Part shown: positions 1-64,000 of the stretch, piece after piece
Layout: every line of letters begins with the position of its first letter
Numbering within the stretch: position 1 is the stretch's first letter
Source: Pseudomonas sp. Tri1
Lineage (GTDB): Bacteria; Pseudomonadota; Gammaproteobacteria; Pseudomonadales; Pseudomonadaceae
Reading direction: 5' to 3'
NCBI RefSeq assembly: GCF_017968885.1
Contig: NZ_CP072913.1
Location: forward strand, 4,572,001 to 4,636,000
Length of the DNA stretch: 64,000 nucleotides
The notes under the pieces: model-generated
Told to the model about the DNA's origin: nothing
What the model saw: the letters and a program-made list of their open reading frames with translations, nothing else
Database searches by the model: none
Translations under genes and position numbers: made by a program

Positions 1-2
1 CC

Positions 3-806
3 GCCCTCAATACCGGGGTGGCCCACAGCCGTGGCGAGATTCTGGTGTTCACCGATGCCGACAACCAATGGGCCGACGATACCCTCGGGCACCTGTTGGC
101 GCCGCTGGGCGATCCGGAAGTCGGCGCCTGTGCCGGGCACATGGAAATCCCCGTGCCGGGCAAGGGCCTGAGCCTGGGCGACAGCCTGTATCGGCACTAT
201 GAAGGCTGGCTGCGTCAAGTTGAAAGCCGCACGGGCTGCATGGTCTCGGCCGACGGCGCGCTGCTGGCGCTGCGCCGGGAGCTGTTCCAGCCAATACCGG
301 CGCAGGTCAATGATGACTTCTTCCTCAGTACCTGCGCACCGGCGGCCGGCAAGTCCATCGTCTATGCGCCACTGGCCCGTGTCACCGACCAGGGCGTGGA
401 CGAGGCCGACAAGCAGTTTCGCCGGCGCCAGCGGGTCACCGTCGGCGGCTTGCAAAGCCTGGCCCAGCGCCGCGAGTTACTCAATCCTCTGCGTCACGGG
501 CTCTACGCCATCGGGCTGATCAGCCACAAATTGATCCGTCGCCTGGCGCCGGTGTTGCTGCTGCCGCTGCTGGTCAGCAATGCGTGGCTGTGGAACGACC
601 ATGGGTTCTACCGCCTGAGCCTGGCCGGGCAACTGCTCGGCTACACCATGGCGCTGGTCGGTCTGCTGGACGCCGGTCATCGCTTGCCCCGGCCCTTTCG
701 CCTGGCCGCGTTCGTGCTGGTGACGCTGGCGGGCATGAGCATCGGCCTGTGGCAATTCCTGCGTGGCCAGCGCTATAGCCAATGGAATCCGGAACAGAAC
801 CGCTAA
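3..806 (+). CDS. Family 2 glycosyltransferase, 5' end outside window
   Basis: The reading frame is open from the first bases of the window, so the true start lies upstream; the GTG at 18 is only internal. The visible part carries the acceptor side of a GT-A fold: a DxD-like TDADN motif near the left edge, a later ADGALLALRR segment and an RRRQR motif resembling the QxxRW region. The last 100 residues contain about three hydrophobic membrane segments, as in membrane glycan synthases. It probably transfers a sugar during assembly of the surface polysaccharide made by the operon. A deacetylase gene follows after 12 bases. The family is clear; donor and acceptor cannot be read from the sequence. 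Confidence 0.85.
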   Translation, partial: ALNTGVAHSRGEILVFTDADNQWADDTLGHLLAPLGDPEVGACAGHMEIPVPGKGLSLGDSLYRHYEGWLRQVESRTGCMVSADGALLALRRELFQPIPAQVNDDFFLSTCAPAAGKSIVYAPLARVTDQGVDEADKQFRRRQRVTVGGLQSLAQRRELLNPLRHGLYAIGLISHKLIRRLAPVLLLPLLVSNAWLWNDHGFYRLSLAGQLLGYTMALVGLLDAGHRLPRPFRLAAFVLVTLAGMSIGLWQFLRGQRYSQWNPEQNR

Positions 807-818
807 GGGGAATGGCCG

Positions 819-1823
819 ATGTCAATCAAACAGGTCTTCAAGCGCACCGGCGGCTGGCTCTACCTGAACACCTCCCTGGGCCGCGGCCCGCTGCGTGGCG
901 CCGGCGTGATCCTGATGTTGCACCGGGTATTGAACAACGACCGCGCCGCCGAACTGCCCCATCGCAACGAATTGTGCGTGGGCCCTGAAGCCTTTGAGCA
1001 CCTGCTGATCTGGCTGCAACGGTATTTCGAATGCGTACCGCTGATGAGCCTGCTGCTGGCCGACCCGGAAAGCGTGCCGAACCGCCCGCGGGTGGCCCTG
1101 ACCTTCGATGACGGCTGGCGCGACAACGCCATGAATGCCTTCCCCCTGCTGCGCCAATACCAGGTGCCAGCGAGTATTTTTTTGTCCACCGATTTCATCG
1201 GCAGCCGCCAGCACTTCTGGTGGGAGAGCATCGGCGAAACCCTGTGGGGCAGTCACGGTCAAGTGGCGCGGCATTCACTGATCGAGCACTTGCAGCACGT
1301 CGGCAGGCCGTTGCCGGTGATGCTCGACGACTTGGACGTCGAGCGGCGCAGCCTGTCACTGCTGCACTACCTGCAAAGCCTCAAGAGCCTCACCCCCGAT
1401 GTGTTGAGCGACCTCACCCAAACCTGCCCGCCCGGCTCCCAGCCCCAGGCCCTGGACTGGTCCCAAGTGCGCATGCTGGAAGACTCCGGGCTGATCCGCT
1501 TCGGCCCCCATGGCGCCAGCCACGCGATTCTCACCGAGCTGGACGACCAGCGCCTGCACGAAGAACTGACCCGCAGCCGGACCGCCCTGGAAAACGGCTG
1601 CGCCCAGCCACTGCCGGTGTATTGCTACCCCAATGGCGATAACGACGAGCGCGTGCGCAAGTTCGTCGCAGCCCACGGTTATGCGTTCGCCCTGGGTACC
1701 GAAACCGGGCTGTATCGCCATGACGGCGACCCGTTGAACCTGCCGCGCTTCGGCGTCAGCCAGCGCAATGCCCAACACCCTGAACTGCTGGCCTGGCGCA
1801 TTCGCCGAGGGGCACGCCCATGA
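819..1823 (+). CDS. Polysaccharide deacetylase (NodB-like, carbohydrate esterase 4)
   Basis: This 334-residue protein has the NodB homology core: the TFDDGWRDN motif around residue 94 supplies the metal/catalytic aspartates, followed by VPASIFLSTDFIG and, late in the protein, FGPHGASH and YPNGDND segments. No signal peptide is obvious, so it may act in the cytoplasm or be anchored by partners. CE4 enzymes remove N- or O-acetyl groups from glycans. It sits between a glycosyltransferase and a flippase, and its stop overlaps the flippase start (ATGA), so it is part of the same glycan operon. Substrate unknown. Confidence 0.85.
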   Translation: MSIKQVFKRTGGWLYLNTSLGRGPLRGAGVILMLHRVLNNDRAAELPHRNELCVGPEAFEHLLIWLQRYFECVPLMSLLLADPESVPNRPRVALTFDDGWRDNAMNAFPLLRQYQVPASIFLSTDFIGSRQHFWWESIGETLWGSHGQVARHSLIEHLQHVGRPLPVMLDDLDVERRSLSLLHYLQSLKSLTPDVLSDLTQTCPPGSQPQALDWSQVRMLEDSGLIRFGPHGASHAILTELDDQRLHEELTRSRTALENGCAQPLPVYCYPNGDNDERVRKFVAAHGYAFALGTETGLYRHDGDPLNLPRFGVSQRNAQHPELLAWRIRRGARP

Positions 1824-3124
1824 GCCGTAGTCATTACCTCAAGCACCTGCTGCTGAGCATGGGCACACGCCTGGCGATGATCGGCCTGCGCCTGCTGCGC
1901 AACGTCTTGCTGGCCCGGATTCTGGGGCCCAGTGAACGCGGGTTGTTTGCGTTGCTCAGCACCCTGCCCGACCTGATCAGCGCCGCCACCAGCGGCGGCC
2001 TGAATTCCGCCGTGGGTTACCAGGCGGCGCAGCAACGTTCGATGGGCTTGCTGCTCAGCCAGGTGCTGGTCTTCGGATGCCTGTTGGCCGGGTTGCTGAC
2101 GGTACTGGTCGTGGCGCTGACGCGCGCATTCGGCGCCAACCTGGACATCACCACACAGTTGGGGTTGCTGGCCTGGTTGCTGTTGCTGGCGGTGCCGTTG
2201 ACCGTGCTCAAGAGTGGCCTGCTGACGCTGCACAATGCCTCCGGCGGCGTGGGTGCCTTCAATGCCTTGCGGCTGATGGAATCCCTGGCGCCGCTGCTGC
2301 TGTTCCTGGCGTTGTTCTGGATGTGGAAGGAGACGGCCCTGGAAGCGGCGCTGATCAGTTGGCTGGCGGGGCTGAGCCTGGTGGTGCTGGCCGGTTGGGT
2401 CTGGCTGCGACGCGATCAGGACGTCACCTTGCAATGGGATCGCGCCGGCCAGAACGAGCTGCTGCGCTACGGCGCTCGCAGCCATCCGGACCTGCTGTTC
2501 CAGCAGGTGATGCTGCGCTCGGACTACCTGTTCATCGGCGCCCTGCTGGGCAGCACGGCGTTGGGTCACTACGCCATGGCCAGCGCCGCCGCCGAATTAC
2601 TGCTGATCGTGCCGGAAGCCGTGACCACACCGCTGATGAAACGCTTGTTGCAACAGGACAGCGACATGCAGCGACTGACGCCCCTGGCCCTGCGCCTGAC
2701 CGCCACGGTGATGCTCGGCGCTTGCATGGGCATGGCGCTGATCGGCGAATGGCTGATCGTCACTTTGTTCGGCGTCGCCTACCAACCCGCTTATCCGGCC
2801 TTGCTCGCATTGCTGCCGGGGCTGTTCGGGCTCTGCTACGCGAGCATCCTGCGCCTGGACCTGCTGGGCAAAAATCGGCCCGGCGCGGTGTCGCTGCTGA
2901 TGGGGTTGGGCGCAGTGTTGAACCTGGCGCTGAACCTGATCCTGATTCCGCGCTATGGCATCGTCGGGGCCGCCGCCGCTTCTTCCATTGCCTACCTGGG
3001 CGTGACCCTGGCGCTGCTGGCGATGTATTGCCGCCTCAGTGGCGTGGCGCTGTGGCAGACGCTGATCATCCTGCCCAGTGATTTGCTGCCGATGCGCCAG
3101 ATGCTGATGGGGAAATCGGCATGA
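1820..3124 (+). CDS. Oligosaccharide flippase (Wzx-like, MOP superfamily)
   Basis: A 434-residue polytopic membrane protein with roughly twelve hydrophobic segments. The N-terminal RNVLLARILGPSERGLFAL segment is characteristic of the polysaccharide transport branch of the MOP/MATE superfamily. Such proteins flip undecaprenyl-linked repeat units across the inner membrane. It overlaps the deacetylase gene by 4 bases and the next gene by 4 bases (ATGA at 3121), so it is translationally coupled on both sides. Its presence suggests a Wzx-type assembly route, although no polymerase is visible here; one may lie upstream of the window. Confidence 0.85.
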   Translation: MSRSHYLKHLLLSMGTRLAMIGLRLLRNVLLARILGPSERGLFALLSTLPDLISAATSGGLNSAVGYQAAQQRSMGLLLSQVLVFGCLLAGLLTVLVVALTRAFGANLDITTQLGLLAWLLLLAVPLTVLKSGLLTLHNASGGVGAFNALRLMESLAPLLLFLALFWMWKETALEAALISWLAGLSLVVLAGWVWLRRDQDVTLQWDRAGQNELLRYGARSHPDLLFQQVMLRSDYLFIGALLGSTALGHYAMASAAAELLLIVPEAVTTPLMKRLLQQDSDMQRLTPLALRLTATVMLGACMGMALIGEWLIVTLFGVAYQPAYPALLALLPGLFGLCYASILRLDLLGKNRPGAVSLLMGLGAVLNLALNLILIPRYGIVGAAAASSIAYLGVTLALLAMYCRLSGVALWQTLIILPSDLLPMRQMLMGKSA

Positions 3125-5229
3125 GTTTCTTCGCCCCTCCATCTGCCATCGCGAGCAGGCCCGCTCCCACAGGGTTTAGCGATGTCACTGTGGGAGCGAG
3201 CTTGCTCGCGAAAGTGCTGGGTCGGCTTGCAGTGATGTTGGATGTGACGCCCTCTTCGCGAGCAAGCCCGCTCCCACATATCGCCCTGTGCCTGTGCCTT
3301 TGGGGGTTGGCATTTTCAGCCCATGGCGCATCCATGGCCTGGACCGGCATCCGCGACGGCAGCCTGTACCTGCAGACCGAGCGCCCCGACAGTGTGACCG
3401 TACGTTGGGTGCCGGCCTGGCAAGCCAACGCCAATTCAGAGTACCTGTACCTGCTCGATGGCCAGGGGCACTTGGTGGGTGAACGCTTGATCAAGGCGGA
3501 TCAGGAGCGCGGCGAGCAGCAATGGCCGTTGCTACCTGGGGCCGCCAGTTATCGACTGGAGATTCCCGGCTACAGTTTTCGCCGCTACGCCATCGAGCAC
3601 GATGCCCGCACCCAGGCTTTGTTCGCCCCAGCCAAGGTGCATTTCAGCGCCGAAGCCCACGACGGCGATGAGTTGTACTTCAAGGTAGCGCCCGGCGAAC
3701 AGGCGGTGCTGGCGGGCAAGTTCCACGGTGGTGTGCACGGCCTGCAAGCCCGGCGCGTCGGCGACGACAAAGAGCTCACGCTGGCCCTCAAGCCGTACCG
3801 TGCCTATTGGCAATTCGATCAAGTGGCACTGCCCGTCGCCAACGTCGAGCAAATCTGGCGCCTGCGTTTGCAGGGCAATGGCAAGGTCGCGTTCTGGCTG
3901 GACGGCACCGCCAATCTGTTCGCCCAGAACCCGGCTCAGTTACAACCGCTGCGCCAGGACCCGGGACAGGTCCACCTGAGCCTATCCAACAGTGTCCTCG
4001 GGCCGACCCCCAAGCTGGGGATTTCCCTGCCCTATGTCATGCCGCCGCCGTCCAGTTATACCGTCATCGAGGCGCTCAAACCCCAGGCGGCGACTTATTA
4101 CAGCCTGGTGGATATCACCGCCGGCAAACCGGACTATGAAGATCGTTTCCGCCGCTTGTATCAGGATCGCTTCGGCATCACCCGGGACATCACCCTGCTG
4201 GCCGGCAGCCAACGCCAGGCCGATCTGCGGGCCGACCGGGTCAGCAATAGTGGTTTGCAGGCCTGGCTCCAATCGACCCGCGCCCTGGGCGGCAAAGGCC
4301 TGCACTACCTCAGCTTCGCCGATGAGCCGAACCTCAACTACGCCGACTTCGCCAGCTATCAGCAACTGTTCGAAAGCATGGCCGACCAGGTCCGCGCCGA
4401 CCCCGCCAACGCCCGCGCCGGGGTACGCATCGCCATACCGGCCAGCTCGCGGTTCACCAACGGCCCCCTGGCCGAAAACGCGGCGGACAAGCGCGGTATC
4501 GATTGGGCGCGGCGTTTGCTGGCCAAATCCACTGACAAAATCGACGCCCTGGCCTGGCATGAATGGATGATCCGCGATCTGCTGGCTACCCGGGTCTACC
4601 GCAACAGCGTGCGCCGGGCCGCCGACCTGGTAGGCCTGGATATCACTGGCCGGCCGCGCAAGGCCTTGTTGCTGGACCAGACCAACATGTCCAGCGGCTC
4701 GAGCCTGAGCCCCTACGATCAGGAAACCCACTACGCCGCCCTCTGGTGGACATCCGTGGTGATCAACGCCTCTGCGGACGGCCTGTTGGACATGCTCAAC
4801 TGGTTCCAGTCCGCCGACGAACCGGAGTACCCCAAAGGCATGGTGCGGGTGCTGGACAACCAGCGCTTCGAGCTCAAGCCGGTGGGCCTGGCCCAGCAAT
4901 TCATCCAGCAACACTGGCTCGATCAGGTGCTGCGCCTGGACAACGACGCCTTTGAAGTCGACGTCCTGGCCATGGCCACTGACGCCAGGCGCAGCCTGCT
5001 GGGCGTGAACAAAAGCACGCGCCCGCAACAGGTCAGCCTCGACGGCGCGCCCTGCCCTCAAGGGCAGGCCGCCCTGGTGTATTTCGGTCCGGACAACCGC
5101 AGCCAAAGCGCCCCATTCAATTGCGAGGCCGGGCAAATCCGTTTTCTCCTGCCAGGGGAAACCCTGTTTGCCCTGAGCTGGACTGCATCCTCTTCTCCCC
5201 AACCCGCCACCCGTCAGGAGGCACCATGA
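3121..5229 (+). CDS. Exported glycosidase-like protein with REP-derived N-terminus
   Basis: The frame opens at the ATGA overlap with the flippase. Its first ~53 codons run straight through three REP units, giving peptides such as GASLLAK and SRASPLPH. A normal signal-peptide core (IALCLCLWGLAFSAHGA) follows directly. An in-frame ATG at 3235 would give a shorter product whose n-region is still REP-encoded. The mature part (~640 residues) has a beta-rich N-terminal half and a later TIM-barrel-like half with SFADEPNLN, which resembles the NEP acid/base motif of clan A glycosidases, and an AWHEW segment. It probably trims or modifies the exported polysaccharide in the periplasm. The family assignment is an inference. 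Confidence 0.65.
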   Translation: MSFFAPPSAIASRPAPTGFSDVTVGASLLAKVLGRLAVMLDVTPSSRASPLPHIALCLCLWGLAFSAHGASMAWTGIRDGSLYLQTERPDSVTVRWVPAWQANANSEYLYLLDGQGHLVGERLIKADQERGEQQWPLLPGAASYRLEIPGYSFRRYAIEHDARTQALFAPAKVHFSAEAHDGDELYFKVAPGEQAVLAGKFHGGVHGLQARRVGDDKELTLALKPYRAYWQFDQVALPVANVEQIWRLRLQGNGKVAFWLDGTANLFAQNPAQLQPLRQDPGQVHLSLSNSVLGPTPKLGISLPYVMPPPSSYTVIEALKPQAATYYSLVDITAGKPDYEDRFRRLYQDRFGITRDITLLAGSQRQADLRADRVSNSGLQAWLQSTRALGGKGLHYLSFADEPNLNYADFASYQQLFESMADQVRADPANARAGVRIAIPASSRFTNGPLAENAADKRGIDWARRLLAKSTDKIDALAWHEWMIRDLLATRVYRNSVRRAADLVGLDITGRPRKALLLDQTNMSSGSSLSPYDQETHYAALWWTSVVINASADGLLDMLNWFQSADEPEYPKGMVRVLDNQRFELKPVGLAQQFIQQHWLDQVLRLDNDAFEVDVLAMATDARRSLLGVNKSTRPQQVSLDGAPCPQGQAALVYFGPDNRSQSAPFNCEAGQIRFLLPGETLFALSWTASSSPQPATRQEAP
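3147..3277. repeat. Three REP units inside the 5' end of a coding frame
   Basis: REP units lie at about 3147-3174 (-), 3189-3214 (+) and 3255-3277 (-), each with the GAGCAAGC/GCTTGCTC core of the family seen elsewhere in the window. All three lie within the open frame of the glycosidase-like gene, between its coupled ATG and its signal-peptide core. Confidence 0.9.
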
Positions 5230-5915
5230 ACGTACTGCAAAAACTGCGTGATCGCATCCAGAAGAAAGGCCTGCGCGCTGTGCTCAAGCAGGTGATACGC
5301 CATTACGTGTTTTCCCATTCGCAACTGGTTTGGCTGGAACACGATGTGCGCACCCCACTACCTCCGCATAACCTAAAGCCCTACCCACCGATGCGCCTGG
5401 AATTCATCACGACCAGCAATGCCGACGCTTTTGCCCGGCATTTCGGCGACCGCGTCGAAACCATGCGCGAGCTGGCCGCCGAAGGCTACACAGGCTTGAT
5501 GTACCTGGATGACCAGGGCGACACGGTCGGTTTCGCCTGGGGCAGTACACGAGACTATTTCGACCGCCATTTCTATGGCTGCTCGTTCCCGATCGGCCCC
5601 GGCGAGTACTTTCAGTTCGGTGGCGAGATGATCCGCGCCTACTGGGGCTCCTCGATGTCGGCGGACATGCAGTTGGAGGTGTGGAAAGTCATGGCCGCCA
5701 AAGGTTGCAATAAAATGGTCGATGTCTGCGATTTGCAAAACATACCAGCGATCAAGATGCATCTGCGCATGGACTTCCAGGAACGCGGCCAGATCACCCA
5801 CGTGTATCGCCTGTTCGGTCGCTGGCGGTTTTTCCGCGACACGTTTTACAACGGCTCGGTACTGGACGCCTTTCGTAAACCGGCTCGGCCGGTTACATCG
5901 ACTGCGACGGCCTGA
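5226..5915 (+). CDS. GNAT-fold acetyltransferase-like protein
   Basis: The start at 5226 is chosen because it overlaps the preceding stop (ATGA) and follows a GTCAGGAGG ribosome site; the frame opens earlier but without a comparable site. The 229-residue product starts with a basic amphipathic stretch (LRDRIQKKGLRAVLKQVIRH) and then shows a GNAT-like pattern ending in NIPAIKMHLRMDFQERGQ, the usual neighbour-residue segment of acetyltransferases. It may acetylate a sugar of the glycan or a lipid-linked precursor. The next gene starts within its stop (TGATG), so expression is coupled. The acceptor is unknown. Confidence 0.65.
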   Translation: MNVLQKLRDRIQKKGLRAVLKQVIRHYVFSHSQLVWLEHDVRTPLPPHNLKPYPPMRLEFITTSNADAFARHFGDRVETMRELAAEGYTGLMYLDDQGDTVGFAWGSTRDYFDRHFYGCSFPIGPGEYFQFGGEMIRAYWGSSMSADMQLEVWKVMAAKGCNKMVDVCDLQNIPAIKMHLRMDFQERGQITHVYRLFGRWRFFRDTFYNGSVLDAFRKPARPVTSTATA

Positions 5916-7093
5916 TGTCCATGGCGATCCGGTTCCAATGGTGTCGCTCCCTGGGCGCCGAGGACTTTCCTACAACGGCTTATGAACAGCTGCGAACCCA
6001 GGTACCCGACGCTACGCCCTTCAACACCCTGGCCTGGCTGCAGGCAGCGGAGTTCGCCCTGCTGCCGGACCAGCAGTTGCAGGTATTGCTGGGCTGGGAG
6101 GACCAGACGCTGTGCCTGTGCCTGCCCCTGGTATCGGGCCGTGAACGCATCGGTGGCCTGCGGTTCCGGGTGTTGCATCACTTGGGTTATCCATTGGCCG
6201 ACCGAATCGCCTTGTTGGTGCGCCTGGACGCCGAGGGCATGGGCCAGGCACTGATGCAGATTCGCCAGCACCTGCCCCATGTGCTGTTGCAATTGAACGA
6301 AGTGGTCGAGCCGGTAGGTGAAGAAAGCGTCCTCAGTGCCTGGATGGCGCTAAGCTCCACTGGAGAGCGACGGCTCAGTTGTCGGGTGCCGGTACATTTG
6401 ATCAGCGACAGCGACCGCCAGGAAATTTCTGGCGACCCACGCTACAAGTTGCGCCGGGCACGCAAGCGGATCGCCGCCTGCGGTGCGCAGATTCGCCGGG
6501 TGACACCCGACGCCATCAGCATCGGCCTGCTGTTGCACGAGCTGGCCGAAGTCGAGGCGGCCAGTTGGAAAGGCGAAGAAGGCGTGGGCATCTTCGCCGA
6601 TCCCAGGCGTCGGCAATGGATGAACCACGCCTTCACCGCCCTCGCCGCCCAGGGGCTGGTGCGAGTGGTGATGTTGGAACTGGACGGGCGCTGTATCAGT
6701 TACCGCCTCGGCCTGCTGGATCAGGGGCGGCTGTACGACTACAACCTGGCGTTCCTGCCGCAGCACGCCGACCTGGGCAGCGGTCGGGTACTGCTCGAAG
6801 AGTGGATCCGCTGGGGGCTGGACGAAAACTGGCGCTGGATCGATGCATCGCGGGTCAGCCTCGAAAACTCTAGCCATCAGCTACACGAACGCATGACTGG
6901 CCAACTGGAACACTGGCGCTGGAGCTTTTACTCATGGCAGCCCGCAGGCCTGATCCTGGGAGTTGCCTTGCGGCTATGGAAAAGCCTCAAGCCATGGCTT
7001 CGCCAGCGCCCAGGCGCGCAAGCCACGGCGTCGGTTTCACCCACCCCCAGCCAGGAGAACACGCATGCCTCGCCAAGTGATCGTCAACGCTGA
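5915..7093 (+). CDS. FemAB/CelD-type GNAT acyltransferase
   Basis: 392 residues. The C-terminal half carries the pattern of the BcsL/CelD-like GNAT domain: YKLRRARKRIAACG, then EAASWKGEEGVGIF, then ISYRLGLLDQGRLYDYNLAF. Members of this group are common in exopolysaccharide loci. It probably transfers an acyl or amino-acyl group to a sugar in the cytoplasm. The start codon shares bases with the previous stop (TGATG), and the next gene begins 29 bases before this one ends. The protein has no clear signal peptide. Group-level assignment is reasonable; the substrate is not known. Confidence 0.65.
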   Translation: MSMAIRFQWCRSLGAEDFPTTAYEQLRTQVPDATPFNTLAWLQAAEFALLPDQQLQVLLGWEDQTLCLCLPLVSGRERIGGLRFRVLHHLGYPLADRIALLVRLDAEGMGQALMQIRQHLPHVLLQLNEVVEPVGEESVLSAWMALSSTGERRLSCRVPVHLISDSDRQEISGDPRYKLRRARKRIAACGAQIRRVTPDAISIGLLLHELAEVEAASWKGEEGVGIFADPRRRQWMNHAFTALAAQGLVRVVMLELDGRCISYRLGLLDQGRLYDYNLAFLPQHADLGSGRVLLEEWIRWGLDENWRWIDASRVSLENSSHQLHERMTGQLEHWRWSFYSWQPAGLILGVALRLWKSLKPWLRQRPGAQATASVSPTPSQENTHASPSDRQR

Positions 7094-7859
7094 CGACTTC
7101 GGACTCAGCCTCAGCGAAAATGCGCTGATCCTGCGGGCCTTCGAGGCAGGCTTGATCAGCTCCGCCACGGCCATGGCCAACATGCCGGGCTTCGAGCAGG
7201 CGTGTGAACTGGCCCGGCACCCGCTGCTCAACGGCCACATAGGCCTGCACTTCAATCTCAGCTACGGCCCGCCACTGAGTGAGGCGATCGCATTACGAAA
7301 AGTGTTTTGCGGCGCCAATGGCGAGTTCGACCTGAACCTGTCGCGTTACTGCCTGCGCCTCGGTTCGAAGGACTTGGCGGCCGTGGAAGACGAACTCCAA
7401 GCGCAGTGGCAGCGCTGCCTCGACCACGGCTTGCGGCCAAGCCACCTCGACTCCCATCAACACGTGCACAACATCTGGCCGATCGGAGAACTGGTGGCCC
7501 GCTTCGCCGCCCGTCAAGGCGTTCCCATACGACTGGCACGCAACCTGGGGGCGAACCTGAACCTGCCCAAGCGCCTTTTCAAGACCCTGCTCAACCGTCG
7601 CATGCACCGCCTGTGCGGCGCCACCGCTGACTACGTCTGCACGCCGGCCGACCTGGACCACGCCGCACCACCGGAGCGTGGCTCGCTTGAGGTCATCGTT
7701 CATCCGCTGGAACTGGACGGGGATTTTGGCGATGCCAGCCTGATCCCGGGGGGCTCCCTGACTCAGGTGCTGAACAAGCGCCTGGCGGGCGTGCCCAAAG
7801 TGGCGTACGGCGGGATGGTGCCAGTGTTGACGCTGGCCGAATACGGGGATGTGCAGTAA
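7065..7859 (+). CDS. YdjC/ChbG/HpnK-family carbohydrate deacetylase
   Basis: The start at 7065 is chosen because the family always begins just before the metal motif (VIVNADDFG) and an AGGAGA ribosome site lies just upstream. The 264-residue product has the expected hallmarks: NADDFG (metal aspartates), GLHFNLSYGPPL, and SHLDSHQHVHN supplying the metal histidines. ChbG deacetylates chitooligosaccharides and HpnK acts in hopanoid synthesis. Here, as the last gene of a glycan operon that also encodes a NodB-type deacetylase, it more likely removes an N-acetyl group from a precursor sugar. It overlaps the previous gene by 29 bases. Confidence 0.85.
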   Translation: MPRQVIVNADDFGLSLSENALILRAFEAGLISSATAMANMPGFEQACELARHPLLNGHIGLHFNLSYGPPLSEAIALRKVFCGANGEFDLNLSRYCLRLGSKDLAAVEDELQAQWQRCLDHGLRPSHLDSHQHVHNIWPIGELVARFAARQGVPIRLARNLGANLNLPKRLFKTLLNRRMHRLCGATADYVCTPADLDHAAPPERGSLEVIVHPLELDGDFGDASLIPGGSLTQVLNKRLAGVPKVAYGGMVPVLTLAEYGDVQ

Positions 7860-7990
7860 TTGATCTTGTGCCGGGGAGCTTGCTCCCTTGTCACGGCTGC
7901 AGGCAAAATCCCACGCCCCTGCAAAATCCCTCCACCTTTCGAGCGAATCTGATAAAAAGCATCTTCTGTCTAAAGTAGCGAATTGCGTCG

Positions 7991-8932
7991 ATGTCTTCGT
8001 CTCTTCTGTCCCGCCTTGGGCGGCGTTGGCTGGCTTTGCTGTGCATGACCACAATGGTGGTCGGGCTACCGGTGGGCTGCGCGGTGTTGCAGCATAAGGA
8101 GCGGGAGCTGGTCTTTCGGATCGAGCCGGGAACGGCAACCTGGTTCAATGGCTTGCCCAGCACTGTGCAAGAGTTCGACCTCAGGCCAAAAAGCTTCAAG
8201 GCCGGGGAAAACATCCACGGCTGGTGGTGGCCGGCCGAACGCAAGAACGCGCCGGCGATTCTGTACTTGCATGGTGTGCGCTGGAATTTGACTGGGCAGT
8301 TGTTTCGTATCCAGCAGTTGCGGGCCCTGGGCTTTTCGGTGCTGGCGATCGACTACCGTGGCTTTGGCAAGAGCCACGGGGAGCTACCGTCGGAAGCCAG
8401 CGTCTACGAAGACGCACGCATCGCCTGGAAGCGTCTTGAAGTGCTGCAACCGGACCCGGCCCGGCGACTGATCTACGGCCACTCCCTGGGCGGCGCCGTG
8501 GCCGTGGACCTTGCGGCGGAACTGGGTCAAAAGGCCGCCAAAGACGGCAGCGCAGTCCCAGCCCGAGGCTTGGTCATCGAATCCACGTTCACGTCCCTGG
8601 GCGACGTCGCAACCGCCATGGCGAACACCTCCCTGCCGGTGCGCTGGTTGCTATCGCAGAAGTTCGACTCCATCGACAAAATCGGCGAGATCAACATGCC
8701 GTTGCTGGTGGTGCACGGCTCGGCCGATCGCTACGTACCGCCGCGCTTCAGCGAGCAACTGTTCAACGCCGCCCAGGAGCCCAAGCACCTGTTGCTGGTG
8801 CCTGGCGCCACCCACAACAACAGCATGAGCCTGGCGGGCAAAAACTACCGGCAGGCATTGGATGCCCTGATGAAAAGCTCACCTTCGCCCGTGGCTGGAA
8901 ACGCCTTGGCCAGCCCGGCCAAGGCGGGCTGA
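7991..8932 (+). CDS. Exported alpha/beta hydrolase, possible lipoprotein
   Basis: A 313-residue protein with a basic N-terminus and hydrophobic stretch (WLALLCMTTMVVGLPVGC). The cysteine could be lipidated, but the residue at -3 (Pro) is not a good lipobox. The rest is a single alpha/beta-hydrolase domain: LYLHGVRWN (oxyanion region), AIDYRGFGKS, GHSLGG as nucleophile elbow (Ser near residue 164), and late VVHGSADRYVPP and GATHNN segments giving the acid and His. It resembles the BEM46/YfhR-type serine hydrolases. It stands alone, 131 bases after the glycan operon, and is followed by REP repeats. Substrate unknown. Confidence 0.8.
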   Translation: MSSSLLSRLGRRWLALLCMTTMVVGLPVGCAVLQHKERELVFRIEPGTATWFNGLPSTVQEFDLRPKSFKAGENIHGWWWPAERKNAPAILYLHGVRWNLTGQLFRIQQLRALGFSVLAIDYRGFGKSHGELPSEASVYEDARIAWKRLEVLQPDPARRLIYGHSLGGAVAVDLAAELGQKAAKDGSAVPARGLVIESTFTSLGDVATAMANTSLPVRWLLSQKFDSIDKIGEINMPLLVVHGSADRYVPPRFSEQLFNAAQEPKHLLLVPGATHNNSMSLAGKNYRQALDALMKSSPSPVAGNALASPAKAG

Positions 8933-9011
8933 TCACTCTCCCTCCAGATCGCCGCTCCTGTGGTGGCGCTGTGTCTAAGTCTTTGGCCCACCCCTTCAAG
9001 TCTAAACCTAC

Positions 9012-9096
9012 AAGCGAGCTTGCTCGCGATAGCGTCAGCCCAGTCAACTCGATACAAGCTGACCCTGCGCTATCGCGAGCAAGCTCGCTCCCACAG
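9012..9096. repeat. BIME: two convergent REP units
   Basis: A left unit (AGCGAGCTTGCTCGCGATAG) and a right unit (CTATCGCGAGCAAGCTCGCT) form an inverted pair separated by about 30 bases, lying between two convergent genes. Confidence 0.9.
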
Positions 9097-9104
9097 TTTC
9101 GAAA

Positions 9105-9135
9105 CAGAAAAAAACGGCACCTCTCGGTGCCGTTC
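9105..9135 (-). terminator. Rho-independent terminator of the ABC importer operon
   Basis: Read on the minus strand, the stem AACGGCACC/GGTGCCGTT with loop GAGA is followed by a run of T (the A run at 9107-9114 on +). It lies 20 bases beyond the stop of the binding-protein gene. Confidence 0.85.
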
Positions 9136-9154
9136 ATTCATTGCCGATGCCGTT

Positions 9155-10897
9155 TTATTTGCGTGCTGCCTCCCACGACTTCAACAGCTCGGTGTAGCTC
9201 ACTGTTTCGCCTTTAGGCTTCTCGTTCGCCAGTTTCGGCTTCGGTGCACCCGGTTGGTCGAACCAGTATTGCGCGTCGCGCTCGGGGTTCATTTTCGGAG
9301 CGCAGGTGGCTTGGGCCTTTGAGCGTTCCAGACGCGTCATGATCGCGTCCTGGTCCTTGGCCAAACCGTCGAGCGCCTGTTGCGGAGTCTTCTCGCCGCT
9401 GGCAGCTTCGGCGATGTGGCTCCACCACAGCTGGGCCAGGCGCGGGTAGTCCGGCACGTTGGTCCCGGTCGGAGTCCATTGCACGCGGGCCGGGCTGCGG
9501 TAGAACTCCACCAGGCCACCGAGTTTCGGCGCCAGCTCGGTCATCGCCTGGGAGTTGATGTCCGACTCACGAATCGGCGTCAGGCCAACGATGGTCTTCT
9601 TCAGCGACACGGTCTTGGACGTCACGAACTGCGCATAGAGCCAGGCCGCGAGTTTCTGTTTCTCAGGCGTGGACTTCATGAATGTCCAGGAACCCACGTC
9701 CTGATACCCCAGCTTCATGCCCTCCTCCCAATACGGACCGCGTGGCGAAGGCGCCATGCGCCATTTCGGCGTGCCATCGGCGTTCACCACCGGCAGGCCC
9801 GGCTTGGTCATGTCGGCGGTAAACGCGGTGTACCAGAAAATCTGCTGGGCGATGTTGCCTTGGGACGGTACCGGACCTGATTCGGAGAAGGTCATGCCCG
9901 CCGCTTCCGGTGGCGCGTACTTCTTCAGCCAGTCCACGTACTTGGTGGTGGCAAACACCGCCGCCGGCCCGTTGGTATCGCCGCCACGGGTCACGCTGGA
10001 ACCGACCGGATGGCAGTCTTCGACGCGAATACCCCACTCGTCCACCGGCAGACCATTGGGCAGGCCCTTGTCGCCGCCGCCAGCCATGGAGAACCAGGCA
10101 TCGGTGAAGCGCCAGCCCAGGGACGGGTCTTTCTTGCCATAGTCCATGTGGCCGTAGACGCGCTTGCCGTCGATCTCCTTGACGTCTTCGGAGAAGAACT
10201 TGGCAATGTCCTCATAGGCCGACCAGTTCACCGGTACACCCAGCTCGTAGCCGTATTTCTCCTTGAACTTGGCCTTCAGCTCCGGGCGCTCGAACCAGTC
10301 GGCGCGGAACCAGTACAAGTTGGCGAATTGTTGGTCGGGCAGTTGATAGATCTTGCCGTCCGGCGCGGTGGTGAAGGAGATGCCGATGAAGTCCTTGATG
10401 TCCAGGGTCGGCGAGGTGAAATTCTTGCCTTCGTTGGCCATCAGGTCGGTGATCGACTCGGTCTTGCCGTAGCGAAAGTGCGTACCGATCAGGTCCGAGT
10501 CGTTGACCCAGCCGTCATAGATGTTCTTGTCCGACTGCATCACCGTCTGCATCTTCTCCACCACATCGCCTTCTTGCAGAAGGTCATGGGTCAACTGGAT
10601 CCCGGTGATTTCAGTGAAGGCCTTGGCCAGTACCTTGGACTCGTATTCGTGAGTGGTGAGGGTTTCCGACACCACGTTGATCTTCATACCGCGAAACGGC
10701 TCGGATGCCTTGATGAACCATTTGAGTTCTTCAAGCTGCTGGGCTTCCGTCAGGGTCGACGGCTTGAATTCACTGCCGATCCATTTTTTAGCGGCGTCTT
10801 CATAGGCGTCGGCCCAGGCCGCAGCACTTAGCCCGCTGAGTGCCAGCATGGCTGCCAATGAAACGCTATGTCGCAGCTTATTGTTTTTATTGAACAT
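9155..10897 (-). CDS. ABC importer substrate-binding protein (GlpV-like)
   Basis: A 580-residue periplasmic binding protein with a clear signal peptide (basic start, LAAMLALSGLSAAAWADA). It is longer than typical sugar-binding proteins, as are the GlpV-type binding proteins of the rhizobial glycerol importer. Motifs such as YQLPDQQFANLYWFRADWF and WGIRVEDCHPVGSS are typical of this subgroup. It is the last gene of the six-gene operon and is separated from the DUF2160 gene by a strong stem-loop that may raise its relative mRNA level. The ligand is probably glycerol or another small polyol, inferred from architecture only; no glpK or glpD gene is adjacent. Confidence 0.85.
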   Translation of the reverse strand: MFNKNNKLRHSVSLAAMLALSGLSAAAWADAYEDAAKKWIGSEFKPSTLTEAQQLEELKWFIKASEPFRGMKINVVSETLTTHEYESKVLAKAFTEITGIQLTHDLLQEGDVVEKMQTVMQSDKNIYDGWVNDSDLIGTHFRYGKTESITDLMANEGKNFTSPTLDIKDFIGISFTTAPDGKIYQLPDQQFANLYWFRADWFERPELKAKFKEKYGYELGVPVNWSAYEDIAKFFSEDVKEIDGKRVYGHMDYGKKDPSLGWRFTDAWFSMAGGGDKGLPNGLPVDEWGIRVEDCHPVGSSVTRGGDTNGPAAVFATTKYVDWLKKYAPPEAAGMTFSESGPVPSQGNIAQQIFWYTAFTADMTKPGLPVVNADGTPKWRMAPSPRGPYWEEGMKLGYQDVGSWTFMKSTPEKQKLAAWLYAQFVTSKTVSLKKTIVGLTPIRESDINSQAMTELAPKLGGLVEFYRSPARVQWTPTGTNVPDYPRLAQLWWSHIAEAASGEKTPQQALDGLAKDQDAIMTRLERSKAQATCAPKMNPERDAQYWFDQPGAPKPKLANEKPKGETVSYTELLKSWEAARK

Positions 10898-10930
10898 AGA
10901 GACCTCCTGTTTGGGTTTAAGAGCCTGATC

Positions 10931-10990
10931 GGCGAACGTTCGCCGTGGCCTGTACGGTTAATTCGAGTGCACGAATTAGCCACACAGGCC
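10931..10990 (-). promoter_or_regulatory. Intercistronic stem-loops before the binding-protein gene
   Basis: Two dyads lie in the 95-base gap: GGCGAACGTTCGCC (10931-10944), and a long nested hairpin at 10947-10990 with arms GGCCTGT/ACAGGCC enclosing TAATTCG/CGAATTA. There is no T run, so this looks like an mRNA processing or stabilising element, as found before binding-protein genes in other importer operons, rather than a terminator. Confidence 0.6.
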
Positions 10991-10992
10991 AC

Positions 10993-11268
10993 TTAGCCCC
11001 ACCGCATCACTGCCAACAGCCACACCAAAGACAACGCGAACGCTATCCAGATGCTCCAGTCAGTAGCACCGATCACCAGCATATGCAGGTAGGCGCTACC
11101 GAGAAGACCGATAAACAACCGATCGCCACGGGTGGTGGCAATCGGCAGGAAACCCCGTCGAGGGATACTCGGCGAACGCAATTCCCACGTGGTCATGCCT
11201 GCCAGCAGCACGGCAATGACCCCAAAGAACACCGCCGTGGGGGCGGTCCAGTTCATCCATTCCATCAT
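10993..11268 (-). CDS. DUF2160 small membrane protein (GlpU-like)
   Basis: A 91-residue protein with about three hydrophobic segments (AVFFGVIAVLLAGMTTW, LFIGLLGSAYLHMLVIG, WIAFALSLVWLLAVM). Start 11268 is preferred because GAGGAG lies just upstream and two ATG codons are adjacent; the frame opens slightly earlier inside the permease gene. DUF2160 proteins occur specifically in glycerol-type ABC operons (GlpU in Rhizobium), where their role is unknown. Position between the second permease and the binding protein is the same as in the rhizobial operon. Confidence 0.85.
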   Translation of the reverse strand: MMEWMNWTAPTAVFFGVIAVLLAGMTTWELRSPSIPRRGFLPIATTRGDRLFIGLLGSAYLHMLVIGATDWSIWIAFALSLVWLLAVMRWG

Positions 11269-11275
11269 CGACTCC

Positions 11276-12079
<804 letters not shown>

Positions 12080-12086
12080 GCGGGCC

Positions 12087-12953
12087 TCAACGGTTGGCGT
12101 CGGAGTGAGTCATGGCGGTGTAGAACAGCCACGACACCAACAGAATGATCAGGAAGTACACCAGGGAAAACGCCGCCGCCGGGCCCAGGTCGAATTGACC
12201 GATGGCCATCTGCGTCAGAGTCTGGCTCAGGAACGTGGTGGCGTTACCCGGCCCGCCGCCCGTCAGCACGAACGGCTCGGTGTAGATCATGAAACTGTCC
12301 ATGAAGCGCAGCATCACCGCGATCAGCAGCACGCTCTTCATCTTCGGCAACTGGATGTGCCGGAACACCGCCCAATTGGACGCCCGGTCGATTCGCGCGG
12401 CCTGGTAGTACACATCCGGAATCGCCCGCAGCCCCGAGTAACACAGCAGCGCCACCAGGGAGGTCCAGTGCCAGACGTCCATCACCAACACCGTGACCCA
12501 GGCGTCCATGGTGTTGGCCGCATAGTTGTAGTTGATGCCCAGGCCGTTGAGGGCGGAGCCCAGCAGGCCGATGTCGGCGCGGCCGAAAATCTGCCAGATG
12601 GTGCCCACCACGTTCCATGGAATCAGCAATGGAATTGCCAGGATGATCAACACCAGGGATGACCATTTGCCCTTGGTCGGCATGGTCAGGGCGATGGCAA
12701 TGCCCAGTGGGATTTCAATCAGCAGCACGCACGCCGAGTAGATGAACTGGCGCAACAGCGAATCGTGCAGCCGCGGATCGAGCAGCACCTGCTTGTACCA
12801 GTCGGCGCCGACGAAGTAGCGGCTGGACTGGTCGAAGATGTCCTGCACCGAATAGTTGACCACGGTCATCATCGGGATCACGGCGCTGAACGCCACCAGC
12901 AGGAACACCGGCAACACCAGCCACCAGGCCTTGTTGTTCTGCACCTTGTTCAT
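12087..12953 (-). CDS. ABC importer permease, MalF/UgpA type (GlpP-like)
   Basis: A 288-residue permease with six predicted membrane segments and an EAA loop (YYQAARIDRASNWAVFRHI). The TEPFVLTGGGPGNAT segment is typical of CUT1 permeases. The ATG overlaps the stop of the upstream ATPase gene (12950-12953). Together with the next permease it should form the membrane channel of the importer. Confidence 0.9.
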   Translation of the reverse strand: MNKVQNNKAWWLVLPVFLLVAFSAVIPMMTVVNYSVQDIFDQSSRYFVGADWYKQVLLDPRLHDSLLRQFIYSACVLLIEIPLGIAIALTMPTKGKWSSLVLIILAIPLLIPWNVVGTIWQIFGRADIGLLGSALNGLGINYNYAANTMDAWVTVLVMDVWHWTSLVALLCYSGLRAIPDVYYQAARIDRASNWAVFRHIQLPKMKSVLLIAVMLRFMDSFMIYTEPFVLTGGGPGNATTFLSQTLTQMAIGQFDLGPAAAFSLVYFLIILLVSWLFYTAMTHSDANR

Positions 12954-14059
12954 GGCTGCACCTCGCTCAGTGGTTCCAGCAAGTATTCATCGGCATAAAC
13001 CATCAGCCACTGGGCCGGAAAACTGATGTACGCCGTGCCTTCGGGCACCGGCTTGTCTTCGGCCAGGCGCACTTTCAGCGGCGCGCCATCGAGGTTGAGG
13101 GTCAGGATCTTGTAGGTGCCCAGGTCTTCGACGTGGACCACGTCGGCGCGCATCGCATCGTCGTAAGGCCCGTCCCAGACATGGACGAATTCCGGCCGAA
13201 TACCGACCTTCAGGCTTTTGCCTTGAGCCTCGGCAATGCGCTGCTGCAAGGTGGCGGACAGGGGCAAATGAGTCGATGCGAAGCCGACGCCACCGGGCTG
13301 CGCCGTGACCTCGATCAGGTTCATTCCCGGGCTGCCAATGAAGTAGCCGACAAAGGTGTGGCTCGGACGCTCGAACAGATCCCGCGGCGTGCCGAACTGC
13401 ACGATCTGGCCGCCATACATCACGGCGATCTTGTCGGCGAAGGTGGAGGCCTCCAACTGATCGTGAGTGACGTAGACCATGGTGATGTTGAACTGCTCAT
13501 GGATCTGCTTGAGCTTGCGCCGCAGCTTCCATTTCAAGTGCGGGTCGATCACCGTCAGCGGTTCGTCGAACAGGATCGCCGACACGTCGTCGCGCACCAA
13601 CCCGCGGCCCATGGAGACTTTCTGTTTTTCATCGGCGGTGAGATTGCGGGCCTTTTTGTCCAGCAGGCTTTGCAGGTCCAGGACCTCGGCGATTTCCTGC
13701 ACCTTGGTGTGAATCCTGGCCTCGGCCATGCCCTGGTTGCGCAGTGGGAACGCCAGGTTATCGAACACCGTCATGGTGTCGTACACCACCGGGAACTGGA
13801 ACACCTGGGCAATGTTACGCCGCTCCGGAGTCAGGTCGTTGACGACTTTGCTGTCGAACATCACCTGGCCTTCGGAGGGGCTGAGCAGTCCGGAAATGAT
13901 ATTGAGCAAGGTGGATTTGCCACAGCCCGAGGGCCCGAGCAACGCATAAGCGCCGCCCTGCTCCCAGATATGGTTCATCTCGCGGATCGCGTAGTCCTCG
14001 GGGCCCGCCGGGGTGCTGGTGTAGCTGTGGGCGAGGTTCTGCAAACGAATTTCAGCCAT
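12950..14059 (-). CDS. ABC importer ATPase with degenerate signature motif (GlpT-like)
   Basis: 369 residues: nucleotide-binding domain followed by a TOBE-like domain from about residue 240. Walker A is intact (GPSGCGKST, 42-50), as are the Q-loop (FQFP), Walker B with its glutamate (ILFDEP) and the H-loop (VTHDQ). The ABC signature, however, reads LTADEKQ instead of LSGGQ. The partner gene immediately upstream (overlap of 1 base at 14059) has an intact LSGGQ but lacks the H-loop histidine. A heterodimer would therefore have one canonical and one doubly degenerate ATP site. The family is certain; the functional consequence is inferred. Confidence 0.9.
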   Translation of the reverse strand: MAEIRLQNLAHSYTSTPAGPEDYAIREMNHIWEQGGAYALLGPSGCGKSTLLNIISGLLSPSEGQVMFDSKVVNDLTPERRNIAQVFQFPVVYDTMTVFDNLAFPLRNQGMAEARIHTKVQEIAEVLDLQSLLDKKARNLTADEKQKVSMGRGLVRDDVSAILFDEPLTVIDPHLKWKLRRKLKQIHEQFNITMVYVTHDQLEASTFADKIAVMYGGQIVQFGTPRDLFERPSHTFVGYFIGSPGMNLIEVTAQPGGVGFASTHLPLSATLQQRIAEAQGKSLKVGIRPEFVHVWDGPYDDAMRADVVHVEDLGTYKILTLNLDGAPLKVRLAEDKPVPEGTAYISFPAQWLMVYADEYLLEPLSEVQP

Positions 14060-15153
14060 CAGGCAACCCTCGCGATACGCTGGCCAGGGGCTTGGACCAG
14101 CTTGCCCTGGGCATCGAAAACAAACAGTTTGTGGGTCGGGATGTAAATGCGGATCGGCGCATCCACGTCGTACTCATGCACCCCGGGCAAGTGCAGCACC
14201 AACAGGAAATGCTCGTTGCGCACATGCAGGAAGGTCTCCGAGCCACTGATCTCGGCCACCTCCACGGTCACCGCCAGTTCAAGATCGTCATCGTTGCTGG
14301 GCACCAGGGAGATATGGCTGGGACGCACACCAAAGCGGAACTCGCCCTCGCCTACCGGGCGCAGGTCGACGTTCAGCGGGAAGTGCACGAAATTGGCAAA
14401 GCTCACTTCATTGCCGGCAATGCGACCGGGCATGAGGTTGATGGGCGGCTCGGAAAACAGCTCGGCGGCCAACACAGTCTGCGGCTGGTGATACACCGAG
14501 GACGATTTGCCGCTCTGGATGATCCGCCCCTCATGCAGAATCGTGGTGGTACCGCCCAAGGCCAATGCTTCGTTGGGCTCGGTGGTGGCGTAGACGGCGA
14601 TGGTGTGGCGGGCCTGGAACAGTTCGCGCATTTCCTGGCGAAGTTCCTCACGCAGCTTGTAGTCCAGGTTTACCAGCGGCTCATCGAACAGGATCAGTTC
14701 GGCGTCCTTGACCAGCGCCCGAGCCATGGCCGTGCGTTGCTGCTGGCCGCCGGACAATTCCAGCGGATGGCGCTGCAGGAACTTCTCGATGCGCAGCATC
14801 CTGGCGGTTTCCAGCACCTTGCTCTGGATTACCTCGTTGGACACACCGGCCTGGCGCAGCGGCGAGGCGATGTTTTCGAAAACAGTCATGGTCGGGTAAT
14901 TGATGAACTGCTGATAGACCATCGACACGTTGCGCAACCGCACCGGGCGCTTGGTGACGTCGACGCCGTTCATCAGGATGCGACCGCTGTCGGGCTTGTC
15001 GAGTCCGGCCATCAGCCGCATCAGGCTGGTCTTGCCGGACAGCGTGCGGCCCAGCAGGACGTTGAAGGATCCGGGTTCGAAACTCAGATTGGCATCGTCG
15101 ATCCAGGTCTGGCCTTCGACGGTGCGACAGATGTGCTCAAGCGTTAATGACAT
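14059..15153 (-). CDS. ABC importer ATPase lacking H-loop histidine (GlpS-like)
   Basis: 364 residues, first gene of the operon. Walker A is atypical but usable (GRTLSGKT, 35-42); the Q-loop is YQQF, the signature LSGGQQQR is intact, and Walker B is LILFDEP. Where a histidine normally switches the active site (THDQ), this protein has TTEP. A C-terminal TOBE-like domain follows (FGVRPSHISLVP). Its defects are complementary to those of the downstream ATPase. A sigma54-type promoter lies about 47 bases upstream of the ATG. Confidence 0.9.
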   Translation of the reverse strand: MSLTLEHICRTVEGQTWIDDANLSFEPGSFNVLLGRTLSGKTSLMRLMAGLDKPDSGRILMNGVDVTKRPVRLRNVSMVYQQFINYPTMTVFENIASPLRQAGVSNEVIQSKVLETARMLRIEKFLQRHPLELSGGQQQRTAMARALVKDAELILFDEPLVNLDYKLREELRQEMRELFQARHTIAVYATTEPNEALALGGTTTILHEGRIIQSGKSSSVYHQPQTVLAAELFSEPPINLMPGRIAGNEVSFANFVHFPLNVDLRPVGEGEFRFGVRPSHISLVPSNDDDLELAVTVEVAEISGSETFLHVRNEHFLLVLHLPGVHEYDVDAPIRIYIPTHKLFVFDAQGKLVQAPGQRIARVA

Positions 15154-15199
15154 GGCTCGGCCTTTTTATTATTTGGAGTCAAGCGACCCGAGTTTAAAA

Positions 15200-15214
15200 G
15201 CGAAAGCCGTGCCA
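15200..15214 (-). promoter_or_regulatory. Sigma54 (-24/-12) promoter of the ABC importer operon
   Basis: On the minus strand the sequence reads TGGCACGGCTTTCGC, which is TGGCAC-N5-TCGC. It keeps the invariant GG and GC at the right spacing, with a single mismatch to TTGC. It lies 47 bases upstream of the first ATPase gene and next to a divergent sigma54-activator gene. Confidence 0.75.
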
Positions 15215-15278
15215 GAAATCACAACTCATTGATCGTATTGGTTTTTCATCTATTCCCTCACAAAAAAGCTTTCGTTGA

Positions 15279-15348
15279 TGAACACAAGTGAACAGCCACG
15301 ACTGAACAACTGAACAATTCGCCGGTTGACAATGAACAATTTTGAACA
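15279..15348. promoter_or_regulatory. Six TGAACA repeats: likely upstream activator sites
   Basis: TGAACA occurs on + at 15279, 15289, 15303, 15311, 15333 and 15343, with a related TTGACAA at 15326. Two pairs are exactly 10 bases apart, one helical turn. The cluster lies 65-135 bases upstream of the -24 element of the importer promoter, a typical place for sigma54 enhancers, and 200 bases from the activator gene. Binding by the neighbouring activator is inferred. Confidence 0.6.
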
Positions 15349-15365
15349 ACACTGAATATGATCTG

Positions 15366-15452
15366 TGAGAGCGAGCTTGCTCGCGATAGCGGTGGGTCAG
15401 TTGAATCAATGTGACTGATCCACCGCTATCGCGAGCAAGCTCGCTCTCACAG
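15366..15452. repeat. BIME: long inverted REP pair
   Basis: GTGAGAGCGAGCTTGCTCGCGATAGCGG and its complement form arms of about 30 bases around a ~25-base spacer. It separates the importer control region from the activator gene. Confidence 0.9.
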
Positions 15453-15550
15453 GGTCTGTGCATATTAAGTAGTGCCTGGATCTGCCCCAGCACAAGGAGT
15501 CTGTGCGAGACTGATCACAACAATAAAAACAGCACCTGCGAGAGTGCCCC

Positions 15551-17401
15551 ATGGCCGCACCTGCCCCCGCCTTGTCCCATGACGCCATTATCCAGGCCTC
15601 CTGGTCCCGTTGCCGCGCCTTTGGCCTGAACCATCAGAGCGTGCCGGCCTTCGATCAGCTCCCCGCCGAAGGCATCGCCCAGTTGCTGGAAAGCCAGCAT
15701 TCGCTGGTGCAGACCACCCATCAGGAAGTCTTGCCGTACTACGAGAACATCCTGAGTAACTCCAACTGCCTGATCATGCTGGCCGACAACCAGGGCCAGG
15801 TGTTGACCTCCTGGGGCACCCAACGCTTCATCGAGCCGAAACTGGCCCACGGTTTCAGCGCCGGGGCGAGCTGGATGGAGCGCTGCAGCGGCACCAATGC
15901 CATCGGTACCGCACTGGCCTGTGAACAGGCGGTGCACATCGAACACGATGAACACTTCCTCAAGGCCAACCGCTTCATGACCGGCTCCGCCGCGCCGATC
16001 TTCGACGCCGAGCGCAAGGTCATTGCGGTGCTGGACGTCTCCAGCGACAGCTACCTGCCGCCGTCCCACACCCTGGGCATGGTCAAGATGATGAGCCAGA
16101 CCGTGGAGAACCGTCTGATCCTCAACCTGTTTCGCGGTGAACACTTCCAACTGACCTTCAATACCGGCTTGAACAACCTCGACAGCCAATGGGCCGGGCT
16201 GTTGATTTTCGATGAGAGTGGCCAGGTCCTATCCGCCAACCGCCGCGCCGACAACCTGCTGGGCCTGAGCCTGTCGCGGGTCAGCATCGAAAGCCTGTTC
16301 AAGGTCTCGCTGCTGGAGCTGCTGAACCAGCCCGATGGCCTGCCGTTCGCCCTGCAAGCGTCCGGGAGCAATCGTTTCCAGTGCTTGCTCAGACGCCCAA
16401 GCCAAGTGTCGATCAAGGCACGAGTCTTCAGCGAGCCCGCGCCCACACCGGCCCTGGCTCCTGCCACCCACGTCATCAGCCTCAACACCCTGCACTTCGG
16501 TGACAGCCGCGTGGAAAAAGCCGTGCGCCAGGCCGAGCGCTTGCTGGAAAAGGACATTCCGCTGCTGATCCACGGCGAGACCGGGGTGGGCAAGGAAGTG
16601 TTCGTCAAAGCCCTGCACCAGGCCAGTTCGCGCTGCAAGCAGCCGTTCATTGCCGTCAACTGCGCGGCGATTCCCGCTGAGCTGGTGGAATCGGAACTGT
16701 TCGGCTACGAAAAAGGCGCCTTCACCGGCGCCAACCAGAAGGGCAGCATCGGCCTGATCCGCAAGGCCGACCGTGGCACGCTGTTCCTCGACGAGATTGG
16801 CGACATGCCCTTGCCGACCCAGGCCCGGCTGTTGCGAGTCTTGCAGGAACGTTGTGTGCAACCGGTGGGCAGCGCCGAGCTGTTCCCGGTAGACATCCGC
16901 ATCATCTCCGCCACCAACCGCTCGTTGCGCGAACAGGTGCAACTGGGGCGGTTTCGCGAAGACTTGTATTACCGCATCGGCGGCTTGACCCTGGAATTGC
17001 CACCGCTGCGTGAGCGCAGTGACAAGCAGGCCTTGTTCAAGCGCCTCTGGGAACACCATCGCGAACCGACCCAGTGGGCCGGTTTGAGCCGCGAGGTATT
17101 GGACCTGTTCGAGCGCCATCCATGGCCGGGCAACCTGCGCCAGGTCAGCAGCGTGCTGCAAGTGGCCCTGGCGATGGCCGAGGAACAGCCGATCCGCCCG
17201 GAACACCTGCCCGACGATTTCTTTGTCGACCTTGAAATGGAACCGGTGGAAACACCCGAACCGCTGGCGGTGGACTTGAACGATATCGAGGACCTGAACC
17301 GCCAGTTGCAGGCGGTGGGCGGGAATATTTCGCACCTGGCGCGACGGCTGGGGGTCAGCCGTAATACCTTGTACAAGCGCCTGCGCCAACTGGAAAACTG
17401 A
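15551..17401 (+). CDS. Sigma54-dependent activator, AcoR type
   Basis: 616 residues. An N-terminal GAF-type sensory region carries the AcoR-like CSGTNAIGTAL motif near residue 114. An AAA+ domain follows from about residue 320, with Walker A GETGVGKE, the sigma54-contact loop ESELFGYEKGAFTGA, Walker B LFLDEIGD and the R-finger region RFREDLYYRI. The C-terminal Fis-type helix-turn-helix is NISHLARRLGVSRNTLYKRL. It is divergent from the importer operon, whose promoter is sigma54-like, so it very probably activates that operon in response to a small-molecule effector bound by the GAF domain. AcoR itself responds to acetoin; the effector here is unknown. Confidence 0.9.
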   Translation: MAAPAPALSHDAIIQASWSRCRAFGLNHQSVPAFDQLPAEGIAQLLESQHSLVQTTHQEVLPYYENILSNSNCLIMLADNQGQVLTSWGTQRFIEPKLAHGFSAGASWMERCSGTNAIGTALACEQAVHIEHDEHFLKANRFMTGSAAPIFDAERKVIAVLDVSSDSYLPPSHTLGMVKMMSQTVENRLILNLFRGEHFQLTFNTGLNNLDSQWAGLLIFDESGQVLSANRRADNLLGLSLSRVSIESLFKVSLLELLNQPDGLPFALQASGSNRFQCLLRRPSQVSIKARVFSEPAPTPALAPATHVISLNTLHFGDSRVEKAVRQAERLLEKDIPLLIHGETGVGKEVFVKALHQASSRCKQPFIAVNCAAIPAELVESELFGYEKGAFTGANQKGSIGLIRKADRGTLFLDEIGDMPLPTQARLLRVLQERCVQPVGSAELFPVDIRIISATNRSLREQVQLGRFREDLYYRIGGLTLELPPLRERSDKQALFKRLWEHHREPTQWAGLSREVLDLFERHPWPGNLRQVSSVLQVALAMAEEQPIRPEHLPDDFFVDLEMEPVETPEPLAVDLNDIEDLNRQLQAVGGNISHLARRLGVSRNTLYKRLRQLEN

Positions 17402-17409
17402 CACGAAAC

Positions 17410-17502
17410 CTGTGGGAGCGAGCTTGCTCGCGATAGCGTCAGTTCAGCCGATGATGAAGTGACTGACACGACGCCATCGCGAGCAAGCTCGCTCCCACAG
17501 GG
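17410..17502. repeat. BIME: inverted REP pair
   Basis: CTGTGGGAGCGAGCTTGCTC and its complement at 17476-17502 form an inverted pair just after the activator gene. Confidence 0.9.
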
Positions 17503-17542
17503 GATTTGTGGTGAATACGATACCTGAGACCACTCGGAAAAA

Positions 17543-17635
17543 CTGTGGGAGCGGGCTTGCTCGCGAAGGCGGCACAGTCAACATCACCGCAAGCTGACCC
17601 ACCGCTTTCTTTCGCGAGCAAGCCCGCTCCTGCAG
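17543..17635. repeat. BIME: inverted REP pair, GGGC variant
   Basis: A second pair with arms GTGGGAGCGGGCTTGCTCGC and TTCGCGAGCAAGCCCGCTCC. The core differs by one base (GCGGGC for GCGAGC) from the neighbouring BIME, as in the units inside the glycosidase-like gene. Confidence 0.9.
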
Positions 17636-17695
17636 AGTTGCACTCAACTGACTGGCATTACTCCGAAGAGGCTGCCATTTCGTTGAAACACCGGG

Positions 17696-18205
17696 TTAAT
17701 CGAACGCACCATTGAGCACTTCATAGATGATGCCGCTGGCGATCGCCACCAGGATCAGGTCCGTACCCGCCTGCCGCCACTCATAACCATCGTAGTGCGG
17801 CAACTGCCCCAACAGGCGTCCGTCGAGCTTCTTGGCAATGCCTGGGGGCAACGGCTTGCCTCGGGCGAGGTTTTTCTGGATACCCGGCGGCAACGGCGGA
17901 CCGGGGCTCCAATAATCACGATGACCGCCAAGCAGGCCGATAATGCCGCCGCGATCGATGCTGGGGCCGTTATGCCAGTCGCCACCACCGCCTTGGTTTC
18001 CCTTGCCGCCCTGGTTGCCCTTGTTACCGGGATTTCCTTGACCGCCCTTGTTGCCCTGCCCGCCTTTGCCTCCTTGTCCATGACCCGGACCTTGATCGAA
18101 TTGAGCGTTTCCCTTGCCGTTGCCCGGGTCCGCGACAACAATGCCAGGGCCCGCCACCAGGGCGAAACAGGTAACTGCAGCAATCAACGAGCGCGATTTG
18201 AACAT
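17696..18205 (-). CDS. CigR/RcnB-like exported glycine-rich protein
   Basis: A 169-residue protein with a signal peptide (SLIAAVTCFALVAGPGIVVA), a glycine/asparagine/lysine-rich linker of repeated GGQGN/GNKGN units (residues ~30-75), a proline-rich PLPPGIQKNLARGKPLPPGIAKKL region and a C-terminal hydrophobic segment (LILVAIASGIIYEVL). This layout matches proteins annotated as the CigR anti-virulence regulator family in Pseudomonas. In Salmonella CigR is linked to virulence control; no such role can be assumed here. It stands alone between REP repeats and an MFS gene transcribed the other way. Confidence 0.65.
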   Translation of the reverse strand: MFKSRSLIAAVTCFALVAGPGIVVADPGNGKGNAQFDQGPGHGQGGKGGQGNKGGQGNPGNKGNQGGKGNQGGGGDWHNGPSIDRGGIIGLLGGHRDYWSPGPPLPPGIQKNLARGKPLPPGIAKKLDGRLLGQLPHYDGYEWRQAGTDLILVAIASGIIYEVLNGAFD

Positions 18206-18332
18206 GGCAGTTCTCTCAAAAAGGGGACGTCCCCTGTAAAGATATAGAGACTAAGGGTGATATTAGTTCCATATCACGCTGCGCGTCGTTGCCAGACAGG
18301 ATGATTCTCTCAACCCGCAATCAAGGAGCTCC

Positions 18333-19544
18333 ATGCACAAGGATTACCTGGCTTTTTTCGTCTCGATGTTCCTCTCCCGGCTGGCCGACCAGATCTTGCT
18401 GTTCATCGTCCCGTTGATTGTTTTCCAGACCACCAACAGCGTCTCCTGGGCGGGCCTGGCGTTCTTCGTCGAATCCTTGCCACGCTATTTATCCTTCCCG
18501 ATCTGCGGCGCGCTGTGCGACAAGTTCCCGCCCATTCGTATCCTGCACATCAGCCAGGTCTATCGCGCCGTAGCCTGCGGCGTGGCGGTCATGCTTTACG
18601 CAATCTTTGGTGGGATCTATTGGATCGTCGCCCTTTCGGCGTTGTGCGGCGTACTGACCACCCAAGGCATCATGGCCCGCGAAGTGGTGATGCCTTACAT
18701 CTTCAAGCAGTACACCTACACCAAGACCCTGGCCTACTCGCAAATTGCCGACCAGACCGGGCTGGTACTGGGCCCGCTGATAGCCGCGTTGATGCTCCAG
18801 GTGTGGGCGTGGCACTGGGTGGTGCTGGCAATAGCAGGGTTGTTCCTGCTGGCGGACCTGGCCATGGTGTACTGGCGGCGCACCAGCTCGGTCACACTGC
18901 AAACCTTCGAGCAACATTACGACGTCTGGCTGAACCCGCTGCGAATCGCCTTCGGTCATATCCGTCGCCGGGCGGAGCTGAAAAAAATCATCGGCCTGGC
19001 GGTGGGCGTCAACCTGATCATCGGTGTCACCCTCGCCACATCAGCGGCCATGGTGATCGGCCAATACAGCGCCGATAAGGACTACTACGCCGGGTTACAG
19101 GCGGCCGGGGCGGTCACCACCATCCTCATTCTGTTCTTCCTGGCGCGGGTGAGCTTGCCCTTGAAAATCCTGGGAGCACTGTCCTATACGCTGATCGCCG
19201 CCGGCGCCTTCATCACCGCGCTCAGCCCGAACACGTGGGGCTATGTCGTCGGTTTTCTGCTGATCGTCGGTTTCGACAAGATGTTCAACGTCTACTTCCG
19301 CACCCTGCGCCAACAAGTCATTCCTCCCCAGGATTTCGGCAAGACCGTTGGCGTCATTACGCTACTCAACAACCTGTCGCAACCACTGGCGGGCCTTCTG
19401 GTCGCGGTACTGGCCACACCTGTCGGAACGCAACGGGTGATTTTGCTCTTGGCACTGGCCACCAGCCTGATCGGCATTGCAATGGTGGCGGTGCATAAAA
19501 ACGCGACACCCGTGCCCGCAGCTTATGGCACAGAGGCTGACTGA
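18333..19544 (+). CDS. MFS transporter
   Basis: A 403-residue protein with about twelve membrane segments in two halves and a short cytoplasmic loop (RRRAELKKI) in the middle. AAGGAGCTCC lies just before the ATG. The pattern LSRLADQILLFIVPLIVF at the start and FPICGALCDKFPPIRIL after segment 2 fits the major facilitator superfamily, whose members move small solutes by proton coupling. It has no adjacent regulator or enzyme, so the substrate cannot be guessed. Confidence 0.8.
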   Translation: MHKDYLAFFVSMFLSRLADQILLFIVPLIVFQTTNSVSWAGLAFFVESLPRYLSFPICGALCDKFPPIRILHISQVYRAVACGVAVMLYAIFGGIYWIVALSALCGVLTTQGIMAREVVMPYIFKQYTYTKTLAYSQIADQTGLVLGPLIAALMLQVWAWHWVVLAIAGLFLLADLAMVYWRRTSSVTLQTFEQHYDVWLNPLRIAFGHIRRRAELKKIIGLAVGVNLIIGVTLATSAAMVIGQYSADKDYYAGLQAAGAVTTILILFFLARVSLPLKILGALSYTLIAAGAFITALSPNTWGYVVGFLLIVGFDKMFNVYFRTLRQQVIPPQDFGKTVGVITLLNNLSQPLAGLLVAVLATPVGTQRVILLLALATSLIGIAMVAVHKNATPVPAAYGTEAD

Positions 19545-19807
19545 TTGTCGTAAGCCGGATACAGAGGCGGTTTTGTAGTATCAGTGACTTATTGTTGAGG
19601 CATGGTTGAAACGTTGCCGGCGTTGAACGTCTTCCGGGCGCCCTAGGACAGGCAACCCCGCCACTCGTCGCCTGTTAAACGTAGCGGCTGAATAGACGAC
19701 CACGCCTGGCTTAGGGTTTGCACGGGCCTGTGTTAGCAGCCAAGAACGACGTAATTCTGACGCGGCGGCAAATTTATCAATGCTTAGTCAGCCAATGGAG
19801 ATGTACC

Positions 19808-20011
19808 GTGTCAACTCTCAACGAAATCGCAGCGAACCACGCGAGAATGGCAAAGGCAAAGGAAGAGGAGTCGATACGGCTGAGTGCGCTTCACGGTCAA
19901 GTCGTGGGGAGTTTTGAGATTCCACCCCTCGAGACGAAGCAGCAGATGCCGCTGCACTTCATGGCTGGGGTTCAGGATCACTCGTTTGGGGAGGCGGCCC
20001 TGAGCTTTTGA
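19808..20011 (+). CDS. Small hypothetical protein, GTG start
   Basis: A 67-residue polypeptide. The GTG at 19808 is preferred because a GGAGA site lies about 9 bases upstream and the residues before it look non-coding. The N-terminal half is a charged helix (NEIAANHARMAKAKEEESIRL); the rest has no motif I recognise. It faces the CheD-like gene on the opposite strand, with 126 bases between their 3' ends. No function can be assigned. Confidence 0.45.
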   Translation: MSTLNEIAANHARMAKAKEEESIRLSALHGQVVGSFEIPPLETKQQMPLHFMAGVQDHSFGEAALSF

Positions 20012-20137
20012 CCCGGGTGTTGGCTGGAACTCATCGCCTCTGCAATGACATCGTTTTTCATGACGACACCATTTAGAGCGCCGATGAATGACCCGGCCAC
20101 AGCGATGAGTATGGATAGATGGAAGGCTGGTCAGGCG

Positions 20138-20641
20138 TCAGAACTTACCGTAGGGGATGTCTTTGCCGGCCTGCGCCCAACCGCTGGGCATGATTGTTTC
20201 GTCCGGGTGGGGGGTAAGGATTGGCAGGCCACTTGCCACTGTGAAAGTAAAACAAAGACTTGCGTGGATCGGCTCATAATCAAACACCTGCGCGATCAGC
20301 CTGATAAGTTGAAAGCGCCGATCATCCATCAGCGGATAACCTTGACGGTTCTTCTTGCCCGTTGAGGCCGCCGTATTGAACCAAACGGCGCCAAGGCCAA
20401 TCATGAATTGATTGGTCTTGGTCTCACCGACAAACCACTTATGAAAATTTCGCAGCGATAGTTCATTCCATGGGTCGCCTTCGCCATTCGCACAAAAAAG
20501 CGTGTTGTAATGAGCCATGGCCATTCTGCCGTTACCCGTATTGAACCCAGCAACGGCAATACAATTTCCCAGTCCTGCGGTCCCCACCAACCCATTGAAC
20601 GAAACGACGTTAGACAACTTGTCAAAGCCGGCTGCATCCAT
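20138..20641 (-). CDS. Orphan CheD-like putative deamidase
   Basis: A 167-residue protein with a strong ribosome site (GGAGG 9 bases before the ATG). Residues 21-44 match the CheD active-site region: T21, GLGNC with C27, IAV, then MAH with H44. From memory, Thermotoga CheD uses Thr21, Cys27 and His44, the same residues at the same numbers. CheD deamidates glutamines in chemoreceptors, and related folds occur in glutamine-deamidating toxins (CNF1, BLF1). No chemotaxis gene is nearby, and the C-terminal ~110 residues are unlike CheD. It may be an effector or a modifying enzyme; only the active-site pattern supports the call. Confidence 0.55.
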   Translation of the reverse strand: MDAAGFDKLSNVVSFNGLVGTAGLGNCIAVAGFNTGNGRMAMAHYNTLFCANGEGDPWNELSLRNFHKWFVGETKTNQFMIGLGAVWFNTAASTGKKNRQGYPLMDDRRFQLIRLIAQVFDYEPIHASLCFTFTVASGLPILTPHPDETIMPSGWAQAGKDIPYGKF

Positions 20642-20856
20642 TGCTCACATCCTCCATGATCTAAGCAAGCAGCATAGTCAATGCATGTAAAAAGAAAAAA
20701 CGGGAACAAGAAAAAGCAGCAAAAGGCTGCCAATCCATTTCCCGAATCTATTCCAGGTCAAACCAAGCAGCTACTAACGTCTTCTTCCGTGGAAGCGTCC
20801 AGTGCAGCGGATTGCTTGAAGCCCATCACCCGCTTGTTGGCGGGTGACTCGGCCTT

Positions 20857-21165
20857 TTAGAACTGCCTGGCTAAAGCAGCTGCAAGTATGCCGGCCGCAA
20901 TCGCTGGCAGCGGCTTTTTAAGTATCAACATGACAATGGCCGTGCTCAGCAGAGCCAGGCGCGCGCCGTTATCACCTTTTACAGCCAGCGGAGCCAGCAC
21001 CGCCACCAACACTGAGCCCGACATGGCCGTGATGAACTGCTGCACCCTATAGTTGATCGGCACGAACGACATCACGAAAACACCGCCCCACCGAGTCGCC
21101 AATGTCACGACGGCCATGATCAATATGACGATCAATGTGCCGTAACCCGCTGTTTCGATATTCAT
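20857..21165 (-). CDS. azlD: AzlD-type branched-chain amino acid exporter subunit
   Basis: A 102-residue membrane protein with about four hydrophobic segments and the AzlD pattern (TRWGGVFVMSFVPINYRVQQFI). Start 21165 is chosen because its ATG overlaps the azlC stop (ATGA) and GGAGA lies upstream; an in-frame ATG six codons earlier is possible. It works with AzlC as a two-part exporter of branched-chain amino acids or analogues. Confidence 0.85.
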   Translation of the reverse strand: MNIETAGYGTLIVILIMAVVTLATRWGGVFVMSFVPINYRVQQFITAMSGSVLVAVLAPLAVKGDNGARLALLSTAIVMLILKKPLPAIAAGILAAALARQF

Positions 21166-21872
21166 TGTTTTTTCTCCATCCACAGCGCGCCCAAAACTCC
21201 CCCCGCCAAAGCGCCGACCACGACATGACTATTCGCCGGCAAATACCAGTAGGCCAACAGTGATGAACAGGCCGCCACGGTCCAGATGATGAACATGCGC
21301 AGGTTTTTCTTCCCGCCAACGACCATCGCCAGCAAGAAACACCCCATCACCATATCGAGGCCAAAGCTGACCGGGTTCTCAATGGCGCTACCAAAATGAA
21401 GTCCCAGCCAACTGCCCAGGATCCAAGTGACCCAGAGCGCAATGCCACCGCCGAACAAAATCCCGAGCCCCGGCTTGCCGCGACTGAACGCCTGCATCGC
21501 CATGGCCCAGTTGGCGTCCGAAACAACCAGCATGACACCGTAGCGTTTGGCCACGGGTAACTCCCGCAGCCACGGATACAGGGTCGCGCCCATCAACAAG
21601 TGCCGGGCGTTGATGGCGAAGACGGTAATCATCAGCGGAACGACCGGGACTTGCTGTCCCCATAGATCCAGTGCGGCAAATTGAGAAGCGCCGGCAAAGA
21701 CCAGCGCGCTCATGAGCACGGCTGACGTGTCACTCAAGCCCGTTTGCGCAGCGGCCAGGCCGAACGCCACTCCGAACACGACGACGAAAAGAGAGATGGG
21801 GATCAGCTGTTTGAAACCGTCGTAGATGTGATTCAACGTCAGCGCGTGCAGGTGGGGTTCAACATTCGACAA
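21162..21872 (-). CDS. azlC: AzlC-type branched-chain amino acid exporter
   Basis: A 236-residue polytopic membrane protein. The AzlC family pattern is clear: ISLFVVVFGVAFGLAAAQTGL, then SALVFAGASQFAAL, then INARHLLMGATLYPWL. It forms an operon with azlD, overlapping by 4 bases. No Lrp-type regulator gene is intact next to it; the 580 bases upstream contain only decayed sequence. Confidence 0.85.
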   Translation of the reverse strand: MSNVEPHLHALTLNHIYDGFKQLIPISLFVVVFGVAFGLAAAQTGLSDTSAVLMSALVFAGASQFAALDLWGQQVPVVPLMITVFAINARHLLMGATLYPWLRELPVAKRYGVMLVVSDANWAMAMQAFSRGKPGLGILFGGGIALWVTWILGSWLGLHFGSAIENPVSFGLDMVMGCFLLAMVVGGKKNLRMFIIWTVAACSSLLAYWYLPANSHVVVGALAGGVLGALWMEKKQ

Positions 21873-21949
21873 AACAGGGCCTCTTCTGAATATCTGCGGT
21901 GCAAAAACCGAGAGTATGGGGCTGAATCTGCATGTCGAATACTGTTTGG

Positions 21950-22410
21950 CGGGTCAATGGCCAACTCAACCCACCGAGCCTTAGAGATTGCGCGTGGCAA
22001 AACCAGCAAAATGGGTGAACCTCAAATCCTTGCGCAGTCCTTCCAGGGCGCCATAAACAAGCTTCGAACTGAAATTCATCAACAACAGCTCGGAAAACAC
22101 CGTCGCCACGCTCTGTTTTCTTATGATGACTTGATGCGCCTGACGCTGGAAAACTGCCCTCTACCTCGTAGCCGAAACTGAACAACCCGCTTTGCGACCT
22201 CAGACCGTCATTCATATAGTTCGGTGTGTAGAAACAGAACCCGTCTTCGCGAGCATCGGGAACGCTCGAAAAACGTCCTCCGGTAAGGCGTTGGTTTCCA
22301 CCCAGATACATTCACCGCGAGGTGTCACCAAGTTTTCCAGGTGCTAGCGCACCAGTTCCTTCAGCTGGCCGACCGCCTGTTTGACATCGCGGCTGACCAG
22401 CGGCTCGAAG
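21950..22410 (-). pseudogene. Decayed coding sequence of unknown family
   Basis: Between azlC and the TSUP gene no intact gene is visible. On the minus strand two frames look protein-like but are broken. One reads PFEPLVSRDVKQAVGQLKEL, a stop, then HLENLVTPRGECIWVE and ALPEDVFRAFP (about 22400-22240). A second frame continues with DGFCFYTPNYMNDGLRSQSG. This suggests a gene inactivated by one stop and one frameshift. I do not recognise the family. Confidence 0.4.
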
Positions 22411-22453
22411 GGGCTTCGTATTGCAGTTGGAGCGGTTCGCCGCCTACGGTGGA

Positions 22454-23218
22454 TCAGCCTTGGAGGATCAGGTCATAGGACAGCTTGCTGATCAGGATCA
22501 CCAGCAGCACCAGGAACAGCGCGCGGACAAAGGGCACTCCCTTGCGTACCGCCAGCCAGGTGCCGGTCAGCGCGCCGAGGATATTGAACAGCGCCATCGG
22601 CAGCGCTACCAAGTAGAGCACGTTGCCGCTCGGGATAAAGAACAGCAGCGCCGCGACATTGGTGGCGATATTCACCAGCTTGGCCGACGCCGAGGCGTGC
22701 AGGAAGTCAAAGGCGAAGCAGCGAATGAACAGGAAGATCAGGAAGCTGCCGGTGCCCGGTCCGAACAAACCGTCGTAGAAACCGATGGCGCCACCGACCA
22801 GTACCGCCAGCAGCTTCTCCTTGGTGCCGATGCGCATGGGCTTGTGCAGGCTGCCGAAGTCCTTTTTCCAGAAGGTGTAGATCGCCATCAGCATGATTAG
22901 CACCAATACCGCCGGGCGCATCAGTGCCTGCGGCACGATCGATACCGTCGCCGCGCCAGCGAAGGCCATGACAAAGGCCGCGCCGGCGGCAGGAACCACC
23001 AGGCTCCAGTCGATCACCACCTTGCGCACGAACGAGCGCGCGGCAAAGGCCGTGCCGCAGGCCGCCGCGACCTTGTTGGTGCCGAGCAGGGCGGCGGGCT
23101 GGGCGCCGGGCAGCACATTGAACAGTGCCGGGATCTGGATCAGGCCGCCGCCACCGACGGCCGCATCGATCAGGCCGGCGGCGAAGGCGAAGACACATAG
23201 CAGGACGATATCGAACAT
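22454..23218 (-). CDS. TSUP-family membrane permease (TauE/SafE)
   Basis: A 254-residue protein starting at 23218 (MFDIVLL), the point where similarity to the family begins; the frame continues upstream into the neighbouring gene. Hallmarks are the paired segments AAVGGGGLIQIPAL and GFYDGLFGPGTGSFLIF, typical of the TauE/SafE sulfite/sulfonate exporter family. It starts 4 bases after the stop of the 2OG-oxygenase gene, so they form an operon. It may export or import an acidic product related to that enzyme. Confidence 0.85.
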   Translation of the reverse strand: MFDIVLLCVFAFAAGLIDAAVGGGGLIQIPALFNVLPGAQPAALLGTNKVAAACGTAFAARSFVRKVVIDWSLVVPAAGAAFVMAFAGAATVSIVPQALMRPAVLVLIMLMAIYTFWKKDFGSLHKPMRIGTKEKLLAVLVGGAIGFYDGLFGPGTGSFLIFLFIRCFAFDFLHASASAKLVNIATNVAALLFFIPSGNVLYLVALPMALFNILGALTGTWLAVRKGVPFVRALFLVLLVILISKLSYDLILQG

Positions 23219-23222
23219 TGAA

Positions 23223-24314
23223 TCAGGCTCTGGCAATAAAGGGGTGGGTGGTCGAGAGCGGGAGCAGGCGCTTGCGGTCGTTGACGCCAAAGACCCTAAG
23301 CATCCAGCGGTCCAGACCGTCGTAGCGCGGCGCGAAGCCATCACGCGCGTGCAGGGTCTGCTGGTTCTTGAAGATCAGCATGTCGCCAGGCTGCAGCAGT
23401 ACCGAGCGGACCACGTCGGGGTGATTGGCGGCGGCGGCGAACAGTTGCAGGGCCAGTCGCGAGTGCTCGCAGTGAGCGCTGACGCTGGCCATGTTGTAGC
23501 GACAGTGCAGGCCGCCGCTGCTGGGCCGGTAGAGCAGTGGGACATGTTCCAGGACCTTGCCCTGGCGGGCGAACGAGTCCGGCCGGCGTACCGAAAAGCT
23601 CGGGCGCAGCAGCTCCTGCTCGACGAAGTCCGGCAGCATGTTGAGCACGTCGGCAATCGCGACGATCCGCGTCGGCACCGTCAGTTCGCAGCGCAAGCCG
23701 GTCAGGCTCAGGTACTCGGGGCAGGCGGACAACTGCTGCACGGCCTCGCAGCTGAGCGGCAAGTGTGGGTTGTCGACATGCATGCCCAGGTCCAGGCGCG
23801 AGCCGTAAGAACTCTTCTCGGTTTCCCGCTGCCGCTTGGGCGAGACATGGCGAAATACGCTGTCCTCGCTCTCGCCCTGGTAGCCCACCGGGCAGGTGCC
23901 GAGCACGGCGAGTACCGCCAGGATCGCCCCGGCGACCACCGGCAGTTCGGCAATATCCGGGTTGCCATCGTACGGCGTCGCCGGCAACTGCGCGTCGACC
24001 GGCAGGCCACGGATCACCAGCGCCACCTCGTCGCCGTGCTGGAAGTCACGCAGCAAGCGGAATTTTTCCGGAGCCAGCAGTTGCTCCAGGCAGCGTCCGA
24101 GGGCCGGCATCTGCCGCAGGCCGCAGGCGCTGTCGCTGATTGCGAAATGGCTGAGTTCGTTGTGAAATTTTCTGTTTTCTTCGTAGGAAAGCTGTAATTC
24201 GACCAAGGGCTGTTCTGTCGAGAGGGGGGCTTTTGGCACCAGCCATTCGTGGGTCACTTCGCCCGCAAGGGCGGTTGCTTTTCTGAGTGTTTCATCCAGC
24301 GTTGACATATCCAT
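23223..24314 (-). CDS. Fe(II)/2-oxoglutarate oxygenase, clavaminate-synthase-like
   Basis: A 363-residue enzyme with the facial triad typical of TauD/CAS-like oxygenases: GMHVDNPHLPL (HxD near residue 179), the distal histidine in NQQTLHARDGF, and an arginine for 2-oxoglutarate in RWMLR. The DNPHLPL context resembles clavaminate synthase, VioC and AsnO, which hydroxylate free or modified amino acids, so an amino acid hydroxylase is the best guess. It is co-transcribed with a TSUP permease and divergent from a LysR regulator. Confidence 0.75.
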   Translation of the reverse strand: MDMSTLDETLRKATALAGEVTHEWLVPKAPLSTEQPLVELQLSYEENRKFHNELSHFAISDSACGLRQMPALGRCLEQLLAPEKFRLLRDFQHGDEVALVIRGLPVDAQLPATPYDGNPDIAELPVVAGAILAVLAVLGTCPVGYQGESEDSVFRHVSPKRQRETEKSSYGSRLDLGMHVDNPHLPLSCEAVQQLSACPEYLSLTGLRCELTVPTRIVAIADVLNMLPDFVEQELLRPSFSVRRPDSFARQGKVLEHVPLLYRPSSGGLHCRYNMASVSAHCEHSRLALQLFAAAANHPDVVRSVLLQPGDMLIFKNQQTLHARDGFAPRYDGLDRWMLRVFGVNDRKRLLPLSTTHPFIARA

Positions 24315-24417
24315 CGCTCCTGTTTACCTACGTCCCTGTGCTGAGAGCGGGAAGGCTAACGGAAGGGGCTTTTTTGTGTTGCAATGTCATATTGTGAAAA
24401 GTGCAATGAGGTAGTCG

Positions 24418-25332
24418 GTGGCACTGGATATGTTGGCTGATCTTGAAGCCTTTGCGACGGTGGCCCGCAAGCGCAGCTTTGTCGTCGCAGCCCGCAGCCT
24501 GGGGCGCTCCCCCAGCTCGCTGACCCGCGCCATTCAAGGGCTGGAAGAACGCAGCGGGGTCAAGCTGTTCAATCGCTCGGCCAATGCCGTGACGCTGACC
24601 GAGGCCGGCGAGCGGCTACTGCCCCACGCCTACAGAATGCTCGATCTGCAACGTGAGGCGGACGAGGACCTGGCCGGGCTCAGCGGCCTGGCCACCGGCT
24701 GGATCCGCTTTTCCGCACCGGAATCCTTGGCCCACACGGTGGTCCCCGGGTTGATCACCCAGTACAGCCAGCGTTATCCCGATGTCAGCGTGGATGTGAT
24801 CTTCACCGATGCGGCGGTCGATCCGGTCAAGGGCAAGCTGGACTTTTCGATTCGCGGCGCCTTTCCACAATCCAGCGACCTGATCGGCTACCCGCTGTGG
24901 AGCTATTCGCGCTACCTCTACGCCAGCCCTGGCTACCTGGAGCGATGCGGGCTGCCGGCGTCCATCGAGGCGCTGGAACAGCACGCATTGATCCTGCACA
25001 CGGCGCCGCGGATTCTCAAGGAATGGAATTTTCGTGGGCCGGGCCAGGCCGGCAGCTTTCGCGTGCACCCCAAGTTTCGCTTCAGCTCCGGCGCGGCGGT
25101 GTTCCAGGCTGCGCTGGCCGGTGCCGGGATTGCCCGCCTGGCCGACTGGCTGGCGGAGCCGGAAGTGGCGGCGGGACGCCTGGCGCGGGTGTTCCCCGAG
25201 TACAAGCTGACCTCCAGCACGGGTGAAGACCCGCGCATGCATGCGGTCTATCCAGCCGGCAACCTGCCATTGCGGGTCAAGAACCTGCTGGACATGATCC
25301 GCGTCTACGGAGACAGCGTCAGCCGCTCCTGA
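24418..25332 (+). CDS. LysR-type regulator, divergent from the oxygenase operon
   Basis: A 304-residue LysR protein: N-terminal winged helix (FATVARKRSFVVAARSLGRS, SSLTRAIQGLEERSGVKLF) and a substrate-binding domain from about residue 95. The GTG at 24418 and the ATG at 24430 are both possible starts. It is divergent from the 2OG-oxygenase/TSUP pair with 103 bases between starts, the classic arrangement for a LysR regulator and its target. Confidence 0.9.
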   Translation: MALDMLADLEAFATVARKRSFVVAARSLGRSPSSLTRAIQGLEERSGVKLFNRSANAVTLTEAGERLLPHAYRMLDLQREADEDLAGLSGLATGWIRFSAPESLAHTVVPGLITQYSQRYPDVSVDVIFTDAAVDPVKGKLDFSIRGAFPQSSDLIGYPLWSYSRYLYASPGYLERCGLPASIEALEQHALILHTAPRILKEWNFRGPGQAGSFRVHPKFRFSSGAAVFQAALAGAGIARLADWLAEPEVAAGRLARVFPEYKLTSSTGEDPRMHAVYPAGNLPLRVKNLLDMIRVYGDSVSRS

Positions 25333-25504
25333 AGGCCAGCTTCGCCCTTCCCTTTATCGCCTTCTGACCTCATTACGCTGCAAGCGTTGGATGAGGATGA
25401 ATACGCTGGGGGCAGGCCCTTGTCGAGCGGTCCCGTATCCAGCTTCTGCTGGCTGATGGAATGACGCTCAAAGCCGGATCGGGAGCAGCAGGTCGAGAAC
25501 AGAG

Positions 25505-25625
25505 CTGTTCCGGGTGTTTCTCCTGGGCTTGCTCGTACAGCGCCTGACGCCGGTCCAGGATCCGATGATCCTGCCCACGGTGCCGTTCGGCCGGGGCCCC
25601 CATTGAAAAAATAGAGTGAAGCACG
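25505..25625 (-). pseudogene. IS3-family transposase remnant (C-terminal end)
   Basis: On the minus strand the residues ERHRGQDHRILDRRQALYEQ followed by AQEKHPE match the C-terminal tail commonly seen in IS3/IS481-type transposases, which normally ends in HPERWSG. Here the tryptophan-serine-glycine end is lost. No other transposase domain or terminal repeat is visible in the 490 bases between the LysR gene and the DUF2628 gene, so this is a relic. Confidence 0.5.
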
Positions 25626-25820
25626 TCACAGACCAGGCGACCGCTCAAGTGGCCAGTGCGGAATGTTCCACACCAATGGCCATAAAACGGCAAAATAAAC
25701 ACCTCAGGCGATTCACTCGCGCCCTTCGTCAAAGATCAAAGCAATCAATGCGCTAGAAACAGAGCACAGGATTTCTTGGAAGAAAGAAAAATTACTAATG
25801 GAAAGCAGGAGCCTTGCAAA

Positions 25821-26249
25821 ATGAGCACAACTGAACAAGTACAAAGCACGGGTAAATACAGCGCTAAATGGCAGGAACGCTTTGACTTCTTTGACACTTA
25901 CGGCGCGCCAAACGACCCGCGCTACAAGGAAGCCGTCAAGACGCTGCCAGGCGTCAAGAAGAAAATCCTCATCAACGCCAACGTGATTGCGTTTTTCTTC
26001 GGCCCTATCTACCTGTTCGTCCTCGGCCTCTGGAAGAAAAATCTCGCCCTGCTGGGTATTTTCCTGGCGATCAATATCGCATTGAGCGTGATTTTCGCAA
26101 TCCTCGGCATGGAGTTTCCCCGGCCGTTGAGTACAGGCCTGAGCATCGCCATGTCGATGATGTACGCACTCATGGCCAACTACGCCTACTACCTCAAGGA
26201 AGTGAAAGGCGAGCAAGGCTGGAACCCGTTCAAAGGCATGCGCCTCTGA
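25821..26249 (+). CDS. DUF2628 membrane protein
   Basis: A 142-residue protein; the ATG at 25821 is chosen because GCAGGAG lies upstream and similarity begins there. The soluble N-terminal part (KWQERFDFFDTYGAPNDPRY) and the following hydrophobic pairs (INANVIAFFFGPIYLFVLG, LLGIFLAINIALSVIFAILG) are typical of DUF2628 proteins, which have no established function. A terminator follows directly, so it is monocistronic. Confidence 0.8.
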   Translation: MSTTEQVQSTGKYSAKWQERFDFFDTYGAPNDPRYKEAVKTLPGVKKKILINANVIAFFFGPIYLFVLGLWKKNLALLGIFLAINIALSVIFAILGMEFPRPLSTGLSIAMSMMYALMANYAYYLKEVKGEQGWNPFKGMRL

Positions 26250-26270
26250 TTGCAGGCTAGGGTCATCAAG

Positions 26271-26309
26271 AGCCCGCGCCTCATCATGAGTGTGCGGGCT
26301 TGTTGTTTC
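26271..26309 (+). terminator. Rho-independent terminator after the DUF2628 gene
   Basis: Stem AGCCCGCGC/GTGCGGGCT around a 12-base loop, followed by TGTTGTTT. Confidence 0.75.
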
Positions 26310-26349
26310 TGGGGATTACATACCTGCGAAAGAAAGCAACAGCGGGTGC

Positions 26350-26493
26350 TCAACGATCGAAATGTTGTTTTTTTACACCATTTTCTCTCTTTCGCTCAAA
26401 ATAGGAGTGAAAAAACCACAGCGCCAGGGCAAACCCAGCAAAGCCAAAAATGAAGAGAAGAACCTCTATTGCAGTACCTTCATGAGAAAACAT
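26350..26493 (-). CDS. Small single-pass membrane protein, 47 residues
   Basis: An ATG at 26493 with a good ribosome site (GAGGTG, 6 bases upstream) opens a 47-codon frame ending in TGA. The product has a short N-terminus, one long hydrophobic segment (VLLFIFGFAGFALALWFF, residues 11-28) and a charged, basic C-terminus (ERKRENGVKKQ). It starts 5 bases after another short frame on the same strand, so the two may be coupled. Small proteins of this kind often modulate membrane complexes or act as immunity or toxin peptides; nothing here decides between these. Confidence 0.5.
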   Translation of the reverse strand: MFSHEGTAIEVLLFIFGFAGFALALWFFHSYFERKRENGVKKQHFDR

Positions 26494-26498
26494 TGTGT

Positions 26499-26651
26499 TC
26501 ACCTCGTCCTTAAGTGGGTTGACCGAAAATCGCCACGCTCGAAATCTCTCGTAACAATCCGAACATTTTCAGGGTAGTCGCCATCAACCTGCGTGACAAC
26601 CCTTAGCCCGGCATAAACCCCCGGTCTAGACGAGTCGCCGACCAATGACAC
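26499..26651 (-). CDS. Short conserved-looking frame, possibly a 3' gene remnant
   Basis: A frame ending at 26499 reads like real protein (VGDSSRPGVYAGLRVV, VDGDYPENVRIV, DFERGDF). It can start with GTG at 26651 or TTG at 26669, neither with a convincing ribosome site; upstream the frame is closed by a TGA. It could be a small gene or the tail of a larger gene whose beginning was lost. Its stop is 5 bases before the 47-residue membrane protein, an arrangement common in two-gene units. Family not recognised. Confidence 0.35.
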   Translation of the reverse strand: MSLVGDSSRPGVYAGLRVVTQVDGDYPENVRIVTRDFERGDFRSTHLRTR

Positions 26652-26799
26652 CCTGCCCGGTCGGGTCAAGATATGGTTTCACAAGGGTCGATCCAGGCTA
26701 TCCAGAGAGCTGAGGTGAACACCGAGGACGAATCAATCGCCGCCCCATTACAGGAGCAAATGATCACGAAACTCCCGATTCGTTGACGGGAGAGCTTCC

Positions 26800-27124
26800 A
26801 GCGTCACGACTGCGCCAATGACTCTTGGCCTGTTCGGATGCCGCAGTCTTTCGATTGAACGCCAACCTGCCGAGCAGGACCTTGTCGTGCCCCATGACGA
26901 CGTGCATGCCCAATATCATCGTCGACAACGGTCGCTTTATGGGCTTCATTGATTGCGGTCGGCTAGGCGTCGCGGATCGATATCAGGACCTGGCCCTGGC
27001 CACCCGAAACATCGCCGAAAAGTTAGGTAACCAATGGGTAGCGCCATTTCTGCAGCGATACGCAGAGGTCGAAACCGATCAGGAGCGAATTTACTTTTAT
27101 CGACTTTTGGATGAGTTCTTCTAG
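26800..27124 (+). pseudogene. Aminoglycoside 3'-phosphotransferase remnant
   Basis: The C-terminal part matches APH(3') enzymes closely: [30 protein letters not shown] (with the metal-binding Asp) and [13 protein letters not shown], the usual end of the family. Just upstream, in a different frame, is [10 protein letters not shown], corresponding to the EDLVVTHGD catalytic-loop region, so the gene carries a frameshift near 26915. The N-terminal two thirds, including the nucleotide loop, are missing. It cannot encode a working enzyme. Confidence 0.75.
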
Positions 27125-27306
27125 CATCCGGCATCCGATTGTTCCCCCGCCCCCAGCAAAGTGTTAAGTAAGCGATACATATCTGTCAGCATTTTAAACA
27201 CCCGCACCAATCCCCCCTTAATCCCCTTAAAAATAATGGCAGCACACAGAAGCCCGACTATTCTGAGCCTTAGCCCCACAAAAAAAACAATGCAAAGGAA
27301 CAGCAG

Positions 27307-28290
27307 ATGAAAACACTACCATTGATAATGGCTGCGTTACTTTTACATGGCTGCAATGCAAACTGGAACAGCATATATAGAACTCATGACTTCCAGCTTC
27401 CTCAAATAGCCAAAGAAAGACAGAAATCCGTATTCATAGATATTAACCAGAGAGCAATTGTAAGCGGCAACGACACCATTTGTGCGGAACCGAGCCCTGA
27501 TGCAATGCAAGCCTATGCGGCTCAACTCGCTGCGTCCGGCACTCTGAGTGATAGAGCCAGGGCGGAATTGGCAGCCGCAGTACAAACTTCGGCAGCCTAC
27601 ATTGGCGTCAGGTCAAAGAACATTCAGCTCTTCAGAGATGAATTCTATAGACTCTGCGAGGCGCGCATGAATGACACGCTCGATGACGCACAATATAATT
27701 TTTTCCTGGCAAGGCTCCAGCGTTACTCGGTGGCATTAGCAGCCGTGGAAGAACTGAACCAGAGTGCAATGGCTCCGGCCGTGTATCTATCGTCCTCTGG
27801 CAGCGCATCAGTCGCAGGATTAGCAGCCCAGCGGCAAGAGTTGACCGCCGTTCAGAGTGAGCTGGCGACTGCAAAAAAAGCGGTGACCGATACACCTTCT
27901 GACGCAGCCAAAGCGAAGGTAGCTGAATTAGCCGGAAAAGAAGCAGAGCTCAAGAAGGTTATCGATGAGAACAAAAACAACTCAGTCAGTGGTAAAACCT
28001 CAGGGGAAATTGGAACGCCGGTAAGGGGTACGTCCCAGATAACCGCTGACGCCACACAGAAAATCATCACAGCGGCCCTGACGACTAACGACCTTCCCTA
28101 TATGTGCCTGGAGCGTTTGAACGAATATGCTAAACGAAACATGAGCCTGGATGAAAGTGACTCATGGTCTCAACTTCCCGACGGCCGTATTATTTCCAGA
28201 GGCGGACGCCCGCTGAATGAAGCCGACAGGGTCATCGTTTCATATTGCAAATCCATACTTCAAGCAGCTGGGTCCAATGCGCAGTTCTGA
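27307..28290 (+). CDS. Lipoprotein with central coiled coil, unknown function
   Basis: A 327-residue protein with a type II signal peptide (MKTLPLIMAALLLHGC, lipobox LHGC). Residues ~165-225 are rich in A, K, E and Q with heptad-like spacing (ELTAVQSELATAKKAV, AGKEAELKKVIDENKNN), suggesting a coiled coil. The C-terminal part has a few cysteines. Base composition is lower in GC than the core genes of the window. It follows the aph remnant by 180 bases and has no clear partner. No family recognised. Confidence 0.7.
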   Translation: MKTLPLIMAALLLHGCNANWNSIYRTHDFQLPQIAKERQKSVFIDINQRAIVSGNDTICAEPSPDAMQAYAAQLAASGTLSDRARAELAAAVQTSAAYIGVRSKNIQLFRDEFYRLCEARMNDTLDDAQYNFFLARLQRYSVALAAVEELNQSAMAPAVYLSSSGSASVAGLAAQRQELTAVQSELATAKKAVTDTPSDAAKAKVAELAGKEAELKKVIDENKNNSVSGKTSGEIGTPVRGTSQITADATQKIITAALTTNDLPYMCLERLNEYAKRNMSLDESDSWSQLPDGRIISRGGRPLNEADRVIVSYCKSILQAAGSNAQF

Positions 28291-28499
28291 GTACTTGATA
28301 GGCAAGAACATCGGGGGCTCCAGTTTGCCCCCGCACTGTCTAAGTTAGCGTTTAATCACCCAAGACAACAAATCAGTACTGCCCCAGCCATGGTATTGGC
28401 TGTCCTCTGAAATAAAAGCAAAGGAATGACATCTTCCTCAAAACGGTAGAGAACAGCTCATAGCGGATCCTGGTGTAATCAAGCTTTTGAGCAACTGAT

Positions 28500-28955
28500 T
28501 CAAGAAGCGTTGACGTTAGACACTGAATGCCGATCGGACTGCGCCGAAAGCGGAACATCAAACACCCGATCAAATCCCCATTGAAAAACCAACGAGTAAA
28601 AAAAGAAAAACACAAACAACCCCAGATTAGTCACCAACGCTAGCCACAGGCTGATGCCCAGCCACGCCCCAATCACGGGGGTAAGAATCAGCGTCAAGCC
28701 GCCTTCAAATCCCAGGGAATGCAGCAGTCGTCGCTGCCAGTTGCGATGGCGGCTGCGTTGGCGACGTTCCCACCACTCGAACAGGCCGTTGAAAAACATG
28801 TTCCAGGCCAGCGCGACAGCAGAAATAACCAATGACAGCAGGGTTGAATAGCCCATGCCCTGACCGTAGATCAGCGCCAGCGCCGGTGCGACGAACAGCA
28901 CACCACCGGCTTCGTAGAGTATGGCCTGGAGAATTTTACGAGGTGCGCCTTGCAT
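28500..28955 (-). CDS. PACE-family efflux transporter
   Basis: A 151-residue protein with four membrane segments in two tandem pairs. The segments LQAILYEAGGVLFVAPAL and NMFFNGLFEWWERRQRSR, and in the second half SLGFEGGLTLILTPVIGAW, are diagnostic of the bacterial transmembrane pair (PACE) family, which includes the chlorhexidine exporter AceI. Start 28955 is chosen for its AAGGAG site. It is divergent from a LysR gene 105 bases away, and in this family a neighbouring LysR gene usually controls it. Confidence 0.85.
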   Translation of the reverse strand: MQGAPRKILQAILYEAGGVLFVAPALALIYGQGMGYSTLLSLVISAVALAWNMFFNGLFEWWERRQRSRHRNWQRRLLHSLGFEGGLTLILTPVIGAWLGISLWLALVTNLGLFVFFFFYSLVFQWGFDRVFDVPLSAQSDRHSVSNVNAS

Positions 28956-29060
28956 CGGAGGGCTCCTTGGTTGGGCTTGGAACCACAGCGTGGCAAGTTG
29001 AGCACCCGCGCACAATTGAGCTAAATTGAGCCACGCTCACCCTGAGTAACCTACCCGCCC

Positions 29061-29945
29061 ATGTTCGCCAAACTGCCCCTCACCGCCTTGCGCGGCTTTG
29101 AGTCCGCCGCACGGTTGGGCAGCTTCAAGGCAGCGGCCCAGGAACTGAACGTCAGCCCGGCGGCGATCTCCCACCAGGTCAAAAGCCTTGAAGCCTTCCT
29201 TGGCGTGCGCCTGTTCGAACGCTCCAGCCAGAACGTGCGCCTGAGTGCCGACGGCGAGCGCCTTCATCCTTTCATGCACCGTGCCCTGCTTGATATTCAG
29301 CAAGGCCTGCAGACGCTGTCGCCGCCTTGTGCTGCACAGTCTCTGGTGGTGAGCACCACGCCGGCATTCGCCAGCCTGTGGCTGATACCGCGGCTCGGGG
29401 GTTTTCATCGGTTGCACCCGGACATCGACGTCAGCCTGCACAGCAGCAACGACGTGGTGGACCTGAAGCGTGACGCCAGCATCGACTTGGCGATCCGCGC
29501 CCTGTTCACGCCCGATCCACAGCTGATCGAGCAGCCTCTGCTGGACGAGTATTTTGGCGTCTATTGCCGCCCCGGCTGGCAACCACCGGCAGCAGGCTCG
29601 CCCGTCGAGCTGATCGATGTGCCGTGGCTGAGCAGCGCAAACGTTGCGGTCGACTGGCCTGCTTGGTGCGCCAAGGCTGGCACTCTGGACTGGCTGGATA
29701 ACGCACGATTCAGGCGTTATGACGAAGAACAGCATGCACTGCAGGCGGCGATTGCCGGGCATGGGCTGGTGCTTGCCAGTAATGTGCTGGTGGCTGAGGC
29801 TGTTATGCGTGGGGAACTGGTGGGCTATCAGCCTGAGGTTCGCTTGGCGGGTGCGCGGTATACGGTGGTGTGTGTGCCGGGGCGGGAGCGGCAAGTGGAG
29901 GTTCGGGCTTTTAGTGAGTGGTTGCTGGGAGAAAGTAACGGCTGA
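29061..29945 (+). CDS. LysR regulator, GcvA-like, divergent from PACE gene
   Basis: 294 residues with the GcvA/AmpR-like N-terminus (LPLTALRGFESAARLGSFKA, SPAAISHQVKSLEAFLGVRLF) and a type 2 periplasmic-binding-like effector domain. It likely controls the divergent PACE transporter gene. The 3' end lies 31 bases from the end of a convergent kinase-like gene. Confidence 0.85.
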   Translation: MFAKLPLTALRGFESAARLGSFKAAAQELNVSPAAISHQVKSLEAFLGVRLFERSSQNVRLSADGERLHPFMHRALLDIQQGLQTLSPPCAAQSLVVSTTPAFASLWLIPRLGGFHRLHPDIDVSLHSSNDVVDLKRDASIDLAIRALFTPDPQLIEQPLLDEYFGVYCRPGWQPPAAGSPVELIDVPWLSSANVAVDWPAWCAKAGTLDWLDNARFRRYDEEQHALQAAIAGHGLVLASNVLVAEAVMRGELVGYQPEVRLAGARYTVVCVPGRERQVEVRAFSEWLLGESNG

Positions 29946-29975
29946 AAACGATGTGATCGCGTTCGCGGGCGGATA

Positions 29976-30482
29976 TTACTCACTGGACAGGAACCGATTG
30001 ATAATCATCGAGACCGCTTGCACCGGAGAGGTTAGAGCTGTGTCTATGCGAAACGGAGCTTCGCCCCACGGCTCATACTCATGATCCAGTACCGACTGCC
30101 AGGTTGGTGGAGTCAGTCCGGGAATATCAGCGATCCTTGTTTCGACCCGGCGCTGATGTTCATCTTTTTCGGAACAAACCACCTGGATGTTTGCTAACCG
30201 GACACCAGCTTGTGAGGCGATTTCGCTCCACGCGCTTCGGCTTTCGAGGACGGGATTGACACAATCAACGATGACTGTGCGGCCCAATCGAAGATTACTC
30301 AGGGCAAGCTCATTAGCGACCATGTAACCACTGCGCCCCACATCTTGCGCAAGAGCGCCCGAGTTTCGAATCGCCTGCTCAATCGTATCGATCCGCAGGT
30401 ACACGGCGCCTGTTGTAGCGGCAAGATCATTGGCGATAGTCGTTTTTCCGGTGCCTGGAAGGCCGCTGAAGACGATGAGCAT
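29976..30482 (-). CDS. P-loop kinase-like protein (AAA_33)
   Basis: A 168-residue protein starting with MLIVFSGLPGTGKTTIA (Walker A GLPGTGKT), then a YLRIDTIEQAIR segment and VIVDCVNPV. The size and pattern match small P-loop kinases related to gluconate, chloramphenicol or tRNA kinases. The substrate is unknown. Confidence 0.8.
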   Translation of the reverse strand: MLIVFSGLPGTGKTTIANDLAATTGAVYLRIDTIEQAIRNSGALAQDVGRSGYMVANELALSNLRLGRTVIVDCVNPVLESRSAWSEIASQAGVRLANIQVVCSEKDEHQRRVETRIADIPGLTPPTWQSVLDHEYEPWGEAPFRIDTALTSPVQAVSMIINRFLSSE

Positions 30483-30588
30483 TCCATGTCCTTCGATTAG
30501 TGAGCTAATCCCAGTGTAGGCAACTAGCTATGCGGCAGCAGTTGCCTGATGGTCGTTCCCTTCCCCCGAAACCGAATCCGAACAAAAC

Positions 30589-31230
30589 TCAATCAGTAGC
30601 CTTATCAACGGCCAAACCAACCATCACAAACGGCAACAGGGCGATCACAAACACAGTCATCCCAACGGCCCCGTAGGCATCGTGGATCTTATCGCCCAGG
30701 CCTCGTTTCGACGGAGGCGCGACGATGCCCTCGGACAGGCTCAGGACATAGCGATAGGGTTCGGATTGATCAGGCCGACGGACATTGCATTCCATAGCGT
30801 TCAAGCCGACATAACGATCACCCGGCACGAGCGTACGGCTCTCCGGCCCTAAGCCGCGAGTCGCAATGTTGTGACTGGCAAAGAGCTGCTTCAACTGGAC
30901 GACCTGCGCCTCAAATTCAGCCTCACATTCGGTCCGACTAGCAAAAGCACGACTCAGCTTGCGAATGAAATCTGGGCGAGTCTGACGATCGAGGAAAACC
31001 TCGTAGGCATCGCCTTGGTCATCGACGCGCTTGTAACCTCTGCCCCCCCTGCTCGACTCGCCTCCGGTAGCGGAAAGAGCCTTGAACTCATCGCGGGAAA
31101 GCGGCTGATTCAAGGTGTAGCCGTAAACTTGGGGTACTTTGAGCGGTTCCTTCACAGGTTTTGCGGCGCATCCGGTGGAGGATGACGCGATAATCGAAAG
31201 GCTCAGCGCGACACAGAGCATCCTGTTCAT
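30589..31230 (-). CDS. Lipoprotein with C-terminal membrane segment
   Basis: The start at 31230 (MNRMLCVAL) is chosen for its AAGGAAGAG site; the frame opens 12 codons earlier. The 213-residue product has a lipoprotein signal (SLSIIASSSTGC) and ends with a hydrophobic stretch (VGMTVFVIALLPFVMVGLAV). No family recognised. It lies in a run of small exported proteins transcribed on -. Confidence 0.6.
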   Translation of the reverse strand: MNRMLCVALSLSIIASSSTGCAAKPVKEPLKVPQVYGYTLNQPLSRDEFKALSATGGESSRGGRGYKRVDDQGDAYEVFLDRQTRPDFIRKLSRAFASRTECEAEFEAQVVQLKQLFASHNIATRGLGPESRTLVPGDRYVGLNAMECNVRRPDQSEPYRYVLSLSEGIVAPPSKRGLGDKIHDAYGAVGMTVFVIALLPFVMVGLAVDKATD

Positions 31231-31334
31231 GACTCTTCCTTGAATTGCTTGGGGCACGCGCGCCATTGCAATATATCTCCCTTTGCCTTGGCCCGTTTGT
31301 TTGCGGCGACAACTTTAAATTAGATAGATATTTT

Positions 31335-31418
31335 ATGGCCTGGATCCGTGATGGCGTACCTAAAACGCTTGAGGAGGTCGTCGATGAGTGGCTGCAGCGG
31401 AATCGCAATGACCATTGA
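31335..31418 (+). other. 27-codon open frame without ribosome site
   Basis: The 221-base gap 31231-31451 contains a protein-like frame (MAWIRDGVPKTLEEVVDEWL) that is open upstream of the ATG for about eight more codons. There is no ribosome site. It may be the end of a lost gene. Confidence 0.2.
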
Positions 31419-31451
31419 ACCGGCGGGCATCACGTAAAACACTCTAAATGC

Positions 31452-31652
31452 TCAATGAAGAACCCTGCGACTCTCCCCAATCCTGATCCTATCGAGCGCC
31501 CTGTTTAAAGCATCCAAGGCATCGAGCAGGGCTTTCGCCTCAGCCTCCCGACCATCGCCCCAGAGGCGTTCTGCCATTTTGTTCAGTGCCTGGATGGAGC
31601 GCTCAATGTCAGCAGCCGTTGCTGCTTTGTTTTCCTGAAGTTTCTTTGGCAT
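31452..31652 (-). CDS. Small helical hypothetical protein
   Basis: 66 residues, start at 31652 with a GAGGAAGGG site upstream. The sequence is almost entirely charged helix (ADIERSIQALNKMAERLWGD, AKALLDALDALNRALDRIRI) with leucines at heptad-like spacing, so a coiled-coil dimer is likely. No motif for DNA binding is obvious. Confidence 0.55.
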   Translation of the reverse strand: MPKKLQENKAATAADIERSIQALNKMAERLWGDGREAEAKALLDALDALNRALDRIRIGESRRVLH

Positions 31653-31760
31653 TGATTAACCCTTCCTCGGGCGCGTTGTTTAATCAGCTTCAACGCGAAT
31701 ACATCGCACGGCAGAACGCTATGCAGGGTTCCATTCCCACTCGAACGCCGATGCCCCCAA

Positions 31761-32186
31761 TCAGCGCTTCATGGACTCACACAGGGCGCGCAGATCATGA
31801 TTGTCGATATTCCCGCAGCCGCTATTGCCGGTCGTGGCATTGCAGTAGGCGCGCTGGTCATGGTCGTCAATGTTGCCGCAGGAACTGTTACCCGTCTCTG
31901 CGTTGCACCGCGCACGCAAGTCATGATTATCGATGTTTCCGCAGCTGCTGCCGCTCTGCTTGGCATTGCAATAGGCGCGCTGGTCATGATCATCGATGTT
32001 GCCGCAAGAACTCCCCCCTATCTCTGCGTTACACGCCGTACGCAAATCGTGATTATCGATGTTCCCGCAACTGCTGCCGCTCTCCCTGGCATTGCAGTAG
32101 GCGCGCTGGTCATGGTCATCGATGTTGCCACAACTGGCAAAGGCGTAACCGCTGAACATCAACACCATCGCAAGAATCAATTTCAT
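31761..32186 (-). CDS. Secreted Cys-rich protein of six 21-residue repeats
   Basis: Start 32186 (MKLILAMVLMFSGYAFA signal peptide) follows CCAGGA. After cleavage the whole protein is six tandem repeats of about 21 residues beginning [SG]CGNIDxHD and each holding two cysteines. Repeats 1, 3 and 5 read DDHDQRAYC, while 2, 4 and 6 read DNHDLRxxC, so the true unit is a 42-residue pair present three times. The even cysteine count suggests disulfides in the periplasm or outside. It may bind metal or a partner through its Asp/His motifs. The function is unknown and I know of no characterised homologue. Confidence 0.75.
   Translation of the reverse strand: MKLILAMVLMFSGYAFASCGNIDDHDQRAYCNARESGSSCGNIDNHDLRTACNAEIGGSSCGNIDDHDQRAYCNAKQSGSSCGNIDNHDLRARCNAETGNSSCGNIDDHDQRAYCNATTGNSGCGNIDNHDLRALCESMKR
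31764..32135 (-). repeat. Tandem 63-base repeats, alternating A/B types
   Basis: Six copies of a ~63-base unit encode the repeat protein. Alternation of DDHDQRAYC and DNHDLR types shows that duplication took place as 126-base pairs. Confidence 0.85.
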
Positions 32187-32257
32187 TTCATACATTCCTG
32201 GGAATGATCGTGGTTTGTCCCTTCTTCCCGGCGCGAAATCAGCCCTTACGCAGACGC

Positions 32258-32506
32258 CTAGGGGCAGGCAACAGCCTTTCGAGACTGCTTCTTGGTCCAC
32301 AAAAGACGACCGTTGATTCTTCCATCAGTCCATGACTCGGTAACCAGAGCGCAATTGCCGCTCAGGTTCTCAACAAACGTCCTTGGATAACCTTCAGGCT
32401 CTTCGCCACCCAGACGCATCCAATTTGGATCTGGCGAGCTCACTGATTGATAAGGCATGCAGGCTACCAGTGCGGCCAGCGAGAGAGCCAAAACTACCTT
32501 TTTCAT
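32258..32506 (-). CDS. Small lipoprotein, 82 residues
   Basis: A type II signal peptide is clear (MKKVVLALSLAALVAC, lipobox LVAC). The mature part is about 67 residues with two further cysteines (NCALVTESW, KAVACP) and no recognised family. It lies between the Cys-rich repeat protein and a hypothetical gene, all on -, which may form one unit. Confidence 0.65.
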   Translation of the reverse strand: MKKVVLALSLAALVACMPYQSVSSPDPNWMRLGGEEPEGYPRTFVENLSGNCALVTESWTDGRINGRLLWTKKQSRKAVACP

Positions 32507-32517
32507 TTAAGTCCCAA

Positions 32518-33276
32518 TCAATTGACGAGTGTCCGGGCAAAACGCGGAGTATAGATTGACTGGATGCCTTCCCAGCGCGAGCTACGACGGGGACTTGCTG
32601 CAAATGCCGCTATGGAACCCACCTCAATCGGCGGAGACCAGAAAGCTGGGGACAGGTCGCGATTTGAGTTCATGTGTAATCGGATCGCCTCATCATCGTG
32701 GTCTGCCCGCGTTTTCCTTGCATCCGTAGCCCACAAGACCATTGTCGCGAGTGACGTTGAGGAGATGGGGACAGACTCCGATTTGAACTCATGAGCACTT
32801 TCTAACCCTCTGTAATGCCACCCTGGCGATGCTCGCTCCCTGCGGGCTCGGCTCGTGAGGAAGGCACGGAAACGGCGCAAAGGGTTTAAATTGGACCAGG
32901 CCATATCCAAGCGTGCCTGCACCATCTCACTTTTCGCCTGGACGATCTGCCCTGCCAAACTTAGCGCCCTCCTTTTGAATTCCCTGTGAAGCGCCTGCTC
33001 CTCGGTCTCGTTTCCCAATGGTTTAACTTTCATCTCGGAAAATGTGAAAAGCGTTTTGTCGCTGAGCACACAAAACGTGCCGCGACATTTTTGTATAGTG
33101 CCCTGAAAGGTAAAATCGATCGAACAGAACGCATATTCGTCCATGTCTATGTAGTACAGCGGCTCACCCAGGAGGTTTCGAACTTTTCCGTCCTGATGAA
33201 TCCGGCCCAAGGGCGCCCCATCGCTGCCCCGGCCTTTGAAGACCAGGTAGCGGCCGTTCGTGTAGTTGTACGGCAT
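32518..33276 (-). CDS. Hypothetical protein with repeat-derived C-terminus
   Basis: Start 33276 (MPYNYTNGRYLVFKGRGSDG) has a GAGGA site 6 bases upstream. The first ~150 residues look like a folded cytoplasmic protein with a helical end (EEQALHREFKRRALSLAGQI). From about residue 155 onward the frame runs into sequence carrying two direct 27-base repeats (GGGGACAG..CATG), and the residues there look like translated non-coding DNA (HEFKSESVPIS, HMNSNRDLSPA). The original C-terminus has probably been replaced by insertion of a small repeat element. Function unknown. Confidence 0.5.
   Translation of the reverse strand: MPYNYTNGRYLVFKGRGSDGAPLGRIHQDGKVRNLLGEPLYYIDMDEYAFCSIDFTFQGTIQKCRGTFCVLSDKTLFTFSEMKVKPLGNETEEQALHREFKRRALSLAGQIVQAKSEMVQARLDMAWSNLNPLRRFRAFLTSRARRERASPGWHYRGLESAHEFKSESVPISSTSLATMVLWATDARKTRADHDDEAIRLHMNSNRDLSPAFWSPPIEVGSIAAFAASPRRSSRWEGIQSIYTPRFARTLVN
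32648..32792. repeat. Pair of 27-base direct repeats 118 bases apart
   Basis: The copies at 32648-32674 and 32766-32792 both start GGGGACAG and end GATTTGARYTCATG, with a few differences. Their GGGGACAG head resembles the ends of the TIR element near 37.2 kb. Confidence 0.7.
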
Positions 33277-33689
33277 TAACGGTCCTCGTTCCGAATGGAC
33301 ATCGGAACACCTGGTTTGCCCATTCGCGGTACCCATCCATGTCCCTTTCACGTAACGCTATCAGAGAAAGGGGTAGATGCCTTGCGTTTTAAAGCTCTCC
33401 CATCTTGTGAAGCGGGCGATTTATAAGTCTCCCGCGCACAGCTGCCATAAACACTGCAAAAAAGCCCCGCAGCTGCTGCGCTTCATTCAATCGAGTCGCC
33501 ACGCCCGAACCGCCATCTGGGCGAGAGAGAGGCAACAGGTTGCACATCCAGGGGCTGCAATGCACTGGTTTCCGAGGTTTGTGTAGGAATTTGCGTCTCT
33601 GCCACTCGCGGCACACGACTGAGCCTTCATAAGACATTTTCAAGACTGCAGCGGAGCCACGACTGGGTCCTCTGCAGCCCACAACCTAA
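33277..33689. other. Gap without a supported gene
   Basis: 413 bases between the hypothetical gene and the porin gene. A 97-codon frame on - (33389-33682) has odd composition and no ribosome site, and I do not accept it. No clear terminator for the porin gene is visible; an imperfect GCTGCAG/CTGCAG dyad at about 33644-33682 is the best candidate. Confidence 0.4.
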
Positions 33690-35027
33690 TTAATAAGTGA
33701 ACCACACAGTTAGCTGCATGAGAGTGGCGATGGAGTCATCACCACTTTGTAGGCCACCATTCCCCAGCCAGCGATTAGGTTTAAAGAAACCAATCAGTGG
33801 GGAAACTACGATGTTCTCGGTAGCCATCCAATCCACGGAAAGATCAAGCTCTTTGCCTCCCATGTCCCCCTTATCGCGATCACTCAGTTGAGTGAATACG
33901 AAGTACTGAGCATTGAGGGACAGATCATCAGTGGGATGAAGCGATAGGAACACGTCGTTCGTTTTGTAATTATTAGTAGTAGGACCGGCATAGCCTGCCC
34001 CTACCTCACCTGGGAAACGCTTACGGTAGCCACCTGGGAAGATCGGATCCCAGTCTTTACTGAAACGCGACTGTCGGAAGCTCAGCAGGGGTTTCCAAAA
34101 GGCGTCAGCAAAGGTGTAGCCCACATCAAAGTACATCCCATTTTCGGTGCGACCTTTGTTGTTCTGAAGGGCAACTTCAAAAGCAAAATCAGCATTTTCA
34201 ATTCCTAATCTACTTTCACCACGAATGCTGTAGGCCTTAAGGCTGTCGCGCTCGGCAGTAACGCCCTGGACCCATTTCTTGTTCACATCGAGGCCTTGAA
34301 TGTAAGTGGTGCCGATGGTGCCGAAGTCCGTGGTGTAGTCAATATTGGTAACTGCAAATTCAGCTTCACCCTCGATACGGTTATTCGATTTGATCCACAT
34401 CAGATCACCATGCAGGCCTTCATCTCCACCTAAACGCAGTACTACGGTGTTAGCAAATGCCAAACGCATCCCCAAAGTGTAAGCCCCGCCGCGGTCGAAC
34501 GAACCGTATGGCAGATTGGGGTCTGGATTAAAAGCATTGCCTGGTGAGAAGCCGTCCTCTACGACCATGAAACTATCAGTTGCAGCCAACTGACGGCCAA
34601 TGGATAAATCAACACCGTCTTGACCCAGCGCAGGAAACATTTCGCCTGAGCGCCAACCGATGTAGGCCTCTTCAACCGTGGTGGCATGCTCGTTACCAGC
34701 AGTAACGCCGCCGGGGTCGCCGTCACCAAAAGAGCCTGTACTGAGAAGGCTGAAACCACCGTATACCGAACCTGCAGGTATTTTATCGGTAGCACCGCTA
34801 AAGCCATACTTGATAATGCCCTCTTGCCAGTTCATTCGACTTGGGTTTCTATCAGGATCGCCCAGATAGTTTCTATTGAGGGTAAAAAAACCTACCGCCC
34901 CCATCAGTTCTGCATTCAGAAAGGTTGCACCATCATCCTCATCATACAACTTATAAGCTTGCGCCTGTTGGCAAAGCGAATAGATCAGAATGGCTGAAGC
35001 GAAAGGAATACTTCTTGCTGCGCGCAT
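33690..35027 (-). CDS. Outer-membrane porin-like beta-barrel protein
   Basis: A 445-residue protein with a signal peptide (FASAILIYSLCQQAQA) and alternating short beta-strand patterns throughout, ending in an aromatic residue (LTVWFTY) as barrel proteins do for BAM recognition. Length and pattern resemble the alginate-export/DUF1302-like porins often found with catabolic genes. The GC content is lower than in the core. Two exported proteins of a DUF6152 type lie upstream on the same strand. It may let a hydrophobic or aromatic substrate enter, but this is only context. Confidence 0.7.
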   Translation of the reverse strand: MRAARSIPFASAILIYSLCQQAQAYKLYDEDDGATFLNAELMGAVGFFTLNRNYLGDPDRNPSRMNWQEGIIKYGFSGATDKIPAGSVYGGFSLLSTGSFGDGDPGGVTAGNEHATTVEEAYIGWRSGEMFPALGQDGVDLSIGRQLAATDSFMVVEDGFSPGNAFNPDPNLPYGSFDRGGAYTLGMRLAFANTVVLRLGGDEGLHGDLMWIKSNNRIEGEAEFAVTNIDYTTDFGTIGTTYIQGLDVNKKWVQGVTAERDSLKAYSIRGESRLGIENADFAFEVALQNNKGRTENGMYFDVGYTFADAFWKPLLSFRQSRFSKDWDPIFPGGYRKRFPGEVGAGYAGPTTNNYKTNDVFLSLHPTDDLSLNAQYFVFTQLSDRDKGDMGGKELDLSVDWMATENIVVSPLIGFFKPNRWLGNGGLQSGDDSIATLMQLTVWFTY

Positions 35028-35159
35028 TGTGTATGTCTCTTATTATATTTTCTGTGGTTCCGCCTTGTGCACCTTGCTTCAATCCACCAGAGACGCCCAA
35101 TTTCAGTCAAAAAATGATGGGTGGGCGTTTCTCATGCTGGGAATATTTCAGCCAATCAA

Positions 35160-35190
35160 GCTAATGTAATATCAGGCTAATTTGATATCC
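35160..35190. promoter_or_regulatory. Direct repeat upstream of the porin gene
   Basis: GCTAATGTAATATC (35160) and GCTAATTTGATATC (35176) are repeated with a 16-base period, about 130 bases upstream of the porin ATG. They could be an operator. Confidence 0.3.
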
Positions 35191-35490
35191 CAAATCGGCA
35201 CTTATAGCAGCGCTGGTGGAGTTTTTAGCCCCCAATAAAGGCGCACAAAATCAGTGCATCCACCAAGGCGAATGCCTGATAACGAGCAGCAAATTAGCGT
35301 TGGAAATACCGTTCAGATTGTCGACTTTGGATACACTCTATGGGGAGTGCCCTATATCCATCAGAGATGAAAGTTCATAATAAGAATATGGTTATCGTAA
35401 GCCATCGATTGCTCGACTTGGGCGCAAGTACCGCAGATACCAATGACAGTAGCGGAACCGGCTTCAGATCGGCCTCCACTGTCTTCGGCC

Positions 35491-35622
35491 AAGCGAGAAG
35501 GCACTGAACTCATCGACGTGACCAAGCATGGGTACGTAGAGGAAGAGTTCTATTTGCAAGACATCGCCCCAGCCATTACCGTTGCTGGCGAAAGCCTGTT
35601 TGATGCGCCTTACTGTTTATAG
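35491..35622 (+). pseudogene. Fragment of an alpha/beta-hydrolase-domain protein
   Basis: On + the frame reads GTELIDVTKHGYVEEEFYLQ and soon ends in a stop. The KHGYVEEEFYL pattern with following GESL..PY is typical of the N-terminus of large exported alpha/beta-hydrolase-domain proteins. Only about 40 residues remain. Apart from this remnant and the direct repeat, the 690-base gap 35028-35721 holds nothing I can support. Confidence 0.4.
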
Positions 35623-35721
35623 CGTGTCGAGAATTCTGACGTAACGCTTCGGAGCCGACTCAACATCGGCACCGATATGACTTCATACCGAAGAAGATTT
35701 CAGCCGCCCCCAGCGCAGAGG

Positions 35722-36096
35722 CTATTTCCACGTTCCGATGACTTTACCGTCAGGAAAGCGCATTGCTTGGAGAGCGCCACCTCTTTTAGTTTCATCTTTC
35801 ATCGGGGCCAGTTGTATATCTACCTTATCGCCGGCCTTCAGCGTGTTCGCCTTCCATCCTTGGCGCATCAGGATGTTTGGTCCGCCTGCCTCAACAGCCC
35901 AGCTTTGGGGTTGCCCCTGATCATCCACATCAACGAATACCCAGACATGCGGATTTCGATATTGAACCTCAGCTACGATACCGCTGATTTCCACCATTTT
36001 ACTCATGTCAAAATCCGAGTAGGAATGATGAGCAAACGCAAAAGTAACGGGCACACCAATCAGGGCCAAACCAAGAAGTATAGATTTAATATTCAA
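35722..36096 (-). CDS. DUF6152 exported protein
   Basis: A 124-residue protein with a signal peptide (ILLGLALIGVPVTFAFA) and the mature start HHSYSDFDMSKMVEISGIVA, followed by YRNPHVWVFVDV and GGPNILMRQGW, all typical of DUF6152. These small periplasmic proteins have an OB-like pattern and unknown function and are often found beside exported catabolic proteins. It lies 71 bases after the next gene upstream, on the same strand. Confidence 0.75.
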   Translation of the reverse strand: MNIKSILLGLALIGVPVTFAFAHHSYSDFDMSKMVEISGIVAEVQYRNPHVWVFVDVDDQGQPQSWAVEAGGPNILMRQGWKANTLKAGDKVDIQLAPMKDETKRGGALQAMRFPDGKVIGTWK

Positions 36097-36167
36097 TTGA
36101 CGAACCCTTCATTATTATTCGCACTCAGACCAAAGTGCACGTATTGTGGAGGCGAACTCGCTATTGT

Positions 36168-37016
36168 TTATTTATTAGTCGAGGGTGGACTGCTTCGCTC
36201 AGGGATATTAGTGACTTCCCGACCGGTTGTCGGATCGATTGTTTCAGTGTTGTTGTCCTCACAAATGTACTCAAGAAATTCAGTCCCCTTCGGTGCGCGC
36301 ATCAAGATGATCGGATCCAATTTCCATGGCTTGGCGAGCGCCTGTGGGTCTTCAACCACGGTATCGACCTGAAGCATCCCGTCACCGTTGATGAAGATAC
36401 GTTCCTTGATGGTCATAAGTGGACTATGGCCCATCGCATCTTCAGCTTGGGCAAACTCCCCTAGCGTGGTTTCCTGGCGGACGTGTTTAGTTTCTACAAC
36501 CAGTACATCTCCCTCCCAGTGTCCAATTGAGCTCCCGCTAAACGTTGGTGGGACTTCTTCGGGATCGGGATGAGAGCGTCCATCCAAATAGATTCTGCGG
36601 GTCTCCTTGTAGAGCTCCTGAGACCAGTTGATCTGCTTGGGTGTTTGCAAGATCTCTACGGCGTACAGACTAGACATCATGGTCGGCATGCCGAGTAACT
36701 TGCATGTCGATTTGAACCCGACACCAAGTTTTGACAAAGCCTCGTTGCGCTTCTTGAAGCTCTCGAGGTACACGCCTTTATATTCAGGGAGGATACCGAA
36801 GAGCGGTTCCGGTGCCTCGCCAAGTGAGTCGTCCCCCTCTGATCCGGTAGCGCGACTCGATGGATCGAGTCCGGCACCAGGAGCCACCCAAAGGCCGCTG
36901 AGATCAGGTGGAGCGCTCCCTCCTGCAGCATTGGCCGACAACGAAAAAACGCTTGCTGTCACCAAAGTTGCAAGTGCTACTGCAACATAAGAAAACCGGA
37001 TCTTCCTGATGTTCAT
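36168..37016 (-). CDS. Exported hypothetical protein (RRIYLDGR type)
   Basis: Start 37016 (MNIRKIRFSYVAVALATLVT signal peptide) is chosen because earlier codons look non-coding. The 282-residue product has PDLSGLWVAPG after the signal peptide and later ETRRIYLDGRSHPDPEEVPP, GHWEGDVLVVET and KERIFINGDGML, a pattern seen in many exported proteins of unknown function that sit with DUF6152 genes. It probably belongs with the DUF6152 and porin genes as one exported set. Confidence 0.65.
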   Translation of the reverse strand: MNIRKIRFSYVAVALATLVTASVFSLSANAAGGSAPPDLSGLWVAPGAGLDPSSRATGSEGDDSLGEAPEPLFGILPEYKGVYLESFKKRNEALSKLGVGFKSTCKLLGMPTMMSSLYAVEILQTPKQINWSQELYKETRRIYLDGRSHPDPEEVPPTFSGSSIGHWEGDVLVVETKHVRQETTLGEFAQAEDAMGHSPLMTIKERIFINGDGMLQVDTVVEDPQALAKPWKLDPIILMRAPKGTEFLEYICEDNNTETIDPTTGREVTNIPERSSPPSTNK

Positions 37017-37223
37017 AGGTTTTATCTGCGCCTTCAATGGTTTATAGAAGTAGATAGTGCGCGAAATGGCACCCATCCCTCTTTGTACCAATCCTCTGCA
37101 TACGGAGTGATCAAGCTTTGACCAATGATACTGAGGGCGAAGGAACATGATTAACCCAAATCGGCATTTCGTATGCTGTTGCGATGAGGAGCCCGACTGA
37201 AAAGGACTGGAGAGTACGGAAAA

Positions 37224-37313
37224 GGGGATAGATTTATTTTTATGCCAGCTGATCCAAGAGAATCCATTCGATAAAAACTCTCAACGCAGCGAAACAAAAA
37301 ATAAATCTGTTCC
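37224..37313. mobile_element. 90-base TIR element (MITE-like), complete copy
   Basis: The element begins GGGGATAGATTTATTTTT and ends with the near-perfect inverted match AAAATAAATCTGTTCCC. It has no gene. Its internal ~60 bases recur at 38.55 kb. Confidence 0.65.
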
Positions 37314-37386
37314 CTTCTCCATTCCGTTAGCATCAGCGCTGCCGCGAGTTCTAAAGATAATTATCTTCTGGTGTGATACTTCGTGT

Positions 37387-38022
37387 TCAGCACTTGAAAA
37401 GTACATTGCACCGGGTACACCACCGTTCAGCGGCGCTCCGGTTCATTGGAAAACGGAGAAGAGGATGACTTGTATCGGCAACCGTCAAAACCAGCGAGAA
37501 TCTTATGAATCTACGCCGAATCTCGTCGGCTGGAACACTCATGCCCGCCCCATCGACTATCTGAAGAACCCCGCCCGACACCTTGCGGTCAATCTGTTGC
37601 CACTCACACTGCCAGCCTGTTACCCACGTGAGGTCCCGAATTTGATAGTCGCCGGTGGCGCTTTGGCATTGAGCGAGTTTCTTGTTGGAGAGGTCAAAGG
37701 CAAAAAATATGGGGCTTGGATAGCCGAGCAGCTGAGTATCGTCAAGGCTCAGACCTTCTTTTAGGTTGATGGATGCTATAAGTGCTTTTGCTCGTCTCTT
37801 GCGCCGTATCAAATGCCATATGGCGAGGCAAAAAATAGAAACAGAAGCCAGGAAGAGCTGACGTCCTTCGACTGTAAGCTTATCGGGCGAAAACTCTATC
37901 ATGCCCCATAAGAGTCCTATCGTCGCAAGCCCCGATAACCAAGCGGCGGGGATCACTACACTGTTAGCGAGGCTAGCTCCGAGCGTCCTCAAACAGCTTG
38001 TCATAACTGTATCCAATATCAT
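37387..38022 (-). CDS. Hypothetical membrane protein
   Basis: A 211-residue protein with hydrophobic segments near the N-terminus (LANSVVIPAAWLSGLATIGL) and at residues ~56-70 (LFLASVSIFCLAIWHLI), followed by a basic RRKRRAKAL stretch and a soluble C-terminal domain of about 135 residues. No family recognised. The gene lies between two copies of the TIR element and next to an IS110 relic, so it was possibly acquired. Confidence 0.5.
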   Translation of the reverse strand: MILDTVMTSCLRTLGASLANSVVIPAAWLSGLATIGLLWGMIEFSPDKLTVEGRQLFLASVSIFCLAIWHLIRRKRRAKALIASINLKEGLSLDDTQLLGYPSPIFFAFDLSNKKLAQCQSATGDYQIRDLTWVTGWQCEWQQIDRKVSGGVLQIVDGAGMSVPADEIRRRFIRFSLVLTVADTSHPLLRFPMNRSAAERWCTRCNVLFKC

Positions 38023-38044
38023 CTATAGAAGAGCTCGTAGGTTA

Positions 38045-38458
38045 TCACTCACAGAGTGCTAACTTATAGGACTTTCGTTTACGCGCCGAATCTCGTAGCG
38101 CTCGTTCATGCGGCGGATGAATATAGCCCGTCGGCAGAATCCCCAGTCGCAACAAATACGCGAGGAATACTGCATCATCCTTATCGTCCGAGTGTTTCAA
38201 ACCGTCATAGCGTTTCATCGCCACCGGGTTCGCCAATTTGACGTTCAAGCCCGCAGCCATAAGGCCGTCGACCAGCCAATATCAGTTGTACGTCGACTCG
38301 ACCACCACGCCGCCCAACTCGTCACGGTGCAGATCGAGGAGAGCGATTATCAGCACTAGTTCATTGGGACAGCGTCAGCTCACCAGGACTCTGTCCATTT
38401 CGTCGGTAACCACGACAACACTATTGTTCGAATGCAGGTCTATGCCACAGAATTTCAT
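38045..38458 (-). pseudogene. IS110-family transposase remnant, N-terminal half
   Basis: Starting at the ATG at 38458 the minus strand reads MKFCGIDLHSNNSVVVVTDE, the DEDD-type N-terminus of IS110 transposases, then meets two in-frame stops. Further on it reads MAAGLNVKLANPVAMKRYDG and LKHSDDKDDAVFLAYLLRLG, also typical of the family. The frame ends near residue 140, so the C-terminal serine domain is lost. It is a dead element. Confidence 0.8.
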
Positions 38459-38542
38459 CACGGCATCCTCAGCAAAAGTCTAAGTTCGCACCTTGAATTT
38501 TGCGCCACCTCTGTGAGCTGGGGAGGTCGGCCAGATGATTCT

Positions 38543-38624
38543 CAGATTTATTTTCTAGCTCGCTGCCAGTTGATCCAAGCGAATCCATTCGATAAAAACT
38601 CTCAGCGCAGCGAAGCAAAAAAAA
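38543..38624. mobile_element. TIR element, second copy with degraded right end
   Basis: About 70 bases (CAGATTTATTTT, then TGATCCAAG.GAATCCATT and CGATAAAAACTCTCA) match the element at 37.22 kb. The right end has become a C run instead of the inverted repeat. Confidence 0.6.
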
Positions 38625-38670
38625 CCGCCCCCCCCTTTTCGCTGCTGAAACAGTACGTGGCATCTAAAAT

Positions 38671-39420
38671 TTATCGAGGCCCGCGAAACTGATGATTTGC
38701 ATCCCCACTCACGATGGATAAAAAATATTCTTTGAATGCTTCTTCAAAAACACCTGAAGTAGGAAATACACTTACAGAAATGTCAACAAAGCTGAATTGA
38801 TAAATTCTATTCAACACATCACAGACTTTAATCATATATTTAGCAGGATGCTCCTCATCAAAACCCGTAGGAGTAAAACCGTCCAAATATATTTGCTGAC
38901 AATCGCTTTGCAGATTACGCATCTGCATACTACTCGACAACTGCATAGCAGTTATTACCCACCGATGAATCCCTATTGAATTTTTATAACCCCCATGAGA
39001 AAAATTACCCAAAGCAGTATAAGTATTTTCCCAAGAACGCAAGCACTCCCCAGTGCCTATAATTGAGAACGGTTTAGTTAAATCTCTATTATTGGGAAAA
39101 ATATCATCATAGAGCTTTGTACCATTATAGAAAACAACCCCCAAATCACGCTCAACCTGCTGAAGGAGCTCATCGAAGTGTTTTTTGTGGGAGGTCAACT
39201 CGTTGAATCTAGTCGCACTGCGACTTTGGATTGCTGCGTCCTTCGAAATTTTTGCACTTTGCCAAGCAGCTACCGCCGCAGCAAATGTTCCTATGGCAGA
39301 AACTATTCCCACAAAATCGGTCATACTTATTTTGCCAGGGATAATTTTAAAAAAAATACCTCCCGCTATAAACAGTCCAAAACTGACACACCAAACTACC
39401 CAATCAGGTCCTCGCCGCAC
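38671..39420 (-). CDS. Hypothetical protein with two N-terminal membrane helices
   Basis: 249 residues: helix 1 VVWCVSFGLFIAGGIFF, helix 2 FVGIVSAIGTFAAAVAAW, then a polar helix (SAKISKDAAIQSRSATRFNE) and a soluble domain of about 165 residues. Clearly AT-rich compared with the flanking core. The layout (two membrane helices plus a cytoplasmic helical domain) is seen in several accessory-genome membrane proteins, some in phage-defence loci, but nothing specific supports that here. No family recognised. Confidence 0.55.
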   Translation of the reverse strand: MRRGPDWVVWCVSFGLFIAGGIFFKIIPGKISMTDFVGIVSAIGTFAAAVAAWQSAKISKDAAIQSRSATRFNELTSHKKHFDELLQQVERDLGVVFYNGTKLYDDIFPNNRDLTKPFSIIGTGECLRSWENTYTALGNFSHGGYKNSIGIHRWVITAMQLSSSMQMRNLQSDCQQIYLDGFTPTGFDEEHPAKYMIKVCDVLNRIYQFSFVDISVSVFPTSGVFEEAFKEYFLSIVSGDANHQFRGPR

Positions 39421-39568
39421 TCAATTCCCCTCTCATTCAAAAACTTTAAAAAAGTAGCAACAAACCACAGCGTCCAGCTCTCACCTAACTCTGATCGCTA
39501 CCCTCAACGCAGCGCTCTAGCGCAAGATAACGGGAGTCAAGTGCCCGCTCGACGGCGGGCTGTGCTTA

Positions 39569-40219
39569 TTAGTTTTTGCAGACCACCTGCGTAGGCGCAG
39601 CAGGCGTCAACTTTTGGGGAATCACAATGGAAGTGCCAGGCACCGCGCTCAGCTCGAGAACCGCCAACATGCAAATAAGCGCTTGCTCGCCATCTTTGCC
39701 TGGTCTGCTATCCACCCCTACCACCGCTTCGTAGTCTTTCCCTGGCTCCAGCTTGTAAACGAGCGCCTGGCCACCACAGGACCGGTAAGAACTGCCATTG
39801 CCCGCAATGGTCGCGCCCAGGGTTGCAATTTGAAATGGCAAATCCGTCCTAACGCGATACTCGGTTACGACCTCTTTATAGGCCCCTTCCCCCATCCGAA
39901 TTGCAGGGACGTACTGGATAAGACTGGGCCAAACTCTTTTCGGTATGCCAATGCTCGCCGACTTCAGGGGATACTGCGGATAATTGATGTTCGCCGTACC
40001 GTCCGACCCGAAACGTCCGGCTTCAGCCATCTTGTGCCGGGTAGCAGGAGCGCAACTGCCGATGATGCTGTCTCCATACGCATCGGAGTTCGTGATAACG
40101 CGAACACGCGCCATTCCCTCTGATTGAGTAGGCTCTTCGTATGGAACTGAAGGTATTCCAGAGCAACCAGCAAGTGCTATAGAAAGAAAAGTTAGGGAAG
40201 TGACAACCCGCATGACCAT
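39569..40219 (-). CDS. Lipoprotein, unknown function
   Basis: 216 residues with a lipobox (FLSIALAGC) and a mature part containing four further cysteines (IIGSCAPATRH, YRSCGGQAL, LICMLAVL, VVCKN). It lies 79 bases from the 3' end of tRNA-Val. No family recognised. Confidence 0.6.
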   Translation of the reverse strand: MVMRVVTSLTFLSIALAGCSGIPSVPYEEPTQSEGMARVRVITNSDAYGDSIIGSCAPATRHKMAEAGRFGSDGTANINYPQYPLKSASIGIPKRVWPSLIQYVPAIRMGEGAYKEVVTEYRVRTDLPFQIATLGATIAGNGSSYRSCGGQALVYKLEPGKDYEAVVGVDSRPGKDGEQALICMLAVLELSAVPGTSIVIPQKLTPAAPTQVVCKN

Positions 40220-40238
40220 GTCCTTATGTGTGCGCCAA

Positions 40239-40268
40239 CAAAAAAGGGCCCACCTTTCGGTGGGCCCT
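40239..40268 (-). terminator. Terminator of tRNA-Val(GAC)
   Basis: On - the stem GGGCCCACC/GGTGGGCCC with loop GAAA is followed by a run of seven T. Confidence 0.85.
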
Positions 40269-40298
40269 TCTAGACCGCCCAGCAGAGCGGATTTTGTT

Positions 40299-40375
40299 TG
40301 GTAGGCGCGATTGGACTCGAACCAACGACCCCCACCATGTCAAGGTGGTGCTCTAACCAACTGAGCTACGTGCCT
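40299..40375 (-). tRNA. tRNA-Val (anticodon GAC)
   Basis: A 77-base cloverleaf on - with encoded CCA at 40299-40301, anticodon stem CCACC/GGTGG around TTGACAT (anticodon GAC), and T-arm GGTTCGAGTCC. Its 3' end faces the accessory region 25.4-40.2 kb. Confidence 0.95.
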
Positions 40376-40388
40376 GCTGTGAGGCGGC

Positions 40389-40416
40389 ATTCTACGGAAT
40401 TCCGGAGGGGTGTCAA
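40389..40416 (-). promoter_or_regulatory. Sigma70 promoter of tRNA-Val(GAC)
   Basis: On -: TTGACA, 16-base spacer, TAGAAT, followed by a GC-rich discriminator about 14 bases before the tRNA. Confidence 0.75.
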
Positions 40417-40558
40417 CACCTTTTTTTCACCTAACCCTATGAATATGCAAAATATTTAATTTCGCCAATGCGACGAAGATTTTGCGGTGGCTGGCGGCCA
40501 ATTTTTATCTCGGGTAGGATCGGCGCATTCGTAAAAAATATAAAACAGAGGTTGCAGA

Positions 40559-41842
40559 ATGGCGAACACATCCTATCCAGCGTCCTATTACGCCGCGTCG
40601 GCCAACCCGGTTCCTCCGCGCCCTGCCTTGCAGGATGACGTCGAGACGGATGTTTGCGTGATCGGCGCTGGTTACACCGGCCTGTCTTCTGCGCTGTTTT
40701 TGCTGGAAAACGGTTTCAAGGTGACGGTGCTTGAAGCGGCGAAGGTCGGCTTTGGGGCTTCGGGTCGCAACGGCGGGCAGATCGTTAACAGTTACAGCCG
40801 CGACATTGATGTGATCGAGCGTAGCGTTGGCCCTCAACAGGCGCAGCTGCTGGGCAATATGGCGTTCGAGGGTGGACGGATTATTCGCGAGCGGGTGGCG
40901 AAGTATCAGATTCAGTGTGATTTGAAGGACGGTGGCGTATTCGCGGCCATCACTGCCAAGCAAATGGGCCATTTGGAGTCGCAGAAGCGTTTATGGGAGC
41001 GTTTCGGGCATACCCAGCTGGAGCTGCTGGATCAGCGCCGTATACGCGAGGTGGTGGCTTGCGAGGAGTATGTGGGCGGGATGCTGGACATGAGCGGCGG
41101 GCATATTCATCCGCTCAACCTGGCCTTGGGTGAAGCGGCGGCCGTGGAGTCCCTTGGCGGGGTGATTTATGAACAGTCGCCGGCGGTGCGCATCGAGCGC
41201 GGTGCCAGCCCGGTTGTGCATACGCCGCAGGGCAAGGTCAGGGCCAAGTTCATTATCGTGGCCGGCAATGCTTACCTGGGTAATCTGGTGCCAGAGCTGG
41301 CGGCCAAATCCATGCCTTGCGGTACCCAGGTGATCGCCACCGAGCCGTTGGGCGATGAGCTGGCTCATAGCCTGCTGCCCCAGGATTACTGCGTGGAAGA
41401 CTGCAACTACCTGCTCGACTACTACCGACTGACGGGGGACAAGCGTCTGATCTTCGGCGGTGGCGTGGTGTATGGCGCGCGGGATCCGGCGAATATTGAA
41501 GCGATCATTCGCCCGAAGATGCTCAAGGCATTTCCGCAGCTCAAGGACGTGAAGATCGATTACGCCTGGACCGGAAATTTCCTGCTGACGCTGTCGCGTC
41601 TTCCGCAGGTCGGGCGCCTGGGGGATAACATTTATTATTCCCAGGGCTGCAGCGGTCATGGCGTGACGTATACGCATTTGGCAGGCAAGGTTCTGGCTGA
41701 GGCGCTGCGTGGTCAGGCTGAGCGTTTTGATGCGTTTGCCGACCTGCCGCACTACCCCTTCCCCGGCGGTCAGTTGTTGCGCACGCCGTTCGCGGCGATG
41801 GGGGCTTGGTATTACGGGTTGCGGGATAAATTGGGGTTCTGA
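40559..41842 (+). CDS. FAD-dependent oxidoreductase, PuuB-like gamma-glutamylputrescine oxidase
   Basis: 427 residues of the DAO/glycine-oxidase fold. The N-terminus carries the dinucleotide motif VCVIGAGYTGLSSALFL (around residue 32), then GFGASGRNGGQIV, and near the end NIYYSQGCSGHGVTYTHLAG. This is the pattern of PuuB/OrdL-type oxidases that oxidise gamma-glutamylputrescine or similar amines. No other put/puu gene is adjacent, so the exact substrate is uncertain. It stands between tRNA genes. Confidence 0.75.
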   Translation: MANTSYPASYYAASANPVPPRPALQDDVETDVCVIGAGYTGLSSALFLLENGFKVTVLEAAKVGFGASGRNGGQIVNSYSRDIDVIERSVGPQQAQLLGNMAFEGGRIIRERVAKYQIQCDLKDGGVFAAITAKQMGHLESQKRLWERFGHTQLELLDQRRIREVVACEEYVGGMLDMSGGHIHPLNLALGEAAAVESLGGVIYEQSPAVRIERGASPVVHTPQGKVRAKFIIVAGNAYLGNLVPELAAKSMPCGTQVIATEPLGDELAHSLLPQDYCVEDCNYLLDYYRLTGDKRLIFGGGVVYGARDPANIEAIIRPKMLKAFPQLKDVKIDYAWTGNFLLTLSRLPQVGRLGDNIYYSQGCSGHGVTYTHLAGKVLAEALRGQAERFDAFADLPHYPFPGGQLLRTPFAAMGAWYYGLRDKLGF

Positions 41843-41968
41843 GAACAACAACACATCGCCAAAGGGCTGCTTCGCAGCCCTGCGGGGCGGTGCGACGTTT
41901 CGCTAAATCCCCTCGCCACAGCAAGCTCCCTCGCCAGGGGCTTTTCCAATCTTTCAAATCCCGAAAAC

Positions 41969-41998
41969 AAAAAACCCCGGTCTTTCGACCAGGGTCTT
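41969..41998 (-). terminator. Terminator of the tRNA-Val/Asp/Asp operon
   Basis: On - the stem CCCTGGTC/GACCGGGG with loop GAAA is followed by six T. On + it is a hairpin ending in GGGTCTTTG, so it may also stop the oxidase transcript. Confidence 0.75.
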
Positions 41999-42070
41999 TG
42001 CTATCGACTAGAAGTAGCTTTGCAGCTTTCTTCCTAGCTTCAAGGCGTTCAGTGGGCCTCGAAGCAGATA

Positions 42071-42147
42071 TGGCGCAGCGGACGGGACTCGAACCCGCGA
42101 CCCCCGGCGTGACAGGCCGGTATTCTAACCGACTGAACTACCGCTGC
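42071..42147 (-). tRNA. tRNA-Asp (anticodon GTC), copy 2
   Basis: A 77-base gene with encoded CCA and anticodon loop CTGTCAC; identical to the copy at 42237-42313. Confidence 0.95.
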
Positions 42148-42236
42148 GTATCGCTATGGACTTGCGTCCAGTTAACTCGTCTGACCTAAACCCTTGGGTT
42201 TGGATCTCGAACCAGGCGAACCTGCTTCGGAAAATA

Positions 42237-42313
42237 TGGCGCAGCGGACGGGACTCGAACCCGCGACCCCCGGCGTGACAGGCCGGTATTCTAACCGACT
42301 GAACTACCGCTGC
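42237..42313 (-). tRNA. tRNA-Asp (anticodon GTC), copy 1
   Basis: A 77-base gene with encoded CCA, identical to the downstream copy; the second gene of the tRNA operon. Confidence 0.95.
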
Positions 42314-42371
42314 GCGTCGGTGGAGGCTTTTGACAGCTTCCATCTTGCTTTCGCAAGACTCTCGTAAAACA

Positions 42372-42447
42372 TGGTGGGTGATGACGGGATCGAACCGCCG
42401 ACATTCTGCTTGTAAGGCAGACGCTCTCCCAGCTGAGCTAATCACCC
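42372..42447 (-). tRNA. tRNA-Val (anticodon TAC)
   Basis: A 76-base gene with encoded CCA, anticodon stem CTGCC/GGCAG-type and anticodon TAC, T-arm GGTTCGATCC. First gene of the tRNA operon, 14 bases after the predicted transcription start. Confidence 0.95.
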
Positions 42448-42468
42448 TTTGCTTCGTTGAGGCCGCGA

Positions 42469-42497
42469 AATTTACGCAGGTACCGAAGCTAAGTCAA
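42469..42497 (-). promoter_or_regulatory. Sigma70 promoter of the tRNA operon
   Basis: On -: TTGACT, 17-base spacer, TAAATT, then a GC-rich discriminator (CGCGGCC), typical of stringently controlled stable RNA genes. Confidence 0.8.
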
Positions 42498-42551
42498 TAG
42501 CAGGGTTGGATTTTTTTCAAAAACAGTTTCAAACGGCACCCGCAACCGCAC

Positions 42552-43325
42552 TCACTTATAAATCATTTTCTTGGTCATGCCGCCGTCCACCACAAACTCC
42601 TGGCCCGTGACGAAACCGGCGTTGCGCGACAACAGCCACGCTACCATCGCCGCCACGTCCTCTACCGTGCCGACCCTGCCCGCCGGATGCTGGGCGTGAT
42701 CGGCGTCGGTCAGCGGCTGCGCACGCCGCACGGACGGATCCCGGGCGTCGATCCAACCAGGGCTGACAGCATTGACCCGGATCTCCGGCCCGAGGCTGAT
42801 CGCCAAGGCGTGAGTCAGGGCCAACAAGCCACCCTTGCTCGCCGCATAGGCCTCGGTGTCGGGTTCCGATTGCGCGGCACGGGTCGAGGCCAGGTTGACG
42901 ATGGCGCCGTTGTGGGCGCGCAGGTAGGGCGCACAGTGCTTGGCCAGCAGCATCGGCCCGCCCAGGTTCACCGCCAGGACGCGATTCCAGTAAGCCAGGT
43001 CCAGGCTTTCCAGGGTGATGTTGTGCGGGTCGGCGATGGCCGCGTTGCACACCAGCGCATCAAGACGCCCGAACTGCCCAAGCACTTCGGCAATGCAGGT
43101 GGCGACTTGTGACTCGTCCGCCACGTCCATGGCGATGAACCAGGCGTTATCACCCAACGTCTTCGTAACCTTGGAACCGCGCTCACGATCCAGGTCGGTC
43201 AGCACCACCTGCCAGCCTTCACAGATCAACCAGGCGGCGATGCCCAGGCCGATGCCGCGTGCAGCGCCCGTAACCAGTGCTACCCGGCCATGAGTGCCGC
43301 TCGGCGGCGTTGCCAGCTCGATCAC
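42552..43325 (-). CDS. SDR-family oxidoreductase
   Basis: A 257-residue short-chain dehydrogenase: cofactor motif VTGAARGIG (residues ~19-27), NAA in LVCNAAIA, catalytic YAASK with upstream Ser in NLASTRA, and the VNAVSPGWI segment. It overlaps the metZ stop by 4 bases, so it is transcribed with metZ. In Pseudomonas this pair is conserved; the substrate of the reductase is unknown. Confidence 0.85.
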
Positions 43326-44533
43326 AAGGCCGCCAACCCGCGAGCCAGATCAGTTTGCAGGTCGGCCACGTCTTCCAGGCCGACCGCGACACGGATCAGG
43401 CTGTCGCGGATGCCCGCCGCTTCACGCTCCTGGGGCGACAGACGGCCGTGGGAGGTGGTGCTCGGATGGGTGATGGTGGTTTTGCTGTCACCCAGGTTGG
43501 CGGTGATGGAGATCAGCCGGGTCGCGTCGATGAAGCGCCAGGCGCCCTCCTTGCCCCCCTTGACCTCGAAGCTCACCACCGCACCGAAACCACGCTGCTG
43601 ACGCGCAGCCAGGTCATGCTGCGGATGGCTCTTGAGGCCGGCGTAATGCACTTTCTCGATGCCGTCCTGCTGCTCCAGCCACTCAGCCAGAACCTGGGCG
43701 TTGGCGCAATGGGCTTTCATGCGCAGGCCCAGGGTTTCCAGGCCCTTGAGGAAGATCCAGGCGTTGAATGGGCTGAGGGTCGGCCCGGCGGTACGCAAGA
43801 AGCCCACCACCTCTTTCATCTGTTCGCTACGACCGGCCACCACGCCGCCCATGCAACGGCCCTGGCCATCGATGAACTTGGTCGCCGAATGCACCACCAC
43901 GTCCGCACCCAGCTTCAGCGGCTGTTGCAGCGCCGGAGTGCAGAAGCAGTTATCGACCACCAGCATGGCGCCCTTGGCGTGGGCGATTTCCGCCAGCGCG
44001 GCGATATCCACCAGCTCGGCCAGGGGGTTGGAGGGCGATTCGACGAACAGCAGCTTGGTATTGGCCTTGATGGCGCCGTCCCAACCGGACAAGTCCGCCA
44101 GAGGCACGTAATCGACGTCCACACCGAAGCGCTTGAAGTACTTCTCGAACAGGCTGATGGTCGAGCCGAAGACGCTACGCGAAACCAGCACATGGTCACC
44201 GGCGCTGCACAGGCTCATCACCACGGCCATGATTGCCGCCATGCCGGTGGCAGTGGCCACGGCTTGCTCGGCGCCTTCCAGGGCGGCAATGCGCTCCTCG
44301 AAAGCCCGCACGGTCGGGTTGGTGTAGCGCGAGTAAACGTTGCCCGGCACTTCACCGGCAAACCGTGCCGCCGCATCGGCAGCGGTGCGGAACACGTAGC
44401 TGGAGGTGAAGAACATCGGTTCGCCATGTTCGGCTTCCGGTGTACGGTGCTGACCAGCGCGAACCGCCAGGGTATCGAACGCTACGCCTTCAAGGTCGCT
44501 GTCCAGCCGACCGGCATCCCAATCCTGACTCAT
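43322..44533 (-). CDS. metZ: O-succinylhomoserine sulfhydrylase
   Basis: A 403-residue PLP enzyme of the Cys/Met metabolism family. The lysine that binds PLP lies in [12 protein letters not shown], with [20 protein letters not shown] near the N-terminus and [13 protein letters not shown] in the middle. In Pseudomonas MetZ makes homocysteine from O-succinylhomoserine and sulfide. It lies downstream of purF, with a hairpin between them, and upstream of a coupled SDR gene. Confidence 0.95.
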
Positions 44534-44565
44534 GCTGTCACTCCTGAAATCGGTTTAAACGCAAA

Positions 44566-44587
44566 CCGGCCCCTCAGGGCCGGTTGG
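44566..44587 (-). terminator. Hairpin between purF and metZ
   Basis: AACCGGCCC/GGGGCCGGTT stem followed on - by TTGCGTTT. The T run is imperfect, so termination may be partial. Confidence 0.55.
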
Positions 44588-44591
44588 TTAA

Positions 44592-46097
44592 TCAGTTGTT
44601 GTACAGATCGATGATCGCGCTGACCGCCTGAGTCTTGGCCTTGGACGCATCGTTACGTGCGTTCTCGATCTTGTTCAGGTAGGCCTCGTCGATGTCGCCG
44701 GTGACGTACTTGCCGTCGAATACCGCGCAATCGAAGTGCTCGATCTTGATCTTGCCGCCACCGACCGCTTCGATCAGGTCCGGCAGGTCCTGGTAGATCA
44801 ACCAGTCCGCGCCGATCAGATCGGCGACGTCCTGGGTAGTGCGGTTATGAGCGATCAGCTCATGGGCACTCGGCATGTCGATGCCGTAGACGTTCGGGTA
44901 GCGCACGGCCGGGGCCGCGGAGCAGAAATACACGTTCTTGGCGCCGGCTTCGCGGGCCATCTGGATGATCTGCTTGCAGGTGGTGCCGCGCACGATGGAG
45001 TCATCCACCAGCATCACGTTCTTGCCACGAAATTCCAACTCGATGGCGTTGAGCTTCTGGCGTACGGATTTTTTCCGTGCGGCCTGGCCCGGCATGATGA
45101 AGGTACGACCGATGTAGCGGTTCTTCACAAAGCCTTCGCGGAACTTGACACCCAAGTGGTTCGCCAGCTCCAGGGCCGCGGTGCGGCTGGTGTCCGGAAT
45201 CGGGATGACCACGTCGATGTCGTGGTCCGGACGCTCGCGCAGGATCTTGTCGGCCAGCTTCTCGCCCATGCGCAGGCGGGCCTTGTAGACCGAGACACCG
45301 TCGATGATCGAGTCCGGACGCGCCAGGTAGACGTGTTCGAAGATGCACGGGGTCAGGCTCGGGTTGGTCGCGCACTGACGGGTGTGCAGCTTGCCGTCTT
45401 CGGTGATGTAGACCGCTTCGCCCGGGGCGAGGTCGCGAATCAGGGTGAAGCCCAGCACGTCCAGGGACACGCTTTCGGAGGCGATCATGTACTCCACGCC
45501 TTCGTCGGTGTGACGCTGGCCAAAGACGATCGGACGAATACCGTGGGGATCGCGGAAACCGACGATGCCGTAACCGGTGATCATCGCCACCACCGCATAA
45601 CCGCCCACGCAACGGTTGTGCACGTCGGTCACGGCGGCAAACACGTCTTCTTCGGTAGGCTGCAGCTTGCCGCGCTGGGCCAGCTCATGGGCGAACACGT
45701 TGAGCATCACTTCCGAATCGGAATTGGTGTTGACGTGGCGCAAGTCAGATTCGTAGATCTCCTTGGCCAGTTGCTCGACGTTGGTCAGGTTGCCGTTGTG
45801 CGCCAGGGTGATGCCGTATGGCGAGTTGACGTAGAACGGCTGGGCTTCTGCCGAAGTCGAGCTGCCCGCTGTCGGGTAGCGCACATGGCCAATGCCCATG
45901 TGCCCGACCAGGCGCTGCATGTGGCGCTGGTGGAACACGTCACGCACCAGGCCATTGTCCTTGCGCAGGAATAACCGGCCGTCATGGCTGGTCACGATAC
46001 CGGCAGCGTCCTGGCCGCGGTGCTGGAGCACGGTTAGCGCGTCATACAGCGCCTGATTGACGTTCGACTTACCGACGATACCGACGATGCCACACAT
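44592..46097 (-). CDS. purF: Amidophosphoribosyltransferase
   Basis: Start 46097 gives MCGIVGIVG, placing the catalytic cysteine at position 2 as required for the Ntn hydrolase domain. The 501-residue enzyme has the glutaminase half first and the PRTase half with the PRPP motif [13 protein letters not shown]. It catalyses the first committed step of purine synthesis. It lies 41 bases downstream of cvpA on the same strand, the usual order in Pseudomonas. Confidence 0.97.
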
Positions 46098-46138
46098 GCG
46101 ACGCAACCCCTACTTAATGGATCTGAACTGAACAACAC

Positions 46139-46699
46139 TCACTGCGGCGTTTTGGCCGTCGGCAAGAGGTGTTCCTTGAACGGTATTTCAGCGGGTACGC
46201 TGATACCGCTGGCAAGCCACTGACTGCTCCAACCCAGGATCAGGTTCTTGGACCAGTCTGCGACCAATAAAAATTGTGGCACGAGCCGGGACTCCTGCCA
46301 CCACGTATCCTGCTGTACCGGCCCCAGGCTCAACAGCCCGACGGCCACGACCACCAGCAACGCGCCACGCGCTGCGCCAAAGGCCATGCCCAGGAACCGG
46401 TCCGTCCCGGAAAGCCCGGTGACGCGAATCAGTTCGCCGATCAGATAATTGATCATTGCGCCGACCAGCAAGGTGGCGATAAACAAGATGGCACAGCCCG
46501 CGATCACGCGAGCCGACGGAGTTTCGATGTATCCGGCGAGGTACTGGGACAGCGAACCACCAAACATCCAGGCTACGACCCCCGCGATGATCCAGGTCAG
46601 CAGCGAGAGGGCTTCCTTGACGAAGCCGCGGCTCAGGCTGATCAATGCGGAGATGGCGACGATCGCAACGATCGCCCAGTCAACCCAGGTAAATGGCAC
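46139..46699 (-). CDS. cvpA: CvpA membrane protein
   Basis: A 186-residue inner-membrane protein with four hydrophobic segments, starting FTWVDWAIVAIVAISALISL and containing SRGFVKEALSLLTW, typical of CvpA. The family is linked to colicin V production and envelope stress resistance. It is co-transcribed with purF. Confidence 0.93.
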   Translation of the reverse strand: MPFTWVDWAIVAIVAISALISLSRGFVKEALSLLTWIIAGVVAWMFGGSLSQYLAGYIETPSARVIAGCAILFIATLLVGAMINYLIGELIRVTGLSGTDRFLGMAFGAARGALLVVVAVGLLSLGPVQQDTWWQESRLVPQFLLVADWSKNLILGWSSQWLASGISVPAEIPFKEHLLPTAKTPQ

Positions 46700-46788
46700 G
46701 GTGCAGCCTACAGACGGATAAGGCGGCGCATTTTAGCAGAGCCTAGGGCTGTCGGTAAGCTGCACGATTCAAATCAGCTAAATCGCTG

Positions 46789-47457
46789 TCAGCCACGCTC
46801 GGGCTGGAAGCGCACCACAAAACCCTTGAGGTTCTGCTGACGACTCAGCAGGTCACGCAGGCGGTCGGCCTCGGCTCGCTCGATCAGCGGCCCGACAAAC
46901 ACGCGATTCTTGCCATCGGCGGAGCGGATGTAAGCATTGTAGCCCTGGCTGCGCAGGGTTTTCTGCAGGCTTTCGGCGCTTTCACGACTGGTCAGGCTGG
47001 CCAGTTGCACCGACCAACTGACCGATAGGCCGTTGGCATCCACACGACTTTGCGTGGTGTCCGGCTTGGTCGTGGCGGCGGTAATCGGCTGGCTTGGGGC
47101 CGGCTTGACCGCTGGAGCGGCTGGAACCGGGGCCGGAGCGACTGCCGGCTTGCTCGGTGCGGCAGGCGCTGGCGTTGCGGGTGCAGGCGCAATCGGCATC
47201 GAAGGCGCCGGTTGCTCAGCCAGCTCCTCGTCGCTCGGAACCGGCTCTTGGGGCAACGTCTGCGGCTCGGGCACCGCCACGGGCTCGACCTGCACAGGCG
47301 GCACGGACGGTGCCTGGGGCGCGGCCGGCGCATCGACCGTTACCTGGCGCTGCTCATCCTGACGGGAAAACAGCATCGGCAGGAAAATCACGGCCAGGGC
47401 CACCAATACCAGGGCCCCCACCATGCGCTGCTTGTACGCCTTATCCAGCAATGCCAT
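46789..47457 (-). CDS. SPOR-domain membrane protein (DedD-like)
   Basis: Start 47457 ([20 protein letters not shown]) is chosen because it opens the conserved N-terminus; it overlaps folC by 17 bases. The 222-residue protein has one membrane helix (VGALVLVALAVIFLPMLF), a long Pro/Ala/Val-rich linker (residues ~45-140) and a C-terminal SPOR domain (SVQLASLTSRESAESLQKTL, VFVGPL). SPOR domains bind denuded septal peptidoglycan, so it likely acts in cell division. Confidence 0.9.
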   Translation of the reverse strand: MALLDKAYKQRMVGALVLVALAVIFLPMLFSRQDEQRQVTVDAPAAPQAPSVPPVQVEPVAVPEPQTLPQEPVPSDEELAEQPAPSMPIAPAPATPAPAAPSKPAVAPAPVPAAPAVKPAPSQPITAATTKPDTTQSRVDANGLSVSWSVQLASLTSRESAESLQKTLRSQGYNAYIRSADGKNRVFVGPLIERAEADRLRDLLSRQQNLKGFVVRFQPERG

Positions 47458-48748
47458 CTGCAGCTTCCTCCGTGGAGCGCCGGGCCAGCCATTGAAGGGC
47501 CTCGGCAACACAAAAAAATGATCCGAACAGCAGAATCTCGTCGTCGGCCGTTGCCTCGGCACACTGCCCTTCCAACGCGGCAGCCACGCTGGTGTAGGCT
47601 TGCACCGAAGCACCACGACGCTGCAAGGCTGCCTGCAATTCAGCCGCCGGGCGCGAACGCGGCGAATCCAGCGGCGTCACCGCCCAGTGCTGGACACTAG
47701 CACCCAACGCGTCGACAACGCCATCCAGATCCTTGTCCGACAGTAATCCGAATACCGCCAGACGCCGCCCCGCCACCGGCCGTCGCGCCAGGCGCTCGGC
47801 CAGGTACTGCGCCGCGTGGGGATTATGGCCGACATCCAGCAACAGGTTCAGACGCTTACCCTGCCAGTCGAACTGGCGACGATCAAGACGCCCGACCACG
47901 CGGGTCGCTTGCAACGCCGCGGTGATTTGCCCGACATCCCACGGCAAACCCAGCAGCAGGTAGGCCTGGAGTGCCAGCGCGGCGTTTTCCATCGGCAGGT
48001 CCAGCAGCGGCAGATCGTGCAACTCCACCGGGTTGCCCTGGGCATCACTGCCCCGCCACTGCCAATGCTGCTCGGTCATTGCCAGGTCGAAATCTCGCCC
48101 GCGCAGGAAGAACGGGCAGCTCAACTCGCGGACCTTGTCCAACAACGGCTGGGGAGGATTGAGGTCGCCACAGAGCGCAGGCGCGCCCTGGCGAAAGATG
48201 CCGGCCTTCTCGAAAGCCACGGATTCGCGGGTATCGCCCAGGTAATCGGCGTGGTCCACACCGATACTGGTGACCAATGCGATGTCCGCGTCCACCAGGT
48301 TGACCGTGTCCAGCCGTCCGCCAAGCCCCACTTCCAGCACAACGGCATCCAGGCCGGAACGGGCGAACAGCCAAAACGCCGCCAGGGTACCCATCTCGAA
48401 ATAAGTGAGGGACGTCTCGCCCCGCCCGGCTTCCACCGCAGCAAAGGCTTCGCACAGCTGGGCATCAGTGGCTTCGACGCCATTGACTTGCACCCGCTCG
48501 TTGTAGCGCAGCAGGTGCGGCGAGCTGTAGACACCAACGCTCAGCCCCTGGGCCCGCAACAGCGAGGCCACGAAGGCACAGGTCGAACCCTTGCCGTTGG
48601 TGCCGGTGACGGTGATGACCCGAGGCGCCGGCTTGACCAGTCCCATGCGGGACGCTACCGCTTGCGAGCGCTCCAGCCCCATGTCGATGGCCGATGGATG
48701 CAACTGCTCGAGGTAGGCAAGCCAGTCGCCCAGGGTACGTTGGGTCAT
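47441..48748 (-). CDS. folC: Bifunctional folylpolyglutamate/dihydrofolate synthase
   Basis: A 435-residue Mur-ligase-fold enzyme with the P-loop [11 protein letters not shown] near residue 45, [12 protein letters not shown], and DVGHNPHAA in the C-terminal domain. It adds glutamates to folates and makes dihydrofolate. It overlaps accD by 4 bases. Confidence 0.95.
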
Positions 48749-49665
48749 AGGCCTGCAGGCACCGGCGGAACCACGACCGGCTCGATCGGTGCGGCGACGA
48801 ATTTCGGCGTCGGCAGCCCCATCAGTTGAGCCAGCAGGTTGCCCAGGCGCGGACGCAGCTCCTGGCGATGGATGATCATGTCGATGGCACCGTGTTCCAG
48901 CAGGAACTCACTGCGCTGGAAGCCTTCCGGCAGTTTTTCGCGCACGGTCTGCTCGATCACGCGCGGGCCGGCGAAGCCGATCAGGGCTTTCGGCTCACCG
49001 ACGATCACGTCGCCGAGCATCGCCAGGCTGGCGGAAACGCCACCGTAGACCGGGTCGGTCAGCACCGAGATGAACGGAATACCTTCTTCACGCAGACGCG
49101 CCAGCACCGCAGAGGTCTTGGCCATTTGCATCAGGGAGATCAGCGCCTCCTGCATCCGCGCACCACCGGAAGCGGCGAAGCAGATCATTGGGCAACGGTT
49201 TTCCAAAGCATGGTTGGCGGCACGAACGAAGCGTTCACCGACAATGGCGCCCATGGAACCGCCCATGAAGGAGAACTCGAAGGCCGAAACCACCACTGGC
49301 ATACCCAACAGGCTGCCGCTCATGGATACCAAGGCGTCCTTTTCACCGGTCTGCTTCTGGGCAGCGGTCAGGCGGTCCTTGTATTTCTTGCCGTCGCGAA
49401 ATTTCAGACGGTCCACTGGCTCCAGGTCGGCACCCAGTTCAACACGGCCTTCGGCATCGAGGAAAATATCGATACGGGCACGCGCACTGATGCGCATGTG
49501 GTGGTTGCACTTGGGGCAAACGTCCAGGGTCTTTTCCAGCTCGGGGCGGTACAGCACCGCTTCGCAGGATGGACATTTGTGCCACAGACCTTCAGGCACC
49601 GAGCTTTTCTTCACCTCGGAACGCATGATCGAAGGGATCAGTTTGTCTACCAACCAGTTGCTCAT
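48745..49665 (-). CDS. accD: Acetyl-CoA carboxylase carboxyltransferase beta subunit
   Basis: 306 residues with the N-terminal four-cysteine zinc ribbon ([11 protein letters not shown] and VCPKCNHH) and the crotonase-like core ([20 protein letters not shown]). It pairs with AccA to make malonyl-CoA for fatty acid synthesis. It is followed by folC with an ATGA overlap. The 254-base gap to trpF holds no gene. Confidence 0.97.
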
Positions 49666-49919
49666 GCTTTCTTTCTCCAGTACCGGCGGCCCGAACGCTT
49701 TGGTTCGCGGCCCCGCGTATGCCCTTGAGCTAAATTCATTGTGCGGCGAGTCGAGGGGCCGCCACGGTCAGTGCAAAACTGACCTGCGTGCAACCCAACC
49801 TTTCTCAACCATCCCGGCAGCCGCTGCACCGCGGCTACCACTTCGCTATCGGCCCACCCGGAGGCGGCGCCTGCCTGCTTTGTACAGTGCTGGTATGGAC
49901 GGCGGCAGTCTGCCAGCCG

Positions 49920-50552
49920 TCACATTGACGACTGGCTACTGTGCACAGCAGCCATGAACGCACGAATCTTGGCCGGATCCTTGATGCCCTTGCCCTGCTC
50001 CACTCCACCGCTCACGTCCACCGCGTAAGGGCGAACCTGGCGAATGGCTTCGGCCACGTTGTCCGCTGTCAGGCCACCGGCAAGGATAATCGGTTTATCC
50101 AAGCCTTGGGGTACCAGCGACCAATCGAACGCTTCACCGGTCCCTCCGGGAACGCCTTCGACATAGGTGTCCAGCAAAATACCGCTGGCACTGGCGAAAG
50201 CTGCGCAGCTGGCGGCAATGTCATCCCCAGCCTTGACCCGCAACGCCTTGATGTACGGACGATGCCAGCCCTCGCAATCGGCTGGCGCCTCATCACCGTG
50301 AAACTGCAACAGGGCCAGCGGCACGGCATCGAGTATTTCGCCCAGCTCGCAACGGCTGGCATTGACGAACAGGCCAACAGGCGTAACGAACGGCGGCAAG
50401 GCCTGGATGATTGCCCTAGCCTGCTGCACCGTGACCGCCCGAGGACTCTTGGCATAAAACACCAGCCCAATGGCATCGGCCCCGGCCTCGACCGCCACCA
50501 ACGCGTCCTCGACGCGGGTGATCCCGCAAATCTTGCTGCGAACGGCCGACAT
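49920..50552 (-). CDS. trpF: Phosphoribosylanthranilate isomerase
   Basis: A 210-residue TIM-barrel enzyme: [14 protein letters not shown] with the catalytic cysteine, [12 protein letters not shown], then [11 protein letters not shown] and VDVSGGVE at the C-terminus with the catalytic aspartate. It acts in tryptophan synthesis. Confidence 0.95.
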
Positions 50553-50614
50553 GTCGTTAAAACCTCAGGCAAATCCGTGAAAGTCCCGGATGGTAGCAAA
50601 TGCTGCGCAGAGCG

Positions 50615-51439
50615 TCAGCCGTCGAGTTCCGAGAAGCCAGTGAGGAAATGCGGCCCGATGTAACGCTGCGGCAGCTCGAATTCGTCGTGGTACTGGACCT
50701 GCACCAGGTACAAGCCAAACGGATGCGCCGTCACACCACCGGAACGGCGGATGCGACTTTCGAGTACTTCCTTGATCCATTCCACTGGCCGCTCACCGGC
50801 GCCAATGGTCATCAGTACCCCGGCGATGTTGCGCACCATGTGGTGCAGGAACGCACTGGCACGGATGTCGAGCACGATCATCTTGCCGTGACGGGTCACG
50901 CGCAGGTGGTGTAATTCCTTGATCGGCGACTTGGCCTGACACTGGCCGGCGCGAAAGGCGCTGAAATCATGCACACCGACCAGGTATTGCGCGGCCTCGG
51001 CCATGCGCTCGACATCCAGCGGGCGATGGTTCCAGGTGATCTCTTCGTTCAGGTGCGCCGGGCGGATCTGATCGTTGTAGATCACATAGCGATAGCGCCG
51101 GGCGATGGCCTTGAAGCGCGCATGAAAATGCGCCGGCATCGCCTTGGCCCAGCTGACGCTGACATCGTGGGGCAGGTTGATATTGGCGCCCATCACCCAA
51201 GCCTTCATCGAACGCTCGACCTGAGTGTCGAAATGCACCACCTGGCCGCACGCATGCACGCCAGCATCAGTACGGCCGGCGCAATGCAGTGACACGGGCG
51301 AATCGGCGACTTTGGACAGCGCGTTTTCAAGGGTTTCCTGCACCGTCAGTACACCGCTAGCCTGACGCTGCCAGCCGCGATAGCGCGAGCCTTTGTATTC
51401 AACGCCCAGGGCGATCCGGAAAAAGCCGTCGGCCGCCAT
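50615..51439 (-). CDS. truA: tRNA pseudouridine(38-40) synthase
   Basis: Contains GRTDAGVHA with the catalytic aspartate, RYRGWQRQ near the start and RASAFLHHMVRNI later, all diagnostic of TruA, which modifies the anticodon arm. The start is uncertain: ATG 51439 (MAADGFF) matches where the family similarity begins, but TTG codons at 51469 and 51496 would add 10 or 19 residues. Length at 51439 is 274 residues. Confidence 0.93.
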   Translation of the reverse strand: MAADGFFRIALGVEYKGSRYRGWQRQASGVLTVQETLENALSKVADSPVSLHCAGRTDAGVHACGQVVHFDTQVERSMKAWVMGANINLPHDVSVSWAKAMPAHFHARFKAIARRYRYVIYNDQIRPAHLNEEITWNHRPLDVERMAEAAQYLVGVHDFSAFRAGQCQAKSPIKELHHLRVTRHGKMIVLDIRASAFLHHMVRNIAGVLMTIGAGERPVEWIKEVLESRIRRSGGVTAHPFGLYLVQVQYHDEFELPQRYIGPHFLTGFSELDG

Positions 51440-51559
51440 TTCGGCGGCCGGGTTGTCTATGTTTGCCAAGGAATTACAGCCTGCTGAGGTACGCAAAGGC
51501 GGGCATTATAAGGCCGGTTGGGTGGGATGCCAGTGCAACAGTCGATCCTGTGCTGGATG

Positions 51560-51582
51560 GACTGACGCCATCGCGAGCAAGC
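51560..51582. repeat. Partial REP unit upstream of truA
   Basis: CCATCGCGAGCAAGCCC matches the start of a REP unit, then stops in CACAAAG; a solitary truncated copy. Confidence 0.6.
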
Positions 51583-51681
51583 CCACAAAGAGTTCTGTTG
51601 GATTCAGATTTTGCGCTACACACAAACCCGTGCTCTCGATGGGGCCAGTCCACACGCCATTACCTCCCCTGCCCCAAACAA

Positions 51682-51710
51682 AAACGGCAGCCTCACCGGC
51701 TGCCGTTCTT
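51682..51710 (-). terminator. Rho-independent terminator of fimV
   Basis: On - the stem AACGGCAGCC/GGCTGCCGTT with a short loop is followed by TTTGTTTG. Confidence 0.85.
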
Positions 51711-51725
51711 GTTAGCCCGCCCCTC

Positions 51726-54317
51726 TCAGACCAGGCGCGCCAGCATTTCCTGCGCTTCGCTCTTCTGGGTGGTATTGCCTTCGCTGAGGACTTCACCAAG
51801 GATGTCCCGGGCGCCGTCGTTGTCACCCATGTCGATGTAGGCCTGGGCCAGATCGAGTTTGGTCGCCACTTCGTCGGTGCCGCTGAGGAAGTCGAAGTCC
51901 GGTTCGTCTTCAGCGCCGACCAGGGCATCTTCAGCGGTGAAGGTCGGCACGCTCAGGTCATCAGACAGGCGATCCAGCTCGGCGTTGACATCATCCAGCT
52001 CCGACTCGAAAGCATCTTTTGGCTTGTCCTGAGCGTCCATTTCGTCGGCCAGGGACAGATCGAAGTCCGCCGGCAGTTCGAGGTCGTCGGCCGGGGTGTC
52101 AGCCAAGGCCGGCGTATCGGCCGCCGGCAAGTCCAAGCCCTTGAAGTCGTCGTCCAGGTCGAGCAGGAAGTCTTCGTCATCGAGAGCCGGGATCGGTGTC
52201 GGAGCATCGGCGCCCAGGTCCAGGTCAAACTCCGACAGATCGTCCAGGCTTTCGCTGGCTTCGGTCTGCTGCTTGAGCACCGACTCGAAACTCAGGTCAT
52301 CGTCCTCCGGGAACGCATCCAGTTCGGCGACGGGCTCCGGTGCCGGCGCGGCCGGTGTGGCCTCCATATCATCCAGGCTCAGATCGAAGGCGCTGTCCAG
52401 CTCCTCATCGGTCGGCGACTTGTCTTCGAGCAGGTCCTTGACGTACTGCGCGTCCAGTTCGGCAGCCACCGCCGCCGCGGCCAGGCCAGCGGTGGTGGCG
52501 ACCACCATGGCTGGGAAACGGCTCTTGAGCTGTTCGACCTGGGCGTAGTTTTCACCATTGGCCACCAGCTGGCGTTCCTGGGCGACGAAGGCGTCGCGGT
52601 CGCCCTGCTGACCGTAGACTTCCATCAATTTAAGACGCAAGTCGCTGCGCTGAGGCTCAGCCTTGATGCCCTGCTCAAGCAGGTCGGCTGCCTGGTTCAG
52701 GCGCCCACGGTCGATATGGGACTGAGCCTGGGGCAGCACATCGTCGGAACGCTCGGCGGCCGGAGCCACCAGCGGCGCGGCGATGGGCGGCGTGACGATC
52801 ACAGGCGCAACCAACGGAGCCGGCTTGGGTGCTGGCGCTGGCGCAGGTTTAGGCTCGAGTTTTACGCTTGGCGGTGGGACATCAATGCCCTCGAAGCTGC
52901 TCGGGGGCAGATCGAGCTCCGGGGAGAAGTCGGCCTCCTCCTCGAGGGCGCGGGCCATGCGCAAGTGTTTCTCGGCTTCCTGCTGGGCCTTGCGGCGACG
53001 GGCGAGCAACAACAGCAACAACAGCAGAACCAACGCGCCGCCGCCAATCAACCCCAGCAAGATCGGGTTGGTCAGCAGGTCGTTGTACTTTTGCTCATTG
53101 GAAGCAGCCGGCACTGGCTCGACCGGTGCGGCAGGTGGCGTCGCCTCAGGCGTCGCTTCAGGCGCAGGTGCTGCCGTCGGGGCCTGTGTCGCTGGCGCGG
53201 GGGTCAACTGCGCCGACATCGCCGGGGTCGACTCACCGGCAGGTGAAACTGCGGCACCTTCAGCCTGCATCTTGGCCAATTGATTGTTCTTCAGCTCGAT
53301 CAGGCGCTGCAGCTTGTCCAGCTGGCTTTGCAGATCGGCCATGCGGCTTTTCAGCTCTTCATTGTCGCGCCGAGCCGAATCGAGGCTCTCCTGGGTGACC
53401 GCGAGCTTGTTGCTCAGCGCCTGGGCATCGCCGGCAGCGCCTTTACCCTTGCCCTTGCCGGCGGCCTTGGACTCGGCCGACACCAGGCTCAAATTATCGC
53501 GACCGGCAGCTTGTGCCGGTGCGCCTTCACCACGACCACGCTTGGTGGCGTCCAACTGCTGTTGGCCATTACGCGCCACGCCCGGACGCCCCTGGCGCCA
53601 GGCGGCATTCTGCGCAGCCACTTCGGCGATGGCCTGGGGTTGCGGCAACGCGGTGCTTTGCACCGGATCCGGCAGGCGCAGCACCTGGCCGGTCTTGAGC
53701 AGGTTGATGTTGCCATTGATGAAGGCTTTCGGGTTCAGCGCCTGGATCGCCAGCATGGTTTGCTGGACCGACCCGCCATTGCGCACCTTGGCGGCGATTT
53801 CCCACAGGGTATCGCGCGGCGTGGTGGTGTATTGGGCAGGCTTGGTAGCCCCGGTGACCGGCGTGGACACCACCTGGGGCGGCTTCGCCCGCGCAGCGTC
53901 GACGGCCTGCGGCGAGAACTTGGACGGATCGAGCAACACACTGTAGTCGCGTAGCAGACGACCGTTGGGCCACATCACCTGCACCAGGAACTTGACCATC
54001 GGCTCGGACAACGGCCGGCTGGACGTCACCCGCAGGACGCTTTTGCCGCTGGCATTGATCACCGGGGTGAAGGTCAGGTCATTGAGGAAGGCCTGGCGGT
54101 CGATACCGGCCTTGGCGAAGTCATCGGGCGAGGCCAGGCTCGGCACGACTTCGGCAGCCGTCAGTTGCTGGACATCGAGCAGCTCGATCTCGGCGACCAG
54201 AGGCTGGTTCGGCGGCGACTTCAGGGTCAATTCCCCGAGCCCGAGCGCTTGCGCCATACCGGAGGACAGCGCCGAGGCGGCCGCTATTGCTAACACCAGT
54301 TTGCGAACTTGAACCAT
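51726..54317 (-). CDS. fimV: FimV peptidoglycan-binding polar hub protein
   Basis: Start 54317 (MVQVRKLVLAIAAASALSSG signal peptide) has AAGGAAGAGG upstream; earlier codons are not conserved-looking. The 863-residue protein has a periplasmic part with a LysM-like domain (YTTTPRDTLWEIAAKVRNGG, residues ~160-215) and a coiled coil (~325-375). One membrane helix at about residue 450 is followed by a long acidic cytoplasmic region ending in the FimV C-terminal TPR-like motif (VATKLDLAQAYIDMGDNDGA). FimV positions type IV pilus and cyclic-AMP signalling components at the pole. Confidence 0.93.
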   Translation of the reverse strand: MVQVRKLVLAIAAASALSSGMAQALGLGELTLKSPPNQPLVAEIELLDVQQLTAAEVVPSLASPDDFAKAGIDRQAFLNDLTFTPVINASGKSVLRVTSSRPLSEPMVKFLVQVMWPNGRLLRDYSVLLDPSKFSPQAVDAARAKPPQVVSTPVTGATKPAQYTTTPRDTLWEIAAKVRNGGSVQQTMLAIQALNPKAFINGNINLLKTGQVLRLPDPVQSTALPQPQAIAEVAAQNAAWRQGRPGVARNGQQQLDATKRGRGEGAPAQAAGRDNLSLVSAESKAAGKGKGKGAAGDAQALSNKLAVTQESLDSARRDNEELKSRMADLQSQLDKLQRLIELKNNQLAKMQAEGAAVSPAGESTPAMSAQLTPAPATQAPTAAPAPEATPEATPPAAPVEPVPAASNEQKYNDLLTNPILLGLIGGGALVLLLLLLLLARRRKAQQEAEKHLRMARALEEEADFSPELDLPPSSFEGIDVPPPSVKLEPKPAPAPAPKPAPLVAPVIVTPPIAAPLVAPAAERSDDVLPQAQSHIDRGRLNQAADLLEQGIKAEPQRSDLRLKLMEVYGQQGDRDAFVAQERQLVANGENYAQVEQLKSRFPAMVVATTAGLAAAAVAAELDAQYVKDLLEDKSPTDEELDSAFDLSLDDMEATPAAPAPEPVAELDAFPEDDDLSFESVLKQQTEASESLDDLSEFDLDLGADAPTPIPALDDEDFLLDLDDDFKGLDLPAADTPALADTPADDLELPADFDLSLADEMDAQDKPKDAFESELDDVNAELDRLSDDLSVPTFTAEDALVGAEDEPDFDFLSGTDEVATKLDLAQAYIDMGDNDGARDILGEVLSEGNTTQKSEAQEMLARLV

Positions 54318-54526
54318 AGCCTCTTCCTTTGTTTGAACATTCCTCGGCCAGCGAGAAGGTGTTGATGCCGCTGCCGTAAGGCATTGCGCGCAGCCCCGAA
54401 GCGACGGTGCGCGCGATCGTTTCACTCATGCCCCGGGTAAGCCCCCGGAGGGATGTTCGCCTTCAACGCTCTGGCCAAGCATAGCGCCCAGCTAGAATCA
54501 TTCGACAAATTGTTGCCAAGTATCTT

Positions 54527-55537
54527 TTACAGCAGGTCTTTTATCAACAACTCAGCCACCTGCACCGCATTGAGCGCCGCGCCCTTGCGCACGTTATCTG
54601 ACGTCAGCCACATATTTAGTTCCGCCGGATCGTCGATACCGCCGCGCACACGACCGACGTAGACCACATCCTGGCCCACCGCATCACCCACCGGAGTCGG
54701 GTAATCGCCCGCCTCCACCAGCTCGATTCCGGGCGCCGCTTCCAGGGCCGCGTTGATCTTCGCCAGGTCGATGGCGCTGGCAGACTGCACAGTCACGCTA
54801 AAGCTATCGCCGAAAAACACCGGGGCTTGAATGCAAGTGACGGAAATCTTTAATAAAGGTTGATCCAGCACCTGGCGCAATTCGCGAACCAGGCGCTTTT
54901 CCAGTGATGTATGGCCCTGTTCATCCGGGGTGCCAACCTGGGCCAGCAGGTTGAACGCCATCTGCCGGTCAAAGAACTTCGGCTCCAACGGACGAGCATT
55001 GAGCAGCTCGGCGGTCTGACGCGCCAGCTCGCTCACGGCGACGCGTCCCTGGGCTGATACGGCGAGGCTGGCGGTCACGCTGATGCGTTGTAGATCCAGG
55101 TATTCGCGCAGCGGTGCCAGCGCCACCGCCAATACGGTGGCTGAAGCGCTGGGGCTGCTGACCTGCAATGGCTTGTTTAAACCAGACAGCACCTGAGGAT
55201 TGGCTTCCGGCACGATCTGCGGCGCCTGCTCCGGCGGCAAGGCACCGGACAGGTCGATCAGCGCACAACCGGCCGCCGTGGCACGCGGGGCGAAACTCAG
55301 GGTCACCGCCGGTCCGGCGGCGAAAAACACCAGCTGGACCTTGCTGAAGTCGAACTCATCCACCTCTCGCACCCGCACGTTTTTGCCGCGAAACATCACC
55401 GAGCTGCCTGCCGATTCGCTGCTGGCCAGCAGGTGCAGGTTGCCAACCGGGAAGTCCCGCTCTTCGAGGATCTGGACGAGGGTTTCGCCGACAGTACCGG
55501 TGGCGCCGATCACGGCTATATCAAAGGACTGGCTCAT
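54527..55537 (-). CDS. USG-1-like aspartate-semialdehyde dehydrogenase homologue lacking active site
   Basis: 336 residues with an intact ASADH fold: NAD(P) motif IGATGTVGETL at the N-terminus and ASSESAGSSVMF. Where active enzymes have the catalytic PNCST, this protein has SPSASAT, and the catalytic histidine in PVF.GHS is aspartate (PVFFGDS). Both active-site residues are therefore lost, as in E. coli USG-1. It lies beside the true asd, as in other Pseudomonas. It may be regulatory or structural. Confidence 0.85.
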   Translation of the reverse strand: MSQSFDIAVIGATGTVGETLVQILEERDFPVGNLHLLASSESAGSSVMFRGKNVRVREVDEFDFSKVQLVFFAAGPAVTLSFAPRATAAGCALIDLSGALPPEQAPQIVPEANPQVLSGLNKPLQVSSPSASATVLAVALAPLREYLDLQRISVTASLAVSAQGRVAVSELARQTAELLNARPLEPKFFDRQMAFNLLAQVGTPDEQGHTSLEKRLVRELRQVLDQPLLKISVTCIQAPVFFGDSFSVTVQSASAIDLAKINAALEAAPGIELVEAGDYPTPVGDAVGQDVVYVGRVRGGIDDPAELNMWLTSDNVRKGAALNAVQVAELLIKDLL

Positions 55538-55626
55538 GGGTCTACCTCAGGTAAAACGTGGGGAGCGGCACTTTACCGGGTGGTAGGAATGCAGGCAATT
55601 GGCAGGAAATGTGTAGTGGCTTTACG

Positions 55627-55715
55627 GGCCCCATCGCGAGCAAGCTCGCTCCCACATTGGATTTGCGGCGTTCACACAAACCTGTGGGAGCGAGCTTGCT
55701 CGCGATGAGGCCAGC
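55627..55715. repeat. BIME A: REP pair with TTGGATTTGCGGCG spacer
   Basis: GGCCCCATCGCGAGCAAGC ... GCTTGCTCGCGATGAGGCC with spacer TTGGATTTGCGGCGTTCACA. The same spacer, inverted, occurs in the BIME at 58900. Confidence 0.9.
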
Positions 55716-55734
55716 CCTGACACACAACTGCCAA

Positions 55735-55768
55735 TAAAAAACCCGCACCTCTCACAAGGCACGGGTTC
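55735..55768 (-). terminator. Rho-independent terminator of asd
   Basis: On - the stem AACCCGTGCC/GGTGCGGGTT with loop TTGTGAGA is followed by TTTTATT. Confidence 0.85.
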
Positions 55769-55786
55769 TTTCACTGCGACATCCGA

Positions 55787-56899
55787 TCAACGCTCGAGCA
55801 GGATCCGCAGCATGCGACGCAGTGGTTCGGCCGCGCCCCACAGCAGTTGGTCGCCGACGGTGAAGGCACCGACGAATTGCGAGCCCATGTTCAGTTTGCG
55901 CAAACGGCCAACCGGAACATTCAGGGTGCCGGTGACCTTGGTCGGGCTCAGCTCCTGCATGCTGATTTCGCGGTTGTTCGGCACCAGCTTGACCCAAGGG
56001 TTGTGCTGGCTGATCAGCCCTTCGATGTCGGCGATCGGCACGTCTTTGTTCAACTTGATGGTCAGCGCCTGGCTGTGGCAGCGCATGGCGCCGATGCGCA
56101 CGCAAATGCCGTCCACCGGGATCGGGCTCTTGAAGCGACCGAGGATCTTGTTGGTTTCGGCCTGGGCCTTCCACTCTTCACGGCTCTGGCCGTTAGGCAG
56201 TTCCTTGTCGATCCACGGGATCAGGCTGCCGGCCAGCGGCACGCCGAAGTTCTCGGTCGGGTAGGCATCGCTGCGCATCGCCTCGGCGACCTTGCGGTCG
56301 ATGTCGAGGATGGCGCTGGCCGGGTTGGCCAGGTCATCGGCGACAGCGGCGTGGGTCGCGCCCATCTGCTTGATCAGTTCACGCATGTTCTGCGCACCGG
56401 CGCCAGACGCCGCCTGATAAGTCATGGCGCTCATCCACTCCACCAGCCCAGCTTCGAACAGGCCACCCAGGCCCATCAGCATCAGGCTGACGGTGCAGTT
56501 GCCGCCGATGTAGTTCTTGGTACCGGCATCCAACTGCTGGTCGATGACCTTGCGGTTCACCGGGTCGAGGATGATCACCGCATCGTCCTGCATGCGCAGG
56601 CTGGAAGCGGCGTCGATCCAGTAACCTTGCCAGCCGGCTTCACGCAGCTTGGGGAAGACTTCGCTGGTGTAGTCGCCACCCTGGCAGGTCAGGATCACGT
56701 CGAGAGTCTTGAGCTCGTCGATGCTGTAGGCATCCTTGAGCGCACCGGTGTCCTTGCCCACGGACGGGCCTTGGCCACCGACGTTGGAAGTGGTGAAAAA
56801 CACCGGCTCAATGAGATCGAAATCCTGCTCTTCCAGCATTCGCTGCATGAGCACGGAACCGACCATGCCGCGCCAACCGATCAGACCTACACGTTTCAT
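55787..56899 (-). CDS. asd: Aspartate-semialdehyde dehydrogenase
   Basis: Start 56899 gives [18 protein letters not shown], the conserved N-terminus. The 370-residue enzyme has [11 protein letters not shown] with the catalytic cysteine, [18 protein letters not shown] with the catalytic histidine, and FTTSNVGG. It makes aspartate semialdehyde for Lys, Met and Thr synthesis. leuB lies 54 bases upstream. Confidence 0.97.
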
Positions 56900-56953
56900 C
56901 GCAACTACACCTATACAAAAGTGGGCCACCGTCGGAGCGGTGGACCCGAAAGA

Positions 56954-58036
56954 TTACAGATTCCGCAGCGCGGCGACTACTGCATCGCCCATTTGCTGCG
57001 TACCGACTTTGGTACAACCTTGCGACCAGATATCACCGGTGCGCAAGCCTTGGTCCAAGACCACGCTGACGGCTTTTTCGATCGCGTCGGCGGCATCGTT
57101 CAAGTTGAAGCTGTAACGCAGCATCATCGACACCGACAGGATGGTCGCCAATGGGTTGGCAATGCCCTGCCCGGCGATGTCCGGCGCCGAACCGTGACAT
57201 GGCTCGTACATACCCTTGTTGTTGGCGTCCAGGGAAGCCGACGGCAGCATGCCAATGGAACCGGTGAGCATCGATGCCTCGTCGGACAGGATGTCGCCGA
57301 ACATGTTGTCGGTGACGATCACGTCGAACTGCTTCGGTGCGCGCACCAGTTGCATGGCGGCGTTATCGACGTACATGTGGCTCAGTTCGATGTCCGGGTA
57401 ATCCTTGGCCACCTGCTCGACCACTTCGCGCCACAGTTGGCTGGATGCCAGGACGTTGGCCTTGTCCACCGAGCACAGCTTCTTGCCCCGCACGCGGGCC
57501 ATATCGAAGCCGACCCGAGCGATACGGCGGATTTCGCTCTCGCTGTACGGCAGGGTGTCGTAGGCCTGACGCTCGCCATTGTCCAGCTCACGGGTACCGC
57601 GCGGGGCGCCGAAATAGATACCACCGGTCAGCTCGCGGACGATGAGGATGTCCAGGCCCGAGACGATTTCCGGCTTCAGGCTCGAGGCATCGGCCAGTTG
57701 CGGGTAGAGGATCGCTGGCCGCAGGTTGCCGAACAGCCCCAGTTGCGCGCGGATCTTCAGCAGGCCGCGCTCAGGGCGGATATCGCGCTCGATCTTGTCC
57801 CATTTCGGGCCGCCGACGGCGCCCAGCAGTACGGCATCGGCTGCGCGGGCGCGGTCCAGGGTTTCATCGGCCAGGGGCACGCCGTGCTTGTCGATGGCCG
57901 CGCCACCGATCACGTCGTGGCTGAGCTCGAAGCCCAGGCCGTACTTGTCGTTCGCCAGCTCCAGGACCTTGACCGCTTCGGCCATGATTTCCGGGCCAAT
58001 ACCATCGCCAGGGAGAATCAGAATCTGCTTGCTCAT
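56954..58036 (-). CDS. leuB: 3-isopropylmalate dehydrogenase
   Basis: 360 residues: [10 protein letters not shown] at the start, [16 protein letters not shown], the [10 protein letters not shown] substrate region and [16 protein letters not shown] for metal and NAD binding. It catalyses oxidative decarboxylation of 3-isopropylmalate in leucine synthesis. Confidence 0.97.
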
Positions 58037-58101
58037 GCTTTCCTCGTTTGCTCTATCGGCGCGCCCCAGGCTTTGTAACCTTGGACGGGCCGGGAAAAAT
58101 G

Positions 58102-58866
58102 CTATCGCTCAGCCCACAGCACCAGTACATCTGTACTGAACGAACCATCGGCCTCAATCTCAAAATATTCACGCACTTCAGCGCCCATCGAACGCTGCAA
58201 CTCGAGAATCGCCGCACGCATTACCTCGGGGGTGCGCATGCGCTCGACCCAGGAGCGGTATTCCAGGCGCAGGCGTTGGCGTGCGGTGCTGCGGGTGTGC
58301 AACCCCGCTTCGCTGACCTGGCGCAGCCATTCACCGGCCGAATAATCGCGCACATGGCTGGTGTCGCGCAGCACTTCGACACTTTGCAGGTACGTGTCCA
58401 GCAACGGCATGCCGGGCGACAGGACATCGATGAACGCCACCACGCCGCCCGGCTTGAGCACCCGGCGCACTTCCCGCAACGCCAGGCCCAGGTCGCTCCA
58501 ATGATGCGCCGAGTAGCGGCTGAATACGAAGTCGAACTCAGCATCGGCGAACGGCAGGCGCTCGGCGGCACCGCGTACAGTGGTGATGTTACCCATGCCT
58601 CGATCCACTGCCGCGGCGGCGACGACGTCGAGCATTTGCTGGGACAAATCGTAGGCCACCACTTCGGCGGCCAGTGGCGCGACGTGGAAACTCACATGAC
58701 CAGCGCCGCAGCCCAGGTCCAGCACCCGGGCATCGCCACGGCCCGCCAGCTCAGCCTGTAGCAGCGCGAACTCGGCGCCCTGGGCGTGCACGGCACTGCT
58801 CAGGTAGGCCGAGGCCTGTTCACCGAATTGCTTTTGTACAACCTGACTGTGGGCGGTGCTGGTCAT
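58102..58866 (-). CDS. SAM-dependent class I methyltransferase
   Basis: Start 58866 ([20 protein letters not shown]). The 254-residue protein has the class I motifs [22 protein letters not shown] and [18 protein letters not shown], resembling UbiE/COQ5-type enzymes. It lies between leuB and leuD in this genome and, as I recall, in other Pseudomonas (PA3119 position). The substrate is unknown. A BIME lies directly upstream, and the frame would run on through it if an earlier start were used. Confidence 0.85.
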
Positions 58867-58899
58867 GGGATGTCCTTGTGGTTTTGTCTTGCCTGGGCG

Positions 58900-58990
58900 G
58901 GCCCCATCGCGAGCAAGCTCGCTCCCACAGGGGCTTTGTGAACGCCGCAAATCCAATGTGGGAGCGAGCTTGCTCGCGATGAGGCCGGTA
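58900..58990. repeat. BIME B: same flanks as BIME A, spacer inverted
   Basis: Flanks GGGCCCCATCGCGAGCAAGC and GCTTGCTCGCGATGAGGCC are as in BIME A (55627), but the spacer reads TGAACGCCGCAAATCCAA, the reverse complement of A's. Confidence 0.9.
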
Positions 58991-59009
58991 CTGCCTACAT
59001 CACAATCCA

Positions 59010-59654
59010 TCAAGCATCGCGAAACAACCAAGGCTGGCTCGCCCGATGCTTGGCCTCGAACGCGGCAATCGCCTCGCCGTCCTGCAAGGTCAAGCCAATG
59101 TCGTCCAGGCCGTTGAGCAGGCAATGCTTGCGGAACGCGTCGATCTCGAAACTCAACACCTTGCCGTCAGGACGGGTCACGGTCTGGGCCGCCAGGTCGA
59201 TCTGCAACTGGTAGCCCGGGTTGGCCTCGACCTGCTGGAACAGCTCATCCACCTCAGCGTCGCTCAGAATGATCGGCAGCAAACCGTTCTTGAAGCTGTT
59301 GTTGAAGAAGATGTCGGCGTAGCTCGGCGCGATGATGCTGCGAAAACCGTACTCTTCCAATGCCCATGGCGCGTGTTCACGGCTCGAACCGCAGCCGAAG
59401 TTCTCACGGGCCAGCAACACGCTGGCACCTTGGTAACGCTCGGCGTTGAGTACGAAATCCTTGTTCAACGGCCGCTTGGAGTTGTCCTGGTACGGCTGGC
59501 CGACATCCAGGTAGCGCCACTCGTCGAACAGGTTCGGGCCGAAGCCGGTGCGCTTGATGGACTTCAAGAACTGCTTGGGAATGATCTGGTCGGTGTCGAC
59601 GTTGGCACGATCCAAAGGCGCGACAAGACCGGTGTGCTGGGTAAAAGCTTTCAT
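59010..59654 (-). CDS. leuD: 3-isopropylmalate dehydratase small subunit
   Basis: 214 residues with [16 protein letters not shown] and [14 protein letters not shown], both diagnostic of LeuD. With LeuC it isomerises 2- to 3-isopropylmalate. 11 bases separate it from leuC. Confidence 0.97.
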
Positions 59655-59665
59655 GCTGCGCTCCT

Positions 59666-61084
59666 TCAGATCAATTCGCGGACGTCGACGAAACGGCCGT
59701 TGACAGCCGCCGCCGCGGCCATGGCCGGGCTCACCAGGTGCGTACGGCCACCGGCGCCCTGACGGCCTTCGAAGTTACGGTTGGAGGTGGACGCGCAATG
59801 CTCGCCCGACTCCAAACGATCCGGGTTCATCGCCAGGCACATCGAGCACCCTGGCTCACGCCATTCGAAACCGGCTTCGAGGAAAATCTTGTCCAGCCCT
59901 TCCGCTTCGGCCTGGGCTTTAACCAGGCCTGAGCCCGGCACCACGATGGCCTGCTTGATGGTCGAGGCGACCTTGCGGCCCTTGGCGATCACTGCAGCGG
60001 CGCGCAGGTCTTCGATCCGCGAGTTGGTGCAGGAACCAATGAACACGCGATCGAGCTGAATGTCGGTGATCGCCTGGTTTGCACTCAAACCCATGTACTT
60101 CAGGGCGCGGACGATGGAGTCGCGCTTGACCAGGTCCATTTCCTTGGCAGGATCCGGTACGTTCTGGTCCACCGCCAAGACCATTTCCGGAGAAGTGCCC
60201 CAGCTGACTTGCGGCTTGATCTGGGTCGCGTCGAGTTCGACTACAGTGTCGAATTTCGCATCGGCATCGGAGACCAAGTCTTTCCAGGCTTCGACTGCCA
60301 TGTCCCATTCGGCACCTTTTGGTGAAAACGGGCGGCCCTTGACGTATTCCACGGTTTTTTCATCGGCGGCCACCAGGCCGACGCGGGCACCGGCCTCGAT
60401 GGACATGTTGCAGATGGTCATGCGGCCTTCGACAGACAGGTCGCGAATCGCGCTGCCGGCGAACTCAATGGCATGGCCGTTACCACCAGCGGTGCCAATC
60501 TTGCCGATCACGGCCAGGACGATGTCCTTGGCAGTCACGCCGAACGGCAGCTTGCCCTCGACGCGCACCAGCATGTTTTTCATTTTCTTGGCGACCAGGC
60601 ACTGGGTGGCGAGCACGTGCTCGACCTCGGAGGTGCCAATGCCGTGGGCCAAGGCACCGAATGCACCGTGGGTCGAGGTGTGGGAGTCGCCGCAGACCAC
60701 GGTCATGCCTGGCAAGGTCGCGCCCTGCTCCGGGCCGATGACGTGGACGATGCCCTGGCGCACGTCATTCATCTTGAATTCGACGATGCCGTATTCGTCA
60801 CAGTTATCGTCGAGGGTCTGCACCTGCAAGCGCGAGACCTGGTCGGCAATGGCTTCGATGCCGCCCTTGCGCTCCGGCGTGGTCGGTACGTTGTGGTCCG
60901 GGGTCGCGATATTGGCATCGATGCGCCACGGCTTGCGCCCGGCCAGACGCAGGCCTTCGAAGGCCTGCGGCGAAGTCACTTCGTGGATGATGTGACGATC
61001 GATGTAGATCAGCGCCGAACCATCGTCGCGCTGCTTGACCAAATGCGAATCCCAGAGCTTGTCGTAGAGCGTTTTGCCGGCCAT
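59666..61084 (-). CDS. leuC: 3-isopropylmalate dehydratase large subunit
   Basis: A 472-residue aconitase-family enzyme. The 4Fe-4S cysteines are visible in [11 protein letters not shown] and [11 protein letters not shown], with [14 protein letters not shown] near residue 130. It is divergent from a LysR gene, with an AT-rich 156-base gap between starts. Confidence 0.97.
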
Positions 61085-61240
61085 CAGACGGTTTCCTCAT
61101 CAGCTTGTTTCTATGCCCCGGGTCCTGAGCGAATCAATAACCCCTTGGCTTGTGAGGCTGATCCTATGGGGTTACATTAAATAACTCAAATTCATATTTT
61201 TCATACTTTGCATAACCAACTGGAATCCGAGCGAAACGCC

Positions 61241-62128
61241 ATGGACCTCGCCAATCTCAATGCCTTTATTGCCATCGCCGAGACCGGCAGTTTCTCCGGC
61301 GCCGGTGAACGCCTGCACCTGACCCAGCCGGCCATCAGCAAGCGTATCGCCGGGCTGGAACAACAGCTCAAGGTGCGTCTGTTCGACCGCCTCGGCCGTG
61401 AAGTGGGCCTGACCGAGGCCGGCCGGGCGCTGTTGCCACGGGCCTATCAGATCCTCAACGTGCTGGACGACACCCGCCGCGCCCTGACCAACCTGACCGG
61501 CGAAGTGACCGGCCGCCTGACGCTCGCCACCAGCCACCACATCGGCCTGCACCGCCTGCCGCCTCTACTAAGGGAGTTCACTCGCCGCTACCCACAGGTG
61601 GCGCTGGACATTCAGTTCCTGGATTCGGAAGTGGCCTATGAAGAGATCCTTCATGGCCGGGCTGAACTGGCAGTCATCACCCTCGCACCCGAACCGCACT
61701 CACTGGTACGGGCCACGCCAGTATGGGACGACCCCCTGGATTTCGTGGTGGCCCCGGAACATGCATTGCTCAACGGTGCGGTCAGCCTGGCGGACATTGC
61801 CTTGCACCCGGCGGTGTTCCCCGGCGGCAATACCTTTACCCACCACATCGTGCGACGGCTGTTCGAAGCCCAGGGCCTGACGCCAAACATCGCCATGAGC
61901 ACAAATTATCTGGAAACGATAAAGATGATGGTTTCCATCGGCCTGGCCTGGAGCGTTCTGCCGCGCACCATGCTCGACGAACAGGTGGCGCGCATCCCTT
62001 TGCCGGGCATACAGCTCAGTCGCGAGCTAGGCTATATCCTGCACACCGAACGGACGCTGTCGAATGCTGCACGGGCTTTCATGGCCTTACTGGACGCACA
62101 AATCGATCTGCCAGGGACAACGGCATAG
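61241..62128 (+). CDS. LysR regulator divergent from leuC
   Basis: Start 61241 (MDLANLNAFIAIAETGSFSG) opens the conserved helix-turn-helix; an upstream TTG at 61208 has no support. 295 residues with QPAISKRIAGLEQQLKVRLF and a CysB/CbbR-like effector domain. By position it probably controls the leuC-leuD-leuB genes, as for the LysR gene at this locus in other Pseudomonas. AT-rich sequence at 61170-61215 would be the operator region. Confidence 0.88.
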   Translation: MDLANLNAFIAIAETGSFSGAGERLHLTQPAISKRIAGLEQQLKVRLFDRLGREVGLTEAGRALLPRAYQILNVLDDTRRALTNLTGEVTGRLTLATSHHIGLHRLPPLLREFTRRYPQVALDIQFLDSEVAYEEILHGRAELAVITLAPEPHSLVRATPVWDDPLDFVVAPEHALLNGAVSLADIALHPAVFPGGNTFTHHIVRRLFEAQGLTPNIAMSTNYLETIKMMVSIGLAWSVLPRTMLDEQVARIPLPGIQLSRELGYILHTERTLSNAARAFMALLDAQIDLPGTTA

Positions 62129-62196
62129 GTTGTGCTACTCCTATAGAGCCGCCATACCCGTGCCTAACGCCCAATCTGCCCAAGGCTCGCTAGATA

Positions 62197-64000
62197 ATGC
62201 CCAAACCCGCTGACCACCTCCCGCCTCTGCCGCGCATTCAGGCGCTCGACCCGAAACGGTCCGAGCAAAGCTGGGACAGCGCACCGCAGTTGCTGGCCGC
62301 CCTGAACGGCGCGCGGCTGGGGGCCTGGTCATGGGACATCGATACCGGGCAGATCAGTTGGTCCCGGGGCACCCAGGCGCTGTTCGGCTTCGATCCGCGC
62401 CAACCCTTGCCGGCGGACGTGGACTACCTCGACCTGTTGCTACCCGAAGACCGGGCCAAAGCCCTGCGGGCCTTTCACGCCGCAGTGGCCGGCGTGCCCC
62501 TGGAACAGGCGATGCACCACCGCATTGTCTGGCCTGATGGCACCCTGCACTGGCTGGAGATCAGTGGCAGCGTGCTGCCTGACAAACATGGCCGCCCCCG
62601 AATGATCGGGGTGATCCGCGAGATCACCCATCAGCGCGAACGCGAACAAGCACTGCGCAGCTCGGAAAAGCGCTTTGCCACGTTGTTTCACCTGTGCCCC
62701 AACATGGTGTTGCTGACGCGTCAGGAAGACGGCCTGATCAGCGAGGCCAACCAGTATTTCGAAAGCCTGTTTGGCTGGCCGGTACAGGACGTGATTGGTC
62801 GCACCACCCTGGAGCTGGGGTTGTGGGTCGACCCAGCGCAACGGACAAAGCTGGTGGAAGCGACAAAGGCCAAGGGCGAACTGGTGAGCATGGAGGTGGA
62901 GTTCCGGGCCAGTAACGGCCAGGTCCACAACGGTATTCTCAGCGCACAGAAAGTCGAACTCGAAGGCCAGCCCTACCTGCTGAGCACCTTCCTCGACACC
63001 ACCGAGCGCAAACTGGCCGAACAGGCCCTCAAGGACAGCCAGGAACGCCTGGACCTGGCCCTCGACTCGGCGCAACTGGGCACTTGGGACTGGCACATTC
63101 CCAGCGGCATGCTTTACGGCTCCGCACGAGCCGCGCAGCTCCACGGCCTGGAGCCCAAGCCGTTCCACGAGTCATTCGACGCGTTTTTCGATGGGGTACC
63201 CACTGAAGAACGCAACAATATGCGTAACGCCTACCGCAGCCTGCGGGAAGGCCCGGCGGGCAATTATCAACTGACCTACCGTGTACAACTGCCGGACGGC
63301 AGTTCGCGCTATCTGGAAAGCCGCGCCCGCCTCTACCGCAACGACGACGGCAGCCCCTTGCGCATGGCCGGCACCTTGCTGGACATCACCGACCAGGTCG
63401 AACGCGAGCAGAGCCTGGCGGCATCGGAGGAAAAATTCGCCACGCTGTTCCAGGTCAGTCCCGATCCGATCTGCGTCACCCATCAGGACAGCGGGCGGTT
63501 TCTCGAAATCAATTCCAGCTTTACCCAGACATTCGGCTGGGCGGCCAGCGACGTGATCGGCCTCAGCGCCGACGAAATCGGTCTCTGGGACGCCTCGGGC
63601 AGCAGCCTGCAACGCATCGAACGGGTAATCCGCGAGCAATCACTGAACAATGTCGCCATCCTCGTCCACCATAAGAACGGTCAACCGCTGACCTGTGTGA
63701 TTTCCAGCCGGCAGATCAACGTCGGCAACCAACCCTGCATCGTCACCACCTTGCGCGACATCACCCAACAACAGCGCTCCGAAGCGGCCCTGAAGGCCAG
63801 CGAGGAAAAATTCGCCAAGGCGTTTCACTCCAGCCCCGACGCCATCACCATCACCGAACACGAAAGCGGCCGCTACCTGGAGGTCAACGATGGTTTCTGT
63901 CGCCTCACCGGCTACCGCGCCGACGAAGTGATCGGGCACACAGTCTATGAGGTGGGGATCTGGGCCGAAGAAAAGCAGCGTGCGCTGCTGCTGGCCGAGC
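62197..64000 (+). CDS. Multi-PAS sensor protein, 3' end outside window
   Basis: An ATG at 62197 opens a frame with no stop through the window edge (601 codons visible). The protein starts MPKPADHLPPLPRIQ and consists of consecutive PAS/PAC units at residues ~35-150, 155-275, 280-405, 410-525 and 530 onward. Each PAC ends in a signature such as MIGVIREITHQRE, LLSTFLDTTERK or MAGTLLDITDQVE. No membrane segment or signal peptide is visible, so it is a cytoplasmic sensor. The output domain (histidine kinase, GGDEF or other) lies beyond the window. It begins 68 bases after the LysR gene. Confidence 0.85.
   Translation, partial: MPKPADHLPPLPRIQALDPKRSEQSWDSAPQLLAALNGARLGAWSWDIDTGQISWSRGTQALFGFDPRQPLPADVDYLDLLLPEDRAKALRAFHAAVAGVPLEQAMHHRIVWPDGTLHWLEISGSVLPDKHGRPRMIGVIREITHQREREQALRSSEKRFATLFHLCPNMVLLTRQEDGLISEANQYFESLFGWPVQDVIGRTTLELGLWVDPAQRTKLVEATKAKGELVSMEVEFRASNGQVHNGILSAQKVELEGQPYLLSTFLDTTERKLAEQALKDSQERLDLALDSAQLGTWDWHIPSGMLYGSARAAQLHGLEPKPFHESFDAFFDGVPTEERNNMRNAYRSLREGPAGNYQLTYRVQLPDGSSRYLESRARLYRNDDGSPLRMAGTLLDITDQVEREQSLAASEEKFATLFQVSPDPICVTHQDSGRFLEINSSFTQTFGWAASDVIGLSADEIGLWDASGSSLQRIERVIREQSLNNVAILVHHKNGQPLTCVISSRQINVGNQPCIVTTLRDITQQQRSEAALKASEEKFAKAFHSSPDAITITEHESGRYLEVNDGFCRLTGYRADEVIGHTVYEVGIWAEEKQRALLLAE

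Follow-up and report, generated by a model that had tools for sequence, protein, structure and literature searches.

The question raised by this locus is whether an ABC importer served by two different ATPases makes equal use of its two ATP sites, or runs mainly on one of them. The window (the whole stretch of DNA analysed, 64,000 nucleotides of Pseudomonas sp. Tri1, contig NZ_CP072913.1) holds an apparent importer operon with a divergent regulatory gene, as follows:

15551..17401, plus strand: divergent sigma-54 activator (Sigma54_activat and HTH_8)
15199..15214, minus strand: candidate sigma-54 promoter TGGCACGGCTTTCGCT; it matches 11/12 consensus positions and lies some 45 bases upstream of the glpS start
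14059..15153, minus strand: GlpS-like ATPase (subunit b), 364 aa; retains the signature and the D-loop, lacks the H-loop His and the A-loop aromatic
12950..14059, minus strand: GlpT-like ATPase (subunit a), 369 aa; retains Walker A/B, the Q-loop, the His and the A-loop Tyr, with changes in the signature and the D-loop
12087..12953, minus strand: GlpP-like permease (BPD_transp_1), 68% identity to an R. johnstonii 3841 pRL9 permease
11276..12079, minus strand: GlpQ-like permease (BPD_transp_1), 82% identity to an R. johnstonii 3841 pRL9 permease
10993..11295, minus strand: DUF2160 small membrane protein (PF09928, 125.5 bits)
9155..10897, minus strand: GlpV-like substrate-binding protein, 66% identity to the annotated binding protein of the R. 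johnstonii operon

The glpS and glpT genes overlap by one base, and each product joins an ABC_tran domain to a MalK C-terminal OB/TOBE domain, the arrangement of MalK/CUT1-type importer ATPases, which is also the type suggested by their predicted structures. UgpC is the top NCBIfam match for GlpS and GlpT, itself below its cut-off, and LivG, LivF, UrtD and UrtE are absent among the best 25 NCBIfam families for either protein. By sequence, no solved structure of the GlpS/GlpT family was found, the best PDB matches (approximately 200-220 bits) being other sugar ATPases. The two permeases (PF00528) are accompanied by a binding protein that is assigned by its 66% identity to the R. johnstonii protein and has no Pfam or NCBIfam match at E 0.001. 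The gene order S-T-P-Q-DUF2160-V, with orthologous proteins, is shared with the GlpSTPQV glycerol importer of Rhizobium and Ralstonia, and a 2012 paper reportedly deals with the Rhizobium glycerol transporter. The R. johnstonii operon adjoins glpR, glpD and glpK, whereas the two window neighbours that were scanned, the sigma-54 activator and an alpha/beta hydrolase, do not include these. By homology, glycerol would be the substrate of the window importer; for a Ralstonia relative, the available part of PMC11223650 gives induction on glycerol. The candidate sigma-54 promoter was equalled in 2/1000 shuffles, and a sigma-54-like site scoring at least 9 is found in 12/14 loci with a divergent regulator.

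An initial annotation of this DNA had read LSGGQ with TTEP in place of the H-loop in GlpS, and THD with LTADEKQ in place of the signature in GlpT, and had placed the loss of the GlpS His and of the GlpT signature in one composite ATP site. Both readings stand in the window DNA; the two losses do share one site, its partner is intact in every pair, and the composite-site logic agrees with the ABC nucleotide site definition in the part of PMC7756269 that was available. The motifs are:

14743..14757, minus strand: GlpS LSGGQ signature, canonical site; LSGGQ in 85/85 pairs
13913..13936, minus strand: GlpT Walker A GPSGCGKS, canonical site
13562..13567, minus strand: GlpT Walker B Asp-Glu, canonical site; DE in 88/88
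13460..13468, minus strand: GlpT H-loop THD, canonical site; His in 85/85
15118..15120, minus strand: GlpS A-loop position, Val, no aromatic; Val in 79/85, aromatic in 1/85
15028..15051, minus strand: GlpS Walker A GRTLSGKT, Lys retained; GKT in 88/88
14680..14685, minus strand: GlpS Walker B Asp-Glu, catalytic Glu retained; DE in 88/88
14575..14586, minus strand: GlpS TTEP replacing the H-loop, degenerate site; His gone in 85/85 (Thr 80, Ser 5)
13622..13642, minus strand: GlpT LTADEKQ replacing LSGGQ, degenerate site; SGG in 0/85, Asp at the fourth position in 87/88
13544..13558, minus strand: GlpT D-loop LTVID, degenerate site; LTVID in 88/88

As read from these motifs, the canonical site is composed of the A-loop, Walker A, Q-loop, Walker B and H-loop of GlpT together with the LSGGQ and D-loop of GlpS, and the site formed by the nucleotide side of GlpS with the LTADEKQ and LTVID of GlpT is the one that carries every defect. 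Two of these defects, the GlpT D-loop and the GlpS A-loop, go beyond those first noted. In the window DNA, both GlpS and GlpT have the Walker A Lys and the Walker B Asp-Glu.

Comparison of GlpS/GlpT pairs from DUF2160 operons (family A), the check that the initial annotation had proposed, found both substitutions together in 85/85 pairs, and independent loss, looked for within the GlpS/GlpT family, was not seen in any of them. The R. johnstonii 3841 pair has the same substitutions as the window pair. Across family A, losses from the canonical site number 0/88 and both subunits contribute losses to the other site in 88/88 pairs; deviations are confined to one composite site, with the X-loop outside the score. 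The A-loop residue is Tyr in 85/85 GlpT, against an aromatic in 1/85 GlpS, and the Walker A Lys is retained in 88/88 GlpS and 88/88 GlpT. The residues of the degenerate site are fixed rather than drifting, as the GlpT D-loop (LTVID in 88/88 family A pairs) and the signature Asp (87/88) illustrate. The DUF2160-type importer occurs in 85/398 sampled Pseudomonadota genomes, and S, T, P, Q, DUF2160 and V are all present in 84/84 fetched DUF2160 loci. Outside Pseudomonadota, DUF2160 was found in 0/149 genomes from the phylum to which a Mycolicibacterium belongs and in 0/6 genomes of another set, and in both cases silence is not to be read as proof of absence; in the phylum of a Clostridia MAG it was found in 1/149 genomes, as three partial matches of 31.8-32.9 bits, slightly above the cut-off of 28.

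Controls came from other ATPases. A same-genome set comprised 30 other nucleotide-binding domains (NBDs) from the loci of the best 30 of 61 GlpT-like matches, two of these loci containing GlpS and GlpT only; within that set the H-loop His is present in 30/30, SGG in 29/30 and a D-loop LD in 27/30. The simple reading of the His count is weakened because LivF/UrtE-type ATPases of the same genome, outside those control loci, are also without the His (5/5 found). A D-loop change by itself is weak evidence, since 3/30 same-genome NBDs vary there and both D-loops of LivG/LivF-type pairs differ from LD. Among CUT1-type NBDs from other loci 0/118 deviate; this set excludes the loci of the pairs, one incomplete row, and L128, L129, L130, L137 and L153, some of which contain His-lost subunits. 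A later batch of 20 CUT1-type NBDs held one Q-loop exception (L343).

The same layout extends to three other two-ATPase CUT1-type families, which we call B, C and E; a further family, D, has canonical pairs. Canonical-site loss was seen in 0/112 pairs, and losses from both subunits fall in the same site in 88/88 pairs of family A, 12/12 of B (several of whose rows are closely related), 3/3 of E and 2/5 of C. In B, C and E it is other residues that are gone from that site (the Q-loop Gln, the Walker B Glu changed to Asp, the His changed to Pro). Subunit a was set by its signature in this count, so the signature column is not evidence and the partner losses are; the score omits the A-loop and X-loop, and the A-loop reading covered 85 pairs and the rows of the trees. 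Similarity to ATPases without the H-loop His led to families B, C and E, so no frequency is given for them; their partners were unselected. Left out of the 112 were L162 (a partial family C pair), L159 (a family E subunit b whose partner is absent from the fetched stretch), L126-L130, L137, L153, L289-L292 and L331 (counted under another locus, refetched or partnerless), the canonical family D pairs L326 and L327 (later finds), L351 and L352 (loci with two ATPases and canonical motifs throughout), and the LivG/LivF-type pairs. Family C, a distant one, has lost the signature but retained the partner His; its loss still lies in the same composite site, and this family looks like an intermediate.

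Trees were built without the motif columns, a quick one of 104 rows and a careful one of 78 of these 104 (26 dropped). In the careful tree the family E subunit a falls among canonical ATPases (97/91), the subunits a of B and C unite (100/98), and GlpT sits loosely with the family D subunit a (51/78). In the quick tree a branch with support 87 separates the three His-lost subunits b from the other rows; constraining all signature-lost subunits together beat the likelihood of the free search by 18 log units (p 0.784), the corresponding values for GlpT and the family B subunit a alone being 14 units and p 0.726. In neither tree do GlpS and GlpT appear as sisters from one duplication. Independent signature losses in A, B, C and E were considered, and the AU test on the careful tree (p 0.233) does not reject the grouping of every signature-lost subunit in a single clade. 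We therefore do not claim convergence, since one ancient origin of these subunits is compatible with the AU tests, and for the same reason the four families may not count as independent support.

The explanation that we consider likely, from the motif evidence, is that GlpS and GlpT form an obligate heterodimer in which one site would hydrolyse ATP and the other, also conserved, would hold ATP or turn it over slowly. The importer probably runs on one ATP site, because the defects all fall in one pocket and relatives have the same layout. GlpS and GlpT would sit as a 1:1 heterodimer beneath the GlpP-GlpQ permease pair. Hydrolysis at the canonical site would reset the transporter, at about 1 ATP per cycle, and the GlpS-side site would bind nucleotide, with slow or no hydrolysis, as a hinge or clamp; labour is described as divided in this way in exporters that have a single degenerate site. 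Nucleotide binding at the weak site is suggested by the retained Walker A Lys and Walker B Asp-Glu of GlpS, and some hydrolysis there may occur, as the catalytic Glu is kept in 88/88 GlpS.

That same retention is what could be expected if both sites hydrolyse and the changes merely tune rates, with another residue standing in for the GlpS His and LTADEKQ still closing on ATP. A precedent is the heterodimeric E. coli importer DppDF, in which, according to the available part of PMC12136057, an analogue is bound in DppF only and either single Glu mutant is still ATPase-active; hydrolysis is therefore not necessarily limited to one site where occupancy is asymmetric. We nevertheless regard hydrolysis at both sites as rather unlikely, since one site carries four motif changes, among them the Asp at the fourth signature position in 87/88, and since exporter sites changed to a similar extent are described as degenerate. 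The acidic residue at that position, together with the missing GlpS A-loop aromatic, might instead point to a weak site that is nucleotide-free, a purely structural contact in which the conserved Asp pairs with GlpS residues and not with ATP; we hold this to be a minor possibility, as a full GKT Walker A and a Walker B Asp in 88/88 GlpS are hard to explain without binding.

It is very improbable that GlpS and GlpT serve different transporters or homodimerise: the motifs indicate that a homodimer of either protein alone would possess no complete site, the genes overlap and co-occur in 84/84 loci, and nothing was found in favour, although some CUT1 systems do share an ATPase. We give equally little credence to neutral decay of a redundant ATPase. 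The window proteins are less like their R. johnstonii counterparts in GlpS (46% identity) and GlpT (54%) than in the permeases (68% and 82%), as decay might have it, but the degenerate-site residues are fixed or nearly so over 88 pairs, and the remainder of both ATPases stays open and MalK-like.

Beyond the GlpS-GlpT heterodimer itself, we lean slightly towards a wider reading of the motif comparisons, in which importers with separate ATPases contain recurring single-hydrolysis pairs. GlpST and three unnamed CUT1-type subfamilies, at least four in all, would have lost different catalytic residues, always from the same composite site, and LivG/LivF would be alike; the asymmetry would have arisen stepwise from the canonical heterodimer (D), with the signature lost first (C) and then the partner's catalytic residues (A, B, E), the weak site being a selected ATP clamp and the cost about 1 ATP per substrate. 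How much ATP is spent per substrate, and whether both sites need to fire, are long-standing questions that have mostly been studied in symmetric MalK-type importers. A widespread natural importer with one site apparently disabled, and with intermediate relatives, makes the question testable from natural variants. Searches of the open-licence literature on GlpSTPQV, on degenerate-site importers and on glycerol GlpS/GlpT/GlpV found no description of the ATP-site asymmetry of GlpSTPQV, and no paper on DUF2160 was found there. Degenerate ATP sites as such are already known, in exporters and in the fused RbsA and NupO importers.

Among known systems, MalFGK2 and the MalK-type CUT1 importers have their fold and ATPase family in common with GlpS/GlpT. 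MalK forms a homodimer whose two canonical sites are identical, whereas GlpS and GlpT are two different NBDs with one site that appears degenerate. LivG/LivF and UrtD/UrtE are likewise separate ATPases of an importer, of a different class that is not known to have the MalK-type regulatory domain. LivF-type proteins have SGG with Gln for the H-loop His, and LivG-type proteins have the His with an altered signature (LSYGQ, LAYGQ, LSHGQ, LTQIE), which gives a composite layout like that of GlpS/GlpT in 4/4 pairs read, one of them named by a below-cut-off NCBIfam similarity; unlike in GlpS/GlpT, the D-loops of both subunits differ from LD. DppBCDF is also an importer with two different ATPases, and nucleotide occupancy in DppDF is asymmetric, but the motifs of both Dpp ATPases are described as functional in the available part of PMC12136057. 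The fused type II importers RbsA and NupO have one degenerate ATP site; their two NBDs are joined in a single chain, in which the second Walker A is without its Lys (PMC11466899, available part). GlpS and GlpT are not of this fused type, being instead separate MalK-type proteins from two genes, with both Lys kept.

Heterodimeric type IV exporters (TM287/288, MRP, CFTR) have the exporter transmembrane fold, with the NBD fused to the transmembrane domain, and GlpS/GlpT, whose permeases are separate importer proteins with PF00528, fall outside that type. The available part of PMC7756269 lists TM287/288, ABCB2/B3, ABCC1, ABCC7 and Pdr5 as having one canonical and one degenerate composite site, and in such exporters, as in GlpS/GlpT, the signature of one half and the catalytic residues of the other are changed. 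GlpS/GlpT differ from them in belonging to an importer with BPD_transp_1 permeases and in the catalytic Glu that GlpS retains, and the exporter idea of a degenerate site is carried over to importers with separate subunits.

The two MalK-type ATPases of the predicted glycerol-type importer, GlpS and GlpT, are encoded at the start of an operon in which glpS and glpT have one base in common. The operon and its upstream region comprise:

14059-15153, minus: glpS, first gene
12950-14059, minus: glpT, second gene
12087-12953 and 11276-12079, minus: two permease genes, third and fourth
10993-11295, minus: DUF2160 small membrane protein, fifth
9155-10897, minus: large binding protein, last
15199-15214, minus: candidate sigma-54-type promoter TGGCACGGCTTTCGCT, just before glpS, 11 of 12 consensus positions
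15551-17401, plus: divergent sigma-54 activator, opposite glpS

The motifs claimed in the initial annotation are borne out exactly when read from the window DNA: GlpS carries LSGGQ and TTEP, and GlpT carries LTADEKQ and THD. Its further claim about the composite sites also stands, because published site geometry, including the reach of the TM288 D-loop, which in TM287/288 contacts the nucleotide of the degenerate site from across (PMC7756269), leaves the site formed by the GlpT nucleotide side and the GlpS signature complete and places both defects in the converse pairing. Two more defects occur in this degenerate site. The D-loop of GlpT is LTVID, a motif that in most relatives ends with LD, and at the A-loop position GlpS has Val against Tyr in GlpT.

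Most of the named closest relatives are from Pseudomonas. The gene order matches the S-to-V part of the Rhizobium johnstonii 3841 pRL9 operon (glpR-glpD-S-T-P-Q-DUF2160-V-glpK; locus L122). ABC importers usually have ATPases that are better conserved than their permeases and binding protein, but between 9155-15153 and L122 the reverse is seen: GlpS (46% identity) and GlpT (54%) have diverged more than the binding protein (66%) or either permease (68% and 82%); the DUF2160 protein shares 48%. Where R. johnstonii has glpR and glpD, the window has the divergent sigma-54 activator upstream of glpS, and a site scoring at least nine consensus positions occurs in 12 of 14 other loci with a divergent sigma-54 regulator; the window operon may be under sigma-54 rather than GlpR control. 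Genes of the same glp names are glycerol-induced in a Ralstonia strain, according to PMC11223650.

DUF2160 (PF09928) is present in 85 of 398 Pseudomonadota genomes, including that of the window. In the remaining 84 main loci, the genes for S, T, P, Q, V, and DUF2160 are all present, with V on the opposite side of glpS in some. The co-conservation of the two substitutions, proposed as a check in the initial annotation, holds throughout: GlpS has LSGGQ without the H-loop His, and GlpT has the His without SGG, in 85/85 pairs (His replaced by Thr in 80 and Ser in five). With the R. johnstonii operon, L170, and L123, a two-ATPase operon of Ponticoccus that has neither DUF2160 nor glp genes annotated, these make up family A, of 88 pairs. 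All 88 have lost the GlpT signature and the GlpS His and have a changed GlpT D-loop, and none (0/88) shows a canonical-site loss. The degenerate site looks like the product of selection on an altered site rather than of decay, because some replacements are fixed or nearly so (D-loop LTVID in 88/88, Asp at the fourth signature position in 87/88, Lys-Gln two places past that Asp in 88/88) and GlpS retains Walker A GKT and Walker B Asp-Glu in 88/88. Additional canonical CUT1-type ATPases lie close to glpSTPQV operons at L062 (2766-3893, minus) and L090 (12843-14021, plus).

Following GlpS similarity outward reached other two-ATPase CUT1-type families, B to E, in which subunit a is GlpT-like, as defined by its signature, and subunit b GlpS-like. 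In family B (12 pairs; named members from Alphaproteobacteria and Desulfovibrio MAGs), a combines D-loop LSNLE and the His with a signature such as LGGSE, LGASE, or MGGSQ, and b has [FM]SGGE, Pro for His (ATPD), and Asp or Glu for the Q-loop Gln. Family C (five pairs) has LSVNE or LSVNI in a; b retains the His, including in the two of five pairs where its catalytic Glu is Asp (DDP; L319, L322). Family E (three pairs, the ATPase genes separated by a few kb within what appears to be one operon) has L[AG]EGE in a and Pro for His in b. Both subunits of family D (four pairs in the count, two more later) are canonical bar one LSSGD. None of the 112 pairs shows a canonical-site loss. With the signature of a as reference, nine of nine other loss kinds fall in the same site (A: D-loop, A-loop, His; B: D-loop, Gln, His; C: D-loop in 3/5, Glu in 2/5; E: His); no probability is attached to this count because the loss kinds are not independent events. 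In family D, a hydrophobic ORF of 62-70 aa lies between permease and ATPase genes (L156, 5695-5895; L157, 5718-5906; L327, 3686-3898), and a dihydroxyacetone kinase gene lies downstream in L157 and L327.

In the controls, among 30 other ATPases of the window genome, from the loci of the best 30 of 61 GlpT-like matches, the His, Q-loop Gln, and Walker B Asp-Glu are present in 30/30, SGG in 29/30 (the exception, L207, is a long unrelated protein), and D-loop LD in 27/30. Across 118 CUT1-type ATPases of other loci, a set that omits the loci of pairs and their look-alikes and one incomplete row, no loss was found in signature, Walker, Q-loop, D-loop, or H-loop motifs; among 20 more, sampled later from the phylum to which a Desulfovibrio MAG belongs, there is one exception (L343, Q-loop Gln to Glu). 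Single-ATPase relatives, six with a weak DUF2160-like match and two others, are canonical in 8/8. A protein of 77-80 aa with the DUF2160-like motif GFLPI.TNWFDR.F occurs in single-ATPase relatives (L116, 7953-8195, plus; L121, 7995-8228, minus), and therefore possession of the small subunit does not depend on having an asymmetric pair of ATPases. Genome G809, which shares its phylum with a Clostridia MAG, has three partial DUF2160-like matches (31.8-32.9 bits), with no ATPase gene nearby in the small loci L328, L329, and L330 or in the wider L356.

In trees built without the motif columns, the subunit groups of A, B, C, and E each cohere (97%-100% by both supports); in family D, subunit a is split and b has support 93/79. 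The families themselves branch in a poorly resolved order. The placement of family E subunit a among canonical ATPases (97/91) suggests more than one origin of signature loss. A single origin is not rejected by the AU test (p 0.233; p 0.784 in a second analysis, where likelihood was higher for the tree in which the signature-lost subunits were grouped). The a subunits of families B and C form a sister pair (100/98) with differing losses in their partners, which suggests an inferred order in which loss of the signature preceded that of the partner's catalytic residues.

Similar asymmetry occurs in importers named LivG/LivF or UrtD/UrtE-type by similarity, the first three in the window's own genome:

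L357, 614-2199, plus: LivG/LivF or UrtD/UrtE-type pair
L358, 1495-2964, minus: LivG/LivF or UrtD/UrtE-type pair
L361, 1444-3416, minus: LivG/LivF or UrtD/UrtE-type pair
L172, 75-1531, plus: LivG/LivF or UrtD/UrtE-type pair

In 4/4 pairs, Gln occupies the His position of the LivF-type subunit, which has SGG (and, in three, Glu at the Q-loop position); its LivG-type partner has the His together with an altered signature (LSYGQ, LAYGQ, LSHGQ, LTQIE). All five LivF/UrtE-type ATPases found in the window genome, outside the 30 control loci, are without the His. The match to GlpST is imperfect, however, in that both LivG/LivF-type D-loops depart from LD.

The GlpS/GlpT motif asymmetry is secure, occurs widely, and extends beyond what the initial annotation described. 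In the open-licence literature searched, neither GlpST nor separate-subunit CUT1-type importers were described as having an asymmetric site; subscription papers may contain such a description. Exporters with degenerate ATP sites are well documented (PMC7756269), and the fused importers RbsA and NupO of Bacillus subtilis are also reported to have one (PMC11466899). GlpST is predicted to work like a degenerate-site transporter, and it belongs neither to the exporter families nor to that of RbsA. Judged by motifs, the LivG/LivF-type importers resemble GlpST in ATP-site layout; with these pairs, GlpST appears less exceptional among importers, and the general pattern stronger.
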